A stretch of DNA of 64,000 nucleotides from Martelella mediterranea (GTDB taxonomy: Bacteria; Pseudomonadota; Alphaproteobacteria; Rhizobiales; Rhizobiaceae). Of this stretch, positions 1 through 64,000 are shown in pieces (within the stretch, counting starts at the first letter, position 1; the number at the start of each line of letters is the position of its first letter). The stretch is taken from the NCBI GenBank assembly GCA_003001975.1, contig PVUG01000001.1:186001-250000 (forward strand), written 5' to 3'. The notes under the pieces were generated by a model that saw only the letters and a program-made list of their open reading frames with translations, did not search any database and had not been told where the DNA came from. The translations under genes were made by a program, and so were the position numbers.

Positions 1-418
1 CGTAGCGCAGCGACATCGACAGGCCGTCGATCTTGGGTTCGGCGGTAAAGGCGATGGAGCCATCCGGCATCTGGCCGAGGAAGCGATAGACCGAGGCGAT
101 GAAATCCTGAACGTCTTCGTCGGAAAACACATTGCCGAGCGAAAGCATCGGCACGGAGTGAGTGACCGGGGCAAAAACCTCCGAAGGCGCTGAACCGACG
201 CGCGCCGACGGGCTGTCATCACGGACAAGATCGGGAAACCGCGCCTCGATCGCATCATTGCGGTGCTTCAGCGCATCATATTCGGCGTCCGTAATCTCCG
301 GCGCGTCCTTGCCGTGATAAGCGGCATCATGACGGGCGATCTCGCCGGCCAGAAAGGCCAGTTCGGCCTCAGCCTGTTCTCGGGTCAACTGATCGACCGC
401 GACCGTATCGTTCGCCAT
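1..418 (-). CDS. ligA: NAD-dependent DNA ligase, N-terminal part (partial)
   Basis: Only the first ~139 codons are present; the gene runs off the left edge. LigA seals nicks in DNA using NAD+ during replication and repair. The visible part has the Ia helical region ([20 protein letters not shown] at the start, then a YD-containing segment typical of LigA) and the adenylation motif [13 protein letters not shown] near residue 130, whose KIDG lysine takes the AMP. The ATG at 418 is chosen because AAGGAG lies 8 bases upstream; another in-frame ATG at 436 lacks such a site. Following recN at some distance is usual in rhizobia, but here two genes lie between them. Confidence 0.93.
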
Positions 419-480
419 TGCCGTGCGCTCCTTCATGCCATTCGAGATGAATTAGAGCATCTGGCGCGCGCTCGGCAAGC

Positions 481-1329
481 TCAAAGACCGGCAGACGCCG
501 AAACACCCTCGCCGGTCGCGCTCTCGCCCTTCAGCACCGCTGTGTTGAGCAGCGCCGTCAACGGCAGATGGTCGGATGCCGCCCGCGCCAGAAGCGAATC
601 ATGAACGGCAAGATCGGCCACCAACCCATCGCGATTGGCGATGATCCGGTCGAGCGCCAGCACCGGCCAGCGGGCGGGAAAGCTCGCGCGCGCCGGCGGC
701 AGAGACCCGAATGCCTGTTCAAACTTCTTCAGCGCCGAACCGTCGCCAAGCCGCCATTCATTCATGTCGCCCATGATCACCGACGGCGCTTCGACGCGGC
801 GGCCGAGCATGCCGATGATATGATCCGCCTGCTGACGCCGCGCCCAGCGTAAAAGCCCCAGATGCACGGCGGCAACCCGGAGCGACAGGCCGTTGTTGAG
901 CGCGATATCGGTGACCAGCGCGCCGCGCGGCTCAAGCCCCGGCAGTTTCTCGCGGTGGATATCGCGCACCGCGCCATCCCGAAACAGCAGCACATTGCCG
1001 TGCCAGCCATGAGCGCGGGCGCTTGCCTGCACAGGCACGGCCACCAGGCCGGTCTCGGCCTCGACCCGCTTCAGGTCTAAAAGCCCGGTGCGCTCGCCGA
1101 AGCGGGTATCGGCCTCCTGCAGGGCGATCAGGTCGGGACTGATTTCGCGAATCACTTCGAAGATGCGCTCCGGATCGCAGCGTCCATCAACCCCGACGCA
1201 TTTATGCACATTGTAGGTCGCAACCTTCAGCCCGTCTCCGGCCATGGGAACGGCCTTGTCCGGGCGTTTTCCATTTTCGCGGAAGGACCGCATCACGGCA
1301 TTGGCAAGAGGGGATTTGATCGGGCTCAT
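481..1329 (-). CDS. Endonuclease/exonuclease/phosphatase (EEP) family protein
   Basis: A 282-residue metal-dependent hydrolase of the EEP (DNase I-like) superfamily. The family signature residues are visible: TYNVHK near 39-43, ALQEAD near 69-74 (metal-binding Glu), GDMNEW near 187-192 and SDHLPL near 252-257 (catalytic Asp-His). No signal peptide is evident. Substrate cannot be told from sequence: members cut DNA, phosphoinositides or sphingomyelin. It lies 52 bp downstream of the cardiolipin synthase gene on the same strand, which suggests co-transcription and perhaps a phospholipid-related role (inference). The start could instead be the ATG at 1245, which has an AAGG site just upstream; the extra 28 residues are not conserved-looking. 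Confidence 0.8.
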   Translation of the reverse strand: MSPIKSPLANAVMRSFRENGKRPDKAVPMAGDGLKVATYNVHKCVGVDGRCDPERIFEVIREISPDLIALQEADTRFGERTGLLDLKRVEAETGLVAVPVQASARAHGWHGNVLLFRDGAVRDIHREKLPGLEPRGALVTDIALNNGLSLRVAAVHLGLLRWARRQQADHIIGMLGRRVEAPSVIMGDMNEWRLGDGSALKKFEQAFGSLPPARASFPARWPVLALDRIIANRDGLVADLAVHDSLLARAASDHLPLTALLNTAVLKGESATGEGVSASAGL

Positions 1330-1381
1330 CGTTTCACTTTGGAAGAATGATCGGCAATAGCAAGCTTATAGTGGGTATCTT

Positions 1382-2827
1382 TCAAAGATACGGCAAGCCC
1401 AGCCACAAAATCCGGTCGCGCAGGCGATAGACAAAGGGGCGCTCGCGAAGCGCCTTCCGCAACACCTGGGTCGAGCGCTCGCGCGCTGCAGCGATCCGCG
1501 CCTCGATCTCACCGGCAAAGCCGATGTCGAAGACCTCCAGATCGGTCTCGAAGTTCAGCCGGAGAGACCGCGAATCCAGATTGGAAGACCCGAGATAGGA
1601 CCATTTTCCGTCAACAGTCATCAGCTTGGAGTGGTTGAACGGCCCGTTATCACGCCAGATCCGGCAACCGTTTTCGATGATCTCGTCGAACTGCGCCGTC
1701 ATCGCCCGGTCAACAAGGCCGAGATTGTTCTTGCCCGGCACGATGATGTCCACCGTCACGCCGCGCCGCGCCGCCGTTGCAAGGGCGGAGACAAGATCAC
1801 GATCGGGCAGGAAATAGGGCGACATGATCAGCACCCGGTCCTCGGCGACCGAAAGCGCGCCCATGATCATGTTGTTGTTGTTGGAAAGGTTGCGGTCCGG
1901 GCCGGACGGCACCACGCGGGCAATCAGCGGGCCCTCATCGGACGAGGTTTCGGCAATGCTCCAGGCATCGCCATCCAGCGTCTCGTGCGTTTCGAAATAC
2001 CAGTCGGCGGCGGCGACCGCGAAATAATCGGCTACGGCAGCCCCCGTCAGCATGAAATGCGTGTCCTGGGCGGCGTTCGGGCCGGTAAAGGCGGCGCGGA
2101 TATTCATGCCGCCGGCAAACACCGTCTCGCCGTCGATGATGAGAATTTTCCGGTGGGTTCTCAGATTGGCATAGGGCAGCCGAAGCCTGAGCAGCACCGC
2201 GCCGTTAAAGGTCGCAACACGGATGCCGTGTTCACGCAAAAGCCCGGTGATGCGCGGGCGCGAATAACGCGCGCCGATGGAATCGACGAGGATACGGACT
2301 TCCACGCCACGCTTCACCGCATTCGACAGGCTTTCGACGAAGCGGCGACCGATCGCGTCACTGTCGAAAATATAGGTTTCCAGCAGGATCGAGCGCTCGG
2401 CCTTGTCGATCGCCTCCAGCATCGCCGCATAGGCCTCGTCGCCGGTTTCCAGCAGACGCACCTTGTTGCCCGCAGTCGCAGGCATGCCGGTCACGGTGTT
2501 GCCCAGCATCCACTGCCCGCCCATGCGCGGCCCGAGATCGGTCACCACGCGGTCGCGATTGATCTTGTGCTTCTGCTCTTCGTGCGCCACCGCATCGGGA
2601 ACGCTCTCACGCTTGTCGCGCACCGACTGCCGGCGCATGCGGTTGATGCCGGCGACCGCATAGATCGCCGCCCCCAGGATCGGCGACAGCATGATCACGC
2701 CGACCCAGCCGATCGCAGCGCGCACCTCGTCCTTGGTCATCGTGGCGTGGATCGCCGCCGTCGCGCCAAGGGCAAAGGAAATGACCGCCAGAATATGCGG
2801 CCAGTAGTGTTCCAGAAAAACATTCAT
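1382..2827 (-). CDS. cls: Cardiolipin synthase, phospholipase D family
   Basis: A 481-residue membrane enzyme that joins phosphatidyl groups to make cardiolipin. Two hydrophobic N-terminal segments (about residues 3-30 and 38-62) are followed by two PLD domains, each with an HKD motif: HRKILIIDG with its His near residue 225, and HSKLMTVDG with its His near 399, the second followed by GSSNLDSRS. This is the ClsA-type layout and length. The ATG at 2827 is preferred over the upstream GTG at 2866 because the membrane segment begins at MNVFLEHYW. It sits between recN and the EEP gene, all on the minus strand. Confidence 0.9.
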   Translation of the reverse strand: MNVFLEHYWPHILAVISFALGATAAIHATMTKDEVRAAIGWVGVIMLSPILGAAIYAVAGINRMRRQSVRDKRESVPDAVAHEEQKHKINRDRVVTDLGPRMGGQWMLGNTVTGMPATAGNKVRLLETGDEAYAAMLEAIDKAERSILLETYIFDSDAIGRRFVESLSNAVKRGVEVRILVDSIGARYSRPRITGLLREHGIRVATFNGAVLLRLRLPYANLRTHRKILIIDGETVFAGGMNIRAAFTGPNAAQDTHFMLTGAAVADYFAVAAADWYFETHETLDGDAWSIAETSSDEGPLIARVVPSGPDRNLSNNNNMIMGALSVAEDRVLIMSPYFLPDRDLVSALATAARRGVTVDIIVPGKNNLGLVDRAMTAQFDEIIENGCRIWRDNGPFNHSKLMTVDGKWSYLGSSNLDSRSLRLNFETDLEVFDIGFAGEIEARIAAARERSTQVLRKALRERPFVYRLRDRILWLGLPYL

Positions 2828-2917
2828 CAAGGACAATCCCGTTGGTTTGGCGCTTTGTTCCCGCACCCTGCAGCGCGGACCGGGGCTGACCTTATATCAG
2901 CTACCTCTAAAAAATTC

Positions 2918-4594
2918 TCAGCTATCGCCGGAGAGCAGCTTTGCCGCCGCTGCGCGCGCCTCTGCCGTCACCTTGGCGCCGGCCAGCATGCGGGCGATTT
3001 CCTCCTGCCGTTCCTCCGGCCCGATCACCGCAACGCGGGTTGCCACCGTATCGTCCTTGCCCTTGCCGTTGCCGGCCTTGGAAATCAGATAGTGCCCCTT
3101 GGCGCGGGCGGCCACCTGCGGCGCGTGCGTAACCGAAAGAACCTGAACATTTTCGGCCAGCCGGCGCAAGCGCTGACCAATTGCATCGGCAACCGCGCCG
3201 CCAACACCGGTGTCGATCTCGTCGAAAACAAGCGTCGGCGCAGAGCCCTTGTCGGCAAGCGCCACCTTCAGCGCCAACAGAAAACGAGAAAGTTCGCCGC
3301 CGGAAGCCACCTTCATGATCGGCCCGGGGCGCGTTCCGGGGTTGGTCTGCACCTCGAAGGACACCGTGTCGATCCCCTCCGGCCCGGCGCCCGCATCATC
3401 GCTTGCGACCACGGCGGTAAAGCGTGCCCGCTCCAGCTTCAGCGCCGGCAGTTCGGCCATGACGGCGGCGGAAAGCTGCTCGGCCGTCCTGCTGCGGTCT
3501 TCCGACAACACTCGCGCCTTTTCATAAAAAGCCTTTTCCGCTGCCTCGGCCTCGGCGACAAGCGCCTCCAGCTTCGCCTCGCCCGCATCCAGCTCTTCCA
3601 GATCGCCCACCATGCGCTCGGCCAGGGCGGGAAGCTCGGTCACCGGCACATTGTATTTGCGCGCCGCACCTCTGAGCGCAAAAAGCCGTTCCTCGACACG
3701 TTCCAGTTCCTGCGGATCGAAGGCGGTGCGCTCCAGTGCGGCCTCGACTTCCATCTGCGCATTGGAAAGCTGATCAAGCGCCGAATCGAGCAGATTGACC
3801 GTATCTTCCAGAAGCCCCGGCGCTTCATGCGACTTGCGCTCCAGCCGTCGGACCAGCGAGGCGATCATCGGAACCGGCGAAGCATTGCCGTTCAGAAACT
3901 CGAGCGCTTCGGCAATATCGCCGGCGATCCGCTCGGATTTCATCATCGTCGCGCGCCGTTCGGCCAGTTCGTCCTCTTCGCCGTCAACCGGGGAAAGCGC
4001 CTGCAATTCCTCCACCGATGCCCGCAGATAATCGGCCTCGCGCTCCGCTTCCTCGATCTGGGCCCGGTGCTTCTTCAGCCGCCGCCCGGCATCACGCCAT
4101 GCGTGGTGCAGCGCACCGACAGCCTCGACATCGCCGGAAAGCCCGCCGAAAGCGTCAAGCAGCCGGCGATGGCCGTCGGTGTCGATCAGCGCCCGCTCGT
4201 CGTGCTGGCCGTGAATTTCCACCATCAGCCGTCCGGCCTGGCGCATCAGCTGGACGCTGACGGACTGATCGTTGATGAAAGCCCGGGTGCGCCCGTCCGC
4301 AGACTGCATCCGCCGGAAAATCAGGTCGCCTTCGTCATCGAGATCGTTCTCGCGCAGCAGCAGGCGCGCGGGGTGATCCATGCCGACATCGAACACTGCG
4401 ATCACCTGACCGGAATCCTGGCCATGGCGCACAAGCGAGCCATCCCCGCGAGCGCCGAGCGCAAGCGAGAGGCTGTCGAGCAGGATGGATTTGCCCGCGC
4501 CGGTCTCCCCGGTCAGAACAGAGAGACCGTCTCCGAGATCAAGTTCCAGCCGCTCGATCAAAACGATGTCTCGAATGGAAAGCTGGACAAGCAT
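2918..4594 (-). CDS. recN: DNA repair protein RecN
   Basis: A 558-residue SMC-like ATPase involved in double-strand break repair. The N-terminal half has Walker A GETGAGKS (residues 29-36); a long alpha-helical middle region (about 150-370) is the expected short coiled coil; the C-terminal half carries the ABC signature ASGGELSRF and Walker B LVFDEIDTGVGG, followed by the D-loop region and the SVTHAPQVAA motif. Length matches the family (about 550). It begins 32 bp after bamD, the usual rhizobial order lpxC-bamD-recN, and is probably co-transcribed with bamD. Confidence 0.96.
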   Translation of the reverse strand: MLVQLSIRDIVLIERLELDLGDGLSVLTGETGAGKSILLDSLSLALGARGDGSLVRHGQDSGQVIAVFDVGMDHPARLLLRENDLDDEGDLIFRRMQSADGRTRAFINDQSVSVQLMRQAGRLMVEIHGQHDERALIDTDGHRRLLDAFGGLSGDVEAVGALHHAWRDAGRRLKKHRAQIEEAEREADYLRASVEELQALSPVDGEEDELAERRATMMKSERIAGDIAEALEFLNGNASPVPMIASLVRRLERKSHEAPGLLEDTVNLLDSALDQLSNAQMEVEAALERTAFDPQELERVEERLFALRGAARKYNVPVTELPALAERMVGDLEELDAGEAKLEALVAEAEAAEKAFYEKARVLSEDRSRTAEQLSAAVMAELPALKLERARFTAVVASDDAGAGPEGIDTVSFEVQTNPGTRPGPIMKVASGGELSRFLLALKVALADKGSAPTLVFDEIDTGVGGAVADAIGQRLRRLAENVQVLSVTHAPQVAARAKGHYLISKAGNGKGKDDTVATRVAVIGPEERQEEIARMLAGAKVTAEARAAAAKLLSGDS

Positions 4595-4626
4595 TTTTCG
4601 TTCGCGCCTTGGCGAAATTAGGTTGT

Positions 4627-5487
4627 TTAGCTGGGCGTCGCGTCGGAAACAGCGGAGCCCCGACCGACTGATTTGGGCTCAAGCCCCTGCTTGTTCAGCA
4701 GGTTATAGGCACGCTGGTACCAGACGCTGTCGGGGTAGTTATGTCCGAGGATCCAGGCCGCATTCTGCGCTTCCGGGATCACGCCCATGGCATAATAGGC
4801 CTCCACCAGCCGCTCCAGCGCTTCCTCGATCTGGTTGGTGTCGGAGTAGTTGTTCACCACGCTGTTGAAACGGGAAATCGCCGCGACATAGTCCTTGCGT
4901 TCAAGATAGTAACGCCCGACCTGCATGTCCTTGCCGGCAATCTGGTCACGGGCATAGCGGATCTTGGCGCGGGCATCCGTCACATATTCGGAATCCGGAT
5001 AATTATCGATCACCGCCTGCATCGCATCGATCGTGCGCTCCGCAGCCGCCTGATCCTGGGTCACGTCGACAATCTCCTTGGAATAGGAAAGGCCGACCAG
5101 ATACTGGGCATAGGCCGCATCGGGCGAATTCGGGTAAAGCTGGATATAGCGCCTGCCGGAGGTCACGGAGGCCTCGTATTTGCGCGAGCGATACTGCAGA
5201 TAGGTCTGCATGATCAGAGCCTGACGGGCATAATCGGAAAGCGGATTCTGGTCCTGAATCGATTTCAGCTTTCTCAGTGCTTCACTGACCTTGCCGGCAT
5301 TGATGTTGGCAAGCGCCTCGTCATAAAGCTGCTGCGGCGGATCGGCCTCATACTGCAGCGTGGTGATATCCACGTCCTTGTCTCTGGAGCATCCGGCCAG
5401 CAGAACGCCTGCTCCGAGAACTATGGCAACCGGAAGCGCAGCTGCGCGAAACGCCCCGTTATCGGTTGTCTTTTTGGTACCAGCCAT
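4627..5487 (-). CDS. bamD: Outer membrane assembly lipoprotein BamD (ComL)
   Basis: A 286-residue lipoprotein of the BAM complex, which inserts beta-barrel proteins into the outer membrane. The N-terminus is a lipoprotein signal with a lipobox ending in LLAGC. The rest is made of tetratricopeptide-like repeats, with the recurring YPDSEY / YPNSPD turns typical of BamD. The start at 5487 (MAGTKKTT) is chosen because GAGG lies 8-9 bases upstream; a longer open frame to 5550 would add 21 residues before the signal peptide. It lies between lpxC, from which it is separated by a terminator, and recN. Confidence 0.94.
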   Translation of the reverse strand: MAGTKKTTDNGAFRAAALPVAIVLGAGVLLAGCSRDKDVDITTLQYEADPPQQLYDEALANINAGKVSEALRKLKSIQDQNPLSDYARQALIMQTYLQYRSRKYEASVTSGRRYIQLYPNSPDAAYAQYLVGLSYSKEIVDVTQDQAAAERTIDAMQAVIDNYPDSEYVTDARAKIRYARDQIAGKDMQVGRYYLERKDYVAAISRFNSVVNNYSDTNQIEEALERLVEAYYAMGVIPEAQNAAWILGHNYPDSVWYQRAYNLLNKQGLEPKSVGRGSAVSDATPS

Positions 5488-5675
5488 TCTTCGAGCCTCA
5501 TTTGCAGCGTCTTTGGATCGCATTTCAAAGTCGAACGTCGTTTTACGCATATCCCGCAGGCAAGAGCAATCTCAAGCCACCGAAAAACCGATAAATTTCA
5601 TCCGACCCCGACAACCTGCCTACATACATTTAAAGGCAGGAACATGCCAGAGCTGCCCAAATAAACATCAAACAT

Positions 5676-5711
5676 GAAAAATGCCGGTTCCCCGCAGGAG
5701 CACCGGCATTC
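5676..5711 (-). terminator. Intrinsic terminator of lpxC
   Basis: Inverted repeat AATGCCGGT / ACCGGCATT (5680-5688 and 5702-5710) with a 13-base loop. Read on the minus strand it is followed by a run of T, 30 bases after the lpxC stop codon. It separates lpxC from bamD. Confidence 0.8.
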
Positions 5712-5739
5712 AAAAAATCTCTCTTAGCCTACAGCCGGA

Positions 5740-6678
5740 TCAGGAAACCGGACCGGCGGCCACAACATCATCCTGTCGCAGGCGGAACGGCAGAGCGCCG
5801 CGCGGGGACACGATGACACAGGCGCCGGCGGTGTCGAACAGCGCGCGCACAGCCTGCGCATTCAGCGCATGGCCGCCGCGATAGGAACGGAAACAGCCGG
5901 CGAACGGCATGCCCATCATCGCCAGATCGCCCACCGCATCAAGCGTCTTGTGGCGCACGAATTCCTGTTCGTAACGCAGGCCACCGGCGTTGATAACGCG
6001 GTCATCATCGGAAATCACAACCGAGTTCTCAAGCGAGGAACCAAGCGCAAATCCCCGGGCCCACATCGGCTCGACATCACGCATGAAACCGAATGTACGC
6101 GCACCCGACAGCTCCTTGCGGAAGGTTGCCGCCGTCATGTCGCCCGACCATTTCTGGCGACCGATCACTGCGGTATCGAAGTCGATTTCAACTTCGAAAC
6201 GGGTGCCTTCATAGGGCAGAAACTCGGCCCAGCCGGCGCCGTTTTCCACCCGAACGGGTTTCATCACCTTCAGGTAGCTGCGCTTTTCGGGCAGCGTCAC
6301 AATGCCGGTCTGATCCAGAGCATCGACAAACATGCGCGAACTGCCGTCCATGATCGGCACTTCCGCATTATCGACGGTGATGAGCAGATTATCGACGCCA
6401 AACGCATAAAGAGCGGCCATGACATGCTCGATCGTCGCGATCCACTCGCCGGGATGCTCGCCAAGCACGGTGCAAAGGGCGGTCGGGCCGACATTGTCGG
6501 AAACCGCCTTGAACGCACTGATACGGCGGCCATCGGCGTAGCGTTCGAAAACGATGCCATGGTCGGCATCAGCCGGCCGGAACGTCATGGTTGCCGGCTT
6601 GCCTGAATGCACACCGATTCCCGAAACCGTCACGGGTTTCGCCACCGTTGTCTGCAAACCAAAAAAACCAGCCGACAT
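5740..6678 (-). CDS. lpxC: UDP-3-O-acyl-N-acetylglucosamine deacetylase
   Basis: A 312-residue zinc enzyme, the committed step of lipid A synthesis in the cytosol. Zinc and catalytic residues are visible: IEHVMAAL (first His ligand), HKTLDAVGDLAMMG (second His and the Asp ligand) and GGHALNAQ (catalytic His). The start at 6678 (MSAGFFG) is chosen because AAGG lies 9 bases upstream and because the longer frame to 6777 would add 33 unconserved residues. It lies downstream of ftsZ, as in other alphaproteobacteria, but a terminator lies between them, so it probably has its own promoter in 6679-6870. Confidence 0.96.
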   Translation of the reverse strand: MSAGFFGLQTTVAKPVTVSGIGVHSGKPATMTFRPADADHGIVFERYADGRRISAFKAVSDNVGPTALCTVLGEHPGEWIATIEHVMAALYAFGVDNLLITVDNAEVPIMDGSSRMFVDALDQTGIVTLPEKRSYLKVMKPVRVENGAGWAEFLPYEGTRFEVEIDFDTAVIGRQKWSGDMTAATFRKELSGARTFGFMRDVEPMWARGFALGSSLENSVVISDDDRVINAGGLRYEQEFVRHKTLDAVGDLAMMGMPFAGCFRSYRGGHALNAQAVRALFDTAGACVIVSPRGALPFRLRQDDVVAAGPVS

Positions 6679-6869
6679 ATTCACGCCCTTATCAAAACAA
6701 ATTTCAAACCTGTCGCAATGACGCCGTGCGCCATAAACCTTCTGCATCCGGCAGCAGGCCCGACCGTAGCCGCGCACGTGTGATGCGCGCCGAGTCAGTT
6801 GCGTGCCTTGTAATTACGCATTGCCCCTTCCGAATCCAAATCACTGTTTCTTTCTTTATGTTACGAAAG

Positions 6870-6903
6870 CTAAAAAACCCGGCCGCCAAAGGCGACCGGG
6901 TTC
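6870..6903 (-). terminator. Intrinsic terminator of ftsZ
   Basis: A strong GC stem, AACCCGGTCGCC pairing with GGCGGCCGGGTT across a TTTG loop when read on the minus strand, followed by six T. It lies about 70 bases beyond the ftsZ stop and ends the dcw transcription units. Confidence 0.87.
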
Positions 6904-6973
6904 ACTTCGCGAGAAGGTTTCGGAAAAGACGGTTACCGCTTCCCTAACGCGGGAAACGGTGAGACCGTAACGT

Positions 6974-8644
6974 TCAGTTCGCCTGACGACGCAGGAAGGC
7001 GGGAATATCGAACTGATCGTCATCCTGGCGGGCGGCGGGCTGCTCGGCAGCACGACGCGGCGCATAAGGATTGTTTTGCGGAGCCGCCTGCGGCGCCTGC
7101 TGGCGCGGAGCCTGCTGGCGCGGGGCTGGCTGCTGCTCGTGATGCCCTTCGAAGCTTTCGTCACCACGGCCAAGCGTGTTCGACAGGCGCTTGAACAGGC
7201 CCTTGGGGCCACGCTCTTCATGCTCCTGGCGGCGGCTTGCGCTCATTTCCGGCTGAACCACCGGCGGAAAGTCGGAGACTTCCGGCATCCGGCGCGGTTC
7301 AGCTGCCTGGGGACGCGGCTGGGGCTGCGGTGCAGGTGCGGCCTGGGCCGGAGCCTGCTGGCGCGGTGCCTGCTGCTGCGGCTCGGCAGCGAAGATGCTG
7401 CTCTTCGGCTGCATGTTGACGCTCGGCTGGGGCTGCTTGGGCTGCGGCGCACGGTTTACGGCCATCTGCAGTTCACGTTCCATTTCGGCTTCAGCCGAAC
7501 GGATGGTCTCGGCAATCGGGTCCGGACGAGCCTGCTGCGGCTGCGGCTGGGGCTGAGGAACAGCCGGCTGCGGCGCCTGGCTGACCGTCTGACCGCCATT
7601 CTGGCCGCCGTTGATGCTGCGCACTTCCGGGCGTGCCTCACGGCGCGGCTCGGGCGCATCCTCATAGCCTTCGGCCATCGAACGGTCGATGCCCGTGGCA
7701 ACGACGGAAACGCGGATGATGCCTTCCAGATCTTCGTCGAAGGTTGCGCCGAGAATGATGTTGGCGTCCGGATCGACTTCTTCGCGGATACGGGTTGCAG
7801 CTTCGTCGACTTCGAACAGCGTCAGGTCACGGCCACCGGTGATCGAGATCAGCAGGCCCTGAGCACCGCGCATCGAGGTTTCGTCGAGCAGCGGATTGGC
7901 GATTGCGGCTTCGGCGGCCTGCATTGCACGGCCTTCGCCGGATGCCTCGCCGGTGCCCATCATCGCACGGCCCATCTCGCGCATCACCGAACGGACGTCG
8001 GCGAAGTCGAGGTTGATCAGGCCTTCCTTGACCATCAGGTCGGTGATGCAGGCAACGCCCGAATAGAGCACCTGGTCGGCCATGGCGAAGGCGTCCGCGA
8101 AGGTCGTCTTGTCATTGGCAATGCGGAACAGGTTCTGGTTCGGAATGACGATCAGCGTGTCGACCGACTTCTGCAGTTCCTCGATGCCCGAATCGGCAAG
8201 GCGCATACGGCGCTGGCCTTCGAACTGGAACGGCTTGGTGACGACGCCGACAGTCAGGATACCCTTGTTGCGGGCAGCCTGTGCCACGATCGGCGCGGCA
8301 CCCGTGCCGGTTCCGCCGCCCATGCCGGCGGTGACGAAGCACATGTGGGTGTTGTTGAGGTGATCGATGATTTCATCGATGCACTCTTCGGCAGCAGCCC
8401 GGCCGACTTCCGGCTGGGAGCCTGCGCCGAGACCTTCGGTCACGCCAACGCCGAGCTGGATGACGCGTTCGGCCTTGGTCATGGTCAGCGCCTGGGCGTC
8501 GGTATTGGCGACGACGAAGTCGACGCCCTGCAGGCCTGCCGTGATCATGTTGTTGACGGCATTGCCGCCGCCACCGCCGACACCGAATACGGTGATGCGC
8601 GGCTTCAATTCTGTAATATCTGGCTTCTGAAGCGTAATAGTCAT
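6974..8644 (-). CDS. ftsZ: Cell division protein FtsZ
   Basis: A 556-residue tubulin-like GTPase that polymerises into the Z ring. The GTPase core (about 1-325) has GVGGGGGNA (residues 21-29) and the tubulin signature GGGTGTG (about 110-116). A long linker (about 330-535) is rich in Gln, Pro and Ala, with runs such as [10 protein letters not shown] and repeated QQAPRQQAP. The C-terminal peptide [15 protein letters not shown] is the conserved tail that binds FtsA and other partners. The length matches the main FtsZ of rhizobia, which has a longer linker than enterobacterial FtsZ. It follows ftsA by 58 bp. Confidence 0.97.
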
Positions 8645-8702
8645 TCGTTTCGTTCCTTCTCGCTATGGCCGCACCGCCAAGCCGGCCAATCTCTTGTGTT
8701 CG

Positions 8703-10022
8703 TTAAAAACTTTCCCTGAACCACTGGCCGACGCGCGACAGGCGTCCACCGTCCGATGGCAGAAAACCCCGCTGTTCGCTGCCATAGGTTTCGCTTTCCG
8801 CAAGCTGCGGATAAATCAACAGGCCCGCCGCCGTGACAAAGGATGGCCCCTTGGCCGGAAGCGGCAAACCGGAAACACCCATCGGGCGCCCGATCCTGAC
8901 ATTGCGGCTCAAGATGCGCCGCGCCAGTTCACAAAGACCGATCAGCTGGCTTGCGCCGCCGGTCAACACCACGCGCTTGCCGACAACCGCCGAAAAGCCC
9001 GAGAGCTGGATACGGTCGCGGATCAGTTCGAGTGTTTCTTCCACCCGCGCCCGGACAATCTTTGAAAGCAGTGCCTTGGAGACCTGCCGCGGCTGATCGA
9101 GGTCATCGTGACCGATCGAGGGCACCGCGATCATCTCGCGTTCGTCGGCGCTGGAAGTCAGCGTCGAACCGTGCACGCATTTCAGCCGCTCGGCGTCTTC
9201 CATGCCGGTCGAAAGCCCGCGCGCCAGATCGGTGGTGACATGCATGCCGCCGAGGCTGATGGCATCGGTGTGCACCAGCCGGCCCTCGGAGAAGACCGAA
9301 ATCGTCGTGGTGCCGGCGCCCATGTCGATCGCCGCACAACCAAGCTCGACCTCGTCATCGACCAGTGCTGCAAGGCCGCTGGCATAGGGCGTTGCGACCA
9401 TACGCTCCACGGACAGGTGCGCGCGGTTGATGCAAAGCTCGAGATTGCGCAGCGCCAGCCTTTCGGCCGTGACCACATGCAGATCGACGCCCAGCGTCTC
9501 GCCATACATGCCCAGCGGATCGCGTATACCGCGCTCGCCATCAAGCGTAAAACCGGCCGGCAGCGAATGCAGCACCTGCCGCTCATCATTGATCGAGCGG
9601 CGTGAGACCGCAGACAGCACGCGACGCAGGTCGGAGGCATCCACATCCTGGCCGCCGAGATCGATGGCCGCCGTATAGGTATCGCTCTTGATGCGACCGG
9701 CCGAGACATTGACGATCAGGCTGTCGATCGTGATGCCCGCCATGCTTTCCGCCGCATCGACGGCCTGACGGATAACGTGTTCGGCCGCGTCGAGATTGAC
9801 GATGACGCCGCTCTTGATGCCCTGCGAACGCTGATGCCCGATACCGATGATCTCGATATTGTGGGTGCGTCCCGGCAGGATCTGGCTTTCGCCGCGCGGC
9901 GTCAGCCGGGCGATCATGCAGACGATCTTCGACGAACCGATATCGAGCACGCTGACGATATGCGTCTTTTTCGCGGAAAGGGGTTTTGCCCGGCCAAAGC
10001 CGGCACTGCCGAACAGACTCAC
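8703..10022 (-). CDS. ftsA: Cell division protein FtsA
   Basis: A 439-residue actin-like ATPase that tethers FtsZ to the membrane. The phosphate 1 motif VLDIGSSKI lies near residues 25-33, the phosphate 2 region is AIDMGAGTTTISVF, and the C-terminal GRLSRVGQWFRESF is the amphipathic membrane-targeting helix. The start is GTG at 10022 with GGAG 6 bases upstream; its GTGA overlaps the ftsQ stop by 4 bp, indicating translational coupling. Confidence 0.96.
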   Translation of the reverse strand: MSLFGSAGFGRAKPLSAKKTHIVSVLDIGSSKIVCMIARLTPRGESQILPGRTHNIEIIGIGHQRSQGIKSGVIVNLDAAEHVIRQAVDAAESMAGITIDSLIVNVSAGRIKSDTYTAAIDLGGQDVDASDLRRVLSAVSRRSINDERQVLHSLPAGFTLDGERGIRDPLGMYGETLGVDLHVVTAERLALRNLELCINRAHLSVERMVATPYASGLAALVDDEVELGCAAIDMGAGTTTISVFSEGRLVHTDAISLGGMHVTTDLARGLSTGMEDAERLKCVHGSTLTSSADEREMIAVPSIGHDDLDQPRQVSKALLSKIVRARVEETLELIRDRIQLSGFSAVVGKRVVLTGGASQLIGLCELARRILSRNVRIGRPMGVSGLPLPAKGPSFVTAAGLLIYPQLAESETYGSEQRGFLPSDGGRLSRVGQWFRESF

Positions 10023-10945
10023 AGACGCCTCCCCTTGTTCTTGAATGTCTTTTCGAGCGCTTCCGTTGCCGCCTGACGCCGCTCCATGGCGGCCGGCGTC
10101 AACTGGATTGCGATCCGGTCATCAAGCCTGAGATCCACGGCTGCGATTTCGCGCTCCAGGATCGAACGGTCTTCCTCCAGCATCTTCAGACGTGCCAGTG
10201 CAGCCTCGGTCCCGGTCTGGGGCAGTTTCACGATCATGCCATTGTCGAGGTAGAGGTCCCAGCGGCGTCCATCGACGCGCTTGAAGGCGCGTACGCGTTC
10301 CGACAATGCCGGCCAGCCCTCAAGCAGGCCGTCGATATCGGCGGCGGCAAAATTGCCGCCCTGACCGAGAACCAGCGGAAGCCTGCGGAATTTCGGCGCG
10401 CTGAGCGACCCGATGACATTGCCGTCACGCTCGATCATCAGCGTACGACCGTCTTCCTGCTGCCAGAGAGCATAGGGAACGCGTTCGGTCAGCGTGATCT
10501 TCAGCGTCGAGGGATAAACCTTGCGGACATCGGCTTCGGCAACCCAGGGCAGGTTGAGCAAACGCCCGCGGGCGCGCTGCACATCGAGCGCCTGCAGCGC
10601 ATAGGCGCTTTCAAGGTCGAGGCTCTGCAGAACGGCAATTTCCGAAGTCTCCTGATTGCCGGATATCTCAATATCCTCGACGGAAAAACCGGCGAGCTGG
10701 AATGCCGCCTGCCGCACGAGGTCGCTCTTGCCGGCAACGGAAATCGCATTGGCACCGACGGCGGCGAAGAAAACCAGCGCCGCGATGCTTCCGGCATGGC
10801 GCGGCAACGGCGTGCGACCGCTCAGAAAGCCGGTCGAAACGCGCACCACGCGCCTGACGGGACGCGGCAAGACACCGCTCCGTCCGACGGGATCGCTGCG
10901 GCCGCTGTCGACCGTATCGCCCTTTCTGAGTTTCAACGCAAACAC
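10019..10945 (-). CDS. ftsQ: Cell division protein FtsQ
   Basis: A bitopic membrane protein of the divisome core that bridges early and late division proteins. A basic cytoplasmic N-terminal tail is followed by one membrane segment (around [19 protein letters not shown]), a POTRA domain beginning at [11 protein letters not shown], and the FtsQ/DivIB beta domain. About 308 residues, normal for alphaproteobacteria. The start is uncertain: GTG at 10945 has a GGAGGA 6 bases upstream and is preferred; GTG at 10966 would add 7 residues. Either way it overlaps the end of ddl. Confidence 0.92.
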
Positions 10946-11856
10946 GAAGCGTCCTCCACAATCCACCGAAGAAATGCACCAAAATCATAACCTGCATCAG
11001 CGGCCATTTCGGGAACCAGAGAGGTCTCGGTCATGCCGGGCTGGGTATTGACCTCCAGCCAGATAATCCCGTCCTCTCCGAGCGTCTCATCGAAACGGAA
11101 ATCCGAACGCGAGACACCGCGGCACCCGATTGCCTGATGCGCCTGAACGGCCAATGATTGAATCTTTTGGTAAATATTCGGTTTAATTTCGGCCGGAAGA
11201 ATGTGTTTCGATCCGCCCGGACGATATTTGGCGTCAAAATCGTAGAATTTCTGACCGACCGGCACGATTTCGGTCACGCACAATGCCGTGCCATCCATCA
11301 CGCCGCAGGTAAATTCGCGGCCCTTGACAAAGCGCTCGACCATCACCTGTTCGCCGAAGCTCCATTCCGTCGAGGCAATCGACTGCGGCGGCGCGGCCTG
11401 CCCTTCATCAACGATCAGCACGCCGAAGGACGACCCCTCGCTGACGGGCTTCATCACATAGGGCGGCGCCATCGGATGGTCATTGCCGATTTCGCCACGT
11501 TTGAGAAGGATACTGTCGGCGACCTGAACGCCACAGGCAGCGGCCACGCGCTTGGCCTGCGCCTTGTCCATGGCAAGCGCCGATGCGAGCACGCCGGAAT
11601 GGGTATAGGGGATTTGCAGATATTCGAGGATACCCTGCACCTTGCCGTCTTCGCCGAAGGGGCCGTGGAGCGCATTGAAGGCGACATCGGGCTTCAGTTC
11701 GGACAAAACCGTGGCGACATCACGGGTCACGTCGATACGGCTGACGCGGTAACCTTCCGCCTCCAGCGCATCGGCACAGGATTTTCCCGTCGCCAGGCTG
11801 ACCTGACGCTCGGAGGAAAAACCGCCCATTAACACAGCCACATGTCCGGAACTCAT
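10933..11856 (-). CDS. ddl: D-alanine--D-alanine ligase
   Basis: A 307-residue ATP-grasp ligase that makes the D-Ala-D-Ala end of the peptidoglycan stem. Visible features are [12 protein letters not shown] at the N-terminus (DdlB-type glycine loop), [20 protein letters not shown]-like ATP binding as [11 protein letters not shown], and the metal-binding end [11 protein letters not shown]. The ATG at 11856 (MSSGHVAVL) fits the family start; the frame is open to 11937 but those residues are not conserved. It is the first gene of the ddl-ftsQAZ unit, after a terminator that closes the mraZ-murB unit. Confidence 0.95.
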
Positions 11857-11949
11857 GCCCGTCCCCATCTTGCCGGCAAAAGCCGGAACAAACATTCGGA
11901 ATACCGCTTTTTTGTGGAAAGCGTTTCGTATCCCCATTTGTGACGGAGG

Positions 11950-11980
11950 ATGGTTAATGAAGTGTTTACTTTGGTTAACC
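11950..11980 (-). promoter_or_regulatory. Candidate CtrA-binding sites upstream of ddl-ftsQAZ
   Basis: Read on the minus strand there is an exact TTAACCAT (11950-11957) and a palindromic GGTTAACC (11973-11980). On the plus strand TTAA-N7-TTTA (11954-11968) is one base from the full CtrA box TTAA-N7-TTAA. CtrA is known to control ftsQA and ftsZ in Caulobacter; its use here is inferred. The sites lie about 95-125 bp before the ddl start and just after the murB terminator, where a promoter is expected. Confidence 0.5.
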
Positions 11981-11985
11981 GATTG

Positions 11986-12020
11986 AGAAAAACCTGTTCC
12001 CGATAAGGGTTTAACAGGTA
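11986..12020 (-). terminator. Intrinsic terminator after murB
   Basis: Inverted repeat ACCTGTT / AACAGGT (11992-11998 and 12013-12019), followed on the minus strand by five T (11987-11991). It lies about 40 bases after the murB stop and splits the dcw cluster into an mraZ-murB unit and a ddl-ftsZ unit. Confidence 0.75.
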
Positions 12021-12060
12021 GCGACTACGCCAGATGCCCCGGAAAGAAAGGCTTTTGCCC

Positions 12061-13029
12061 TCAGTCGAGTTCCTGCGGAACGAAGGCGTAAAGTTCGCGA
12101 CCCTCGGGGTATTTTCCAAGCCGCCGGATTTCCCATTCCAGCAGAATTCCGGTGTGGTTATAGACGCGCTCGCGAACGGTTTCGCCGAGATATTCCAGAT
12201 CATAGGCCGAAGCGTGGCCGAGATTGATCATCGAATTGCAGTTTACCGGCGACATCTGCGCCCCGCCGATCATCAGACCACGGCAGCCCGCCTCATCGAT
12301 CAGCCGCCAGGCGGCGTGGCCGTCCGGGTTTCTGAAGGTCGATCCGCCGGTCTTTTCCTGAACCGGCTGAACGGTTTCGCGGTGGTTGCGAACCACCTCC
12401 ATCTCCTCGCGGATTGCCGCGCGGTCCTTGGTAAACCCTTCCAGCAACGCCCCGGTGATAATCACATCGTCCGGCATGCGCGCCGACCGGTCTCCATAGC
12501 GCATGGCTTCGCGCGGGATGGTCACCTTCTCGCCCTTGCGGTTCAGGCCATAAATTTCGACGACGCGGTCGCCAATCTCACAGCCATGCGCGCCGGCATT
12601 CATCGCCAGGGCGCCGCCAAGCGAACCCGGAATGCCGTAAAGAAAGGAAAATCCGCCAATGCCCTGATCCATGGCGAAACCGGCAATATGCTTGTCCGGC
12701 GAAATCGCACCGGCGACAATCCGGTTATCGCCCACGGCTTCCTGCTGGCCGAAGCCCTTGGCCGACAGGCGCACGACAGCGCCTTCAAGCCCGCCGTCGC
12801 GCACCAGAAGGTTGGAGCCGAAGCCGATAACGGTCAGCGGCACATCCTCCGGCAGCGCATGCAGGAAAAGCTGAAGATCGTCTTCATCGAGCGGGTGAAA
12901 CAGCAGTTCGGCCGGACCGCCGGCGCGCAGCCAGGTGACCCGGTCCATACCGCTGTCGGGTGCAAGCCGCCCCCTCAGTTGCGACGCAGCCGCGCCCAGT
13001 CTTTTCATCAGTTTCTTGCCGTCGAGCAT
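12061..13029 (-). CDS. murB: UDP-N-acetylenolpyruvoylglucosamine reductase
   Basis: A 322-residue FAD enzyme that reduces enolpyruvyl-UDP-GlcNAc to UDP-MurNAc, the second step of peptidoglycan precursor synthesis. Features: [12 protein letters not shown] (FAD pyrophosphate binding), the [18 protein letters not shown] segment (13-residue-spaced FAD motif), and GGSTFRNP with its catalytic Ser near the middle, followed by the C-terminal Glu region (type II-like without the extra loop). The start at 13029 (MLDGKKL) has AAGGGA upstream. It begins 13 bp after the murC stop. Confidence 0.95.
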
Positions 13030-13042
13030 TGACGTGGTCCCT

Positions 13043-14443
13043 TCAGGACATTCCATTCAGCTCAACCGGAAGCCGAGCAGCCCAGGCGGTAATACTACCC
13101 GCACCGAGCATGACAACAAAATCCCCCGGCTCGGCAATCTGTGCAATCCTCGTCGCCAGTTCGTCCTCGCCGGCCAGATATTGCGCGTCACGGTGACCGG
13201 CGGCATTGATACCGGACACAAGCGTCTCGGCGTCATAACCTTCGCGCGGGTCTTCGCCTGCCGCATAGACCGGCGCGATGAACACCGTATCGGCATCATT
13301 GAAGCAGTTGGTGAAATCATCGAACAGGCTTTCAAGCCGCGAATAACGATGCGGCTGATGGACGGCGATGATGCGCCCGTTGCACGCCGCCCGCGCCGCG
13401 CCCAGCACCGAGCGGATCTCGACCGGGTGATGACCGTAATCGTCGAAAATCTGCACGCCGTTCCATTCGCCCACCAGCGTGAACCGCCGCTTGACCCCGC
13501 CGAAGGCGGCGAGCCCCTTGCGGATATCGTCCTCGGAAATATGCAGCCGGTCGGCAACGGCGATCGCGGCGGTCGCATTGGACACATTGTGCCGGCCCGG
13601 CATCGGCAGGGTCAGATTTTCAAGTCTGACCGACGGCCGCCGGCGACGACGGATATCGACATCGAAAACCGTGCGGATGCCGTCATTGCGAATATTGGAG
13701 AAGCGCACGTCGGCCTGACGGTTTTCGCCATAGGTGACGATCCGCCGGTCCTCGATCTGGCCGACAAGCGACTGCACTTCCGGATGATCGAGACACAGCA
13801 CGCCACAGCCGTAAAACGGCACGTTCTCGACAAACTGGCGGAAGGCCGCCCGCACACCGTCAAACGTGCCGTAGTGATCGAGATGTTCGGGGTCGATATT
13901 GGTGACCACGGCGATTTCGGCGGGCAGTTTCAGGAAGGTACCGTCGGATTCGTCCGCCTCGACCACCATCCACTCACCCTCGCCCATGCGCGCATTGGTG
14001 CCATAGGCATTGATGATGCCGCCATTGATGACCGTCGGGTCAAGCCCGCCGGCCTCCAGCAGGGTCGCGACCATCGATGTGGTGGTGGTCTTGCCATGGG
14101 TGCCGCCGATGGCGATCGCATCGCGGAAGCGCATCAGCTCGGCCAGCATTTCCGCACGGCGCACCACCGGCAGATGTTTTTCACGCGCGGCAACAAGTTC
14201 GGGATTGGTGCGCTTGATTGCCGACGACACCACGACCACTTCCGCCTCGCCCAGGTTTTCGGGCCGGTGGCCGATGGAAACGACAATCCCCTTTTCGCGC
14301 AGCCTTGCGACATTGGCACTTTCTGCCTGGTCGGAGCCCTGCACCTTGTAACCGAGATTCATCAACACTTCGGCAATGCCGCTCATGCCGATACCGCCGA
14401 TGCCGACGAAATGAACGACACCGATTGCCTCAGGCATTTTCAT
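13043..14443 (-). CDS. murC: UDP-N-acetylmuramate--L-alanine ligase
   Basis: A 466-residue Mur ligase that adds L-Ala to UDP-MurNAc in the cytosol. The N-terminal Rossmann domain has [13 protein letters not shown]; the central ATPase domain has [11 protein letters not shown] and the [10 protein letters not shown] segment; the C-terminal domain holds the [10 protein letters not shown] motif diagnostic of MurC. The start ATG overlaps the murG stop by 4 bp (ATGA). Confidence 0.97.
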
Positions 14444-15552
14444 TCGCTTGTTCCTTCGATCGTCTTTCCGGATGCCAGCGCCTCGGCCAGATCGGCCAGT
14501 CTTGCCGTTGCATCCGGTTTGCCGGCAGCGCGTGCGGCGGCTGCGGCCGTTTCAAGTCTTTCGGGTTGCTCGACCGCGTCCGTCAGGATTTTGACGAACC
14601 GCTCGGTCGTCAGCTCCGACTGGCGCACGACCTCGGCTCCGCCATTCTTCGCCAGCAGCGCCGCATTTGCCGCCTGATCCTGATCGAGCGCATGCGGCAG
14701 CGGCACGAATACCCCCGGCCGGCCGATCACGGAAAGCTCGGTCACGGTCGAGGCGCCCGAGCGCGCGACGACAAGATCGGCATCGGCGATCAGTTCCGGC
14801 ATGTTGTCGAAAAAGGAGGCGACATTTGCCGTCACGCCAAGGGCTGCAAAGCCTTCGCGCACATCATCGAGATCTTCCGGCCGCGCCTGCTGGGTGACGA
14901 CAAGGCGCGCCCGCACATCATCCTCAAGCGCTGCCAGCGCAGAAGGAATGGCACCGGCAAAGAAATGAGCGCCCTGCGAGCCGCCGAAAACGAGAAGGTG
15001 AAAGGGGTCGGATGCAGACCGCTTGCGATAAGGCGTGTTCGCGGCCGCGATCACCGTCTGGCGCACGGGATTGCCGGTTTCGACGATCTTTCCACCGAAC
15101 TTCGCATCGTCCTTTGGCAGGAAGCCGCCGGCGATGACCTTCACCCGTGGGGCCAGCATGCGGTTTGCGCGGCCCATAACGGCATTGGCCTCGTGCACCA
15201 TCGACGGTATGCCGATACTGGTGGACGCCATCAGCGGCGGAACGGTCGGATAGCCGCCAAAACCGACAACGGCGGCAGGCCGGTGTTTTTGAAACAGGGC
15301 CCGCGCCTTGCGGGTGCCGGAAAACAGTTTCCATGCCGCCTTGATCACCGCGACCGGATTTTTCGATCCGAACGTCGCCGACGGCACGATGTGGATTTCA
15401 GCGGGAAAAGTGCCCGCGAAACGCTCTGCACGGTGATCGGTAATGAGATGCACGGTGTGGCCGCGCGCGATCAATTCATGCGCCAGCGATTCGGCCGGAA
15501 ACAGATGGCCGCCGGTTCCGCCCGCAGACAGAAAGAAACAAAAACTGTCCAT
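14440..15552 (-). CDS. murG: UDP-GlcNAc:lipid I N-acetylglucosaminyltransferase
   Basis: A 370-residue GT28 glycosyltransferase at the inner face of the membrane; it converts lipid I to lipid II. The N-terminal glycine loop [15 protein letters not shown] (residues 10-24) and the second loop [10 protein letters not shown] are present, as is the C-terminal donor-binding [10 protein letters not shown]...ALDQDQ region. Three bases separate it from ftsW, and it overlaps murC by 4 bp. Confidence 0.97.
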
Positions 15553-15555
15553 AGT

Positions 15556-16716
15556 CTACTCCGCCGCCACGCCGCGCGGCCTGCCCGGTTCAAAGAAATG
15601 GTCCTGACGGGCACGCTTTTCGGGCCGGTGGCGTGTCAGCGCCAGAATGAAGCCCGCACCGATGCAGGTCGCGATCATCGACGATCCGCCAGCCGAAATC
15701 AGCGGCAGGGTCATGCCCTTTGCCGGCATCAGCTGCAGTGCAACGCCGATATTGATGACCGACTGCATGCCGATCTGAAGCACGAGGCCGGCTACGGCAA
15801 AACGGGCGAAATCATCACGCTCGCGATAGGCATGGGTCAGCCCGCGCAACACGATGAAGGCGAAGATCGAGACGATGAACATGCAGAACAGAATGCCGAA
15901 TTCTTCCGCCGCCACCGAAAACACGAAGTCCGTATGGCTGTCGGGAAGCCGGCGTTTGACGATCCCCTCGCCCGGCCCGAGGCCGAACAGGCCGCCATGC
16001 TGGATCGCCTTTGCGGCCAGCTCCACCTGCAGGTTATCACCCTCGCCGGTCAAGAACCGGTCGATACGCGAGGTCACATGCGGCAGCCAAGTATAGGCCG
16101 CCAGAATGCCGGCCATGCCAATGCCGCCAAGACCGGCAATCCACACCCACGACATGCCCGCCATGAAGAAGATACCGCCCCAGACGATGCCCAAAAGCAC
16201 GGTCTGGCCGAAGTCGGGCTGGGCAATCAGAAGCACGGCGGAAATGATGAACAGAATGCCGGCAAAGAGATTGCCCGGAATTTCGGGATAGCGCTGATGT
16301 TCGGCAAAAAGCCAGGCACAGACCACCGCAAAGGCGGGCTTCAGAAACTCCGACGGCTGCACGGAAAACCCAGCCAGCACGATCCAGCGTCTGGAGCCGT
16401 TATTGGCCGTGCCGATGAAAAGCGCGGCGACCATCATCAGCAGCGAACCGACCAGAATGATCACCGCCAGCCGCCGGATCATCCGCGGCGAGCAGAAGGA
16501 CAGGCCGATCATCACCGCAAGCGAGGGAAAGATGAAGATCGCATGGCGGCGGACGAAGTGAAAACTGTCATAGCCAAGACGATCGGCAACGGCGGGGGAT
16601 GCCGCAAACGACAGCATGAAGCCGATGCCCATCAACGCGATAAAGGCTGCAAGCAGCCATCTGTCGATGGTCCAGAACCAGTCCGCGATCGGTCCGCGTT
16701 GGACGCGAGAGACCAT
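15556..16716 (-). CDS. ftsW: Peptidoglycan glycosyltransferase FtsW (SEDS family)
   Basis: A 386-residue polytopic membrane protein of the SEDS family, with about ten hydrophobic segments. It polymerises lipid II during division together with FtsI. The conserved PQPDFGQ-type motif appears as AQPDFGQTV, and the C-terminal SEDS signature appears as LPLISAGGSSM. The ATG start at 16716 is 3 bp after the murD stop. Confidence 0.96.
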   Translation of the reverse strand: MVSRVQRGPIADWFWTIDRWLLAAFIALMGIGFMLSFAASPAVADRLGYDSFHFVRRHAIFIFPSLAVMIGLSFCSPRMIRRLAVIILVGSLLMMVAALFIGTANNGSRRWIVLAGFSVQPSEFLKPAFAVVCAWLFAEHQRYPEIPGNLFAGILFIISAVLLIAQPDFGQTVLLGIVWGGIFFMAGMSWVWIAGLGGIGMAGILAAYTWLPHVTSRIDRFLTGEGDNLQVELAAKAIQHGGLFGLGPGEGIVKRRLPDSHTDFVFSVAAEEFGILFCMFIVSIFAFIVLRGLTHAYRERDDFARFAVAGLVLQIGMQSVINIGVALQLMPAKGMTLPLISAGGSSMIATCIGAGFILALTRHRPEKRARQDHFFEPGRPRGVAAE

Positions 16717-16719
16717 GGC

Positions 16720-18132
16720 TTATTTCTCCCTGCCGGTTTCATCGGGCGGCATGATGCCGTCAAGCGCCATGACGGCGCTGACGAAGGCATCGCCCCGCTT
16801 TTCAAAACTTGTGAACTGATCGAAGCTGGCGCAGGCGGGTGAAAGCAGCACCACAGGCGTCTCCCCGTCCCCGACCTCTGCATCGTGCGCGGCATCGCCG
16901 ACGGCCTTTTCCAGCGTACCGGACATGACAATTTCGGTCTTGCCCTGCAGCGTCCCGGCAAAGGCGTCCGCCGCTTCGCCAATCAGATAGGCTTTGCTGA
17001 TCCTGGGAAAAAACGTCTCCAATGCGGCAATGCCGCCCTGTTTTGGCCGGCCGCCCGCAATCCAGTAGATAGTGTCGAAGGTTTTCAGCGCAGGCGCTGC
17101 CGCTTCGGCATTGGTCGCCTTGGAATCATTGACGAACAACACCTTGCCGCGCCGCGCGATCGGCTGCATGCGATGCGACAGACCTTTGAACGTGGCGATA
17201 CCGGACAGGATTTCCGTGTCCGAAAGCCCAACCACCCGGCAGGCCGCAATGGCGGCGGCAACGTTCTGGCCATTATGCGCCCCGCGCAGCACGGTGTGGG
17301 CGGACAGGTCGGCCACCATATGATCGTCCCCCTTGCCCACGGAGACGATCGCCTTTCCGTCAAACGCCAGACCGGCCTCGATATGACCACGGTTGGCGGA
17401 AATATCGATCACGCTGTGACCGGCACTGCGCAGACGCGCAGCGATATCGCAGCAATATTGGTCATCAGCGCCGACAACAGCGTTTTTCGCCCCTGCCACC
17501 AGCCGTTCCTTGATCGCCGCATAGCGGTTCATGTCGCCGTGACGGTCGAGATGGTCCGGTGTGAGGTTCAGGAGCAGGCCCACATCGGCATCCAGCGTCG
17601 GAGCCAGATCGATCTGGTAGGAAGAGCATTCCACTACATAGAAGCGCCCGGGCGCAAGCGGATCGAGATCGAGCACGGCCCGGCCGATATTGCCGCCGAT
17701 CTGCGCATCGCGCCCGGCCTCCGCCAGAATATGGCCGATCAGCGCCGTGGTCGTCGATTTGCCGTTGGTGCCGGTAATCGCGATCAGCTTTGCATCCGGG
17801 CATATGGCGCGACGCTCACGCGCAAACAGCTCGACATCGCCGATGATCTCGACGCCTGCAGCGCTCGCCAGTTCCACGCTCCAGTGCGGTTTGGGATGGG
17901 TCAACGGCACGCCCGGCGCCAGCACCAGCGCCTCGAAGGCGCTCCAGTCCGCGTCTTTCAGATCGACCACCGGGATACCGGAGGCAGCGGCTGCCGCACG
18001 GCTTTTCGCGCGGTCGTCATAGGCGGATACCTCCGCGCCACCGGCAACGAGTGCGCGCGCGCTCGCAAGCCCCGAACCGCCAAGCCCGAAAAGAGCGATT
18101 TTTTTGCCGGAAAAGACGGAGACCGGAATCAC
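16720..18132 (-). CDS. murD: UDP-N-acetylmuramoyl-L-alanine--D-glutamate ligase
   Basis: A 470-residue Mur ligase that adds D-Glu to UDP-MurNAc-L-Ala. It has the N-terminal [13 protein letters not shown] nucleotide-like fold, the P-loop [12 protein letters not shown], the [11 protein letters not shown] motif and the C-terminal [10 protein letters not shown] motif typical of MurD. The start is GTG at 18132 (then Ile-Pro-Val); it lies 11 bp after mraY. Confidence 0.96.
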
Positions 18133-18143
18133 GGATTATTTTC

Positions 18144-19244
18144 CTATCGCAGTTTCAGGGTCGAAAGGCCGATCATGGCCAGACCGAAGGAAATGATCCA
18201 GAACCGGATCACCACCTGGCTTTCGGTCCAGCCGAGCTTTTCGAAATGGTGGTGGATCGGCGCCATCAGGAACACCCGTTTGGCGGTCTTCTTGTACACC
18301 GCTACCTGAATGATGACGGACAGCGCCTCGAGCACGAACAGGCCACAGATGATCGCCATCACGATCTCATGCTTGGTGGCAACCGCGACCGAGCCGATCA
18401 GCCCGCCAAGCGCCAGCGAACCGGTATCGCCCATGAAGATGGCGGCCGGCGGCGCGTTGAACCACAAAAAGCCCATGCAAGCGCCGATCACGGCCGACAG
18501 CAGCACCACGAGTTCACCGGTGCCCGGCACGTAATTGATCTGCAGGTAGCTTGCGAACACGGAGTTGCCGACGACATAGGCGATCAGCGCAAACGAACCG
18601 GAGGCAATGATCACCGGCACGGTCGCCAATCCGTCGAGACCGTCGGTCAGGTTCACCGAATTGCCGGCGGCAACGATCACGAAAGCGCCGAAGGGAATGA
18701 AGAACCAGCCGAGATCGATGATCACATCCTTGAAGAAGGGGAAGGTCAGCGCCGAGCCCAGCGTCGCCCCGTCAATCGAAGCCAGATTGGCGGCATACAT
18801 CATGAAGGCGACGGCAACACCGGCAATGACGAATTCGAAAAACAGCCGCCGCCGGCCGGAAAATCCCTTGTCCGACTGTTTGGTGACCTTGAGGTAATCG
18901 TCATAAAAGCCGATAGCCCCGAAACCCAGCGTTACCAGCAGGGTCGCGACCACATAGGCATTGGACAGATCGGCCCACAAAAGTGCGGAGCCGACAATGC
19001 CGGCAAGAATCATCAGCCCGCCCATGGTCGGCGTGCCTGCCTTCTTGAAATGGGTCTGCGGCCCGTCGGCGCGAATCGGCTGCCCCTTGCCCTGGCGGAT
19101 GCGCAACGCGGCGATAATCCGGGGTCCGAACAGAAAGACGATCAGCGCCGAGGTGAAGACGGCCGCGCCGGAGCGAAACGTGATATAGCGGAACAGATTG
19201 AAAAACTGGAACCTGTCGGACAACTCCACAAGCCAAATCAGCAT
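18144..19244 (-). CDS. mraY: Phospho-N-acetylmuramoyl-pentapeptide transferase
   Basis: A 366-residue integral membrane enzyme with about ten hydrophobic segments. It transfers phospho-MurNAc-pentapeptide to undecaprenyl phosphate to make lipid I. Three diagnostic motifs are seen: FYDDYLKVT (Asp pair), [10 protein letters not shown] and HHHFEKLGW. It is separated from murF by 132 bp, the largest gap within the mraZ-murB run; I see no clear terminator there. Confidence 0.97.
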
Positions 19245-19376
19245 GAACGCCCCTTTCCAGCGACGGCGAAATACGCCGGGTCAGGCCCTGAACGGACCGC
19301 AACCGGCGTCTCAGAATTGCGTTTTGCGTGGTATCTCAAACGTCTGTTTACCACGAAAATGTTTATGCGCGGTTTA

Positions 19377-20783
19377 TCACCGTGCGGGATAGGTATCGAC
19401 CAGTTTCGCGACAATCTTGCCGAATCCCGAACCATTGGACGACTTTACCATCACCGTATCACCGGCTGCGAGCGCACCGGCGGCGAATTCGGCCAGTTCT
19501 TCGGCATTCTCCCGATATTCCACAACAATGCTTTCCGGCAGGGCATCGCGCAGCGCCTTCACATGCTCTCCGGCAAGCCAGACATCCGTGACACCGGAGG
19601 ATACCAGCGGCCCGGCAAGCGCCTCATGCGCGTCTTCGGCATAATCGCCGAGTTCGAGCATATCGCCGAGTATGGCGATCCTGCGGCCGCCCTGGTTTCC
19701 CGCCCCCAACAGTTCAAGCGCGGCCCGCATCGACGCCGGATTGGCGTTATAGCTTTCATCGATCAGGGTGACGGTACCATCGCCGATGGCCAGCTGCTGG
19801 CGCAGCCCCCGGCCCTTCAACTGTTCTGCGGTTTCAAGCGCTTCGAGCGCGGCATGGGCATCGCCGCCCGCCATCGAGATCGCCGCAAGTGCGGCCAGCG
19901 CGTTTTCCGCCATATGCTGGCCGGCAAGGCCCAGATTGAAGGCAACCGGTTCCTCGGTCCCCAGCAGCGCCTGCACATGCCCCTTGTCGCCAATGGTGCG
20001 GTAGTCGAGAAGGCGGAACAGCGCCTTGGCGTGCTCGCCGAAGGACACGATCTGCGCACCACAGTTTTTCGCCGCCCGCGCCAGATGTTCGAATTCATCG
20101 ATATCGCGGTTGATAATGGCAGCGCCGTCCGGCTCCAGTCCCTCGAAAATCTCCGCCTTGGCGGCCGCGATTTCGCGGATGCCGGAAAAATTGCCGATAT
20201 GGACCGGCGCGACCGTGGTCACCACCGCCACATGCGGTCGAACCAGCTTGGTCAGCGGACGGATTTCACCGGAATGGTTCATGCCGATCTCGAACACGCC
20301 GAATTCGGTATCGGCCGGCATGCGCGCCAGTGTCAGCGGTACGCCCCAGTGATTGTTGAACGAGGCCACCGCCGCATGCACCTTGCCAGAGGCCTTCAGC
20401 CCGCGCGCAATCATTTCCTTGGTGCTGGTCTTGCCGACCGAGCCGGTGACAGCAATGATCCGGCCGGCAACGCGCGCCCTCGAGGCCGCGGCAAGGCGCA
20501 CCATAGCCTCCAGCACGTCGTCGACCACGATCATCGGGCAGGTCAGACGTCCCAGCGCGGGCAGTTTCGCTTCCGAGATCACCAGCATGCCCGCGCCGTT
20601 GGCCGCAGCGTGGCCTGCAAAGGAATGACCATCCACCCTGTCGCCGGTAATGGCGAAGAACGCTTCACCGGGCGCGATCGTGCGGCTGTCGATTGAAATT
20701 CCGTTCACGCCTTCCGGCAGTTCACCGACGGGACGGCCATCCATGGCCGTGACCATTTCGGCTGATGTCCATAGCAAACTCAC
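19377..20783 (-). CDS. murF: UDP-MurNAc-tripeptide--D-alanyl-D-alanine ligase
   Basis: A 468-residue Mur ligase that adds D-Ala-D-Ala to the tripeptide precursor. P-loop [13 protein letters not shown], the [12 protein letters not shown] motif typical of Mur[11 protein letters not shown] and the C-terminal [11 protein letters not shown] motif are all present. The GTG start at 20783 overlaps the murE stop by 4 bp (GTGA), so translation is probably coupled. Confidence 0.96.
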
Positions 20784-22243
20784 GATTGCGTACCCTCCAG
20801 TGCCTTTTTCACTTCAGCCAGGTCGGAGAACGGGCGGGTGATACCACCGGCCGTCTGCCCTTCCTCATGGCCCTTGCCGGCGACAATCAGCGTGTCGCCC
20901 TGTTTCAGCAGACCGGCTGCATGGATGATGGCGTCGCGGCGATCGCCGATCTCGACGGCGCCGGGCGCGGCAGCCATGATTTCCGAACGGATCACCGTCG
21001 GTTCCTCCGAACGCGGATTGTCATCGGTGACAATCACGATATCCGCCAGCCGCGTGGCGATCTCGCCCATGATCGGTCGCTTGCCCTTGTCCCGGTCACC
21101 GCCGCAACCGAACACCACCACGACACGGCCGGTGGTAAACGGGCGGACTGCGGCCAGAACCTTTTCCAGCGCATCCGGCTTGTGGGCATAATCGACATAG
21201 GCAAGCGCGCCGTTTTTCGCCTTGCCGGCAAGCTGCAGACGGCCATCGGCGCCCTCAAGCTTTTCAAGGGCGGCAAGCGCGTCCTTCGCCGAAACACCGG
21301 TGGCGATCGCAAGGCCGGCAGCGACAAGCGCATTGGAAATCTGAAATTCACCGGCAAGCGGCAGGCGCACCTCGTGGATCGTGCCCTCATGCAGAACTTC
21401 GGCAAACTGACTGTCGCGCTTCTGCTCGACGCGTTTCAGCGTCAGGAAATCGCCGTTGCGGCCAACCGTCAGCACCTGTTGGCCGGCCGCCTTCGCGGCT
21501 TCGGCAGCGCGCATCGACCATTCGTCATCGGCATTGATGACCGCCGGCGCACCGCGCGGTAGAACCCGGTCGAAGAGGTGCATCTTGGCACCGAAATAGC
21601 TCTCCACCGTCGGGTGGTAATCCATGTGATCGCGGCCGAGATTGGTGAAACCGGCGGCGGCAAGCGTGACACCGTCAAGGCGGTACTGGTCGAGACCGTG
21701 GCTGGAGGCCTCCATCGCCGCATGGGTCACGCCGTTTTCGGCAAGTTCGGCCAGAAGCGCATGCAGCACGACCGGATCGGGCGTCGTCAGCGCGCCGTAA
21801 TCCTTGCGGCCGGGCGCGATCACGCCGGTGGTTCCGATCATCGCAGCGGGATGTCCGGCAAAGGCCCAGATCTGGCGGGTGAACGACGCAACGGAGGTTT
21901 TGCCCGCCGTGCCCGTGACAGCCACCATGGTCTTCGGCTGCGCCGCATAGAACCGTGCGGCGGCAAGCGCCAGAAACAGGCGCGGATTTTCGACCTGCAG
22001 AACCGGAATGCTCGCATTGTCGACGTTTGAGGCGCTGACGGCAACCACAGCGCCCTTTTCAGCCGCATCGTTTATGAAGGCAGCGCCATCGGCCCTGGTG
22101 CCGGCAACGGCAACGAACAGCATGCCGGGTTCAACCTTGCGGCTGTCGGCAGCAATCCCGGTGATCTCGATTGCACCGGCGCGCCCGGCCAGAGCCGCAT
22201 TCAGTTCGGGAAAGGCCGTTCCGGCCAGCGCGCGCATCAGCAT
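20780..22243 (-). CDS. murE: UDP-MurNAc-L-Ala-D-Glu--meso-diaminopimelate ligase
   Basis: A 487-residue Mur ligase that adds the third stem residue. P-loop [22 protein letters not shown] (substrate loop) and the C-terminal DDNPRSEEP motif, whose DNPR pattern is the mark of meso-DAP-adding MurE. The start at 22243 (MLMRALAG) is preferred because GGAAGAG lies just upstream; a TTG two codons earlier is the alternative. A 53 bp gap separates it from ftsI. Confidence 0.96.
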
Positions 22244-22302
22244 TTTCAATCTCTTCCGTTCTGTCCGGCCGATTCGAAAACCGCACCGACCGGAATCATA
22301 CC

Positions 22303-24048
22303 TCAGTATGCCGCAAGCCGGGCATTGCCGTCTTCCCCGAAATCGGGATCGACGCCGAGAATCGGGGCCGTGCGGCGGATGATCTCGCCCGTCATCGGAC
22401 CGGCATTCCAGGCGGCCGTCCGGCCGGGAACACCTTCGACCTTCTTCGGATCATCGATGGTGACGAGAACGACATATTCGGGATCGTCCATCGGAAATGC
22501 GGCAAGAAAGGCGTTGAAATTATGGTCGTGGGCATATTTGCCGTCGATAATCTTTTCCGCCGTGCCGGTCTTGGCGCCGACGCGGTAGCCTGGCACCTGT
22601 CCGTTGCGGCCGGAACCCTCGGTTCCGTTCAGGCGCAGCAGGTAGCGCATCTTGTCGCTGGTGTCCTCGGAAATCACCCGCGTGGCCGCACGGTCGGCCT
22701 CTTCCGGCGTGCGCGGCAGGAAGGTCGGCGGCATCAGCTTGCCACCGTTGATGATGGCGGCTGCCGCGGCTGCCGTCTGCAACGGCGTGGTGGTGATGCC
22801 CTGGCCAAAGGATACGGTCGCGGAAAAGACGCCGCCCCATTTCTGCGGCTTCTGCGGCGTGCCCGAACCGCCGATCTCGGTTTCGATGCGGTCAAGCAGG
22901 CCGAGCTTTTCGAGGAAATTCTTCTGGTAGTCGGGCCCGACGGCGCCGGCAATGCGCGAGGCACCGATATTGGAGGAATAGGTGAAGACTTCCGGATAGG
23001 TCAGGATCCGGTTCTGGGCGTGGTCGTCGCCGATGCGCGACGAACCGAAATAAAGCGGTGTCTTGGCGTCAACCATGCTCTGCAGGTTAAACTTGCCGGA
23101 TTCCAGCCCCATCGCAAGCGTGAACAGCTTGAAGGTCGAGCCCATCTCGTAAACGCCGGTAATCGCGTGGTTGAGCATCCGCTTGTCGCTGGCAGGCGGC
23201 GGGTTGTTGGGGTCGAAATCCGGATAGGATGCCAGCGCCACGACCTCGCCGGTATCGGCCCTGAGGATGATCCCCGTCGCGCCCAGCGCCTCGAATTTCT
23301 CAACGCCACGAACCAGCGTATCGCGGACAATGCTTTCCGCCCTCAAATCAAGCGAGACCTCGAAGGGCTTCAGACCCATCGACCCGGTCAGGCCAAGGCC
23401 CATCAAGCCGGAAATGCCGTCGGTCTTGTCCATGTAGCGTTCGATGCCGGACAGGCCTCTGTTGTCGATATCGACAAGCCCCAGAATATGGGCTGCTTCG
23501 GGGCCACCCGGATAAAAGCGGCGCACTTCGGGGCGAAAACCGACGCCCGGCACGCCAGCGGCCAGCACCTGGCTCTGCTGTCTGGGCGTGATCTGACGCT
23601 TCAGCCAGACGAATTCGCCTCTGGACCGCAGCAGACGGTAGGCGCGCTTGACGTCGAGATCGGGGAAAATCGGCTTCAGCGCTTCCAGAACATCATCGGC
23701 GCTGGTGATCATCGAAGGGTCGGCATAAAGCGACATCATCCGCACGTCGGTTGCCATGATGGCGCCGTTGCGGTCGACGATATCGGGACGGCGGGCAAGC
23801 GTCAGGGGTGCCGCCGCGCGCGCCACGGTTCCGTCTTCCTTGGCCAGCGAATAATGCACCAGCCGGCCGCCTATCACGGCATAGACGGCAACAAAGGCGA
23901 CCGTGACGAAAGCGACGCGGCTGCGCGCAAGGCTGACGCGTTTCTTGGCCGTTCCCTGAAACACATCGGTCTGCGGGGCAGCCGCCTCGCTGGCATCGGC
24001 GCGCTTCGCCTCGGTCTTTTTCTTGAAGATGCTGGCAAGTTTCATCAT
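22303..24048 (-). CDS. ftsI: Peptidoglycan D,D-transpeptidase FtsI (PBP3)
   Basis: A 581-residue class B penicillin-binding protein that cross-links septal peptidoglycan. One N-terminal membrane segment (around [20 protein letters not shown]), then a pedestal domain, then the transpeptidase domain with the active-site STFK (in MGSTFKLF), SSN (in YSSNIGASR) and KTG (in [10 protein letters not shown]). The ATG overlaps the ftsL stop by 4 bp. It is the partner of FtsW encoded downstream. Confidence 0.97.
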
Positions 24049-24422
24049 GGGTTCACCGATCCGGTTATGACGAGATCCGTGCCGTCGGGCGCATCCCCGG
24101 CCATCAGCGGCGGAAGGTCTTCCGGCTGAGGTTCGGGCGCAATCGGCGGAAGCTGATCGAGAGTTGCGATCTGCTCGGGCTCGGCGGGTTCAAGGCCAAG
24201 CTCGGCGGAAAAATATTCCGACAGCCGCGCCATGCGCGCGGGCTGCGTCAACAGAGCCTCATCGGCCTTCAACAGGTCGATCGTGTTTTCCTCAAGCGCG
24301 ATCTGGTCATCGAGACTGCGCACCTCGTCGAGCGTCGCCTCGGCACTGTATTTGATCGTGTAGGTGACGGTCGCCGTCACCACCATGGCCAGAATGAGAA
24401 TGAGATCGAGCGGACGCAGCAT
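24045..24422 (-). CDS. ftsL: Cell division protein FtsL-like
   Basis: A 125-residue bitopic protein with one N-terminal membrane segment (about residues 4-22), followed by a short heptad-like coiled-coil stretch (LDEVRSLDDQIALEENTID) and a Pro/Glu-rich tail. Sequence conservation of FtsL is weak, so the call rests on size, topology and position between rsmH and ftsI. Its ATG shares one base with the rsmH stop (TGATG) and its stop overlaps ftsI. Confidence 0.85.
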   Translation of the reverse strand: MLRPLDLILILAMVVTATVTYTIKYSAEATLDEVRSLDDQIALEENTIDLLKADEALLTQPARMARLSEYFSAELGLEPAEPEQIATLDQLPPIAPEPQPEDLPPLMAGDAPDGTDLVITGSVNP

Positions 24423-25450
24423 CAGTTCTCGTAACCTCCAAGGCGGGAAAGATCGGCAAGGGCCGGCAGGCCGAAGGCATCAAGCCCGGTTGCCGATGCG
24501 GGAACATCCGTGCGGATCGCGGCCCTGAGCTTGGCGGAACGCGCACGCGGGTTTTCGGCGGCCTCGGCCTCGCTGGCAGAGATCATCGCCTTGCCCGGCT
24601 GATTGAAAAGAGCCGGCGCCGGCTCGACCGCCGGCAGGTGACGCGAACCGCCGGCCTTGCCGAGGCGCGCCGCGATGAACTGCTTGACGATCCGGTCTTC
24701 CAGCGAATGAAAGGTGACGACGGCCAGCACGCCGCCGGGCTTCAGGCTGCGCTCTGCGGCCAGCAGTGCACCGGCCAATTCGCCAAGCTCGTCATTCACA
24801 TAAACGCGAAGCGCCTGGAACACGCGGGTTGCCGGATGGATCTTGTCCTTGGCGCGGCGCGGCGTGACGATTTCGATCAGACCGGCCAGATCGCGGGTGG
24901 TGGCAAACGGCTCATCCTGACGGCGCTTTTCGATGGCGCGGGCGATGCGGCCTGCGTTCTTTTCCTCGCCGAGAATGCCGAAGATCCGTGTCAGGTCATT
25001 CACCTTGGCACGGTTGACGACATCGGCGGCGGAGACGCCCTCACCCGACATGCGCATGTCGAGCGGTCCGTTCTTCTGGAACGAAAACCCGCGTTCGGCC
25101 TCATCGATCTGCATCGAGGAGACGCCGATGTCGAGCACGACACCGTCGAGGCCTTCTGCCGGTGCAAACTGATCGAGCATAGAAAATTGGGTGTGGTGAA
25201 GCTGCAGGCGATCGCCATAGGCAGCCCGCATTTCGTCTGCCGCCGCGATGGCGTTTGGGTCCCGGTCGAGACCGATGACGGTTGCCCCGGCATCGAGCAG
25301 CGCTTTCGAATAACCGCCGGCGCCGAAGGTTCCGTCCAGAATAATCTTGCCGGGTGCCGGGGCAAGTGCGCCCCGCACCTCGGCAAGCATCACCGGAATG
25401 TGGCGAACCGGTCCGCCATTGGCATCCGCCATGCCAAGTGTCCCCGACAT
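24422..25450 (-). CDS. rsmH: 16S rRNA (cytosine1402-N4)-methyltransferase
   Basis: A 342-residue SAM-dependent methyltransferase (formerly MraW) acting on the decoding centre of 16S rRNA. Seen are HIPVMLAEV at the N-terminus, the SAM motif [26 protein letters not shown], and the family-specific [14 protein letters not shown] and [11 protein letters not shown] motifs. The frame is open far upstream (to 26095) over mraZ, but the ATG at 25450 has GAGGGAACGG just before it and starts the conserved part. It begins 17 bp after mraZ. Confidence 0.97.
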
Positions 25451-25467
25451 TCCGTTCCCTCGTTTAT

Positions 25468-25905
25468 TCAACCGCCTGCGCGTTGCTGAAAACGCGCCCT
25501 GCGCGCCTCGGCCTGCGCCTCCTGAAAGGCCTGCGGCTCCCAAAGCTGGAAGTGGTCCGCCCGACCCACGAAAGTGACCTCCTTGTCGATGCCAGTGAAG
25601 TCGCGGATGAAATCCGTGATCATCAGCCGTCCCTCGGCATCGAGTTTTGCAAACACACCGCCACCATGGATCAGTAGCGACATGCTGTTCGCGTCTGCCG
25701 AAAACGGGTCTTCCTGATCGATCTGCCGCTCGAAGCGGTCGAGAAGATCGGGACCACCGATGGAAATGGCGGGGAAGATGAAATCCTGGAAGCAGTAGAG
25801 CTCCGCAATCTTTCTTTCGGCCAGAACCGTGCGGAAAACCGCAGGCACCGAGACCCTCCCCTTCGCATCGATCTTCTTGGTCGCATTGGAAAGAAACCGG
25901 TTCAT
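25468..25905 (-). CDS. mraZ: Transcriptional regulator MraZ
   Basis: A 145-residue AbrB/MraZ-fold protein with two SpoVT/AbrB-like halves; the first starts [22 protein letters not shown] and the second has [18 protein letters not shown], matching the paired KGR/EGR signatures. MraZ represses its own operon, the first genes of dcw. The ATG at 25905 (MNRFLSN) is the family start; the frame extends to 25986 without conserved residues. Four TGGG repeats sit in its promoter (see 26066-26099). Confidence 0.95.
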
Positions 25906-26065
25906 GACGCAAAACCACCGAAGACCTTGGCAGCCTTCGTCCGACAGCCCTTCTCCAAAAAGACACAAGAAACCCGCTTCGCCCAAAGGGCGAATTCAGC
26001 ACGAAATGCAAAGACTTAGAACTGATTTGCCACCCATATGCCGCAGGCGGCGAACTCTTGGTAAA

Positions 26066-26099
26066 TGGGATAACATGGGCAGAATTGGGCGTCAATGGG
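26066..26099 (-). promoter_or_regulatory. mraZ promoter with MraZ-type operator repeats
   Basis: Four TGGG motifs on the plus strand begin at 26066, 26076, 26086 and 26096, an exact 10 bp period. This is the spacing described for E. coli MraZ (TGGGN repeats with 5 bp spacers). On the minus strand, TTGACG (26090-26095) and TATCCC (26067-26072) are 17 bp apart and make a plausible sigma70 -35/-10 pair that the repeats overlap directly, as expected for autorepression. The mRNA leader to the mraZ ATG would be roughly 155 nt. The repeats are on the strand opposite the gene. Confidence 0.72.
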
Positions 26100-26202
26100 A
26101 CAACCTGCTATTAACCACGTCGGAAACGCTTTTCAAACGTCGATTCTACCAACCGGCTGTTAACGAAAGCTTTCCCCTGCAAAAGTCTGAAAATATTATG
26201 GA

Positions 26203-26239
26203 AATAAAAATCGCCACACCTCGGAAACGAGACGTGGCG
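26203..26239 (-). terminator. Intrinsic terminator of rnpB
   Basis: On the minus strand CGCCAC...GTGGCG (26234-26239 and 26212-26217) encloses an inner CTCG-TTTC-CGAG stem and is followed by ATTTTTATTT. It lies about 35 bases beyond the RNase P RNA 3' end. Confidence 0.82.
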
Positions 26240-26272
26240 GCTGGTCCCAAAACGGGCCAGAACAAAGAAAAA

Positions 26273-26712
26273 TGGACCAGTTGGCCTGTAAGCCGGGTTC
26301 TGTAAGGCTCTGGCGGTTTCCCGCAGAACGTGGCGGCCATTCATCTGGGACAGCACTTGCGCACTGCCTCTCGCAACCCACCCGGATGACCGGCCTGGAA
26401 ACAGGCTGGCGACAAGCGCCGCGTCATCCCTATTCGGTTTTGCTCCCGGTGGGGTTTACCGTGCCGCCTGACGTTGCCGCCGGCGCGGTGGGCTCTTACC
26501 CCACCCTTTCACCCTTACCCCGCCATCAGGCCGCTTGCGCAAATTTTTACAAGCGGTCTGAAAGCGGGGCGGTTTGCTTTCTGTGGCACTGTCCCTGGGG
26601 TCGCCCCCGCCGGACTTTCTCCGGCACCGTGTTTCCGTGGAGCCCGGACTTTCCTCACCGTACCGCCTTTCGGCATTGGCACAGCGCGGCCGCCCGGCCA
26701 ACTGGTGCGGAC
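26273..26712 (-). ncRNA. rnpB: RNase P RNA (type A)
   Basis: Catalytic RNA of RNase P, which matures tRNA 5' ends. On the minus strand the conserved core GAGGAAAGTCCGGGCTCC (CR I, near 26655) is present, and the 3' part carries AGAACCCGGCTTACAG, the universal P4 partner. The 5' CCAGTTGGCC and 3' GGCCAACTGG ends pair as P1/P2. About 440 nt, a normal bacterial type A size. The ends are set from this terminal pairing and are good to a few bases. It is followed by mraZ, a common arrangement in Rhizobiales. Confidence 0.95.
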
Positions 26713-26766
26713 GTCCTAATGGGTTTTGCCGCAGAAGGGAAGCCGTTTCGCTGCCGTGGCGATCAA

Positions 26767-27954
26767 TCAGGAAAAGGAGGGCGCGAAATCGACGCCGTAG
26801 CCCTCGTCGGCAAGCTGCCCGCCTGCCATCAAAACGGCACCGAGCCGGCCGATTTCGTCCGAGCTCTTGGCGCCTGCCCCGCAACCGGCCGTCAGCACCG
26901 CAATCCTGTCCGACGGCGAAAAGCCGATCATCGGATAGCCCGACGGCGAATAGGACGTGACGCAGGTGCCTGTGGTGGATTCCAGCACGCGAATGCCCGG
27001 CATCAGGTCGCACAGAATGCGCGTCAGATGCTCGCGGGTGGCATTGGTGCCGCGCGACTTGAACCAGGCGCGCACATCCGCCTCGGTTTCAAGCGGCACG
27101 TCGTCCGGATCGCCGCCGATCTTGATGTAGAAACGGCCATCCGGATAGCGGATCGGCGGCAAAAGATAGACACCATCGACATCGAATTCCGGCTTGTAGA
27201 TCAGGCTGGGCATGGCTTTGAGCGTTTCAGCCTCTTCCTCGCCGACCTCGAAATACGCCACCGTGCGGGCAAACACGGTCAGGTCGAGATGGCCCGGCAA
27301 CAGGTCCGGATTGATGGAAAAACCGCCGGCTGCAACCAGCACCTGATCTGCGGTATAGACCGCGCCGTCAGCGGTTTCGACGCGGACGCCATTGCCGTTT
27401 TCGCGCACTTTCGTCACGGTCGCCTTGATCACCGTGGCACCGGCCTTCTTGGCCAGAATGGTCTGTGCGGCAACCATACGGCGCGGCGAAATGAAGCCGG
27501 CCCCGGAGGCCTCAAGGACACCTTCCGTCTTCTTTGCAAATTCGAAGTAAGGGAATTTCTCGACCAGCCCCCCGGCATCGACGATCTTTGCGGCGGCACC
27601 GCAGCTGTCAGCCGCCGCCATGATCGTTTCCACGTATTTTCCGCGTGAGCGGCCCGGTCCGACAATCAGCGCCCCGACCTCGTTGAACACCTCAATGCCG
27701 CTTTCGCGCTCGATATCGCGGTAACGCGCAATCGAACGATTGGCCAGACGCGCCCAGGCGGGATCGCGGTCAATGGTCCGGGTAATCCGCCCCTCGTCGT
27801 AATGGCTGGCGAAAACGCCGGTGTGGCTTGCCTTGTCGGCGGGCTCATCCGGCCCGATCACGGCAACGCCGTCCTGCAGGCCCGCCAGATGGCGCGCGGC
27901 AGCAGACCCCATCAGGCCACGCCCGACGATCATCGTCCTGAAATGTGCAGTCAT
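26767..27954 (-). CDS. FAD-dependent oxidoreductase, DAO family
   Basis: A 395-residue protein of the D-amino acid oxidase / sarcosine oxidase-like family. The N-terminal dinucleotide fold appears as MIVGRGLMGSAAARHLAG; the middle has the FAD-binding AAGGFSINP segment, and the C-terminus has TAGCGAGAKSS, which corresponds to the flavin-contacting glycine-rich end. It probably oxidises a secondary amine or amino acid; the substrate is unknown. The first Gly of the usual GxGxxG is kept as GRGLMG. The start at 27954 (MTAHFRT) has GAGGGG 4-8 bases upstream. It lies just upstream of rnpB, whose promoter must lie in or beside the end of this gene. Confidence 0.82.
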   Translation of the reverse strand: MTAHFRTMIVGRGLMGSAAARHLAGLQDGVAVIGPDEPADKASHTGVFASHYDEGRITRTIDRDPAWARLANRSIARYRDIERESGIEVFNEVGALIVGPGRSRGKYVETIMAAADSCGAAAKIVDAGGLVEKFPYFEFAKKTEGVLEASGAGFISPRRMVAAQTILAKKAGATVIKATVTKVRENGNGVRVETADGAVYTADQVLVAAGGFSINPDLLPGHLDLTVFARTVAYFEVGEEEAETLKAMPSLIYKPEFDVDGVYLLPPIRYPDGRFYIKIGGDPDDVPLETEADVRAWFKSRGTNATREHLTRILCDLMPGIRVLESTTGTCVTSYSPSGYPMIGFSPSDRIAVLTAGCGAGAKSSDEIGRLGAVLMAGGQLADEGYGVDFAPSFS

Positions 27955-28131
27955 AGACCCCTCTATATCCCGCTGCCCGGCGAACAGGTTCGTTTCGCCG
28001 CGCGCCAGGTCGCTTTTGAGCAAGGTTGCGGAAGCTTGAGCAAGGACCGGGACATTTGCAAGAAAAACCTTGTCCCGCTCCGTGGCTGCGGCGTCAGTAG
28101 CACAGCGCCGATGCTAGCCGTTTGCGCTCGC

Positions 28132-28857
28132 TCAAGGACGGTGCGCCGTGCCCTGCCCTGTATCATAGAGAACGAAGTTCTGCTCGGACAGTTCCTCGGG
28201 CGGATTATCGAGATTGGCCTCGTAGATCGGATCGATCACATAATGCTTCAGCACGAAGCGGCCGTTTTCCAGGGTCCACTTACCCGCTGAATAGGCATCC
28301 CCCAGCCCGCGCCATTTCTCGAATATCGAAATGGTGCTGGTGTCGGGGTCGAAGTCGGGATTGATGAGCAGGGCCTCGGTGGCGAAACCATTCACGACAG
28401 GCGGCTGTGCAAGCTGCGTGCGGGTTTCGTCACCTTCGGCATAGTCCAGCGAGAAATCCGGAACCGCGAAGGACACCGGCTGCAACCCGTCGCCATCACT
28501 GTCGTCGGTATTCATGACGAAGGCGACAACCAGATTATAGGCGCCGACATAACAATTGACCTGATAAAGCGTGCCGGAATGCGGCACCGGCGTGCCCTGA
28601 TAGTCAGCCTCGCTCCAGACAACCGGATAAGCGATAACGTCGAGCCCATCAAAACGGGTGCTCAGATCGGCATCGCAATAATCAGGATGAAGGGCCATGA
28701 CCAGCGCCCGCGCATCGTCCGCCGCCTTTTCGGCTGCATTCTTTTCGGCGGCATTCCCCGCAGCGGCACTTGCGAAAACGGCAAACGCCAGGGGCAAGGC
28801 GTGTAAGCAGCGCAGAGCCACCTCAGGCAGCCTTGCGTTCACGCTCGATTTCCTCAT
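28132..28857 (-). CDS. Secreted protein with DUF1176-like C-terminal half
   Basis: About 240 residues. An N-terminal signal sequence (LHALPLAFAVFASAAAGNA, cleavage after AGNA likely) predicts export to the periplasm. The C-terminal half, with NPDFDPDTSTISIFEKWRG and GLGDAYSAGKW, resembles the DUF1176 pattern as I remember it; function unknown. Two Cys (PDYCDAD and QVNCYVG) could form a disulphide. Three starts are possible: ATG 28857, GTG 28842 with GAGG upstream, or GTG 28821; the first two overlap the end of the upstream djlA-like gene, suggesting co-transcription. Confidence 0.7.
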   Translation of the reverse strand: MRKSSVNARLPEVALRCLHALPLAFAVFASAAAGNAAEKNAAEKAADDARALVMALHPDYCDADLSTRFDGLDVIAYPVVWSEADYQGTPVPHSGTLYQVNCYVGAYNLVVAFVMNTDDSDGDGLQPVSFAVPDFSLDYAEGDETRTQLAQPPVVNGFATEALLINPDFDPDTSTISIFEKWRGLGDAYSAGKWTLENGRFVLKHYVIDPIYEANLDNPPEELSEQNFVLYDTGQGTAHRP

Positions 28858-29533
28858 AGGCCGCATTGATGCGCGCCATCCGGTCATTGGCGGCGGCATG
28901 GAATTCCTTCGGAACACCGCGCGCAATCAGCCGGTCGGGATGATTTTCAGCCACCAGCGCCCGGTAACGCGAGCGGATGGTCTTGAAATCGTCACTGCGC
29001 GAAACCCCGAGAACACCATAGGGGTCACGGTCGCCCATCTCCATATGACGGGCGCAGATCGCGGTGAACCGCGCTTCGCTGATGCCGAAAATCTCGGCGA
29101 CACGCGCCAGAAAGGCGAGTTCCTTTTCATGCACGGCGCCATCCGCCTTGGCGATATGGAACAGCCCGTCGATGATTTCCTCCAGAAGCGGGCAACCTTC
29201 ATCGCCTTCGGCACAAAGATGCTTCAGCTTTTGGGCATAGGCCTCGTAACCGGCAATATCCTGACGCGCCAGATTGTAGAGACGGGCAACATTGTCCCGC
29301 TCGCCTTCCGGGATTTCGAAAATCTCGTGAAAAGCGTCAACTTCCTCGATTGTCACGAAACCGTCGGCCTTGGCCATCTTGGCCGAAAGCGCAATGAGCG
29401 AGACCGAGAAGGCAACCTGCCGGCGTGTTTCGGGGTCTCCTTCGAACAGAGTCCGCACGGCTTCGACAACGCTCGTCAGCACATTGCCGGCGGATTGACT
29501 GACGAAATTGACCAGCTTTTCCCAAAATGACAT
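28823..29533 (-). CDS. djlA: TerB and J-domain protein, DjlA type
   Basis: A 236-residue cytosolic co-chaperone-like protein. Residues about 30-150 form a TerB-like all-helical domain with two metal-binding-like acidic motifs (AKADGFVTIEE and AKADGAVHEKE). Residues about 170-236 are a J domain (DPYGVLGVSRSDDFKTIRS) with the HPD motif in ENHPDRLIA, which stimulates DnaK ATPase. Unlike E. coli DjlA there is no clear N-terminal membrane anchor. It is divergent from ftsH across a 240 bp gap. Confidence 0.87.
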   Translation of the reverse strand: MSFWEKLVNFVSQSAGNVLTSVVEAVRTLFEGDPETRRQVAFSVSLIALSAKMAKADGFVTIEEVDAFHEIFEIPEGERDNVARLYNLARQDIAGYEAYAQKLKHLCAEGDEGCPLLEEIIDGLFHIAKADGAVHEKELAFLARVAEIFGISEARFTAICARHMEMGDRDPYGVLGVSRSDDFKTIRSRYRALVAENHPDRLIARGVPKEFHAAANDRMARINAAYEEIERERKAA

Positions 29534-29578
29534 TCGACAGTCTCCCGGCGTTGAATCACCGCCTTTTCACGTACCGAC

Positions 29579-29628
29579 AGATTGAACAAAAAACATCGCC
29601 GGCGCAAGTCGAACCGATCGGTTCAATC
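29579..29628. promoter_or_regulatory. Palindromic candidate operator between djlA and ftsH
   Basis: A perfect 14 bp palindrome GAACCGATCGGTTC (29611-29624) lies within a wider inverted pair GATTGAAC (29580-29587) and GTTCAATC (29621-29628). It is in the divergent gap between two genes with chaperone/protease roles. No regulator can be assigned. Confidence 0.35.
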
Positions 29629-29706
29629 TCACTTTTTCGCGACGGCTTCGATACCATCCAACGCTCTGCGGACCTGCGGTGACCGCTTACCGCGTGCGTT
29701 TTGCAA

Positions 29707-29736
29707 TTGCCTGCAACGCAAAGCCGCGGCTATAGA
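29707..29736 (+). promoter_or_regulatory. Candidate sigma70 promoter of the ftsH-type gene
   Basis: TTGCCT (29707-29712) and TATAGA (29731-29736) are 18 bp apart, about 40 bp before the ATG at 29774. The match is by eye only. Confidence 0.45.
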
Positions 29737-29773
29737 CTAGGCCGCAAGGACGTGCCGCAGGGGAGTTTGACCG

Positions 29774-31603
29774 ATGGAACGCAAGAATACATTCAATATT
29801 GGCTATTTTCTGTTGGCCTTTCTGGTCATCATCGGCTTCCAGATGTGGTTTACGTCGCGCGACGTCGCCCAGATCAGTTATTCCGAAATGATCAATTATA
29901 TCGAGAAGGGCGAGGTTCAGTCCGTCGCGATCGCCGACAACACCATCCAGGGCCAGTTCAAGAGCGCCATCGACGGCAAGGAATATTTCGTGACCTACCG
30001 CGTTCCCCAGGAACTCGCGGTCGATTTCGACAAGTACAAGGTAGACGTGACCGGCGTTCCCGATCACAGCATGCTGACGAAGATCCTGTCCTGGGTGCTG
30101 CCGATCGTCATCTTCTTCGCGATCTGGGCATGGTTCTTCCGCAAATTCGCGGAAAAGCAGGGCATGGGCCTTGGCGGCATGATGAATGTCGGCAAGTCCA
30201 AGGCGAAAATCTATGTCGAGCGCAGAACCGGTGTTACCTTCGACGATGTCGCCGGCGCCGACGAGGCCAAGACGGAGCTGAAAGAGGTCGTCTCGTTTCT
30301 GACCGAGCGCGACAAATTCGGCCGGCTTGGCGCGCGCATCCCCAAGGGTCTGCTGCTCGTCGGCCCGCCCGGCACCGGCAAGACGCTGATTGCCAAGGCG
30401 GTGGCCGGCGAGGCTGACGTGACGTTCTTCTCGATTTCCGGTTCGGAATTTGTCGAAATGTTCGTCGGCGTCGGCGCGGCGCGCGTGCGCGACCTGTTCA
30501 AGCAGGCCCGCGAGATGGCCCCCTGCATCATCTTCATCGATGAACTCGATGCGCTTGGGCGCGCGCGCAATTCCTTCGGCGGCGGTGGAAATGACGAGAA
30601 GGAACAGACGCTGAACCAGCTTCTGGTGGAACTGGATGGTTTCGATCCCTCCGCCGGCATCGTCATTCTGGCCGCCACCAACCGCCCGGAAGTGCTCGAC
30701 CCGGCACTCACCCGCGCAGGCCGTTTCGACCGTCAGGTGGTGATGGACCGACCGGACCGGGAAGGCCGCGCGGCCATTCTCGCCGTTCACATGAAGAAGG
30801 TGAAGCTGGCCAAAGAGGTCAGCGCCGATGAAGTCGCGGCTCTGACACCCGGCTTTTCCGGCGCCGATCTGGCCAATCTGGTCAACGAGGCCGCGATCTT
30901 CGCCACACGACGCGACGGCGAATATGTGACCATGGACGATTTCACCCTGGCCGTGGAACGCATTGTCGCCGGCTCCGAACGCCGGGGCCGGTTGCTGAAC
31001 CCCGATGAGCGCGAACGCGTCGCCTTTCACGAAATGGGCCATGCGCTGGCCGCCGCCGCCCTGCCCAAGACCGATCCGGTGCACAAGATCTCGATCATTC
31101 CCCGCTCGATCGGCGCGCTCGGCTACACCATGCAACGGCCGACCGAGGACCGGTTCCTGATCACCGCAGGCGAACTGCGCGACCGCATGGTGGTACTGCT
31201 GGCCGGCCGCGCGGCCGAAGACCTCGTCTATGGCGAAATCTCCACCGGCGCCTCCGATGACCTCGCCCGCGTCACCGACATTGCCAAGCAATATGTGATG
31301 AGCTTCGGCATGGACCCCGATATCGGCCAGACGGCACTGGAGCAGCAGCGCGCGCAATATCTGGAAAGCGGCCCCGCCATGGGCAAGCCGAAGGACTATT
31401 CCGACGTCACGGCCCGCGAGGTCGACCTTGCGATCCGCAAACTGATCGACGAGGCCTATGAACGCGCCAAGGCGGTTCTCAGCCAACGCCGCAAGGACCT
31501 CGACGACGGCGCCCGCATGCTGCTCGAAAAGGAGACCATCACCCCCGATGATTTCCCGCCATTGGTCCAGCAGCCGCTGGCGCAGGCGCGCTTCTTCTCC
31601 TGA
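29774..31603 (+). CDS. ftsH: ATP-dependent zinc metalloprotease, FtsH family
   Basis: A 609-residue inner membrane AAA+ protease. Two membrane segments (about 10-27 and 105-125) flank a short periplasmic domain. The AAA module has Walker [10 protein letters not shown], Walker [13 protein letters not shown] and the second region of homology [10 protein letters not shown]. The protease domain has the zinc site HEMGH in place of the usual HEAGH; the two His and the Glu are kept. The third ligand region [13 protein letters not shown] is present. It is a little shorter than the main rhizobial FtsH and lacks the usual tilS neighbour, so it is likely a second paralogue (inference). No acidic C-terminal tail is seen. 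Confidence 0.92.
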
Positions 31604-31629
31604 GCGTCTGATTTCAAACCGACAGACCT

Positions 31630-31666
31630 GAAACGGGCGGCACCTTTCATGCCGACCGTCAGTTTA
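31630..31666 (+). terminator. Terminator copy 1 after the ftsH-type gene
   Basis: Hairpin ACGGGCGGCA / TGCCGaCCGT (31633-31658) with one mismatch, then CAGTTT. It is nearly the same as the hairpin at 31875-31900, from which it is separated by a palindromic repeat. Confidence 0.6.
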
Positions 31667-31692
31667 CCGACAAACCTATCCTTTTTACGGAC

Positions 31693-31840
31693 GTCATCCT
31701 CGGGCTTGACCCGAGGATCTAATCACCGCTCAGCACGAGCGGCGTTGGTGGTCCATAATAGATTGTTTTAAATTTATTTTTTCCGATACGCTTGTCGCGT
31801 TCATGCGTGCTTAGACCCTCAGGTCAAGCCCGAGGGTGAC
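31693..31840 (+). repeat. Dispersed palindromic repeat, copy A
   Basis: The left hairpin arm starts GTCATCCTCGGGCTTGACCC (31693) and the right arm ends CAAGCCCGAGGGTGAC (31840). They are inverted copies of each other, and each is itself a hairpin around TTGA/TCAA. A 92 bp AT-rich centre separates them. A 32-35 nt tail containing CTTTGTAGGCAGTATG leads into the second terminator copy. Core length is 148 bp versus 113 bp in copies B and C; the left flank is shorter. The stretch 31604-32082 has no gene: it holds this element, the two terminators and the AT-rich upstream region of the next gene. Confidence 0.85.
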
Positions 31841-31871
31841 GAAGGAGAACGGGGCGAGCTTTGTAGGCAGT

Positions 31872-31910
31872 ATGACGGGCGGCAACCCTCATGCCGCCCG
31901 TTTGCATTTT
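31872..31910 (+). terminator. Terminator copy 2 downstream of repeat A
   Basis: Hairpin ACGGGCGGCA / TGCCGCCCGT (31875-31900) followed by TTTGCATTTT. It repeats the hairpin at 31633-31658 with a perfect stem, 242 bp downstream. Confidence 0.75.
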
Positions 31911-31917
31911 CGCGTCC

Positions 31918-32060
31918 AAACAGATGTAAAACACGTAGTATATTTTTATATACTTCTATTTATACGTAAGTTAAATCCCATAGTTACATTTATTTTATAA
32001 ATATAAATCAAATTATACAAGTTATATTGCAATTTAAAATTATTTGCCTCTCTATTCCTA
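31918..32060. promoter_or_regulatory. AT-rich upstream region of the autotransporter gene
   Basis: About 140 bp dominated by A and T (for example TATATTTTTATATACTTC and ATTTATTTTATAAATATA), in sharp contrast to the GC-rich surroundings. Several TA-rich candidate -10 boxes are present and none can be singled out. Such islands are typical targets of MucR/Ros-type silencers in rhizobia; that link is inference. Confidence 0.5.
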
Positions 32061-32082
32061 GTTACGGATAAAGGGGCAAACA

Positions 32083-33465
32083 ATGCGAAAGGTATCGGGG
32101 CACGGAAAAACGGATGAAGATATGCTGCGGTTGCGCCGCTCCGGCTGCCTGCGGCCAATCGTACTGACCGGCGCTCTCGCCATGGCCGGCGCCGTTTTCC
32201 CCGGCTTAGCACAGGCAAATGACGACTGTCCGAATGCCGGTTCCGGCAGCAATATCTGCGTAGTTGCTGACGATCCGGCACCGGCCTCTGCCACCGCCAT
32301 CAAGGGCGCCCGCGCGCCACAGATCACATCCGGCGGATTCTTGACGGGCGCCTACCAGATCAATCGGGTTTTCAAGAGACGTCCGCCCGGCACGGGGCCG
32401 TTCAGCGACATCAACAATCCGGATATCATGCCCCCCGGCTCACAGCTCGCCCCCTTGTCCAGAAGGTCGACGACACTGGACGCGGCGCGGCTCACCCCGG
32501 TGGCCGAACGATCACCGGTCTTGCCACATTTCCAGGCCTACCCCTCCATGCTGATGGCCATGACCCGCCTGCCCTCGTTCAAGGTGCGCACCGGCGGTCG
32601 CTATGACGACACCGGCGCGCTTGCCTCCGGCCCGGCGCTTGATGCCGTCTGGGGCCGGTTCGCCGGCGAACGCTACATATTCGAACCACGCCCCGGCAAT
32701 CCGGATGTCAGCTACAAGATGTCCAGTTTCATCATGCAGGGCGGGATCGACGGCCTGTTTCTCGATCATGAATCGGGTGTGCTGATTGCCGGCGTCAGTG
32801 CGCATTATCAGTCCGGAGAGAGCAAAATAAGCTCGCGCCTCGGCCTGACGACGATGCAGTCCGATGCCTACGGGATCGGCGCCACGGTTCTGTGGCTGGG
32901 ATCGAACGGGTTTTATGCAGATACGCATCTCTCCCACACCCGCTATTCCACCACGCTGCAATCATCTGGCCCGCTCAAGGCGCATCATCAAAATCACGCT
33001 ATGGGCTATGCGCTTTCGCTGGAAATCGGGCAGGCCATCGGCATAACCGATGAATGGTCGCTGGTTCCCCAGGCGCAGCTGCTGTTTTCCGCCCTTGATA
33101 TCGAACGTTTCTCCGGTCCGCTTGCTAGAGCCGACGGGCTGTCGGGTGGCAAAAGCCTTTCCGGGCGGGCCGGACTGACGATCGAAAAGCAAAGCAGCTG
33201 GAAAAACGCAGATGGCGAGACCCGCTCCGCCAGCCTCTACGGAATGATCAACCTGCGGAACGAGTTTCTCGAAAGCTCCGGCAACCTTCATGATTTCTCC
33301 TCCGAACCGAGCGATATCACCGGCGAGCTCGGCATTGGCGGTTCGTTCAAGTGGCAGGTCGGCAAACGTCAGGTCTCGGCCTTCGGTGAAGTCACCACCT
33401 TCTCCGGCTTCAATACCGGGTCCCACGGCTATGGCGGCAATGTCGGGCTGAGGCTCAGATTCTAG
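32083..33465 (+). CDS. Autotransporter-domain outer membrane protein
   Basis: A 460-residue predicted surface protein. A signal-like stretch (IVLTGALAMAGAVFPGLAQA) ends near residue 45. A short Pro-rich region (about 60-150) takes the place of a large passenger domain. The remaining ~280 residues (from about DAVWGRFAGERYIFEP) resemble an autotransporter beta-barrel: alternating amphipathic strands, conserved WGR near its start, and a terminal aromatic residue (LRLRF), the usual signal for BAM recognition. AAAGGGGC lies 5-6 bases before the ATG; an internal ATG at 32122 would give a shorter signal peptide. The function of the small passenger is unknown. Confidence 0.78.
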   Translation: MRKVSGHGKTDEDMLRLRRSGCLRPIVLTGALAMAGAVFPGLAQANDDCPNAGSGSNICVVADDPAPASATAIKGARAPQITSGGFLTGAYQINRVFKRRPPGTGPFSDINNPDIMPPGSQLAPLSRRSTTLDAARLTPVAERSPVLPHFQAYPSMLMAMTRLPSFKVRTGGRYDDTGALASGPALDAVWGRFAGERYIFEPRPGNPDVSYKMSSFIMQGGIDGLFLDHESGVLIAGVSAHYQSGESKISSRLGLTTMQSDAYGIGATVLWLGSNGFYADTHLSHTRYSTTLQSSGPLKAHHQNHAMGYALSLEIGQAIGITDEWSLVPQAQLLFSALDIERFSGPLARADGLSGGKSLSGRAGLTIEKQSSWKNADGETRSASLYGMINLRNEFLESSGNLHDFSSEPSDITGELGIGGSFKWQVGKRQVSAFGEVTTFSGFNTGSHGYGGNVGLRLRF

Positions 33466-33666
33466 CACGCAACAGCGGGAGTAAACGCTTCCTGTTCCGG
33501 GTTGCCGCGCCATTGCCGGTTCAATCGGTTTAGTCCCGATCTTGTTCACCAGTGGTCGCAAATCCCCGATTTTATTCGTTTTCAGGCTTTACAGGCCGCC
33601 CTCTCCTGTCGCATCCATGTCGCATATTCAGTTGATACTCCCACCCGATTTGATGGAAGGATTGAT

Positions 33667-34881
33667 ATGTCGAGCCAGAAGGTTGCAATGCTCACCGCCG
33701 GGGGGCTTGCTCCCTGTCTTTCCTCCGCCGTGGGCGGACTGATAGAGCGTTACTCCGATATCGCGCCCGAAGCCGAAATCATCGCCTATCGTTCGGGCTA
33801 TACCGGGCTTTTGACCGGCGACAGCATGCCGATCACCCCGGCAATCCGCGAGAAAGCGCATCTGCTGCACCGCTTTGGCGGCTCGCCCATCGGCAACAGC
33901 CGGGTGAAGCTGACAAACCAGAATGATTGCGAAAAACGCGGTCTGGTCGGCGCAGGCGAAGACCCGCTCAAGGTCGCGGCCGAACGGTTGACCGAAGACG
34001 GCGTCACCATTCTCCACACCATTGGCGGCGACGACACCAACACCACCGCAGCCGATCTGGCGGCCTATCTCAAGAGCAATGGCTACGACCTCACCGTGGT
34101 CGGGCTGCCCAAGACCGTCGACAACGACGTCAAGCCGATCCGCCAGACCCTTGGCGCGCTGACGGCAGCCGAATATGGCGCCGCCTTTTTCGACAATATC
34201 TCGAACGAGCAGAGCGCTTCCCCGCGCACGCTGATCGTCCACGAGGTGATGGGCCGCAATTGCGGATGGCTGACGGCTGCAACCGCGCGTGCCTATCTGG
34301 AGCGGTTGAAAACCGTCGAATATGTCGACGGCATGCTGATGAACCCGGCCATGAAGATGATCGACGGCGTTTACCTGCCCGAGGCCGCTTTCGACCTTGA
34401 GGCGGAAACCGAGCGGCTGAAAGCGGTCATGAGCCGCAACGGCACCGTCTCGCTTTTCGTCTCCGAAGGCGCATGCCTCGATGCCATCATCGCCGAACGT
34501 GAAGCGGCAGGCGCCGATGTTGCCCGCGATGCCTTCGGCCATGTGAAGCTCGACACCATCAATGTCGGCAACTGGTTTGCCAAGCAGTTCGCCGACCTGC
34601 TGGGCGCAGAGCGCGCCCTGGTGCAGAAATCCGGCTATTACGCGCGCTCGGCGCCGGCCAATGGCGACGATCTCAGGCTCATCCATTCGATGGTGGACCT
34701 TGCCGTTGAAAGCGCGCTTGACGGCGTTTCCGGCGTCACGGGTCATGATGTCGAGCGCAACGGTCAGCTGCGTACGATCGAGTTCGACCGGATCGAGGGC
34801 GGCGGTCATTTCGACCTCTCTACCCCCTGGTTTGCGGGCGTCATGGAAGAAATCGGCCAGGATTTCGCCCCCGCCGATTGA
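33667..34881 (+). CDS. pfp: Pyrophosphate-dependent 6-phosphofructokinase
   Basis: A 404-residue PfkA-superfamily enzyme that interconverts fructose 6-phosphate and fructose 1,6-bisphosphate with PPi. The phosphate donor motif reads IGGDDTNTTAA; the GGDD aspartate marks PPi use rather than ATP use, where a Gly is found. The PKTVDNDV catalytic loop (Asp base) and the MGRNCGWLTA segment are present. The ATG at 33667 has GGAAGGA 6 bases upstream; the open frame reaches back to 33502 without conserved residues. Its stop overlaps the next open frame but the next gene's likely start is 34932. Confidence 0.94.
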   Translation: MSSQKVAMLTAGGLAPCLSSAVGGLIERYSDIAPEAEIIAYRSGYTGLLTGDSMPITPAIREKAHLLHRFGGSPIGNSRVKLTNQNDCEKRGLVGAGEDPLKVAAERLTEDGVTILHTIGGDDTNTTAADLAAYLKSNGYDLTVVGLPKTVDNDVKPIRQTLGALTAAEYGAAFFDNISNEQSASPRTLIVHEVMGRNCGWLTAATARAYLERLKTVEYVDGMLMNPAMKMIDGVYLPEAAFDLEAETERLKAVMSRNGTVSLFVSEGACLDAIIAEREAAGADVARDAFGHVKLDTINVGNWFAKQFADLLGAERALVQKSGYYARSAPANGDDLRLIHSMVDLAVESALDGVSGVTGHDVERNGQLRTIEFDRIEGGGHFDLSTPWFAGVMEEIGQDFAPAD

Positions 34882-34931
34882 CCTTTTCATGCCGCAGGGC
34901 TTTTATGGGTGCTGCGGATGGAGGATCCCGA

Positions 34932-35567
34932 GTGACTGTAGAAAACGCGGCTCTCTATGCCGTGCTGGCTTTCGCGACCTTTCTCGTTCCTTCAGGCCGA
35001 ATGCTTGAATTTGCGAAGTGGCAGTGTCAGCGCGGCCTGAAAGCAAGCCTGTCGATGGGAACGGGCATCATCGCCGTCAGGGCCGTATTCTTTGCGGCCG
35101 GACTTGGCGCGGCGATTGCCCTTGTCCACACGATGCCGGACGGCCGCGCGCTTGCTGCGGTCGCGGCCTGCATCTTTCTGGCGCTCTTTGCGGTACGGCG
35201 GGTCTTGGCGCTGAGGCAGCCCTCACCGCTTGCCGGCAACGACAACCTCCCCGCAAAGACCGTTTTTTCCCGCCTCTGGTTTGGTATCCGTTTCGATACC
35301 CGTCCCGTAACCGATATTCTGCTGGCTGCCGCAACGGCGATCTTCTTTGTGCCGGCGCAATTGCCCGGCCGCGAAACACTCGCGATGTTTGCATTTGCCC
35401 ATATTGGCGCAAGCCTGTTGGCGCTGGTGGTCTACGCAATGTTTGCGCGCGTGCTGCTTGCCCGCGTCAACCGGCGGCTTGATCGTTCGCGGCAGCAGCG
35501 GATCGCCAAACTGCTGCGCTCCGGCCTGCCGCGTGTTTCCGCCCGTTTTCGCCAGAACGCCGCGTAA
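34932..35567 (+). CDS. Multi-spanning membrane protein of unknown function
   Basis: A 211-residue protein with about five hydrophobic segments (around 5-20, 38-62, 66-82, 115-135 and 142-165) and a very basic C-terminal tail rich in Arg. The N-terminal layout is faintly like LysE/RhtB exporters (FLVPSGRMLEFAKWQCQRG), but the match is too weak to name. The start is GTG at 34932 with GGAGGA 6 bases upstream. It lies between pfp and btaA on the same strand. Confidence 0.65.
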   Translation: MTVENAALYAVLAFATFLVPSGRMLEFAKWQCQRGLKASLSMGTGIIAVRAVFFAAGLGAAIALVHTMPDGRALAAVAACIFLALFAVRRVLALRQPSPLAGNDNLPAKTVFSRLWFGIRFDTRPVTDILLAAATAIFFVPAQLPGRETLAMFAFAHIGASLLALVVYAMFARVLLARVNRRLDRSRQQRIAKLLRSGLPRVSARFRQNAA

Positions 35568-35689
35568 ACACCACCGCCGGCCTGTGGATTGCGGCCCGCC
35601 GTCATCAAAACTTAGCAGAACATCTCTACCCGTCAGACTGAAGGGGACCGGCGCCTTTGCCGGAAACACCGGCAATGACGGAGCCGCAG

Positions 35690-36934
35690 ATGAGCGCAGT
35701 CGAGGAAAATCTTCCCAACACGCCGGCCACAGGCCGTCTCAATGCAGCCTTGCTGCAGCACAAGGCGCTTTCGAAGGAAGGGCTTTCGGAACGGTTGTTC
35801 GGCCTGCTGTTTTCCGGTCTGGTCTATCCGCAGATCTGGGAGGACCCGGATGTCGACATCGCGGCAATGGCGCTTGGCCCGCAACACCGGGTCGTGACAA
35901 TCGGTTCCGGCGGCTGCAACGTGCTCGCCTACCTCACCCGTGCGCCCGAACATATCGATGTCGTTGACCTCAACACTCATCACATTGCGCTCAACCGGCT
36001 GAAACTCAACGCCTTTGCCCACCTGCCCGACCACGCCGCCGTGCTGCGCCTCTTCGGCAACGGGGTCAAAGGCAGCATACGCGACTATGACACCCATATT
36101 GCGCCGCATCTCGACCCGGCAACGCGCCGATACTGGGAAAGCCGCGACAGTCTCGGCCGCAGACGCATCACGGTGTTCGAGCGCAATATCTACCGCACCG
36201 GCCTGCTCGGTCATTTCATCAGCGCAGGCCATATGGTCGCCCGGCTGCACGGGGTGAAGATTTCCGAACTGACCGAGGCGCAATCGCTGCGCGAGCAGAG
36301 ACGGTTCTTTCAGGAAAAGATCGCGCCGCTGTTCGACAAGCCGCTGATCCGCTGGACCACGTCGCGCAAATCCTCGCTGTTCGGACTTGGCATCCCGCCC
36401 CGCCAGTATGAGGAACTGGCCAGCGCCAGCACCGACGGAACGCTCGCTTCCGTTCTGTGCCACCGGCTGGAAAAGCTCGCCTGCCATTTCTCCCTGAAGG
36501 ACAATTATTTCGCGTGGCAGGCCTTTGCCCGCAGCTATCCGAGCGATGGCGCGGGACCTTTGCCGACCTATCTGCAGGCGCAGGCCTTCCCGCTGATCCG
36601 CGACAATGCAGGCCGTGCCACGGTCCATCACGCAAGCGTCACCGAACTGCTTTATGAAAAGCCTGCGGCAAGCGTCGACCGTTATGTGCTGCTTGACGCC
36701 CAGGACTGGATGAATGACGGCCAGCTGAACGATCTCTGGCGCCAGATCACCCGCACGGCCCGCCCGCAGGCACGCGTGATTTTCCGCACGGCCGCCGAGC
36801 CCTCCGTCATTGAAGGCCGCCTGACGCCCGAAACCGGATCCGCATGGCGCTATCTGGAGGCAACATCGCGCGAACTTGCGATCATGGATCGCTCGGCGAT
36901 TTACGGCGGCTTCCACATCTATGAGAAAGTCTGA
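35690..36934 (+). CDS. btaA: SAM:diacylglycerol 3-amino-3-carboxypropyltransferase
   Basis: About 414 residues of the BtaA family (DUF3419). BtaA moves the 3-amino-3-carboxypropyl group of SAM to diacylglycerol, the first step of the betaine lipid DGTS. Typical features are the early YPQIWEDPDVD motif, the SAM-binding TIGSGGCNVLAYL, VDLNTHHIALNRLKL, and the C-terminal RTAAEPSVI region. The start at 35690 (MSAVEEN) is chosen for its GGAG 6 bases upstream; ATG at 35675 is the alternative. One base separates its stop codon from btaB. Confidence 0.92.
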   Translation: MSAVEENLPNTPATGRLNAALLQHKALSKEGLSERLFGLLFSGLVYPQIWEDPDVDIAAMALGPQHRVVTIGSGGCNVLAYLTRAPEHIDVVDLNTHHIALNRLKLNAFAHLPDHAAVLRLFGNGVKGSIRDYDTHIAPHLDPATRRYWESRDSLGRRRITVFERNIYRTGLLGHFISAGHMVARLHGVKISELTEAQSLREQRRFFQEKIAPLFDKPLIRWTTSRKSSLFGLGIPPRQYEELASASTDGTLASVLCHRLEKLACHFSLKDNYFAWQAFARSYPSDGAGPLPTYLQAQAFPLIRDNAGRATVHHASVTELLYEKPAASVDRYVLLDAQDWMNDGQLNDLWRQITRTARPQARVIFRTAAEPSVIEGRLTPETGSAWRYLEATSRELAIMDRSAIYGGFHIYEKV

Positions 36935-36935
36935 G

Positions 36936-37628
36936 ATGGCCGATCAGCAGCAAACGGCCGGCAGCCAGGCTGCGGCCATGGATGCGATGTATCGCCATCA
37001 GCGGCACATCTACGACCTCACCCGGAAATACTATCTTTTCGGCCGGGACCGGATGATCAACGGCCTTGCCGTGCCGCCCGGCAGTTCGGTGCTTGAAATT
37101 GCCTGCGGCACCGGGCGCAACCTGAAAAAGATTGCCGCCCGCTATCCCGATGCGCGGCTCTACGGCCTCGACATTTCCGAGGAGATGCTGATCTCGGCGC
37201 GCGCCGGTTTCGCGCACCGGCCCGACCCGCCGGTGTTTCTCGCCGCCGATGCCAGTCACTTCCGCGCGGGCTGTTTCGGTGTCGAGGGATTTGACCGGAT
37301 CGTGATCTCCTATGCGCTTTCGATGATCCCGCAATGGCGTCTGGCTGTTGCCGCGGCCCTTGATGCGCTGAATGACGGGGGATCGCTTCATGTTGTCGAT
37401 TTCGGCCAGCAGGAGGGATTGCCGCACTGGCTGAAATCCGGTCTGCACCGGTGGCTCGGGCGCTTTCACGTCACCCCGCGCGCCAGGCTTCACGCCGTGC
37501 TTCAGGCGGAAGCTGCAACCCGCACCGGCTGTAGCTTTCACTTTGAAACCATTGGCCGCGGCTATGCCTGGCATGGCCAGATCAGGCGTTTTCAACCGTC
37601 AGCAAGGCTTGCTTCAGTCCCGTCTTAA
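36936..37628 (+). CDS. btaB: Betaine lipid N-methyltransferase BtaB
   Basis: A 230-residue SAM-dependent methyltransferase that should trimethylate the BtaA product to DGTS, a phosphorus-free membrane lipid used under phosphate limitation. SAM motif I reads VLEIACGTGRNLKKIA, followed by LYGLDISEEML and ISYALSMIPQW. The ATG at 36936 starts 1 bp after the btaA stop, so the two are one translational unit. The general methyltransferase fold alone would be ambiguous; the partnership with btaA fixes the call. Confidence 0.92.
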   Translation: MADQQQTAGSQAAAMDAMYRHQRHIYDLTRKYYLFGRDRMINGLAVPPGSSVLEIACGTGRNLKKIAARYPDARLYGLDISEEMLISARAGFAHRPDPPVFLAADASHFRAGCFGVEGFDRIVISYALSMIPQWRLAVAAALDALNDGGSLHVVDFGQQEGLPHWLKSGLHRWLGRFHVTPRARLHAVLQAEAATRTGCSFHFETIGRGYAWHGQIRRFQPSARLASVPS

Positions 37629-37715
37629 TGAAAGTTTAGGCGGTTCGGTATAGGTTGCGGGGCAATTTTGCAGCCCGCTGCTTGTGGCTGGCTGACAGTT
37701 TTTAAGGAGACGCCC

Positions 37716-38912
37716 ATGATTTCAAGGACCATCCGCGCGGTTGTGGTGGCCGCCGGTCTCACATCACTCTTCGCCGGCTCCGCCGTTGCAGCACAGCAAT
37801 GCGGCGGCGATTTCTCGCGCTTCCTGTCGGGCGTGAAATCCGAGGCCGTGCAGCGCGGCCTTTCGGCAAGCGCCGCAGACGCCGTTCTCTCCGGTGCCTC
37901 CGTCAGCAACAAGGTGTTGCAGATGGACCGGGCGCAGGGCGTCTTCAAACAGACATTCCTGGAATTTTCGCAGCGCACCGGCAGCAGCTCCCGCCTCAAC
38001 ACCGGCAAGCGGAAAATTCAGCAATATTCCAGCACGTTCGACCGCGCGCGCCGCGAATTCGGCGTACCGGCCGGTGTGCTGACCGCGTTCTGGGCGATGG
38101 AGACCGATTTCGGCGCCGTTCAGGGCAATTTCAACACCCGCAACGCGCTGGTGACGCTTTCCTATGACTGCCGCCGCCCGCACATCTTCCGTCCGCAACT
38201 GCTGGCGCTGATCGAAATGACCCAGCACGGCGACTTCGACCCGGCAACGGAAACCGGCGCATGGGCCGGTGAACTCGGCCAGGTACAGATGCTGCCCGAA
38301 GATATCATCCGCTACGGCGTCGACGGCGACGGCGACGGCCATGTGCGCGTCAAGAAGAGCTCGCCCGACGCCCTTCTGACGGCGGCAAACTTCATCCGCA
38401 GCCTAGGCTGGCGCGCCGGCGAACCCTGGATTCAGGAAGTCCGCCTGCCGCAGGACCTGCCCTGGGACAAAACCGGGTTCGGCGGCGGCATGACAGCCGG
38501 CCAGTGGTTCAATCTCGGCGTTCAGCCGCGCGACGGCAATACCCGCTTCTCCAGACTGCCGGCATCGCTTCTCCTGCCGCAGGGCCGTTTCGGACCGGCT
38601 TTCCTCGCCTATCCGAATTTCAACGTTTATCTGGAGTGGAACCAGTCGTTCATCTACACGACATCGGTCGCCTATTTCGCAACGCGGTTTGAAGGCGCGC
38701 CGGCCTATGACAAGGGCAAGCCCGAACCGGGCCTCTCCGACAGCCAGATGAAGCAGCTTCAGACGATCCTGTCGCGCAAGGGCTTCGATGTCGGCAAGGT
38801 CGACGGCATTCTCGGCGCCGGCACCCGCGATGCGGTCCGTTCGGTCCAGATGCAGCTCGGCATTCCGGCCGATGGCTGGCCCACACCGCAATTGCTGCAG
38901 GCTTTGCGATAA
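37716..38912 (+). CDS. Lytic murein transglycosylase, MltB family
   Basis: A 398-residue periplasmic enzyme that cleaves peptidoglycan to 1,6-anhydro ends. Signal peptide at the N-terminus (cleavage near AGSAVAAQQ), then the SLT2/MltB catalytic domain with the catalytic Glu in WAMETDFGAVQGNF, and the GELGQVQMLPEDI and NFIRSLGWR motifs. The last ~65 residues form a peptidoglycan-binding domain 1 (LQTILSRKGFDVGKVDGILG). AAGGAG lies 8 bases before the ATG at 37716. Confidence 0.93.
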   Translation: MISRTIRAVVVAAGLTSLFAGSAVAAQQCGGDFSRFLSGVKSEAVQRGLSASAADAVLSGASVSNKVLQMDRAQGVFKQTFLEFSQRTGSSSRLNTGKRKIQQYSSTFDRARREFGVPAGVLTAFWAMETDFGAVQGNFNTRNALVTLSYDCRRPHIFRPQLLALIEMTQHGDFDPATETGAWAGELGQVQMLPEDIIRYGVDGDGDGHVRVKKSSPDALLTAANFIRSLGWRAGEPWIQEVRLPQDLPWDKTGFGGGMTAGQWFNLGVQPRDGNTRFSRLPASLLLPQGRFGPAFLAYPNFNVYLEWNQSFIYTTSVAYFATRFEGAPAYDKGKPEPGLSDSQMKQLQTILSRKGFDVGKVDGILGAGTRDAVRSVQMQLGIPADGWPTPQLLQALR

Positions 38913-38932
38913 AGCCGCAGAGCAATAACAAC

Positions 38933-38969
38933 AAAAGACCGCTCCGGGGTTCCGGGGCGGTCTTTTTTA
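38933..38969 (+). terminator. Terminator copy 1 after the transglycosylase gene
   Basis: Stem AAAAGACCGCTCCGGGG / CCGGGGCGGTCTTTTTT (38933-38968), a textbook intrinsic terminator 20 bases after the stop codon. It is nearly duplicated at 39171-39212. Confidence 0.9.
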
Positions 38970-39026
38970 TTGGCCGGCAGAGTATCGGACGTAGAGGTTT
39001 AGATGTGAACCTGCCCTCCCACGGGT

Positions 39027-39139
39027 GTCATGCTCGGGCTCGACCCGAGCATCCAATTCACCCAAACCATTGATCGTGAATATTTTTCGCAGACGCTCGT
39101 CGTATGGCCCTGGATCCTCTGGTCAAGCCGGAGGATGAC
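39027..39139 (+). repeat. Dispersed palindromic repeat, copy B
   Basis: The left arm starts GTCATGCTCGGGCTCGACCC and the right arm ends GTCAAGCCGGAGGATGAC. The core is 113 bp, the same as copy C, and lies 58 bp after terminator copy 1. A 32 nt tail with GTCTGTCAACAAATTG precedes terminator copy 2. The gene-free stretch 38913-39326 holds only this element, the two terminators, and about 110 bp before the prfB stop in which I see only a weak GCCGAC/GTCGGC hairpin. Confidence 0.88.
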
Positions 39140-39170
39140 GCGGTGTGTGGGACGGGTCTGTCAACAAATT

Positions 39171-39212
39171 GAAAGACCGCTCCGGGGGGGCCGGGGCGGT
39201 CTTTTTTTTATT
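39171..39212. terminator. Terminator copy 2 downstream of repeat B
   Basis: Stem AAAGACCGCTCCGGGG / CCGGGGCGGTCTTTTTTTT, an almost exact copy of 38933-38968 placed 238 bp downstream. Its A and T tracts on both sides mean it could also stop prfB transcripts arriving on the minus strand. Confidence 0.85.
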
Positions 39213-39326
39213 CGGGACAATCGGGCTGTGACGACGCCGATATGAATCTTCCGTCAGCGTTTAAAGCCTGTTCGAAAGGCCGACACGGCAGACACGGTCG
39301 GCTCTCCGCCAAACACTGTCTGGCAA

Positions 39327-40458
39327 TCAGTCGATATCCTCGACCGCCGCTCCTGCGCCGCCCTCGATGCGATGTGCAAGGGCTGCTTCCATGAACGGGC
39401 TCAGCGCGCCATCCAGAACATCCGACGGCGATGTGCTTTCAACGCCGGTTCTGAGGTCCTTCACCAGCTGATAGGGCTGGAGAACATAAGAGCGGATCTG
39501 GTGGCCCCAGCCGATATCGGTCTTGGAGGCCGCTTCCTGGCTTGCCGCTTCCTCGCGCTTTTGCAGTTCCGCCTCGTAAAGACGGGCACGCAGCATGTCC
39601 CAGGCCTTGGCCCGGTTCTTGTGCTGGGAGCGTTCCTGCTGGCACTGCACCACAATCCCGGTCGGAATGTGGGTGATACGCACGGCAGAGTCCGTGGTGT
39701 TGACGTGCTGCCCGCCAGCACCGGAGGCGCGGTAGGTATCGATCCGGCAGTCGCTTTCATTCACTTCGATATCGATGGAATCATCGATCACCGGATAAAC
39801 CCAGACCGAGGAGAACGATGTGTGGCGACGCGCATTGCTGTCATAGGGCGAGATGCGGACCAGACGATGAACGCCCGATTCGGTCTTCAGCCAGCCATAG
39901 GCATTGTGCCCCTTGACGTGGATGGTTGCCGACTTGATGCCGGCTTCTTCACCGTCATGAACTTCCATCACCTCGACCTTGAAGCCCTGGCGCTCGGCCC
40001 AGCGGATATACATGCGCAACAGCATGTTGGCCCAGTCCTGGCTTTCCGTGCCGCCGGCGCCGGAATGGACTTCGAGATAGGTGTCGTTGGAATCCGCTTC
40101 GCCCGAAAGCATGGCCTCGACCTGCTGACGCTCGGCCTCGGCAAGGAGCTTCTTCAGGCTTTCCTCGGCGTCCTTGACCACCTCATCGTCGCCTTCCTCC
40201 TCACCAAGCTCGATCAGCTCGATATTGTCGGAAAGCTCGGTTTCGATGCGGCGCACCGATGAGATACCGTCATCCAGAAGCTGGCGTTCGCGCATCAGCT
40301 TCTGCGCCTCGGTGGCATCGTTCCAGATATTGGGATCTTCAGCCCTGTTGTTCAGCCAGTCCAGCCGTTTGATTGCCTGATCCCAGTCAAAGATGCCTCC
40401 TCAGCAGGGTTACGGCCTGCTTGGTTTCGTCGACGATGGATTCGATTTCCGCGCGCAT
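39327..40458 (-). CDS. prfB: Peptide chain release factor 2, programmed +1 frameshift
   Basis: RF2 reads UGA and UAA stop codons. The full protein needs a +1 frameshift. Frame 1 starts at the ATG at 40458 and gives 23 codons ending CTT, then an in-frame TGA (40389-40387). Skipping one base (T at 40389) and continuing with GAC at 40388 gives 353 more codons, about 376 residues in all. The slip site CTTTGAC is preceded by AGGAGG, the internal Shine-Dalgarno stimulator. The GGQ motif SGAGGQHVN and the codon-recognition tripeptide region [11 protein letters not shown] (SPY rather than SPF) are present. Low RF2 favours the shift, so the gene autoregulates. An annotation starting at 40295 would miss the N-terminus. 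Confidence 0.95.
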
Positions 40459-40510
40459 GGTTCTTTCTGCTTCTTGAAAAATCGGTTCTGTGATGAAGCC
40501 GGTGAATAAG

Positions 40511-40545
40511 CGGGCAAGGCGCGGATGTAAACCCCGCCTTGCCTT
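40511..40545 (-). terminator. Probable terminator of mrcA
   Basis: Inverted repeat GGCAAGGCG / CGCCTTGCC (40513-40521 and 40535-40543) just beyond the mrcA stop. There is no strong T run, so it may be a weak terminator or an mRNA-stabilising hairpin. Confidence 0.5.
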
Positions 40546-40557
40546 TCAAGCCTGTAC

Positions 40558-43014
40558 TCAGTAGAGGCCGCTCGAACCGGTCGAGATCGCCTTGTTGGCC
40601 TGGGAGGAATCTCTCAGGATCTGCGCCGGCGGCACATAGCCGTCCATATCGATGATATCGAGTGCCTCGGCCGGACCGGTACCGGGCTTGAAGGCCTCGA
40701 CAATCACACCGGCGCCGGAACCGCTGGCCCGCATGCCGGTCGAGCGATTGACCAGAACATTGGTCATGCCTTCCGGCTCGATGAAGTTTTCCTTCGGCAA
40801 CTGCTTCAGCGCATCGGTCATGAATTCGTTGAAGATCGGTGCGGCAAGGCCGCCGCCGGTTCCGTGATGGCCAAGGGTCGCCGGCTGGTCGAAGCCGACA
40901 TAAAGCCCGGCAACGAGGTTCGGCGTAAACCCGACGAACCAGGCATCCTTCTCGTCATTGGTGGTGCCGGTCTTGCCGGCAACGGGACGGTCCAGGTTGA
41001 CGGCGCTTGCCGCCGTGCCGCGCTGGACGACACCTTCCATCATCGAGGTGATCTGATAGGCCGTCATCGGATCGAGCACCTGCTGACGATCATCGATCAG
41101 GATCGGTTCGGCCTGACCGGTCCATTCCGGCGCGTTGCAATTCTCGCAGATGCGTTCCTCATGCTTGAAGATCGTTTCACCGTAGCGATCCTGAATACGG
41201 TCGATCAGCGTCGGGTTGACCTGCTTGCCGCCATTGGCGATCACCGCATAGGCAGACACCATACGCATCACCGAGGTCTCGCCGGAGCCAAGGGCCATGG
41301 CCAGCACCGGGTCCATATGATCGTAGATGCCGAAACGGTCGGCATAATCGGCGACGACATCCATGCCGAGGTCATTGGCCAGACGCACGGTCATCAGGTT
41401 CTTGGACTTTTCGATCCCGGTTCTGAGCGTCTGCGGACCGGAAAATCCGCCGGCGTAATTCTGCGGCTTCCACAGCTCACCGCCAGACTGGATCTCGATC
41501 GGGGCATCCATGACCACCGAAGCCGGGGTGTAGCCATTATCCAGCGCCGCGGCATAGACGAACGGCTTGAACGAGGAGCCGGGCTGGCGATAGGCCTGTG
41601 TCGCCCGGTTGAACTGGCTCTGGGAGAAGGCAAAACCGCCGACCATCGCCAGCACGCGGCCGGTCTGCGGGTCCATGGCAACGAGGCCGCCCTGCACTTT
41701 CGGCACCTGGCGCAAACGATAGGTGTCGCCCTCATCCGTTTCTTCCACATAGACGACGTCGCCGGGCTTCAGAACGCCTTCCGGGCTTTTTGCGTTGGGC
41801 TTGCCCTTTTCAAGAAAGCGATAGGCCCATTTCATGTTGTCGGCCGGGATGAAGCCGGTATTGCGCGCACTGTCGACATTGCCACCGGCATCGATCTGCG
41901 GACGGATACCGATCTCGGCGCCATCGGCGCTGACGCCAAGCACGACCGCGACCTTCCAGTTCTGCACATCCCAGAGCGGTTGAATCTTGGAGAGCGCCGG
42001 GCCCCAGTCGCCGGACATCGAAATCTCGTCGATGGGTCCACGGAAGCCGGCAGCCTCGTCATACTTGATCAGGCCATCGCGCAGCGCCTTTTGTGCGTAA
42101 AGCTGCATCTTCGGGTCCAGCGAAGTGCGGACCGAAAGCCCGCCCTCATACAGCATTTCCTCGCCGTAATCGTCCTTCAGCTCACGACGGACAGCTTCAG
42201 CAAAATATTCGTCACCGGCAATCGGCCGGCTGCGATGGGTGGAAACGACGCCAAGCGGTTCAGCGCGCGCCACCTCGGCCTCTTCGGCGGTGATATAGCC
42301 GTTTTCGGCCATCCGGCTGATAACCCAGTTGCGGCGTTCGGTGGCCGCTTCGGGGTGACGATACGGATCGTAATTGGCCGGTCCCTTGAGCACGGCCGCC
42401 AGATAGGCGCTCTCGGAAATCGTCAGGTCGGAAACCGGCTTGTCGAAATAGGTGAGCGCCGCATCGGCGATGCCATAGGCATTCAGGCCGAAATAGACCT
42501 CGTTGAGGTAGAGTTCGAGGATGGTATCCTTCGAATAGGCCCGTTCGATGCGGAAAGACAGGATGGCTTCCTTGACCTTGCGCTCGATGGTCTGGTCGGA
42601 ACTCAGGAGGAAGTTCTTGGCAACCTGCTGTGTGATCGTCGACGCGCCGACGGGACGGCGGCCGGTGCCCATGTTGCGGACATTGGTGATGATCGCGCGG
42701 CCAAGGCCGACAACATCGACGCCGGGATGAGAATAGAAATTCTTGTCTTCCGCCGACAGGAACGCGCCGCGCACCCGCATCGGCACCGCATCGATGGGCA
42801 GGAACAGGCGGCGTTCATGGGCGTATTCGGCCATCAGCTCGCCATTACCGGCATAGATGCGTGTGGTGACGGGCGGGGTGTACTGGGCAAGCACCTCGTA
42901 GTCCGGCAGGTCCTTGGCGACATTGTTCAGATAAATTCCGACACCGATCGCCACCACGACGAAAAGGGCGCAGGCGAGACCGAAAAGATATCCGATGAGC
43001 TTGATCAAATTCAC
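40558..43014 (-). CDS. mrcA: Penicillin-binding protein 1A
   Basis: An 818-residue bifunctional class A PBP in the inner membrane that polymerises and cross-links peptidoglycan. One N-terminal membrane segment (about 5-27), then the GT51 domain with the catalytic SAEDKNFYSHPG region, GASTITQQVAKN and ERKVKEAILSFRIE motifs, then an OB-like linker and the transpeptidase domain with SSFK (in PGSSFKPFVY), SKN (in KSKNLMTVR) and KTG (in AGKTGTTND). The start is a GTG at 43014 (M-NLIKLIGY) with only a weak ribosome site. It is downstream of the amidase gene on the same strand, a common rhizobial pair. Confidence 0.96.
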   Translation of the reverse strand: MNLIKLIGYLFGLACALFVVVAIGVGIYLNNVAKDLPDYEVLAQYTPPVTTRIYAGNGELMAEYAHERRLFLPIDAVPMRVRGAFLSAEDKNFYSHPGVDVVGLGRAIITNVRNMGTGRRPVGASTITQQVAKNFLLSSDQTIERKVKEAILSFRIERAYSKDTILELYLNEVYFGLNAYGIADAALTYFDKPVSDLTISESAYLAAVLKGPANYDPYRHPEAATERRNWVISRMAENGYITAEEAEVARAEPLGVVSTHRSRPIAGDEYFAEAVRRELKDDYGEEMLYEGGLSVRTSLDPKMQLYAQKALRDGLIKYDEAAGFRGPIDEISMSGDWGPALSKIQPLWDVQNWKVAVVLGVSADGAEIGIRPQIDAGGNVDSARNTGFIPADNMKWAYRFLEKGKPNAKSPEGVLKPGDVVYVEETDEGDTYRLRQVPKVQGGLVAMDPQTGRVLAMVGGFAFSQSQFNRATQAYRQPGSSFKPFVYAAALDNGYTPASVVMDAPIEIQSGGELWKPQNYAGGFSGPQTLRTGIEKSKNLMTVRLANDLGMDVVADYADRFGIYDHMDPVLAMALGSGETSVMRMVSAYAVIANGGKQVNPTLIDRIQDRYGETIFKHEERICENCNAPEWTGQAEPILIDDRQQVLDPMTAYQITSMMEGVVQRGTAASAVNLDRPVAGKTGTTNDEKDAWFVGFTPNLVAGLYVGFDQPATLGHHGTGGGLAAPIFNEFMTDALKQLPKENFIEPEGMTNVLVNRSTGMRASGSGAGVIVEAFKPGTGPAEALDIIDMDGYVPPAQILRDSSQANKAISTGSSGLY

Positions 43015-43238
43015 GTTTGTTGAACCCTGTCTCTGGCGAGGCTGGCAGTCTGCACGTTATGCGCACGGTTCTGCTTCGGCCTTCGTGGCGCCTGCGGCCA
43101 AATCTTCAGTTGACCGCAGATACCGCTCAAAGGCCGGAATGGAAACACCCAGGTCACCTTTTTACAATGAATGTGCGCTTTTTGCGACGCCCCTTGAATA
43201 TCCTTCTGCCCTTCGGCCCATTCCGGCAGCAGCGTTGC

Positions 43239-44498
43239 TCATTTGCCACCCGAGACAAGCGGGCTGCGATAACGGCGCACCGCCTCCATCAGCCTGTCGA
43301 CCAGACGGTCGCGCCATTCAGGGTCGAGCATGCGCTTTTCGTCCTCGGGATTGGAGAGAAAACCGATCTCCAGCAGGATCGACGGAATGTCGGGCGCCCG
43401 CAGCACCATGAAACCGGCAAACCGGTGGGGATTGTTGATCAGCCCGATCTGCCCCTCGAAGGAGGACACCACCGTATCGGCAAGAGAAATCGAAAAACTC
43501 TGGGTTTCGCGGCGCGTCAGATCGAGGAGAATGTCGGTCACCTCCTCCGGCTCGTCATCGGCCTCGATTCCCATGATCTCGTTCGACAGGTTTTCGCGCC
43601 GGGCAAGGGCTGCGGCCAGCCGGTCGGACGCCCGGTCGGAAAGCGTATAGACGGTGGCGCCGGAAATGTTGGACTGGTTGAGCGAATCCGCGTGAAACGA
43701 GATAAACAGGTCGGCGCCATGCTGGCGGGCAAGCTCCACCCGCTTCGAAAGCGAAAGATAGACATCGGAATCGCGCGTCAGGAACGGCTCGAAACCCGGT
43801 TCCTCTGCCAGCCGTTTCGCAAAGGCGCGGGCAAAATCAAGCGTAATCGTCTTTTCGAGCGTCTTGGTATCCTCGCCGATCGCCCCGGTATCGACACCGC
43901 CATGGCCGGCATCGACGGCCACAACATAGGTGCCGTCGCTATCCGGCATTGAAAGCCTGTCGGTGAAACTGTTGTCCGGTTCCGGGGCCTGGCTTGCCAG
44001 CAGCGCTTCGAAGCGGTCATCGTCGGCAATTGCCAGATCGATCACCAGCCGCGCACCGGAACTTTCCTCCTGGCGGACCTCGCCGAGCGTCATCTGGATC
44101 GGCTCGCGCGCCGAAAGCACGATGCGCGACTGGCCGGGACCGGTCGCGCCATAACGCACATTGCTGACGATGCCGCGCGGCTCGAGCGCATCGGCGGAAA
44201 AACCGAAGGCCGTGCTGGGCAGCGTGATCACCAGACGGGCCGGGTCCTTGAGATAGTGATAGCTGAATTCGGGCTCGCGGTCGAAATCAACAATAAGACG
44301 CGCACGCGCATCATCGCCCACCAGCAACGCATTATAGGCGATCAGCGGCGCAGCGCTGTCTGCGTCTTCGGCACTGGCAAACGCAGGCGAAGCCGCAATC
44401 AGCACCGCGAAAAACAGGAACGAACCGATCGCTGCAACAAGAACGGCATATGCGTGATCGCGCAGATTTACGATGCCGGTTCCATCCCTTTCCGTCAT
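43239..44498 (-). CDS. amiC: N-acetylmuramoyl-L-alanine amidase, AmiC type
   Basis: A 419-residue periplasmic amidase that removes stem peptides from glycan strands during cell separation. Signal/anchor segment near residues 15-43 (ending ASPAFAS), an AMIN domain (about 55-160) for septal or pole localisation, then an Amidase_3 domain with zinc ligands in VVAVDAGHGGVD (His), the following Glu in TLEKTITLDFA, and FISFHADS (His), plus the C-terminal Glu in ILLEIGFLSN. ATG at 44498 has GAGG 4 bases upstream; a TTG 4 codons earlier is an alternative. Confidence 0.93.
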   Translation of the reverse strand: MTERDGTGIVNLRDHAYAVLVAAIGSFLFFAVLIAASPAFASAEDADSAAPLIAYNALLVGDDARARLIVDFDREPEFSYHYLKDPARLVITLPSTAFGFSADALEPRGIVSNVRYGATGPGQSRIVLSAREPIQMTLGEVRQEESSGARLVIDLAIADDDRFEALLASQAPEPDNSFTDRLSMPDSDGTYVVAVDAGHGGVDTGAIGEDTKTLEKTITLDFARAFAKRLAEEPGFEPFLTRDSDVYLSLSKRVELARQHGADLFISFHADSLNQSNISGATVYTLSDRASDRLAAALARRENLSNEIMGIEADDEPEEVTDILLDLTRRETQSFSISLADTVVSSFEGQIGLINNPHRFAGFMVLRAPDIPSILLEIGFLSNPEDEKRMLDPEWRDRLVDRLMEAVRRYRSPLVSGGK

Positions 44499-44510
44499 GC
44501 CACCTCTCAA

Positions 44511-45231
44511 TTGAATGCAGAAGACCCGCGCGAATTACAATTAATTCGTGTACGGATGCAAGTGCAAGCCATCCGGCCAGGCCCGATGCTTGGTATAACG
44601 CCATAGGCATGGCGAAAACGTGGCCCGGGCGGCCCACATGACGGCTTCTGCGTGGCGCCACAGCCCATCCCTTCAGCCGTTGTCTTCATTGAAGCTTAAT
44701 TCGGCCTTATTTTGGAACCGGCTCAAATATAACAGGTGATTGGTTTTTTCTTGCTATTGCAGCATGGAATACATACTAATGTGATTTAGGTGGAGATTTA
44801 TGACGGGGCGAATGCGCGCAAGGGCAGCCGGTCTCAATTGATTGGCGCCAAAAAAGAGCGATGGATCGTCCGCCGCCCTTTCCACCACTGAACAGAATAT
44901 CTTCGCCGGTATACGTGTTTCACAAAAATCGTTGCGGCGTAAGGGTCAATGCTTTTCGGGCAATCCCCGCTGAGCATATTCATCGCCTCTCAAGAGAGAG
45001 GCTCGTTAATGTTGGTTTCGACTGGTTTAATATGAGAACGAAGCGTCCATTTCTTCCCTCGGCCTGTACGCCCCAAGACGGCGACAGACTGATTCGAGAA
45101 GCAGCCGCCCGCGTTTCGTTGCAACGGTCGAACGCAAATTCATCCGGCGCACCCGCAGATAACCGTTTCCGCAGCAGGGCACATGCCCGTGCGGGAACCG
45201 GCGAGCGGCTGGGCCGAGGAGCTCATCATAA
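44511..45231 (+). promoter_or_regulatory. Long leader region of rne
   Basis: About 720 bp without a convincing gene lie between amiC and rne. A possible promoter is TTGCTA (44751-44756), 17 bp, TACTAA (44774-44779). Downstream are a 13-codon open frame (44800-44841) with GGTGGAG before its ATG, and a perfect hairpin GCCTCTC-AAGA-GAGAGGC (44985-45002, the loop being four or so bases). If that promoter is right, the rne leader is about 450 nt. Long structured leaders let RNase E cut its own mRNA in enterobacteria; the same role here is inference. Confidence 0.5.
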
Positions 45232-48200
45232 ATGGCAGACAAAATGCTCATCGACGCCTCTCATGAAGAAGAGACGCGCGTCGTCGTTGTTCGTGGAAAT
45301 CGTATAGAGGAGTTCGATTTCGAATCGCAGCACAAGAAACAGCTGCGCGGCAACATCTATCTTGCAAAGGTCACGCGGGTCGAACCTTCTCTTCAGGCCG
45401 CGTTTGTGGATTATGGCGGCAACCGTCACGGTTTTCTCGCCTTTTCGGAAATCCATCCCGACTATTACCAGATCCCGCTTGCCGACCGCGAAGCGCTTCT
45501 GAAGGAAACCAGCGAGGACGAGGACGGCGACGACAGCGAAGCCGCCGTCAGCGAACCTGCGGAAGCCTCGGAAAAGGCTGCAGAGGCCGAGGGCAAGCCG
45601 AAGCCCCGGACCCGTCGCGGCCGCGCCAAGTCGCGCTCGAAGAAGACCGACGAAACCAAGGAAACGACCGACAACGCGCAATCCGCCGAAGCCAAGACAG
45701 GTGACGACAGCGCGACGGCCGAGACCGACAAAAACGCCACGACGGAAGCCCCTGCCGAAGCGGCAGCCGCTGAAGATGTGCCCGAGGAAACCAAGAAGGC
45801 CAAGCCCCGCAGGCGCCGCAAGCCGGCTGCCAAGAAAGAGGCGAAGGCCGAAGACGATAACACGGCGGACGCTACACCCAGTGACGCACAGAGCGACAAC
45901 AGCGGCGACGGCGAAGGTTCCGACAACAAGGATAACGGCGGCCCGACGCATATGGCAGCCGAAGTCGATGCCGACACGGTTTCCGAAGATGTCGACGACG
46001 ACAGCGACGATGATGTCGAATCCGTCGGCGCCGAAGACGCCATGGAAGAGGTGCCCGACAACGGCCACCGCCGGATGCGCAAACAGTACCGCATTCAGGA
46101 AGTCATCAAGCGCCGTCAGATCCTGCTGGTGCAGGTTGCCAAGGAAGAGCGCGGCAACAAGGGCGCAGCGCTGACCACCTATCTCTCGCTTGCCGGCCGT
46201 TATTCGGTTCTGATGCCGAACACGGCGCGCGGCGGCGGCATTTCCCGCAAGATCACCAACCCGGCAGACCGCAAGCGGCTGAAGGAAGTGGCCAAGGGTC
46301 TCGAAGTGCCGCAGGGCATGGGCGTGATCCTGCGCACCGCCGGCGCCAACCGCACCAAGGCCGAGGTCAAGCGCGACTTCGAATATCTGATGCGGCTTTG
46401 GGAAAATGTCCGCTCCAAGACGCTGACATCAACGGCGCCCTGCCTCGTTTACGAGGAAGGCAGCCTGATCAAGCGCTCCATCCGCGACCTTTACAACAAG
46501 GACATCAACGAGGTCATCGTTTCCGGCGACGAGGGTTACCGCGAAGCCAAGGACTTCATGAAGATGCTGATGCCGAGCCACGCCAAGGTGGTTCAGCGTT
46601 ACCGCGACATTCATCCGATCTATTCGCGTTCCGGCATCGAGGCGCAGCTCGACCGCATGCTGCAGCCGCAGGTCACGCTGAAATCGGGCGGATACCTGAT
46701 CATCAACCAGACCGAGGCGCTGGTCGCCATCGACGTCAACTCCGGGCGTTCGACCCGCGAGCATTCGATCGAGGACACGGCGCTTCAGACCAATCTGGAA
46801 GCAGCGGAAGAAGTGGCGCGCCAGTTGAGGCTGCGCGACCTTGCCGGCCTTGTGGTCGTCGACTTCATCGACATGGAGGAAAAGCGCAACAACCGCGCCG
46901 TTGAAAAGAAGCTCAAGGAGTGTCTGAAAAACGACCGTGCCCGCATTCAGGTCGGCCGGATTTCGCATTTCGGTCTTCTGGAAATGTCGCGTCAGCGCAT
47001 TCGTGCATCCGTACTGGAATCGACCACCCAGGTCTGCAGCCATTGCGGCGGCACCGGTCATGTTCTGTCTCAGTCCTCCGTCGCACTGCATGTGTTGCGC
47101 GGCGTTGAGGAATACCTGCTGAAGAACACCACGCATAACATTACCGTGCGCACGACGCCGGAGATCGCGCCCTATCTGCTGAACCAGAAGCGCAACACCA
47201 TTGTCGATTACGAAAACCGGTTTGGCGTCGAGATCATCGTCGAGGCCGATGCCGACCTCGAGAACACCCATTTCGAGATCGACCGCCGCGATCCGGTTGA
47301 AAACCCGGTGAAGATTGAAGCACTGTTCAATCTGATCGAAGAACCGGAAGAAGATACCGCAACGGCAGCGGATGTCGACGCAGCTGACGTTTCCGACAAT
47401 GCGCCTTCGACCGACGACAGCGACAGCAATAACGGTGACAACAACGCCGACGAAGACGGCGGCCGTTCGCGCCGCAAGAGGCGTCGCCGGCGCGGCCGCA
47501 ACGGCCAGCAGAACAACGGCAATAACGCGCAGGATGACGACAACGGTTCGGAGGACAATACTCAGGACGCTGCGTCTAATTCCGATGATGACGACAGCGA
47601 CAAGCCGCGTCGCAAGCGTCGCCGTGGCAAGCGTGGCGGACGCCGCAACCGCAGCGACGACAACGCACAGCAGACCGAATCGGACAACGAAGGCGAATCC
47701 CAAAAAGAGGAAGCGCCCGCGGCGGCTGCCGTCGAGGGCACTGAAAGCGATACTGCGGTTTCCGAGATACCTGAAAAACAGGTAGCCGAAGCTGAAGCGC
47801 CGTCCGACACAACCGAGACGGAAGCCGGCAAGACATCGGGCTTTTCCGAAGAAGCAGCCGAAGTGAACCTGCAGCCGGACGAAGGGACGGTCGAAGCGAG
47901 TGTCAGCCAGCCGGTTGTCGCGGCGGAAGACGAGGCCATGGCCGAGATCGAAGGCCGCAAACCGCGCCGTCGCCGCAAGCCGAAGGCCGAGAAGGCAGAG
48001 GCCGTGACGCAGGAGGCCGAGAAGTCCGAAGCAACGGCAGACGCCAAGCCGGAGGCCGCAGAAGAGACCGCGCCGAAGACCGAGGCTCCTGCCGTCGAGG
48101 AGACGGCCGTGGCCAGCACGGAAGCCGAACCGGAGCCTGTGGAAGCGTCGGTCGAGGCTGAAACGGAAGACGATGGTACAAAACGCGCCAACCGAGGCGC

Positions 48201-48306
48201 GGACGTCGCCTCGTCGGAACCGGTAGTTACATCCAACGGTAGCGAAAACGACGACGAGCCGTCCAAGCCGAAACGCGGCTGGTGGCAGCGCCGCGGCTTC
48301 TTCTGA
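45232..48306 (+). CDS. rne: Ribonuclease E
   Basis: A 1024-residue endonuclease, core of the RNA degradosome. The N-terminal S1 domain starts at about residue 36 (RGNIYLAKVTRVEPSLQAAFVDYG) and is interrupted at about 92-280 by a low-complexity insertion of acidic and Lys/Arg blocks (for example DEDGDDSEAA, KPRRRRKPAAKKEAK), as is common in alphaproteobacterial RNase E. The DNase I-like catalytic centre has its magnesium Asp residues in AIDVNSGRST and VVDFIDMEE; the zinc-link is CSHCGGTG. The C-terminal ~350 residues are disordered with Arg-rich patches (SRRKRRRRRGRNG) and end in KRGWWQRRGFF. GAGGAGC lies a few bases before the ATG. Confidence 0.96.
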   Translation: MADKMLIDASHEEETRVVVVRGNRIEEFDFESQHKKQLRGNIYLAKVTRVEPSLQAAFVDYGGNRHGFLAFSEIHPDYYQIPLADREALLKETSEDEDGDDSEAAVSEPAEASEKAAEAEGKPKPRTRRGRAKSRSKKTDETKETTDNAQSAEAKTGDDSATAETDKNATTEAPAEAAAAEDVPEETKKAKPRRRRKPAAKKEAKAEDDNTADATPSDAQSDNSGDGEGSDNKDNGGPTHMAAEVDADTVSEDVDDDSDDDVESVGAEDAMEEVPDNGHRRMRKQYRIQEVIKRRQILLVQVAKEERGNKGAALTTYLSLAGRYSVLMPNTARGGGISRKITNPADRKRLKEVAKGLEVPQGMGVILRTAGANRTKAEVKRDFEYLMRLWENVRSKTLTSTAPCLVYEEGSLIKRSIRDLYNKDINEVIVSGDEGYREAKDFMKMLMPSHAKVVQRYRDIHPIYSRSGIEAQLDRMLQPQVTLKSGGYLIINQTEALVAIDVNSGRSTREHSIEDTALQTNLEAAEEVARQLRLRDLAGLVVVDFIDMEEKRNNRAVEKKLKECLKNDRARIQVGRISHFGLLEMSRQRIRASVLESTTQVCSHCGGTGHVLSQSSVALHVLRGVEEYLLKNTTHNITVRTTPEIAPYLLNQKRNTIVDYENRFGVEIIVEADADLENTHFEIDRRDPVENPVKIEALFNLIEEPEEDTATAADVDAADVSDNAPSTDDSDSNNGDNNADEDGGRSRRKRRRRRGRNGQQNNGNNAQDDDNGSEDNTQDAASNSDDDDSDKPRRKRRRGKRGGRRNRSDDNAQQTESDNEGESQKEEAPAAAAVEGTESDTAVSEIPEKQVAEAEAPSDTTETEAGKTSGFSEEAAEVNLQPDEGTVEASVSQPVVAAEDEAMAEIEGRKPRRRRKPKAEKAEAVTQEAEKSEATADAKPEAAEETAPKTEAPAVEETAVASTEAEPEPVEASVEAETEDDGTKRANRGADVASSEPVVTSNGSENDDEPSKPKRGWWQRRGFF

Positions 48307-48326
48307 GCCGAGGAAAATATCTGAAA

Positions 48327-48364
48327 CAAAAACGCCGCCGTTTCGATAACGGCGGCGTTTTTGT
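48327..48364 (+). terminator. Terminator copy 1 after rne
   Basis: Stem AAAACGCCGCCG-TTTCGATAA-CGGCGGCGTTTTT, 25 bases after the rne stop. The inner part GCCGCCGTTTCGATAAC recurs at 48569. Confidence 0.9.
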
Positions 48365-48421
48365 TTGTTGGCAACCCCGAAGACGTGCGGGTTGTTGCCT
48401 CCACCAGCCGTTCCCACAGGT

Positions 48422-48534
48422 GTCATGCTCGGACTTGATCCGAGCATCCATTCCACTCAACCCTTTGACAAGAAAGGGTTTCAAGAAAGCATACACGTGT
48501 GGCCCTGGATCCTCGGGTCAAGCCCGAGGATGAC
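48422..48534 (+). repeat. Dispersed palindromic repeat, copy C
   Basis: The left arm starts GTCATGCTCGGACTTGATCC and the right arm ends GTCAAGCCCGAGGATGAC. The core is 113 bp, with an inner hairpin ACCCTTT/AAAGGGT in its centre. As in copy B, 58 bp separate terminator 1 from the core and 32 nt separate the core from terminator 2; the tail reads GCTTTGTCAGCAGTCTG. The gene-free stretch 48307-48636 holds only the two terminators and this element. Confidence 0.9.
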
Positions 48535-48565
48535 TCTGATTGAGGGGCAGCTTTGTCAGCAGTCT

Positions 48566-48600
48566 GAAGCCGCCGTTTCGATAACAGCGGCTTTTTTTCG
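48566..48600. terminator. Terminator copy 2 downstream of repeat C
   Basis: Stem AAGCCGCCG-TTTCGATAAC-AGCGGCTTTTTTT. It repeats 22 of 23 central bases of the rne terminator, 235 bp downstream. It may also stop the convergent aminotransferase gene, whose stop codon is 37 bp away. Confidence 0.82.
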
Positions 48601-48636
48601 GCAGAAGCTGTTTCGAAAAACGAGACCGCCGCTGTC

Positions 48637-49797
48637 TCACCCTTTTTTCGGCAACCAGTTGCCGATGCGCTCCACCGCCTGGCGAATTTCGGCCTCGGTG
48701 CCTGCATAGGAAAGTCTGAGATAGCGCCCGCCGGTCAGCGGGTCGAAATCGGCGCCCGGTGTGGCCGCGACATCGATCTCGGCGAGCATCCTGCGCGAAA
48801 ACTCCACGCTGTCATTGGAATGGCCGCTGACATCCACATAGGCATAGAAGGCGCCGTCCATCGGCGAGACAACCGGCAGGCCGATTTCCGGCAGTGCGTT
48901 GATCAGAAACGCGCGGTTGGCGCGATAGATTTCGCGGTAGCCATCGAGCTGCGGACGCGCATCGAGTGCGGCTTCGGCGGCAATCTGCGACAGTTCGGGC
49001 GCACTGATATAGATGTTCTGCGCCAGCTGTTCGAACACGCGCACCAGCTTTTCCGGCAGCACCATCCAGCCGACACGCCAGCCGGTCATGCAGTAATATT
49101 TCGAGAAAGAATTGATGACCACCGCTTCGTCGGTGAAGGCGAGCGCCGTCGTCTCTTCGCCCGAAAAAACCAGACCGTGATAGATCTCGTCCGAGATAAA
49201 CGCGGTTCCACGCGCCGCGCACCAGTCAGCCAGACGCTTGAGCGCGGCACGTCCCGTCACCGTCCCCGTCGGGTTTGCCGGGCTTGCCAGCAGCACGCCC
49301 CTGATTGTCACGCCCTGCTCCCGTTCCGCCTCTTCCAGCGCCTCCGGCGTCAGCGTGAAGTCGTGAGCGGCGCTGGCCTCGACCTCGACCACATTGAGGT
49401 CGAGCGCGCGCAGGATATTGCGATAGGCCGGATAGCCCGGCCGCGCGATCGCCACGCTGTCGCCGGCATCGAACAGCGCCAGAAAGGCCAGGTTGAAACC
49501 GGCCGATGAGCCGGTCGTCACCGCAATGCGCGCCGGATCGATCTCGACGCCCATGCGGGCGCGATAGTCATTCGAAATGGCCTCGCGCAGACTGGAAAGG
49601 CCGAAAGCATCGGTATAGCCGAGATGGCCATGCTCAAGCGCGGCGCGGGCCGCCGCAAGCGCCTTGTCGGGTGCTGGATGGGATGGCTGGCCGACGGCCA
49701 GCGACAGCACGGGATGGCCGGCCGTCTTCCGGCGATTGGCCTCCGCCAGAACATCCATGGCCAGAAACGAGTCAATTTCGCTGCGCTTTGACGGCAT
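48637..49797 (-). CDS. Pyridoxal phosphate-dependent aminotransferase, class I/II
   Basis: A 386-residue fold type I aminotransferase, cytosolic. The PLP-binding Lys is in NSFSKYYCMTGWRVGW, the cofactor-stacking and Asn/Asp residues in SPANPTGTV and FISDEIYHGL, and the substrate carboxylate Arg in YLRLSYAG. The family covers aspartate, aromatic and alanine-type enzymes and the substrate cannot be fixed from sequence. ATG start at 49797 (MPSKRSEIDSF). Convergent with rne across repeat C. Confidence 0.9.
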   Translation of the reverse strand: MPSKRSEIDSFLAMDVLAEANRRKTAGHPVLSLAVGQPSHPAPDKALAAARAALEHGHLGYTDAFGLSSLREAISNDYRARMGVEIDPARIAVTTGSSAGFNLAFLALFDAGDSVAIARPGYPAYRNILRALDLNVVEVEASAAHDFTLTPEALEEAEREQGVTIRGVLLASPANPTGTVTGRAALKRLADWCAARGTAFISDEIYHGLVFSGEETTALAFTDEAVVINSFSKYYCMTGWRVGWMVLPEKLVRVFEQLAQNIYISAPELSQIAAEAALDARPQLDGYREIYRANRAFLINALPEIGLPVVSPMDGAFYAYVDVSGHSNDSVEFSRRMLAEIDVAATPGADFDPLTGGRYLRLSYAGTEAEIRQAVERIGNWLPKKG

Positions 49798-50005
49798 TGT
49801 TTTTCTTCCTTGTCACGAGACCCGGAATATACGGGCGTTTCTTCGGGCTTGGACCATTCGCCTTCCGGCTGCAATGCTTGAGGCCCAAAAAACGGAATTT
49901 TGATCACAACCGGTGACAATTCCGGCCCGGGCTATGGACAATGCCGCCTTTTACGCACAATTGGTTTCTAGCTACATTGATCTTGTCGTGCCGGAAGGGG
50001 AAAAC

Positions 50006-50812
50006 ATGTCTTCAAAGGGAATGACGCTTGCGGTTGCCGCAATCTTCGCGACGGCGATTGCGTCCGCTGCCGCAACCACAGCCGCCATTTACGGGTTCGC
50101 CCAGCCTGAGCAGCATGAACAACAAGCTGCCGCCCCGGCCGATGACGACTTCGGCACGAAGGTCCATGACTATCTGGTGGAAAATCCGGAAGTGCTGCTC
50201 GATGTGCAGGTGGCGCTTCAGAGAAAACAGGCTGAAGAACAGCAAAAGGCCGCATCCGCGGCCCTTGCCGAAAACCAGGACAAGATCTACCAGCCGGCCT
50301 ATGACGCCGAACTCGGCAATCCCGACGGCGCGATCACCGTGGTCGAGTTCTTCGACTATAATTGCGGCTATTGCCGTCGCGCACTGTCCGACATGGACGA
50401 GATCATTGCCGACAACAGCGATGTCCGCTTCATTCTCAAGGAAATTCCCGTTCTGGGGCCGGAATCGGAAGCCGCGCAGCGCATTTCCTATGCCTTCTTC
50501 AAAGTCGCACCGGAAAAATACGCAGATTTCCACCGCGCGCTGATGGGCTCGGGCAACCGCGCCACGGACCAGACCGCGCGCGCCGTTGCCGCCGCATTCG
50601 GCGTCGACAATGCCGCAATCGACCAGGCCATGGAAGAATATCCGGCCGAAGAAGCCCTTGCCGAGCACTTCGCTCTGGCGCAGGCGGTCGGCGTGACCGG
50701 GACGCCGGCCTATATCGTCGGCGACACCATGCTCCACGGCGCGGTCGGCGTCGACCGCATACAGCAGGTTATCGACAACGTCCGTGATTGCGGATCGGGC
50801 ACCTGCACTTGA
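50006..50812 (+). CDS. DsbA-family thioredoxin-like oxidoreductase
   Basis: A 268-residue exported protein. The N-terminus has a membrane anchor or signal (about 6-32, LAVAAIFATAIASAAATTAA). An Ala/Gln-rich helical region with an N-terminal DsbA-associated segment (VHDYLVENPEVLLD) is followed by the thioredoxin fold with the redox pair CGYC (in FFDYNCGYCRRA) and the cis-Pro loop GVTGTPAYI. It resembles the Com1-type DsbA proteins of alphaproteobacteria and probably makes or isomerises disulphides in the periplasm. The ATG at 50006 has GGAAGGGG upstream; the frame is open back to 49913. Confidence 0.88.
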   Translation: MSSKGMTLAVAAIFATAIASAAATTAAIYGFAQPEQHEQQAAAPADDDFGTKVHDYLVENPEVLLDVQVALQRKQAEEQQKAASAALAENQDKIYQPAYDAELGNPDGAITVVEFFDYNCGYCRRALSDMDEIIADNSDVRFILKEIPVLGPESEAAQRISYAFFKVAPEKYADFHRALMGSGNRATDQTARAVAAAFGVDNAAIDQAMEEYPAEEALAEHFALAQAVGVTGTPAYIVGDTMLHGAVGVDRIQQVIDNVRDCGSGTCT

Positions 50813-50855
50813 AACCTCCGCCTCGACGAAGCTTAACCAAGCTGTTTCATGCACA

Positions 50856-50885
50856 GGTCTTTGGGCTTTTCCTCAAAGACCTGAA
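50856..50885. other. Perfect 10 bp hairpin between dsbA-like gene and aroQ
   Basis: CAGGTCTTTG and CAAAGACCTG pair across a 10-base loop. There is no T run on either strand. It lies 35 bp before the aroQ start and may be a weak terminator, an mRNA-stabilising hairpin or a leader element. Confidence 0.5.
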
Positions 50886-50919
50886 CGTCTATAGGTGAGG
50901 GCGAAACTGGAATTGACGG

Positions 50920-51357
50920 ATGACACGCACAATCTTTGTTCTCAACGGACCGAACCTCAATCTGCTGGGAAAGCGCGAGCCGGGCATCTACGGCGCACTG
51001 ACCCTTGAAACCATTGAGGCGGCCTGTCGCACGGAAGCGGAAACGCTCGGTTTCAGTGCCGACTGCCGTCAGAGCAATCATGAAGGCGTCCTTGTCGACT
51101 GGCTCCACGAGGCCAATGACAAGGCGGCCGGTGTCGCCATCAATCCAGGTGCCTACGGGCACACATCCGTTGCGCTTCACGATGCGATACGCGCCATCAG
51201 CGTGCCTGTCGTGGAGCTTCACATTTCCAACATTCATACCCGTGAGCCCTTCCGCCACAAGACCTTCACCTCTGCGGCGGTCAAGGGTGTCATCTGTGGC
51301 TTCGGACAAGACAGCTATCTTCTGGCACTTCGTGCGCTCAAGACACTCACGGAATAA
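50920..51357 (+). CDS. aroQ: 3-dehydroquinate dehydratase, type II
   Basis: A 145-residue enzyme of the shikimate pathway that dehydrates 3-dehydroquinate. Type II signature: [19 protein letters not shown] with the catalytic Arg and Tyr, [29 protein letters not shown] (catalytic His region) and [15 protein letters not shown]. Length matches the family. It precedes accB by 22 bp on the same strand, a standard rhizobial order. Confidence 0.97.
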
Positions 51358-51379
51358 AAAGAACAAAGGAACACCACCC

Positions 51380-51853
51380 ATGGCAGACCAAAAGAAGGCA
51401 GTCGACGCAAAGCTGGTGCGCGATCTCGCCGTTATCCTCAACGAGACCGACCTGACGGAAATCGAAGTGGAGCAGGACGGCCTCCATATCCGGGTCGCGC
51501 GCGAAGTAACGGTTACCGCCGCGCCGCAGCAGGCCATGACCTACGCTGCCCCGGCTGCAGCGCCGGCCGCAGCAGCGCCTGCCGCCGAAGCACCGGCAGC
51601 GCCTGCCGCAAACAATCTCGACCAGGCCGTCAAGGCGCCCATGGTCGGCACGGTCTATCTGGCCCCTGCCCCCGGCGCGCGTCCGTTCATCGAGGTCGGC
51701 GCCAATGTCAAGGAAGGCCAGACCCTGCTGATCATCGAAGCCATGAAGACCATGAACCAGATCCCGGCACCGAAAAGCGGCAAGGTCACCCAAATCCTCG
51801 TCGACGATGCCCAGCCGGTTGAATTCGACGAGCCGCTTGTCGTGATCGAATAA
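51380..51853 (+). CDS. accB: Biotin carboxyl carrier protein of acetyl-CoA carboxylase
   Basis: A 157-residue carrier subunit for the first step of fatty acid synthesis. An N-terminal helical part and an Ala/Pro-rich hinge ([18 protein letters not shown]) are followed by the biotinyl domain with the biotinylated Lys in [10 protein letters not shown]. The ATG at 51380 starts MADQKKAVD. It precedes accC by 14 bp; the two subunits work together. Confidence 0.97.
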
Positions 51854-51867
51854 CGGGTCAAAAGCAG

Positions 51868-53214
51868 ATGTTTTCCAAAATCCTGATCGCCAATCGCGGC
51901 GAAATTGCGCTTCGCGTGCAGCGCGCCTGCAAGGAACTGGGCATCGCCACGGTCGCTGTACATTCGACCGCTGATGCCGATGCGATGCATGTGCGCCTTG
52001 CCGACGAGAGCGTGTGCATCGGCCCGCCGTCTTCGCGCGAGAGCTACCTCAACATTCACCAGATCGTTGCCGCCTGCGAGATTACCGGCGCAGATGCGGT
52101 GCATCCCGGCTACGGCTTTCTGTCGGAAAACGCCAAGTTTGCCGAAATCCTCGAAGCCCACGGCATCACCTTCATCGGCCCGACCAGCGAACATATCCGC
52201 ATGATGGGCGACAAGATCACCGCCAAGACGACGGCCGAAAACCTCGGTATTCCGGTGGTGCCGGGTTCCGGCGGCTCTGTCGATACCGAAGAAGACGCCA
52301 TCAAAACGGCGGAGGAAATCGGCTTTCCGGTGCTGATCAAGGCAACTGCCGGCGGCGGCGGCCGCGGCATGAAGCTTGCCCGGACCAAGGACGACCTGCT
52401 CGAAGCCTGGAGCACGGCCCGCGGAGAAGCGGCGGCCGCCTTCGGCAATGATTCGGTTTATATGGAGAAATATCTCGACAAGCCGCGTCATATCGAGGTT
52501 CAGGTCTTCGGCGACGGTGAAGGCGATGCCATTCATCTGGGGGAACGCGACTGCTCGCTGCAGCGCCGCCACCAGAAGGTCTGGGAAGAAGCCAATTCGC
52601 CTGCCCTGAACGTCGAGCAGCGGATGGAGATCGGCGAAATCTGCGCCGACGCCATGCGCAAGATGAAATATCGCGGCGCCGGCACGGTCGAATTCCTGTA
52701 CGAAAACGGCGAATTCTACTTCATCGAGATGAATACCCGTCTGCAGGTGGAACATCCGATCACCGAAGCCATTACAGGCATCGATCTGGTCCACGAGCAG
52801 ATCCGGGTTGCCGCAGGCGCCGGCCTTTCGGTCAGCCAGAAGGATATCTTCTTCTCCGGTCATGCGATCGAGTGCCGCATCAACGCCGAAAATGCCGAGA
52901 CCTTCCGTCCGTCCCCGGGCACGATAACCCATTTTCATGCACCGGGCGGCCTTGGCGTGCGCATCGATTCAGGCGTTTATCAGGGCTATAAAATTCCACC
53001 CTATTATGACAGTCTGATCGGCAAGCTCATCGTTCACGGGCGCACCCGCGTGGAATGCATGATGCGGCTGAAACGCGCGCTCGACGAGTTCGTCGTCGAC
53101 GGTATTGACACGACCCTGCCGCTTTTTCAGGATCTGGTCACCAATCAGGATATTGCCAATGGCGACTACGATATCCATTGGCTGGAACACTATCTGGAAG
53201 ACAAGGCAAAGTAG
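51868..53214 (+). CDS. accC: Biotin carboxylase subunit of acetyl-CoA carboxylase
   Basis: A 448-residue ATP-grasp enzyme that carboxylates the biotin on AccB. N-terminal FSKILIANRGEIALRV, the ATP-binding glycine-rich loop KATAGGGGRGMKLA, EKYLDKPRHIEVQVFGD, and the active-site FIEMNTRLQVEHPITEAITG are all present. Length is exactly that of E. coli AccC-like enzymes. Followed by aat after 10 bp. Confidence 0.98.
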   Translation: MFSKILIANRGEIALRVQRACKELGIATVAVHSTADADAMHVRLADESVCIGPPSSRESYLNIHQIVAACEITGADAVHPGYGFLSENAKFAEILEAHGITFIGPTSEHIRMMGDKITAKTTAENLGIPVVPGSGGSVDTEEDAIKTAEEIGFPVLIKATAGGGGRGMKLARTKDDLLEAWSTARGEAAAAFGNDSVYMEKYLDKPRHIEVQVFGDGEGDAIHLGERDCSLQRRHQKVWEEANSPALNVEQRMEIGEICADAMRKMKYRGAGTVEFLYENGEFYFIEMNTRLQVEHPITEAITGIDLVHEQIRVAAGAGLSVSQKDIFFSGHAIECRINAENAETFRPSPGTITHFHAPGGLGVRIDSGVYQGYKIPPYYDSLIGKLIVHGRTRVECMMRLKRALDEFVVDGIDTTLPLFQDLVTNQDIANGDYDIHWLEHYLEDKAK

Positions 53215-53224
53215 CTGAAAGGCC

Positions 53225-53842
53225 ATGGAAAAGAACGCCGGAAAAAGCAGCGGAATAACGCCGGAACTGCTTTTGAATGCCTACAGCATCGGCCTCTTTC
53301 CCATGTCCGAATCAGCCGAGGACACGGAGCTTTTCTGGGTTGAACCGGAAATCCGCGGCATCATTCCGCTGGACGGCCTCCACGTCTCTCACAGCCTGCG
53401 CAAATTGATGCGCAGGTCTCCCTATGAAATCCGTTTCAACCATGATTTCGAAGGCGTGATAGCAGGGTGCGCCGCCCCTGCCGCCGACAGGCCGCAGACC
53501 TGGATCAACGACGAAATCCGCACTCTCTACAAATCCCTCCACGCCATGGGGCATGCCCATTCGGTGGAAGCCTGGCAGGACGGCGAGCTTGTCGGCGGGC
53601 TTTACGGTGTATCGCTGAGAGCGGCATTCTTCGGCGAGAGCATGTTCTCGCGCCGCCCGAGCGCTTCCAAGATCTGCCTTGTGCATCTGGTCGAACGGCT
53701 GCGCGCCAACAACTTCCTGCTGCTCGACACCCAGTTCACCACAGAACACCTGAAGACCATGGGGGCGATCGACATTCCCAAGGAAGAATACATGACGCTG
53801 CTGAATGCAGCGCTGACCTGGCCCGACCAGCCGTTTCCGTGA
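53225..53842 (+). CDS. aat: Leucyl/phenylalanyl-tRNA--protein transferase
   Basis: A 205-residue enzyme that adds Leu or Phe to proteins with N-terminal Arg or Lys, marking them for ClpAP (N-degron pathway). Seen are [31 protein letters not shown], the [18 protein letters not shown] core, and [21 protein letters not shown] with LLDTQF near the end. It begins 10 bp after accC and ends 6 bp from the convergent pectinesterase gene, leaving no room for a separate terminator. Confidence 0.96.
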
Positions 53843-53848
53843 TCGCGG

Positions 53849-55264
53849 CTATGCCTGGCGGTTATTGAATTCCGCAAGCCAGGGTTCTGCCGGATCAGGC
53901 TTTTGAAGGGCAAGCCCCTCGCCTTTCAGCCAGTCATCCAGATAGCGGAAGAAGTCGTCGGAGCTGTACTGTACGGGGCGATAACGCGTGTTCCATTCGC
54001 CGGGCACGAATTCACCATCGGCATTGCGCCTGCCGCCGCTCCAGTCGTCCCAGGGCGCGCTCGCATTGATATGCGCGCCAATACGGGAATTGAGGATCAC
54101 GCATTTACCGACGGCTTCCAGAACATCGAGCGAGATCGTCCCCTCGGGCGGGTTGTCGAATTCCGAGGTTTCGGCAAGTCGCGTGCGATAACCCTCGATA
54201 TTCGGGATGCCATAGGGCGATGCCCGCACCGTCTGGAACCATTGCCGGCCGAGCGAGAAGGTGCCGGCGAGCGCTGCCGCGCTGCCGTCATGGGTAAAGT
54301 CGCAATCATTGAAGACGATGCCATAGGGCGTATGCATATTGGCCGAAGGTGCCACCACATAGGTGTGGTTGACGCGTGTGCCCAGAGACCGGATTTCGCA
54401 TCCGTCGAAATAAGCCGTCGAACGGCCGAAAATGAAGTCGATATCGCCCTCGACATGACAGTTCGAATAATAGGAGCGCACCGTCATCCCGGGCACGCGG
54501 CCCTTGAAATAAAGCGTGTCCTGAAAGCTCGAAAACCGCACATGGTCGAAATGAACCCGGTCTGCATTATGCACCAGCGTTGCCACGGCCTGATGCCAGC
54601 CCCTGGCGAACTGACCGGCCGCATTCTTCGGCCCACCCTTGCCGTCCTCGCATTTCGAGTTCCGGTCTTCCCTGTCGCAATTATAGGCGTTGTGAACCGT
54701 CAGGTTCTTTGCCTGAAAGCCATCATTCTCAACCCGCAACACACAGGCATTTTCCGTGGACAGGCGATCCAGCGCGGCATTGGCCCGATAGATTTCGGCA
54801 ACCTCCGGCGCATAGCGGTCAACGGCGGCGCCAAAGGCGGTCAGGAAATCGGCTCCGCTCATGCCCTGATCGATATTGGCGCGGATCACGGTTTCCTGCG
54901 GCGCGCTGCCCGTGCCGAAAAGCGTGATCGAAACCGTCCGGCCACCGACGATCAGCCGCGGGACAATGACGGTCTCTTGATAGACGCCGGGCCGGATCGC
55001 GATATAGATGCGATCATCCGTTCCGCCGGTCGCGGCATCAGCCACCGCCTGGCTGACAGCCATCTGGATCGAGTTGAAATCACTGCCGGTCTGACCAACC
55101 GTATAGTCGGCGCGCACCTTTGCATTGCCGCACATGAAGGTATCGGCTTTCGGGTCCCACGGATCGATGGTCTCGGCGCCGGCGCGGCCGGTATATTTCA
55201 ACACCTCGGCATAGTGAAACTTCGCGGCTTCGGCGGCCGAAAGTTGAGGGCGCGCATCGGACAT
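53849..55264 (-). CDS. Pectinesterase (CE8), apparently without signal peptide
   Basis: A 471-residue carbohydrate esterase family 8 protein, expected to remove methyl esters from pectin. Active-site motifs are in order: QAVATLV (Gln), FQDTLYF (Gln and catalytic Asp of QDT), DIDFIFGRS (nucleophile Asp) and FSLGRQWF (LGRxW, substrate Arg/Trp), all on a right-handed beta-helix pattern. The start at 55264 (MSDARPQ) has GAAGG upstream. No export signal is seen there or in the longer frame to 55318. It sits inside the usually tight accBC-aat / DUF2155-NDUFA12 neighbourhood and ends 6 bp from aat, so it is probably a lineage-specific insertion. Confidence 0.88.
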   Translation of the reverse strand: MSDARPQLSAAEAAKFHYAEVLKYTGRAGAETIDPWDPKADTFMCGNAKVRADYTVGQTGSDFNSIQMAVSQAVADAATGGTDDRIYIAIRPGVYQETVIVPRLIVGGRTVSITLFGTGSAPQETVIRANIDQGMSGADFLTAFGAAVDRYAPEVAEIYRANAALDRLSTENACVLRVENDGFQAKNLTVHNAYNCDREDRNSKCEDGKGGPKNAAGQFARGWHQAVATLVHNADRVHFDHVRFSSFQDTLYFKGRVPGMTVRSYYSNCHVEGDIDFIFGRSTAYFDGCEIRSLGTRVNHTYVVAPSANMHTPYGIVFNDCDFTHDGSAAALAGTFSLGRQWFQTVRASPYGIPNIEGYRTRLAETSEFDNPPEGTISLDVLEAVGKCVILNSRIGAHINASAPWDDWSGGRRNADGEFVPGEWNTRYRPVQYSSDDFFRYLDDWLKGEGLALQKPDPAEPWLAEFNNRQA

Positions 55265-55289
55265 GACAGACCTTCGAAAAATCGGAAAT

Positions 55290-55700
55290 TCAGGGAGCGG
55301 GAACGTCGGCCTCTTCAACGCAGTCGGTCAGCCAGACATCGTAGATCGGGTCCTGAACGGCATTGAGCGCGGGCGAATCGGCAAACATCCATCCCGAAAA
55401 TATCCGGTTCATCTCGTTTTGCAGCGACACCTTGTCCACCTGCACGAACGCGTCGACCTGCTGCTCCTCCGTATCGTCGCGCGAATAGCACACGCGCGGC
55501 GTGACCTGCAGGCGGCCGAACTGGACCGTCTCGCCGACATAGGCATCGAAGGTGTAGGTGCGGCCTGTGATCTTGTCGATACCGCCGAAAACGGCAACCG
55601 GGTTTTCAACCCGCGCGGCAAAGACCGGGCTGGCGGACATGCCCGCCACCGCCACGCCAAGTGAAACGGTAAGAAGACGGCTCAATGCACGGAAATCCAT
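55290..55700 (-). CDS. DUF2155 periplasmic protein
   Basis: A 136-residue protein with a clean signal peptide (SRLLTVSLGVAVAGMSASPVFA). The mature part has the DUF2155 pattern: AVFGGIDKITGRTYTFD, CYSRDDTEE and the IFSGWMFADSPALNAVQDPIYDVWLTDC end, with two Cys that could pair. Function unknown; in alphaproteobacteria it accompanies the NDUFA12-like gene, as it does here. A terminator lies between the two. Confidence 0.9.
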   Translation of the reverse strand: MDFRALSRLLTVSLGVAVAGMSASPVFAARVENPVAVFGGIDKITGRTYTFDAYVGETVQFGRLQVTPRVCYSRDDTEEQQVDAFVQVDKVSLQNEMNRIFSGWMFADSPALNAVQDPIYDVWLTDCVEEADVPAP

Positions 55701-55716
55701 GGAACATCCCTTGATA

Positions 55717-55744
55717 ACAAAAAGCGCGACCGATGCCGCGCTTC
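55717..55744 (-). terminator. Intrinsic terminator of the NDUFA12-like gene
   Basis: On the minus strand AAGCGCG (55737-55743) pairs with CGCGCTT (55722-55728) and runs into TTTTTG. It lies 50 bases after the stop codon. Confidence 0.72.
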
Positions 55745-55794
55745 ATTTCAGACTGACATTGGCGCCAGCCTACCGTCCGATTGCGGCAAAAACC

Positions 55795-56193
55795 TTACGC
55801 ACCCGGCGTCCAGGCATCGTAATCGCCGGTGACCTCGTTGCGCTCGCCCTGAACGACAAGCGACCCCTTCGGCCGGTAGGCCAATACGGTGCCCGTCTGG
55901 TTCGGATTATGCGGCTTTTCCCATTCACGCGCCTTGTAGGCAGCCTCGGTCGGCGGCGTATCGGTGCGGTGGTGCATCCAGCCGTGCCAACCGGGCGGAA
56001 TGGAAGACGCATCCGCATAGCCCTTGTAAACCACCCAGCGGCGCTTCAGGCCATAGGTGGACATACCGCCTTCGTAATAGATATTTCCGAACTGGTCCTC
56101 GCCAACCTTCTTGCCGAAGCGGCGGGTAAACACATCCGTGCCAATGGTCGAGCCATTCCACCAGGTAAACATCTTTGTCAGAAAGCCAGCCAT
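55795..56193 (-). CDS. NADH:ubiquinone oxidoreductase 17.2 kDa (NDUFA12-like) subunit
   Basis: A 132-residue homologue of the mitochondrial complex I accessory subunit NDUFA12 (B17.2), which alphaproteobacteria share with mitochondria. Typical features: TWWNGSTIGTDVFTRRFGKKVGEDQFGNIYYE, RRWVVYKGYADASSIPPGWHGWMHHRTD and the KPHNPNQTGT end. It binds at the peripheral arm of complex I and is encoded away from the nuo operon. Confidence 0.95.
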   Translation of the reverse strand: MAGFLTKMFTWWNGSTIGTDVFTRRFGKKVGEDQFGNIYYEGGMSTYGLKRRWVVYKGYADASSIPPGWHGWMHHRTDTPPTEAAYKAREWEKPHNPNQTGTVLAYRPKGSLVVQGERNEVTGDYDAWTPGA

Positions 56194-56294
56194 TCTCTTT
56201 CCTTCGTCAGGGACCGCAAGGCGCGGCCTGTCTCCGATTTCTCAACACTGTGTATGGCGCGTCATGCCGCACTTGTCCAGAGCGGCAAACGGCC

Positions 56295-56771
56295 TCACCG
56301 ACCTTTCAGCTTCATTTTGAAGCCGAGATGCGACGGCGTGAAACCGAGCCGCTCATAAAACCGGTGGGCATCGACACGGTTGCTGTTCGACATCAACTGC
56401 ACCAGCCGGCAGTCCTCCACCCGGGCTTCGGCAATGGCCGCCTCGATCATTTTTGCGCCGATACCGCGACCGCGCCAGTCGGCATGGGTCTGCACGGAAC
56501 CGATCGTCAGCACCGCGCTGCCCCGGCCGGTCAGCGTGCGGGTATAGGTGGTCTGAAACGTGCCGACGACGGCGCCATCGAGTTCCGCGACATAAAGCGT
56601 ATCATTGGCCGATGCGCTAATCGCCTCAAAAGCCTCGCGATAGTCGTCACGGGCTTCAGGATCGGTGGTGTCGCCGTGGCCGCCGAGCGCATCGCCCGCG
56701 AACATCGCAATCAACGCCTCAAGATCGCCCGGCCGGGCCTCACGAATGACCAGCGCTTCGAGATCAGACAC
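56295..56771 (-). CDS. GNAT family N-acetyltransferase
   Basis: A 158-residue acetyltransferase. The acetyl-CoA loop is in the WRGRGIGAKMIEAAI segment (Q/RxxGxG/A), preceded by the VLTIGSVQTHADWR strand and followed by CRLVQLMSNSN and AHRFYERLGFTPSHLG. The substrate is unknown. It overlaps the upstream GNAT gene by 8 bp and is thus co-transcribed. Confidence 0.88.
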   Translation of the reverse strand: MSDLEALVIREARPGDLEALIAMFAGDALGGHGDTTDPEARDDYREAFEAISASANDTLYVAELDGAVVGTFQTTYTRTLTGRGSAVLTIGSVQTHADWRGRGIGAKMIEAAIAEARVEDCRLVQLMSNSNRVDAHRFYERLGFTPSHLGFKMKLKGR

Positions 56772-57267
56772 CGGGAAGGTCCTTTTCCATGACGATTGCC
56801 GGAATGCCGGAGCCGCAAGTGCCGCAGTTTTCGGTCCGCGAAACCTCGCTCAGGCCGTGCGCCTGATAAAACGCCAATGCCCCGTCATTGCCGATCACCA
56901 CTTCCAGCGCGAGCTTTTTCGCATGCGGAAAACAGGTCTCGATTTCGGCAAACAAATCGCGGCCGATCCCCTGCCGCAAAAAATCCGGATGGATATAGAG
57001 CTGGTGCAGGTTGATCACATCGGCCTTGGTCTTCGATGGCGCGGCATAGGCCATGCCACCGAGCCGGCGACCATCATCGGCCACCAGAAACTCACCGCCC
57101 TTGCGCTCGAGACGCGCCTTGACCGCCTGCGCAGAATGCCAGCTCGCGACAAGCTGGCTGACCTTTTCCGCGCCCAGGATAGGATCATAGGTGGCATGCC
57201 AGGTGACATCCAGCAGGCTGCAGACCGCCGGAATGTCCGTCTCCATCGCGGTTCGGACGAAAAACAA
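56764..57267 (-). CDS. GNAT family N-acetyltransferase
   Basis: A 167-residue acetyltransferase with acetyl-CoA motif LRQGIGRDLFAEIE, preceded by INLHQLYIHPDF and followed by LEVVIGNDGALAFYQAHGL. The C-terminal CGTCGSG has two Cys in a CxxC arrangement. The start is TTG at 57267 with GGAG 7 bases upstream, directly after the gatB stop (57272); an ATG inside would remove the first conserved strand. Substrate unknown. Confidence 0.85.
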   Translation of the reverse strand: MFFVRTAMETDIPAVCSLLDVTWHATYDPILGAEKVSQLVASWHSAQAVKARLERKGGEFLVADDGRRLGGMAYAAPSKTKADVINLHQLYIHPDFLRQGIGRDLFAEIETCFPHAKKLALEVVIGNDGALAFYQAHGLSEVSRTENCGTCGSGIPAIVMEKDLPGV

Positions 57268-57271
57268 GGGC

Positions 57272-58774
57272 TTACTCCGAAACCCCGAGTTTTTCCTTCA
57301 CCAACGCCTGCACGGCCTGCGGATTGGCCTTGCCCTTGGATGCCTTCATCACCTGGCCGACGAACCAGCCGGCAAGCGAGGGCTTGTCCTTGACCTTTTC
57401 GGCCTGTTCGGGATTGGCAGCGATGATCTCGTCGACGATCTTCTCGATTGCGCCGGTATCCGTCACCTGCTTCATGCCGCGATCTTCGACGATCTCTCTC
57501 GGATCACCGCCCTCGTTCCAGACGATCTCGAAAAGGTCCTTGGCGATCTTGCCGGAAATCACACCGTCCTTGATCAGCGACAGGATCGCGCCGAGCTGTT
57601 CGGGCGAAACCGGGGTTTCGTCAATGCCCTTGCCCGCCTTGTTGAGCGCGCCGAGCAGGTCGTTGATGACCCAGTTGGCAGCGGCCTTGGCTTCGCTCAG
57701 TTCCACCAGTTTCTCATAATAGTCGGAAACCGCCTTGTCGGAGACCAGAACCGAGGCGTCATAAACGGAAAGGCCGAGATCGTTGATGAAACGGGCCTTC
57801 TTGTCGTCGGGCAATTCCGGCAAATCCTTGGCCAGTTCCTTGATGAAGGCGTCATCGAATTCCAGCGGCAGCAGGTCGGGGTCGGGGAAATAACGATAGT
57901 CGTGCGCATCTTCCTTGGAGCGCATCGACCGCGTTTCGCCCTTGACCGGATCGAACAGCCGGGTTTCCTGATCGATTTCGCCGCCGTCCTCCAGAATATC
58001 GATCTGGCGGCGGGCCTCGCTTTCGATCGCCATGCCGACAAAGCGGATGGAGTTGACGTTCTTGATCTCGCAGCGCGTGCCGAATTCACCGCCCGGCTTG
58101 CGCACGGAAACATTGACGTCGGCGCGCATCGAGCCTTCGTCCATATTGCCGTCGCAGGTGCCGAGATAGCGCACGATGGTTCTGAGCTTGGTCAGATAGG
58201 CCTTGGCTTCGTCGGCAGAGCGCAGATCCGGCTTGGAAACGATTTCCATCAGCGCCACGCCGGAACGGTTCAGATCGACAAACGACATGGTGGGATGCTG
58301 GTCATGCATCGACTTGCCGGCATCCTGTTCCAGATGCAGGCGCTCGATGCCGATTTCGATATCCTCGAAATTGCCCTTCTTGTCCGGGCCCAGCGAAATG
58401 GTGATTGTGCCCTCGCCGACGATCGGGTCCTTGTACTGCGAGATCTGGTAGCCCTGCGGCAGGTCGGGATAGAAATAGTTCTTGCGGTCGAAGATCGAGC
58501 GCTTGTTGATCTGCGCCTTCAGGCCAAGGCCGGTGCGCACCGCCTGCTTGACGCATTCCTCGTTGATGACGGGCAGCATGCCGGGCATGGCCGCATCCAC
58601 CAGCGAGACATTGGCATTCGGTGCCTTGCCGAACGCTGTCGATGAGCCGGAGAAGAGCTTCGAATTGCTCGTAACCTGCGCATGCACCTCCAGGCCGACA
58701 ATGATTTCCCAATCACCGGTGACACCGGGCAACATGCGTTTCGGGTCAGGCGTACGGGTATCGACAATGGTCAT
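57272..58774 (-). CDS. gatB: Asp-tRNA(Asn)/Glu-tRNA(Gln) amidotransferase subunit B
   Basis: A 500-residue subunit of GatCAB, which converts mischarged Glu-tRNA(Gln) (and Asp-tRNA(Asn)) to the correct aminoacyl-tRNA. N-terminal [56 protein letters not shown]-like [16 protein letters not shown], and [15 protein letters not shown] are GatB hallmarks; the C-terminal YqeY-like helical tail is present. The start at 58774 ([11 protein letters not shown]) matches the family; an ATG 6 codons upstream (58792) is possible. gatA and gatC are not in the window. Confidence 0.97.
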
Positions 58775-59084
58775 GATCAGCTCATCGTTCATTCACGGAA
58801 ATATCGTTTGTGAGGTAGAGCAAATGGGGCAAAGACGCAAGCGCGATGGCAGCCTGAAACCAAGGCAATTCCTTGACCGGAACCGCTTTCGGGCGTATGA
58901 CGTCCACGTCAAATGGAGACTTGATGTCTAACCGACTGGAATCCCGGTAAGGGCCCTGCCCGCAATATCGCAGCAGCGATGTGATGCGCGCAGCGGCCGA
59001 AAACGATGAGCCCCGCGGCAATCCCTGCCGACGGTAACCGTTTTCATGCGCCCTCAGACAGGCGCAAATCCGGAATTCATGACC
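58775..59084 (+). other. Gene-poor gap between gatB and yjhX-like gene
   Basis: This 310 bp divergent gap must hold the promoters of gatB (minus) and of the small downstream gene (plus). A 35-codon open frame at 58824-58931, basic in composition, has GAGG 8 bases before its ATG but nothing else supports it. No tRNA or structured RNA was recognised. Confidence 0.35.
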
Positions 59085-59342
59085 ATGGACATTTCGCGCA
59101 GTGAACAGCGCATTCTGCACCTGCTCGCACAGGGCGGCAGGATAGAACTCATCCGCGACGACAATCGCAAGATCGCACGGCTCGACTGCTATACCCGAGA
59201 GGGATGGCGGTTTCCCGAACTCGACCTGACACTGTTTCGCAAGCTGAAGGCAAAACGCGCCATCCGCTCGAAAGGCGGCAAGCCGTACCAGATCACCGGC
59301 CGCGGGCTGGAACTGGTCCGCAGCCAGGCTGACAACAGGTAA
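59085..59342 (+). CDS. yjhX: YjhX/TopAI family protein (UPF0386)
   Basis: An 85-residue protein, the exact family length, with MDISRSEQRILHLLAQGGRI, CYTREGWRF and SKGGKPYQITGRGLELVR. The E. coli member YjhX is the toxin of a pair with the acetyltransferase-like antitoxin YjhQ and inhibits topoisomerase I. No yjhQ-like gene is adjacent here; the two GNAT genes are 1.8 kb away beyond gatB, and I see no YjhQ link. The ATG at 59085 is chosen by homology; ATG at 59079 is two codons upstream. Confidence 0.85.
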   Translation: MDISRSEQRILHLLAQGGRIELIRDDNRKIARLDCYTREGWRFPELDLTLFRKLKAKRAIRSKGGKPYQITGRGLELVRSQADNR

Positions 59343-59346
59343 CAAC

Positions 59347-59381
59347 CGGCACGGCAATTTCACCTGAAATTTGCCGTGCCA
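59347..59381 (+). terminator. Strong hairpin after the yjhX-like gene
   Basis: GGCACGGCAA-TTTCA and TGAAA-TTTGCCGTGCC pair over about 15 positions with one bulge, 5 bases past the stop codon. There is no clear T run right after it, so function as an intrinsic terminator is likely but not certain. Confidence 0.55.
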
Positions 59382-59457
59382 CTATGGGTTTACATGCCAC
59401 AAAAACACCTTCAATCTATGGTTTTGCCCGGTTGAATAGATCTTCCGAGGACGTCAC

Positions 59458-60891
59458 ATGAACCTGAAACCCTTCGCTGTCGCCGCACTCAGCCTCGCAA
59501 CGGCATTGTCACCGGTCGTGGGCAGCAGTCCGGTCTTCGCCCAGACCCAAATTCTTTCAAGTGATGCACTGACCGACGAACAGGCCAGCGCCATCGTCGA
59601 TTCGGTCTATGTCATGGCATATCCGATGGTGCTCATGGACATCGGCGCCGGCATCTCGACCAATGTCGCGAAGCCCGGCGGCGTCAGCGCACCCTATAAT
59701 CAGTTTGCCAATCTGGCGGCCTTTCCGGATGCCTCCTTCGACACCGTCGTCCGCCCCAATGCCGACACGCTGTACTCGTCGCTCGTCTATGATGTCTCGA
59801 AGGAACCGCTGATCATCTCGGTTCCGGATATCGGCGAGCGCTACTATCTTTTTGAGCTGATGGACGAATGGACCGAGGTCTATGCCTCGCCGGGAACGCG
59901 CACCATCGGCGATGAAGCCTACAGTTTCGCGATTGTCGCGCCCGATTGGCAGGGGCAACTGCCCGACGGCGTAAGGGCCTACAGAAGCCCGACCGATCAG
60001 GGCTGGATGATCGGCCGCGTCGAAACCAATGGTCCGGTCGATTATGACGCGGTCCATGCCTTTCAGTCCAAGCTGAAGGCCGTGCCTCTGAGCGCCTGGG
60101 GCAAGGACTATGTCGCGCCGACAGGCAGTGTCGACAAGACGCGCGACATGAGTTCGCCGGTCAGCCAGGTCGAAAAGCTCGACGGCGCGGCATTCTTCAA
60201 GCGCTTCGCCGAACTGATGAAGAAAAACCCGCCCCATGCCATGGACGATTCGGCCGTTGACCTGATGGCCCGGATCGGCCTCGTGCCCGGAAAAAGCTAT
60301 GATCCTTCCGCCCAGCCGAAAGCCGTTCAGGAGGCCATCGCCGCCGCGCCCTCAAAGGTCCTGCCATTTATCGAAAAGACCTGGGAGAATTCCGGAACAC
60401 TGGTCAATGGCTGGAGGATCAACCTTACCGGGATTGGCACCTATGGTTCGGACTATATGCATCGCGCCGGCGTCGCTTTTGGCGGAATGGGCGCCAACAA
60501 GCCGGTCGATGCCGTCTATCCGAGCGCGTTTGTCGATGCCAAGGGAGACCCGCTCGACAGTTCCAGGGACTATGTCCTGCATTTCGACAAGGGCCAACTC
60601 CCGCCCGCCCGGGCCTTCTGGTCGGTGACGCTCTATAATCAGAAACAGTATTTCGCCAAAAACGCGATAGACCGCCATTCGCTCGGCAGCCACAGTCAGC
60701 TGAAGAAAAATGCAGATGGTTCCGTCGACATCTACATCCAGCGAGACTCCCCCGGCAAGGACAAGGAGGCGAACTGGCTGCCGACACCCGAAAGCGGCCC
60801 CTTCAGCCTGACGATGCGTATCTACTGGCCGGAACTTTCCGTTCTTGACGGAGCCTGGAGCCCGCCCGCTATAGAGCCCGTCAACGGCTGA
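59458..60891 (+). CDS. DUF1254 / DUF1214 periplasmic protein
   Basis: A 477-residue exported protein. Signal peptide at the N-terminus (AVAALSLATALSPVVGSSPVFA). The first half is DUF1254 (AYPMVLMDIGAG, FPDASFDTVVRPNADTLYSS, LMDEWTEVYASPGTRT) and the last third is DUF1214 (ARAFWSVTLYNQKQYF, DIYIQRDSPGKDKEANWLP). This architecture is widespread and its biochemical role is unknown. The ATG at 59458 has a GAGGACG site upstream. A terminator follows the gene. Confidence 0.92.
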   Translation: MNLKPFAVAALSLATALSPVVGSSPVFAQTQILSSDALTDEQASAIVDSVYVMAYPMVLMDIGAGISTNVAKPGGVSAPYNQFANLAAFPDASFDTVVRPNADTLYSSLVYDVSKEPLIISVPDIGERYYLFELMDEWTEVYASPGTRTIGDEAYSFAIVAPDWQGQLPDGVRAYRSPTDQGWMIGRVETNGPVDYDAVHAFQSKLKAVPLSAWGKDYVAPTGSVDKTRDMSSPVSQVEKLDGAAFFKRFAELMKKNPPHAMDDSAVDLMARIGLVPGKSYDPSAQPKAVQEAIAAAPSKVLPFIEKTWENSGTLVNGWRINLTGIGTYGSDYMHRAGVAFGGMGANKPVDAVYPSAFVDAKGDPLDSSRDYVLHFDKGQLPPARAFWSVTLYNQKQYFAKNAIDRHSLGSHSQLKKNADGSVDIYIQRDSPGKDKEANWLPTPESGPFSLTMRIYWPELSVLDGAWSPPAIEPVNG

Positions 60892-60905
60892 CATAAACTG
60901 AAGCA

Positions 60906-60946
60906 GGGCCCGTGCGCCTACACAAGCAGTGCACGGGCTCTTTCTG
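60906..60946 (+). terminator. Intrinsic terminator of the DUF1254 gene
   Basis: GCCCGTGC (60908-60915) pairs with GCACGGGC (60931-60938), followed by TCTTTCT. It begins about 15 bases after the stop codon. Confidence 0.72.
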
Positions 60947-60983
60947 CTCAGTCCCCGTCTCCGCTGCGGCCAGAGGCGGCGAT

Positions 60984-61256
60984 TTACGAGCGGTTGAGCT
61001 TTGCCCTCAACGCCGCGCATTCCTCACTGAATAAACCCGCGGCGACAGGCTCGCCGGCCCGCCGGTACCAATAACCGGCATTCCAGGTATCGCCCTCAAT
61101 GCGATGGCAGAGCGCATGGGCTGCATCGAAGGGTTTCTCGCCCTCATGGGCCTGACAGATTTCGTGAACCGCTTCCCATTCCGGCCCCATGACAAAATCG
61201 GCTTCGGAAAGCCGCGACAGCGCGTCGTCCAGCGCCTGCAATCGGGTCTCGTTCAT
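60984..61256 (-). CDS. Small protein of unknown function
   Basis: A 90-residue, mostly helical, acidic protein with no signal peptide. Its second half, DAAHALCHRIEGDTWNAGYWYRRAGEP, has the look of a conserved small proteobacterial family (H-x-IEGD-x-NA-x-YWYRRA), which I cannot name with certainty. The reading frame has the same codon style as its neighbours and lies convergent to the DUF1254 gene. Confidence 0.7.
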   Translation of the reverse strand: MNETRLQALDDALSRLSEADFVMGPEWEAVHEICQAHEGEKPFDAAHALCHRIEGDTWNAGYWYRRAGEPVAAGLFSEECAALRAKLNRS

Positions 61257-61390
61257 GTTGTCTTCTCCCTTGTCATCGTCCGGCCACGCACGCTACGCCA
61301 ACGAAGCCGCGCGACGCAAATCCTTTGCTATTCAACCCGGCAAACAGGCTATCGGAGACAAAGAACCGCGCTTCGGCGTGCCAGATAGAA

Positions 61391-61429
61391 CAAAAAAAGG
61401 CCCGGCTCTGCGAACAGAAACCGGGCCAG
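61391..61429 (-). terminator. Intrinsic terminator of serA
   Basis: On the minus strand GGCCCGGTTTCTGT pairs with ACAGAGCCGGGCC-type sequence (61399-61427), then TTTTTTTG. It lies about 25 bases after the serA stop. Confidence 0.85.
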
Positions 61430-61451
61430 TGCACCCAAGAGGGAACCGTCT

Positions 61452-63047
61452 TTATTCGACGGAGAATTCGAGCGGCTTGGCCTGCTTGATGGCCTCATTT
61501 GCCAGCAGCTTGTCGAGAACCTCGTCCGACGGCTGCTCATCGACATAAAGAAGCGCGATCGCATCGCCGCCTTCATTGTCGCGGCCAAGCTGGAAGTTGG
61601 CGATGTTGACGCCGGCCTGACCAAGCGTCGTACCCATGAAGCCGATCATGCCGGGCACGTCGGTGTTGGAGATGTAGACCATGTGGCGGCCGACATCGGC
61701 ATCCATGTTGATGCCCTTGATCTGGATGAAGCGCGGCTTGCCATCCGAGAACACCGTGCCGGCAACCGAACGGGTCTGCTTTTCGGTGGTGATCGTCAGC
61801 TTGATATAGCCGTCATAAACACCCGATTTGTCGCGCTTGGTTTCCTGCAGGATGATGCCCTTGTCTTTCAGCATGATCGGTGCGGACACCATGTTGACGT
61901 CGGCAACCAGCGGGCGCAGCAGGCCGGCCAGAAGCGCGCTCGTCAGCGCCGTGGTGTTCATCTGGGCAAAGTTGCCGTCGTAGAGAACCTCGACTTCCTT
62001 GATCGCGTTCTCCGTCACCTGACCGGCGAATTCGCCGAGCACTTCCGCCAACTTGATCACCGGCTTCAGGCGCGGCGCTTCATCGGCCGAAATCGACGGC
62101 ATGTTGATGGCGTTGGTGACGGCACCCTTCAGCAGGTAATCCGACATCTGGTCGGCAACCTGAAGTGCGACGTTTTCCTGGGCTTCCGTGGTCGAAGCGC
62201 CGAGATGCGGCGTGCAGACGACATTCGGCAGACCGAACAGCGGGCTTTCGGTGGCGGGTTCGGTTTCGAACACGTCGAAGCCTGCACCGGCAACCTGACC
62301 GGACTTGATGGCTTCCGCCAGAGCCGCTTCGTCAACAAGACCGCCGCGGGCGCAGTTGATGATGCGAACGCCCTTCTTGGTCTTGGCAAGCGCCTCGGCA
62401 TTCAGAATACCGCGGGTCTTGTCGGTCATCGGAACGTGAAGGGTGATGAAATCGGCCTTGGCCAGCAGTTCATCGAGCTCGACCTTGGTCACGCCGATCT
62501 TTTCAGCGCGTTCCTGCGACAGGAAGGGATCGTAGGCAATGACATTCATCTTCAGGCCGATGGCGCGGTCGCAGACGATGGAGCCGATATTGCCGGCGCC
62601 GATGACGCCGAGCGTCTTGCCGGTGATCTCGACACCCATGAATTTCGATTTTTCCCATTTGCCGGCCTGGGTGGAAGTATCGGCGGCGGGGATCTGACGG
62701 GCAACGGCCAGCATCAGCGAGACAGCATGTTCAGCCGTCGTGATCGAGTTGCCGAACGGCGTGTTCATGACGATGATGCCGCGGCGCGAGGCGGCCGGAA
62801 TATCGACATTGTCGACACCGATACCGGCGCGGCCGATGACCTTGAGGTTGGTGGCGGCTTCGATCAGCTTTTCGGTGGCCTTGGTGGCCGAACGGATCGC
62901 CAAACCATCATACTGGCCGATGATCTCGAGCAGCTTTTCCTTGTCCTTACCGAGCTTCGGCTGGAAGTCGACATCGATGCCGCGATCCTTGAAAATCTGA
63001 ACGGCAGCTTCCGACAGGGCGTCGGATACGAGTACGCGAGGTGCCAT
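61452..63047 (-). CDS. serA: D-3-phosphoglycerate dehydrogenase
   Basis: A 531-residue enzyme for the first step of serine synthesis. Substrate/NAD domains carry LGVIGAGNIGSIV (NAD fold, near residue 145), INCARGGLVDEAAL (catalytic Arg), FDVFETEPAT (Glu region) and VVCTPHLGAST (catalytic His). It is the long form: an intervening ASB domain (about 320-450) is followed by a C-terminal ACT domain (VYISNTDVPGMIGFMG), the usual site of serine feedback. It lies downstream of serC with a 91 bp gap, the normal rhizobial serC-serA order. Confidence 0.97.
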   Translation of the reverse strand: MAPRVLVSDALSEAAVQIFKDRGIDVDFQPKLGKDKEKLLEIIGQYDGLAIRSATKATEKLIEAATNLKVIGRAGIGVDNVDIPAASRRGIIVMNTPFGNSITTAEHAVSLMLAVARQIPAADTSTQAGKWEKSKFMGVEITGKTLGVIGAGNIGSIVCDRAIGLKMNVIAYDPFLSQERAEKIGVTKVELDELLAKADFITLHVPMTDKTRGILNAEALAKTKKGVRIINCARGGLVDEAALAEAIKSGQVAGAGFDVFETEPATESPLFGLPNVVCTPHLGASTTEAQENVALQVADQMSDYLLKGAVTNAINMPSISADEAPRLKPVIKLAEVLGEFAGQVTENAIKEVEVLYDGNFAQMNTTALTSALLAGLLRPLVADVNMVSAPIMLKDKGIILQETKRDKSGVYDGYIKLTITTEKQTRSVAGTVFSDGKPRFIQIKGINMDADVGRHMVYISNTDVPGMIGFMGTTLGQAGVNIANFQLGRDNEGGDAIALLYVDEQPSDEVLDKLLANEAIKQAKPLEFSVE

Positions 63048-63138
63048 GATAGGCCTCCATCAAAAAGAATAATTGTCGGGAATGATGAGCCCGCGCCTTT
63101 CCATTCAAGGCGGCGCGAGCCTTGTCAATTCGCCTCGC

Positions 63139-64000
63139 TTAAGCCGCAAGCTTGGCTTTTTCGGTCTTGAAGGCCCAGTCGAGCCAGCCCATCAGGGCTT
63201 CCATATCGGCGGTTTCCACCGTGGAACCGGCCCAGATGCGAAGACCGGACGGCGCATCGCGATAGGCGCCGATGTCATAGGCCACGCCTTCCTTGTCGAG
63301 CGCGGAGACGATGGCCTTGGCAAAGGCTGCCTGGGCAGCATCGTCAAGCTTGACGACGTCCGGATCGACGATCTTCAGGCAGACGGACGTATTGGAACGC
63401 GTGTCGGCCACTTCGGCCAGGTTCTCGATCCAGTCGTTGTTCTCGACGAAATCGAAGATCACCTTGGCATTGGCATCGGCCCGGGCAACCAGCCCGTCAA
63501 GACCGCCAACGGTCTTGGCCCATTTCAGCGCATCGAGATAGTCTTCGACGCACAGCATGGACGGCGTGTTGATGGTGGCGCCTTCGAAGATGCCTTCGAT
63601 CAGCTTTCCGCCCTTGGTCATGCGGAAGATCTTCGGCAGCGGCCATTCCGGCGTGTAGGTCTCAAGCCGTTTTACAGCCCGCGGCGACAGGATGAGGATG
63701 CCGTGACCGCCCTCGCCGCCCAGAACCTTCTGCCAGGAGAAAGTGACGACGTCGAGCTTGTTGAAATCGACCTTCTGCGCGAACACGGCAGAGGTGGCAT
63801 CGCAGATCGTCAGCCCCTTGCGGTCGGCGGGAATGAAATCGGCATTGGGCACTCGCACGCCGGAGGTGGTGCCGTTCCAGGTGAAGACCACGTCGTTGTC
63901 GAAATTGACAGCGGAAAGGTCGGGCAGCTGGCCGTAGGGCGCCTCAAGCTTGCGCGCATCCTTCAGCTTCAGCTGCTTGATCACATCGGTGACCCAGCCG
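63139..64000 (-). CDS. serC: Phosphoserine aminotransferase, C-terminal part (partial)
   Basis: About 286 codons of the C-terminal part; the start lies beyond the right edge. The frame stays open to 64000, so a start at the internal Met at 63984 would be artificial. SerC converts 3-phosphohydroxypyruvate to phosphoserine with PLP. The PLP Lys is in [31 protein letters not shown] and DATSAVFA (Asp) are the other cofactor contacts. The sequence belongs to the alphaproteobacterial/archaeal-like SerC type, not the E. coli type. Next gene is serA. Confidence 0.94.

What the first reader, a model, noticed from the sequence alone, without database searches (positions are those of the whole stretch)
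48327..48600. A palindromic repeat family inserted between duplicated copies of host terminators
Three intergenic repeats in this window (31693-31840, 39027-39139, 48422-48534) share inverted arms (GTCATGCTCGGGCTTGA... and ...TCAAGCCCGAGGATGAC) and a tail like CTTTGTCAGCAGTCTG. Every copy is flanked on both sides by a terminator hairpin. The hairpins differ between loci but are nearly identical within a locus (here GCCGCCGTTTCGATAAC occurs at 48334 and 48569). Start-to-start distances are 242, 238 and 235 bp; the core-to-second-terminator distance is about 32 nt each time; the upstream gene is always read toward the left arm. Constant geometry with locus-specific flanks points to a non-autonomous element that targets intrinsic terminators and duplicates 30-40 bp of them, or that copies them by an RNA-linked process. 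Palindromic repeats such as REP, RIME and Bru-RS are known from rhizobia and Brucella; I do not know a described terminator-duplicating class.
Basis: partly seen in the sequence, partly recalled or inferred. Interest (0 to 1): 0.78.

Follow-up and report, generated by a model that had tools for sequence, protein, structure and literature searches.

The report
Hairpin-duplicating IS1182-type miniature transposon
The repeats are short mobile DNA elements, built like the ends of a known jumping gene (IS1182 family), that insert into the hairpins that stop transcription and leave a copy of the whole hairpin on both sides, so the length of the duplication appears to be set by the hairpin rather than by the enzyme.

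Summary
The three repeats are about 206-215 bp MITEs with ends like CAGACTGCTGACAAA, an inverted pair of CGTC-REP-type arms inside, and a copy of the host hairpin on each side. Same-locus flank similarity exceeds the shuffled 99th percentile for 83 of 146 end hits in the genus. Orthologous sites without the element show no second hairpin copy: 12 of 12 at site 2, 9 of 9 readable at site 3. The same ends bound ~1.5 kb IS1182-family elements elsewhere, with whole-hairpin duplications in 31 of 44 loci by a strict rule. Nine identical copies in Mesorhizobium sophorae sit in nine different hairpins; a filled/empty pair in Rhizobium ruizarguesonis shows one 24-bp hairpin becoming two. The duplication is centred on the hairpin dyad in 58 of 61 cases and 2-4 nt longer than the G+C stem-loop in 43 of 58; permutations reach at most 26. 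Best reading: the transposase attacks both 5' feet of an extruded hairpin. IS1272 (IS1182 family) also targets hairpins but deletes them; duplication was drawn as hypothetical. New variant of a known kind.

The parts
31633..31659 (+). site 1: left copy of the target hairpin (duplicated)
   Evidence: 27 nt, 85% identical to 31875-31901
31660..31874 (+). site 1: MITE, 215 bp; diverged ends CAGTTTACCGACAAACC (31660-31676) and GCTTTGTAGGCAGTATG (31858-31874); arms 31693-31720 and 31813-31840
   Evidence: left end 4 mismatches to the 15-mer, right end 3
31875..31901 (+). site 1: right copy of the hairpin
38934..38965 (+). site 2: left copy of the terminator hairpin
   Evidence: 12 of 12 other genomes of the genus have no second copy
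38966..39171 (+). site 2: MITE, about 206 bp; left end no longer recognisable, so this start is approximate; right end GTCTGTCAACAAATTG (39156-39171); arms 39027-39054 and 39112-39139
39172..39204 (+). site 2: right copy of the terminator hairpin, followed by a T tract
48332..48358 (+). site 3: left copy of the terminator hairpin, downstream of an RNase E-like ORF (45232-48306)
   Evidence: the name RNase E is my reading of the ORF, from no family search
48359..48566 (+). site 3: MITE, about 208 bp; left end decayed, so this start is approximate; arms 48422-48449 and 48507-48534
48550..48566 (-). site 3: intact right terminal inverted repeat (read on the - strand CAGACTGCTGACAAAGC)
48567..48593 (+). 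site 3: right copy of the terminator hairpin, followed by a T tract
   Evidence: no second copy in the 9 other readable genomes that lack an element there

Best explanation
The repeats are non-autonomous MITEs that share their ends (CAGACTGCTGACAAA) with a subgroup of IS1182-family insertion sequences. Shown: element ends, whole-hairpin duplication, sites without the element that have one hairpin, identity of the autonomous relative, and a duplication centred on the hairpin dyad whose length follows the G+C stem-loop. [quoted passage not shown] The feet lie close together at the four-way junction whatever the arm length, so gap filling duplicates the whole stem-loop and its length sets the duplication. 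Consequence from the sequence: in the IS set the A tract stays only before the left copy and the T tract only after the right copy, so each direction of transcription keeps one complete terminator, at the far side of the element. Also inferred: the MITEs were moved in trans by such a transposase. Step confidence: IS1182-type MITE with hairpin duplication about 0.93; cruciform-foot attack about 0.6.
For: Ends plus duplicated hairpins in MITEs. Autonomous relatives: 11 end hits in G119, each next to a hairpin by eye; an internally shortened copy in G042 with a 20-bp hairpin repeat; 80 loci in named genomes (best 80 of 151), of which 60 gave both ends: 31 a strict repeat of 18-28 bp, 13 none by that rule, 15 lacked flank, 1 was a duplicate. 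IS1182 family by NF033551, PF13751 and PF05598. Nine identical 1551-bp copies in M. sophorae in nine hairpins. Repeat centre equals hairpin dyad within 1 nt in 58 of 61; repeat minus G+C stem-loop is 2-4 nt in 43 of 58 (IS 27 of 30, MITE 16 of 28), permutations mean 15.3, maximum 26 of 58. Hairpin 3' foot 0-2 nt from the element in 62 of the 62 IS left flanks that pass the hairpin threshold, of 70. Split tracts: T>=5 of 8 after the right copy in 19 of 31 IS and after the left in 0; A>=5 before the left copy in 24 and before the right in 0; for 42 MITEs the figures are 19, 0, 19 and 2. Sites without the element.
Against: No autonomous copy with these ends was found in the 13 held genomes of the genus (best transposase 35% identical, with other ends). 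13 of 44 distinct IS loci with both flanks fail the strict repeat test: by eye 3 are hairpin repeats with a mismatch at the edge, 3 are diverged or unclear, and 7 have unrelated sequences, mostly other hairpins, left and right, best read as recombinants (one shares its right flank with a filled site in another species). 63 of 146 MITE end hits do not pass the flank-similarity threshold, and 67 of 146 left flanks do not pass the hairpin threshold. Five loci (6 of 82 scored pairs, 7 more being ties) have the second hairpin closer to the inverse of the first. Correlation of repeat length with hairpin core is only r = 0.51 in the 58 centred cases and 0.45 in all 61, because A/T pairs or outer G/C pairs blur the core; in MITEs 12 of 28 fall outside 2-4 nt. 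No biochemistry.
Confidence: 0.82

Rival explanations
1. Fixed long-stagger transposase: the enzyme always makes a roughly 20-25 bp staggered cut and merely prefers terminators, so the match between duplication and hairpin is a coincidence of typical terminator size.
For: Duplications cluster (IS mean 21.7, sd 2.3); long target duplications (16-17 and 27-28 bp) are tabulated in the IS1202 family.
Against: Nine identical elements in one genome: seven have strict repeats of 20-24 bp and two, by eye, of about 17 and 19. Length tracks the stem-loop (43 of 58 within 2-4 nt, permutation maximum 26). MITE repeats with at most 2 mismatches span 11-31 bp (the 11-bp one is doubtful). The transposase is IS1182-type by profile.
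Confidence: 0.12
2. Same outcome, different substrate: the target is a hairpin on single-stranded DNA (lagging-strand template or displaced strand at a terminator) and not a double-stranded cruciform.
For: Terminators are transcribed and would fold in any single strand (established knowledge); most IS target hairpins are bounded by A and T tracts.
Against: A DDE transposase joins two ends to two strands; duplication symmetrical about the dyad in 58 of 61 fits symmetric attack on both strands better. Orientation against replication was not tested.
Confidence: 0.25
3. Tandem terminators existed first, and the element inserted between them or gene conversion made them alike.
For: A few loci have two different hairpins; bacteria can have tandem terminators (general knowledge).
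Against: Sites without the element have no second copy: 12 of 12 at site 2, 9 of 9 at site 3, and three plasmid records at two IS sites.
Confidence: 0.02
4. RNA-linked copying of the terminator (retro-element, group II intron-like).
For: Class C group II introns sit next to terminator hairpins (recalled, not from a call).
Against: Inverted terminal repeats, hairpin on both sides, and an IS1182 DDE-type transposase in the autonomous form.
Confidence: 0.01

Closest known systems
IS1272 / TnSha1 (IS1182 family, staphylococci; PMC5678879 abstract and passages, PMC4923244 abstract and passages)
   Same: IS1182-family transposase; targets stem-loops, several of them mapped terminators, with no shared primary sequence.
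   Different: IS1272 removes all or part of the stem-loop and leaves no target duplication; here the whole stem-loop is kept on both sides. Wan et al. drew whole-stem-loop duplication only as a possible 'pathway b'.
IS1182 family in general (NF033551; ISPse1 of Paracoccus, PMC3281130 passages)
   Same: Transposase profile, size about 1.5 kb, terminal inverted repeats.
   Different: ISPse1 is tabulated with a '4' in what appears to be the direct-repeat column. A 2025 paper says that these transposases act with or without duplication or deletion at the target (PMC12056078 passages). I recall, from no call, that ISfinder lists direct repeats up to about 60 bp for this family.
IS1202 family long-duplication group (PMC10132070 passages and section 17)
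   Same: Unusually long target duplications (16-28 bp).
   Different: Different transposase; one duplication length is tabulated per element; no hairpin or terminator target in what I read (the word terminator does not occur in that text).
CGTC-tagged REP elements (PMC3733652 passages)
   Same: The two inner arms start with (C/T)GTC, have a 9-bp stem, 5-nt loop and CC(A)-like tail, and form an inverted dimer; such repeats are common in Alphaproteobacteria (compared by eye).
   Different: CGTC REPs were reported without a transposase; here some lie inside IS1182-type MITEs (8 of 30 loci examined, of 189 arm matches, have an end within 95 nt; one arm was read twice).
RIME, ABC, Bru-RS repeats of rhizobia and Brucella
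   Same: Palindromic intergenic repeats of similar size (recalled).
   Different: Not compared here; only a search listing was seen.

Membership tests
MITE (non-autonomous, IS-derived) | terminal inverted repeats shared with an autonomous element | tested here: met
   in the window one end is exact (48552-48566), site 1 ends are diverged, left ends at sites 2 and 3 have decayed
MITE (non-autonomous, IS-derived) | flanking target duplication and sites without the element | tested here: met
MITE (non-autonomous, IS-derived) | mobilised in trans by the partner transposase | not testable with these tools
   no partner with these ends found in 13 genomes of the genus
IS1182 family (the autonomous relatives) | IS1182-type transposase | tested here: met
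   NF033551 470.5 bits against cut-off 270; PF13751, PF05598, PF01609; annotated so in three Rhizobium plasmids, as 'transposase' in a fourth
IS1182 family (the autonomous relatives) | about 1.3-2 kb element with terminal inverted repeats and one ORF (sizes recalled) | tested here: met
   1473-1552 bp in most loci, 461-aa ORF in L136
IS1272-type stem-loop replacement | target is a hairpin | tested here: met
IS1272-type stem-loop replacement | hairpin deleted, no target duplication | tested here: not met
   hairpin present on both sides, filled/empty pairs
IS1202 family | IS1202-type transposase | tested here: not met
   the IS1182 profile passes its cut-off; a generic ISNCY profile (44 of 325 bits needed) and two IS5 profiles stay below theirs; no rve domain listed. 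No dedicated IS1202 profile was tried
CGTC REP (inner arms) | CGTC-type head, 8-9 bp stem, 4-5 nt loop, CCA-like tail, inverted dimers | tested here: met
   arm sequences compared by eye with the description; 189 arm matches in the genome
RIME / Bru-RS | published consensus | not tested

The most novel reading that the evidence does not exclude
A DDE transposase that uses the foot of a folded hairpin as its target, so that target-duplication length is measured by the target's own secondary structure; this would be the realised form of the hypothetical stem-loop-duplicating pathway. It has seeded a genus with terminator-duplicating MITEs that also disperse CGTC REP dimers, repeats reported without a transposase of their own.
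Probability: 0.58. Interest if true: 0.8.

Novelty: new variant of a known kind. Interest (0 to 1): 0.7.

Why it matters
Target-duplication length is normally a fixed signature of a transposase. Here one element gives different lengths, each close to the stem-loop it hit, which makes cruciform or hairpin recognition testable by sequencing junctions. It also shows a low-damage niche: inserting at the foot of a terminator duplicates the hairpin and leaves each transcription direction one whole terminator. It supplies one way by which CGTC palindromic repeats, reported without a transposase, can spread. Such elements could report which terminators extrude hairpins in living cells.

Tried and rejected
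Rejected: an IS1202-type parent (long duplications recalled first; the transposase found is IS1182-type). Rejected: RNA-linked copying and pre-existing tandem terminators (see rivals). Rejected: 'upstream gene always faces the left arm' as a rule (crude ORF calls, 22 of 42 MITEs and 2 of 31 IS lacked flank). Led nowhere: a plasmid search with a MITE left end found four Rhizobium records, matching mainly the arm; the own-genome IS1182 gene (C30, L105/L320) has other ends and no paired hairpin that I could see. The full stem including A/T tract did not correlate with duplication length in the IS set (r = 0.16, 0.25) and did so weakly in the MITE set (r = 0.43); the G+C core did better in both. 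Strict duplication rules undercount: 92 of 146 MITE hits were listed as without an ungapped copy (12 more were second ends of counted elements), many of which have a visible hairpin copy with an indel.

Literature: ten searches and passages of seven papers (PMC10132070, PMC5678879, PMC4923244, PMC3281130, PMC3733652, PMC12056078, PMC1525189). None of the listings or passages that I read reports stem-loop-duplicating insertion as observed; subscription reviews on IS1182 were not held.

Full report
WHAT WAS CHECKED. The three repeats named in the finding are real. At 48327-48600 a hairpin GCCGCCGTTTCGATAAC... stands at 48334 and again at 48569 (29 nt, 93%); the other loci have hairpin repeats at 31633/31875 (27 nt, 85%) and 38934/39172 (38 nt, 74% ungapped), with spacings 235, 242 and 238. 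Inverted arms lie at 48422/48507, 31693/31813 and 39027/39112. The window is part of a 4.63 Mb draft genome in 46 contigs.

ANATOMY. A search of the own genome with the 149-bp core gave 59 matches (40 of 145 candidates were scored). Printing the flanks of the first 30 loci showed that in many of them the element is longer than the arms: it starts with CAGACTGCTGACAAA and ends with the reverse complement or a near form of it, and directly outside each end stands the same hairpin. A pattern search for the 15-mer found 66 places in the own genome at up to 2 mismatches against 7 for the reversed pattern. Several sub-families differ in their inner part and length but share the ends and, where both ends could be read, usually the paired hairpins. 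In 13 genomes of the genus the 15-mer with at most one mismatch occurs 4 to 82 times each (49 in the own genome, 82 in G008); the reversed control occurs once in one of them. None of the four hits in G003 has a duplicated hairpin, and some hits elsewhere also look like chance.

STATISTICS ON THE PAIRED HAIRPINS. For 146 distinct end hits (loci L001-L104 and L214-L273, without L061 and L062 of other families and hits too near a locus edge; both ends of one element can count separately), the left flank was compared with the region beyond the element. The same-locus score exceeds the 99th percentile of shuffled pairs in 83 of 146; 0.6% of shuffled pairs do; for the own genome 26 of 48. A hairpin stronger than the 99th percentile of shuffled flanks stands at the left end in 79 of 146, with its 3' foot 0 or 1 nt from the element in 70 of those 79. 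By a strict ungapped rule 42 elements have a duplication of 11-32 bp (mean 23.4, sd 4.2).

SITES WITHOUT THE ELEMENT. In the other 12 genomes of the genus the 330 nt after the gene upstream of site 2 hold a hairpin with no second copy (best second-copy scores 6.5-11.5, against 28.5 in the own genome). At site 3, downstream of the RNase E-like gene (45232-48306), the end of that gene was found in 11 of 13 loci (two candidate places in G010, neither with a second copy). Only the two with an element (own genome and G009) have a second copy (scores 25.0 and 25.5); the other 9 have none (6-11). The gene neighbourhood of site 1 has changed too much to judge. G005 carries another MITE in a hairpin of the site 2 region, and the orthologous stretch of G008 shows that hairpin once.

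THE AUTONOMOUS RELATIVE. A 16-mer search of 150 genomes of the order found the ends in 4 (own included), among them G119 with 11 hits, all near contig ends, each next to a hairpin by eye and reading into an ORF. In G042 a copy with an internally shortened ORF is bounded by GCGGCGAGACATCTCGCCGC on both sides. A scan of named genomes with that protein found 151 relatives; the best 80 were kept, mostly rhizobia and relatives, also Sphingomonas, Kiloniella and Marinobacter. The intact protein is an IS1182-family transposase: NF033551 470.5 bits against a cut-off of 270, with PF13751, PF05598 and PF01609. The elements are about 1.5 kb with ends CAGACTGCTGACAAAC...GTTTGTCAGCAGTCTG or near forms. Of the 80 loci, 20 lacked two recognisable ends, 15 lacked flank, 1 was a duplicate, 13 had no duplication by the strict rule and 31 had one of 18-28 bp. 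Of the 13, by eye, 3 (L137, L140, L160) are hairpin duplications with a mismatch at the edge, 3 (L181, L188, L208) are diverged or unclear, and 7 differ on the two sides. One of the 7 (L145) has the right flank of a site that is filled, with a 25-bp identical duplication, in Rhizobium sp. Q54 (L316), as recombination between copies would leave.

FILLED AND EMPTY WITHIN A SPECIES. Eleven Rhizobium plasmid records in PLSDB match this IS, six over at least 80%. Four full copies that I read have the hairpin on both sides. R. ruizarguesonis RCAM 1026 has the IS between two copies of AGCCGCCATGTTTCCATGGCGGCT; strain TP15 of the same species has one copy and no IS, as does TP33. Rhizobium sp. NLR16a is filled where R. 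anhuiense T24 has one hairpin, with one base more in its loop.

THE DUPLICATION IS MEASURED BY THE HAIRPIN. For 31 IS and 30 MITE insertions with good duplications the hairpin of the rejoined site was sought without reference to the duplication's length. The duplication is centred on the hairpin dyad within 1 nt in 58 of 61; among these its length correlates with the G+C stem-loop (r = 0.51; 0.45 over all 61). Duplication minus G+C stem-loop is 2-4 nt in 43 of 58 (IS 27 of 30, MITE 16 of 28); permuting lengths among loci gives a mean of 15.3 and a maximum of 26, 0 of 5000 reaching 43. In M. sophorae nine copies of 1551 bp without a single difference sit in nine different hairpins; seven have strict duplications of 20-24 bp and the other two, by eye, of about 17 and 19. 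So one and the same element gives different lengths. Of 70 distinct left flanks of the IS set, 62 pass a hairpin threshold and in all 62 the 3' foot is 0-2 nt from the element; of the other eight, six look like weaker hairpins by eye and two (L163, L191) do not.

WHAT HAPPENS TO THE TERMINATOR. Among 31 IS insertions the 8 nt before the left copy hold at least five A in 24 and the 8 nt before the right copy in none; the 8 nt after the right copy hold at least five T in 19 and after the left copy in none. For 42 MITEs the figures are 19, 2, 19 and 0. Many targets thus look like two-way terminators. The hairpin is doubled but each tract remains once, so rightward transcription has a complete terminator only beyond the element, and leftward likewise. 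That transcripts end there is inference.

MECHANISM. Shown: ends, duplication, sites without the element, family of the autonomous relative, dyad symmetry, length dependence. Established knowledge: DDE transposases join the two 3' ends of the element to the two target strands, and the distance between the joined positions becomes the duplication. Inferred: in an extruded hairpin pair the two 5' feet lie next to each other at the junction whatever the arm length; attack there and gap repair duplicate the whole arm. Wan et al. 2017 (PMC5678879; abstract and passages read) drew exactly this as 'pathway b', beside the loss of the stem-loop that they found for IS1272. Inferred too: the MITEs were moved by such an enzyme. 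None with matching ends was found in the 13 genomes of the genus: the only full-length relative (C30 of the own genome) is 35% identical and has other ends, and G003 holds short fragments of 61-67% identity.

COMPARISON WITH WHAT IS KNOWN. IS1272 and TnSha1 insert into hairpins, several of them mapped terminators, and delete them wholly or in part without a target duplication (PMC4923244 and PMC5678879). Both papers cite a 2015 review for palindrome targeting by some IS1182 members; that review was not held. A 2025 paper states that IS1182-related transposases act with or without duplication or deletion and may recognise a sequence or a structure (PMC12056078 passages). IS1202-family elements have long duplications, one length tabulated per element (PMC10132070). 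The inner arms fit CGTC REPs, which were reported as lacking a transposase (PMC3733652 passages); 189 arm matches lie in the own genome, and 8 of 30 loci examined have a MITE end within 95 nt on the outer side (4 of 600 shuffled; one arm was read twice), so only part of them lie in recognisable MITEs. I found no report of whole-hairpin duplication as observed in ten searches and the passages read; ISfinder itself could not be searched.

VERDICT. Observation confirmed; interpretation in essence right. New variant of a known kind: an IS1182-type element and its MITEs that duplicate, and do not delete, the hairpin they target.

Noticed in passing
L013 (= L045), L015, L026, L046, L082 (and the other junction in L009, L014, L025): A multi-copy IS, not identified here, sits at the same spot of the palindromic arm (GAGGAT|TGTTTGTT...), and several contigs end a few hundred bases into it: an IS that seems to target these REP arms. 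L051, L053 and L054 show another one at GTCATC|AACTCTGTTG. REP-targeting ISs are reported in Sinorhizobium (PMC1525189 passages).
   Followed up: partly
L055, L246, L247, L262, L268; and L277 (G009 at site 3): The second hairpin copy matches the reverse complement of the first better than its direct form (loop inverted): 6 of 82 scored pairs, 5 loci, 69 direct, 7 ties; L268 is marginal and scores as direct. By eye also at site 3 in G009. Probably loop inversion after insertion.
   Followed up: partly
48324-48366 and 38934-38971; L277: At sites 2 and 3 the left hairpin copy has a T tract where the decayed element end should be; at site 3 A and T tracts form a perfect 19-bp inverted repeat. It looks like palindrome correction that rebuilt a complete terminator.
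   Followed up: no
L277 (G009), orthologue of site 3: The same terminator carries a MITE of another sub-family in a second species, also with a hairpin on both sides: either a hot spot or an exchange of the inner part.
   Followed up: partly
L105/L320 (G000 C30, 15934-17229): The own genome has one intact IS1182-type transposase ORF (470 aa) with different ends (GATGGTGTTGAAAAACTCGAC, 21 nt, 95%) and no paired hairpin that I could see.
   Followed up: partly
L109 (G007), 1257-2026: A shortened IS1182-like element with ends CAGRCTGCTGCAAAAC, close to the MITE ends but not the same.
   Followed up: no
L067, L084 (G011, G002): A single exact element end directly after a hairpin, with no second end found: possible relic.
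   Followed up: no
L140, L142, L143 (M. sophorae): Among otherwise identical insertions the one or two bases at the element border differ between the two hairpin copies, as if a base or two of the donor flank had travelled along.
   Followed up: no
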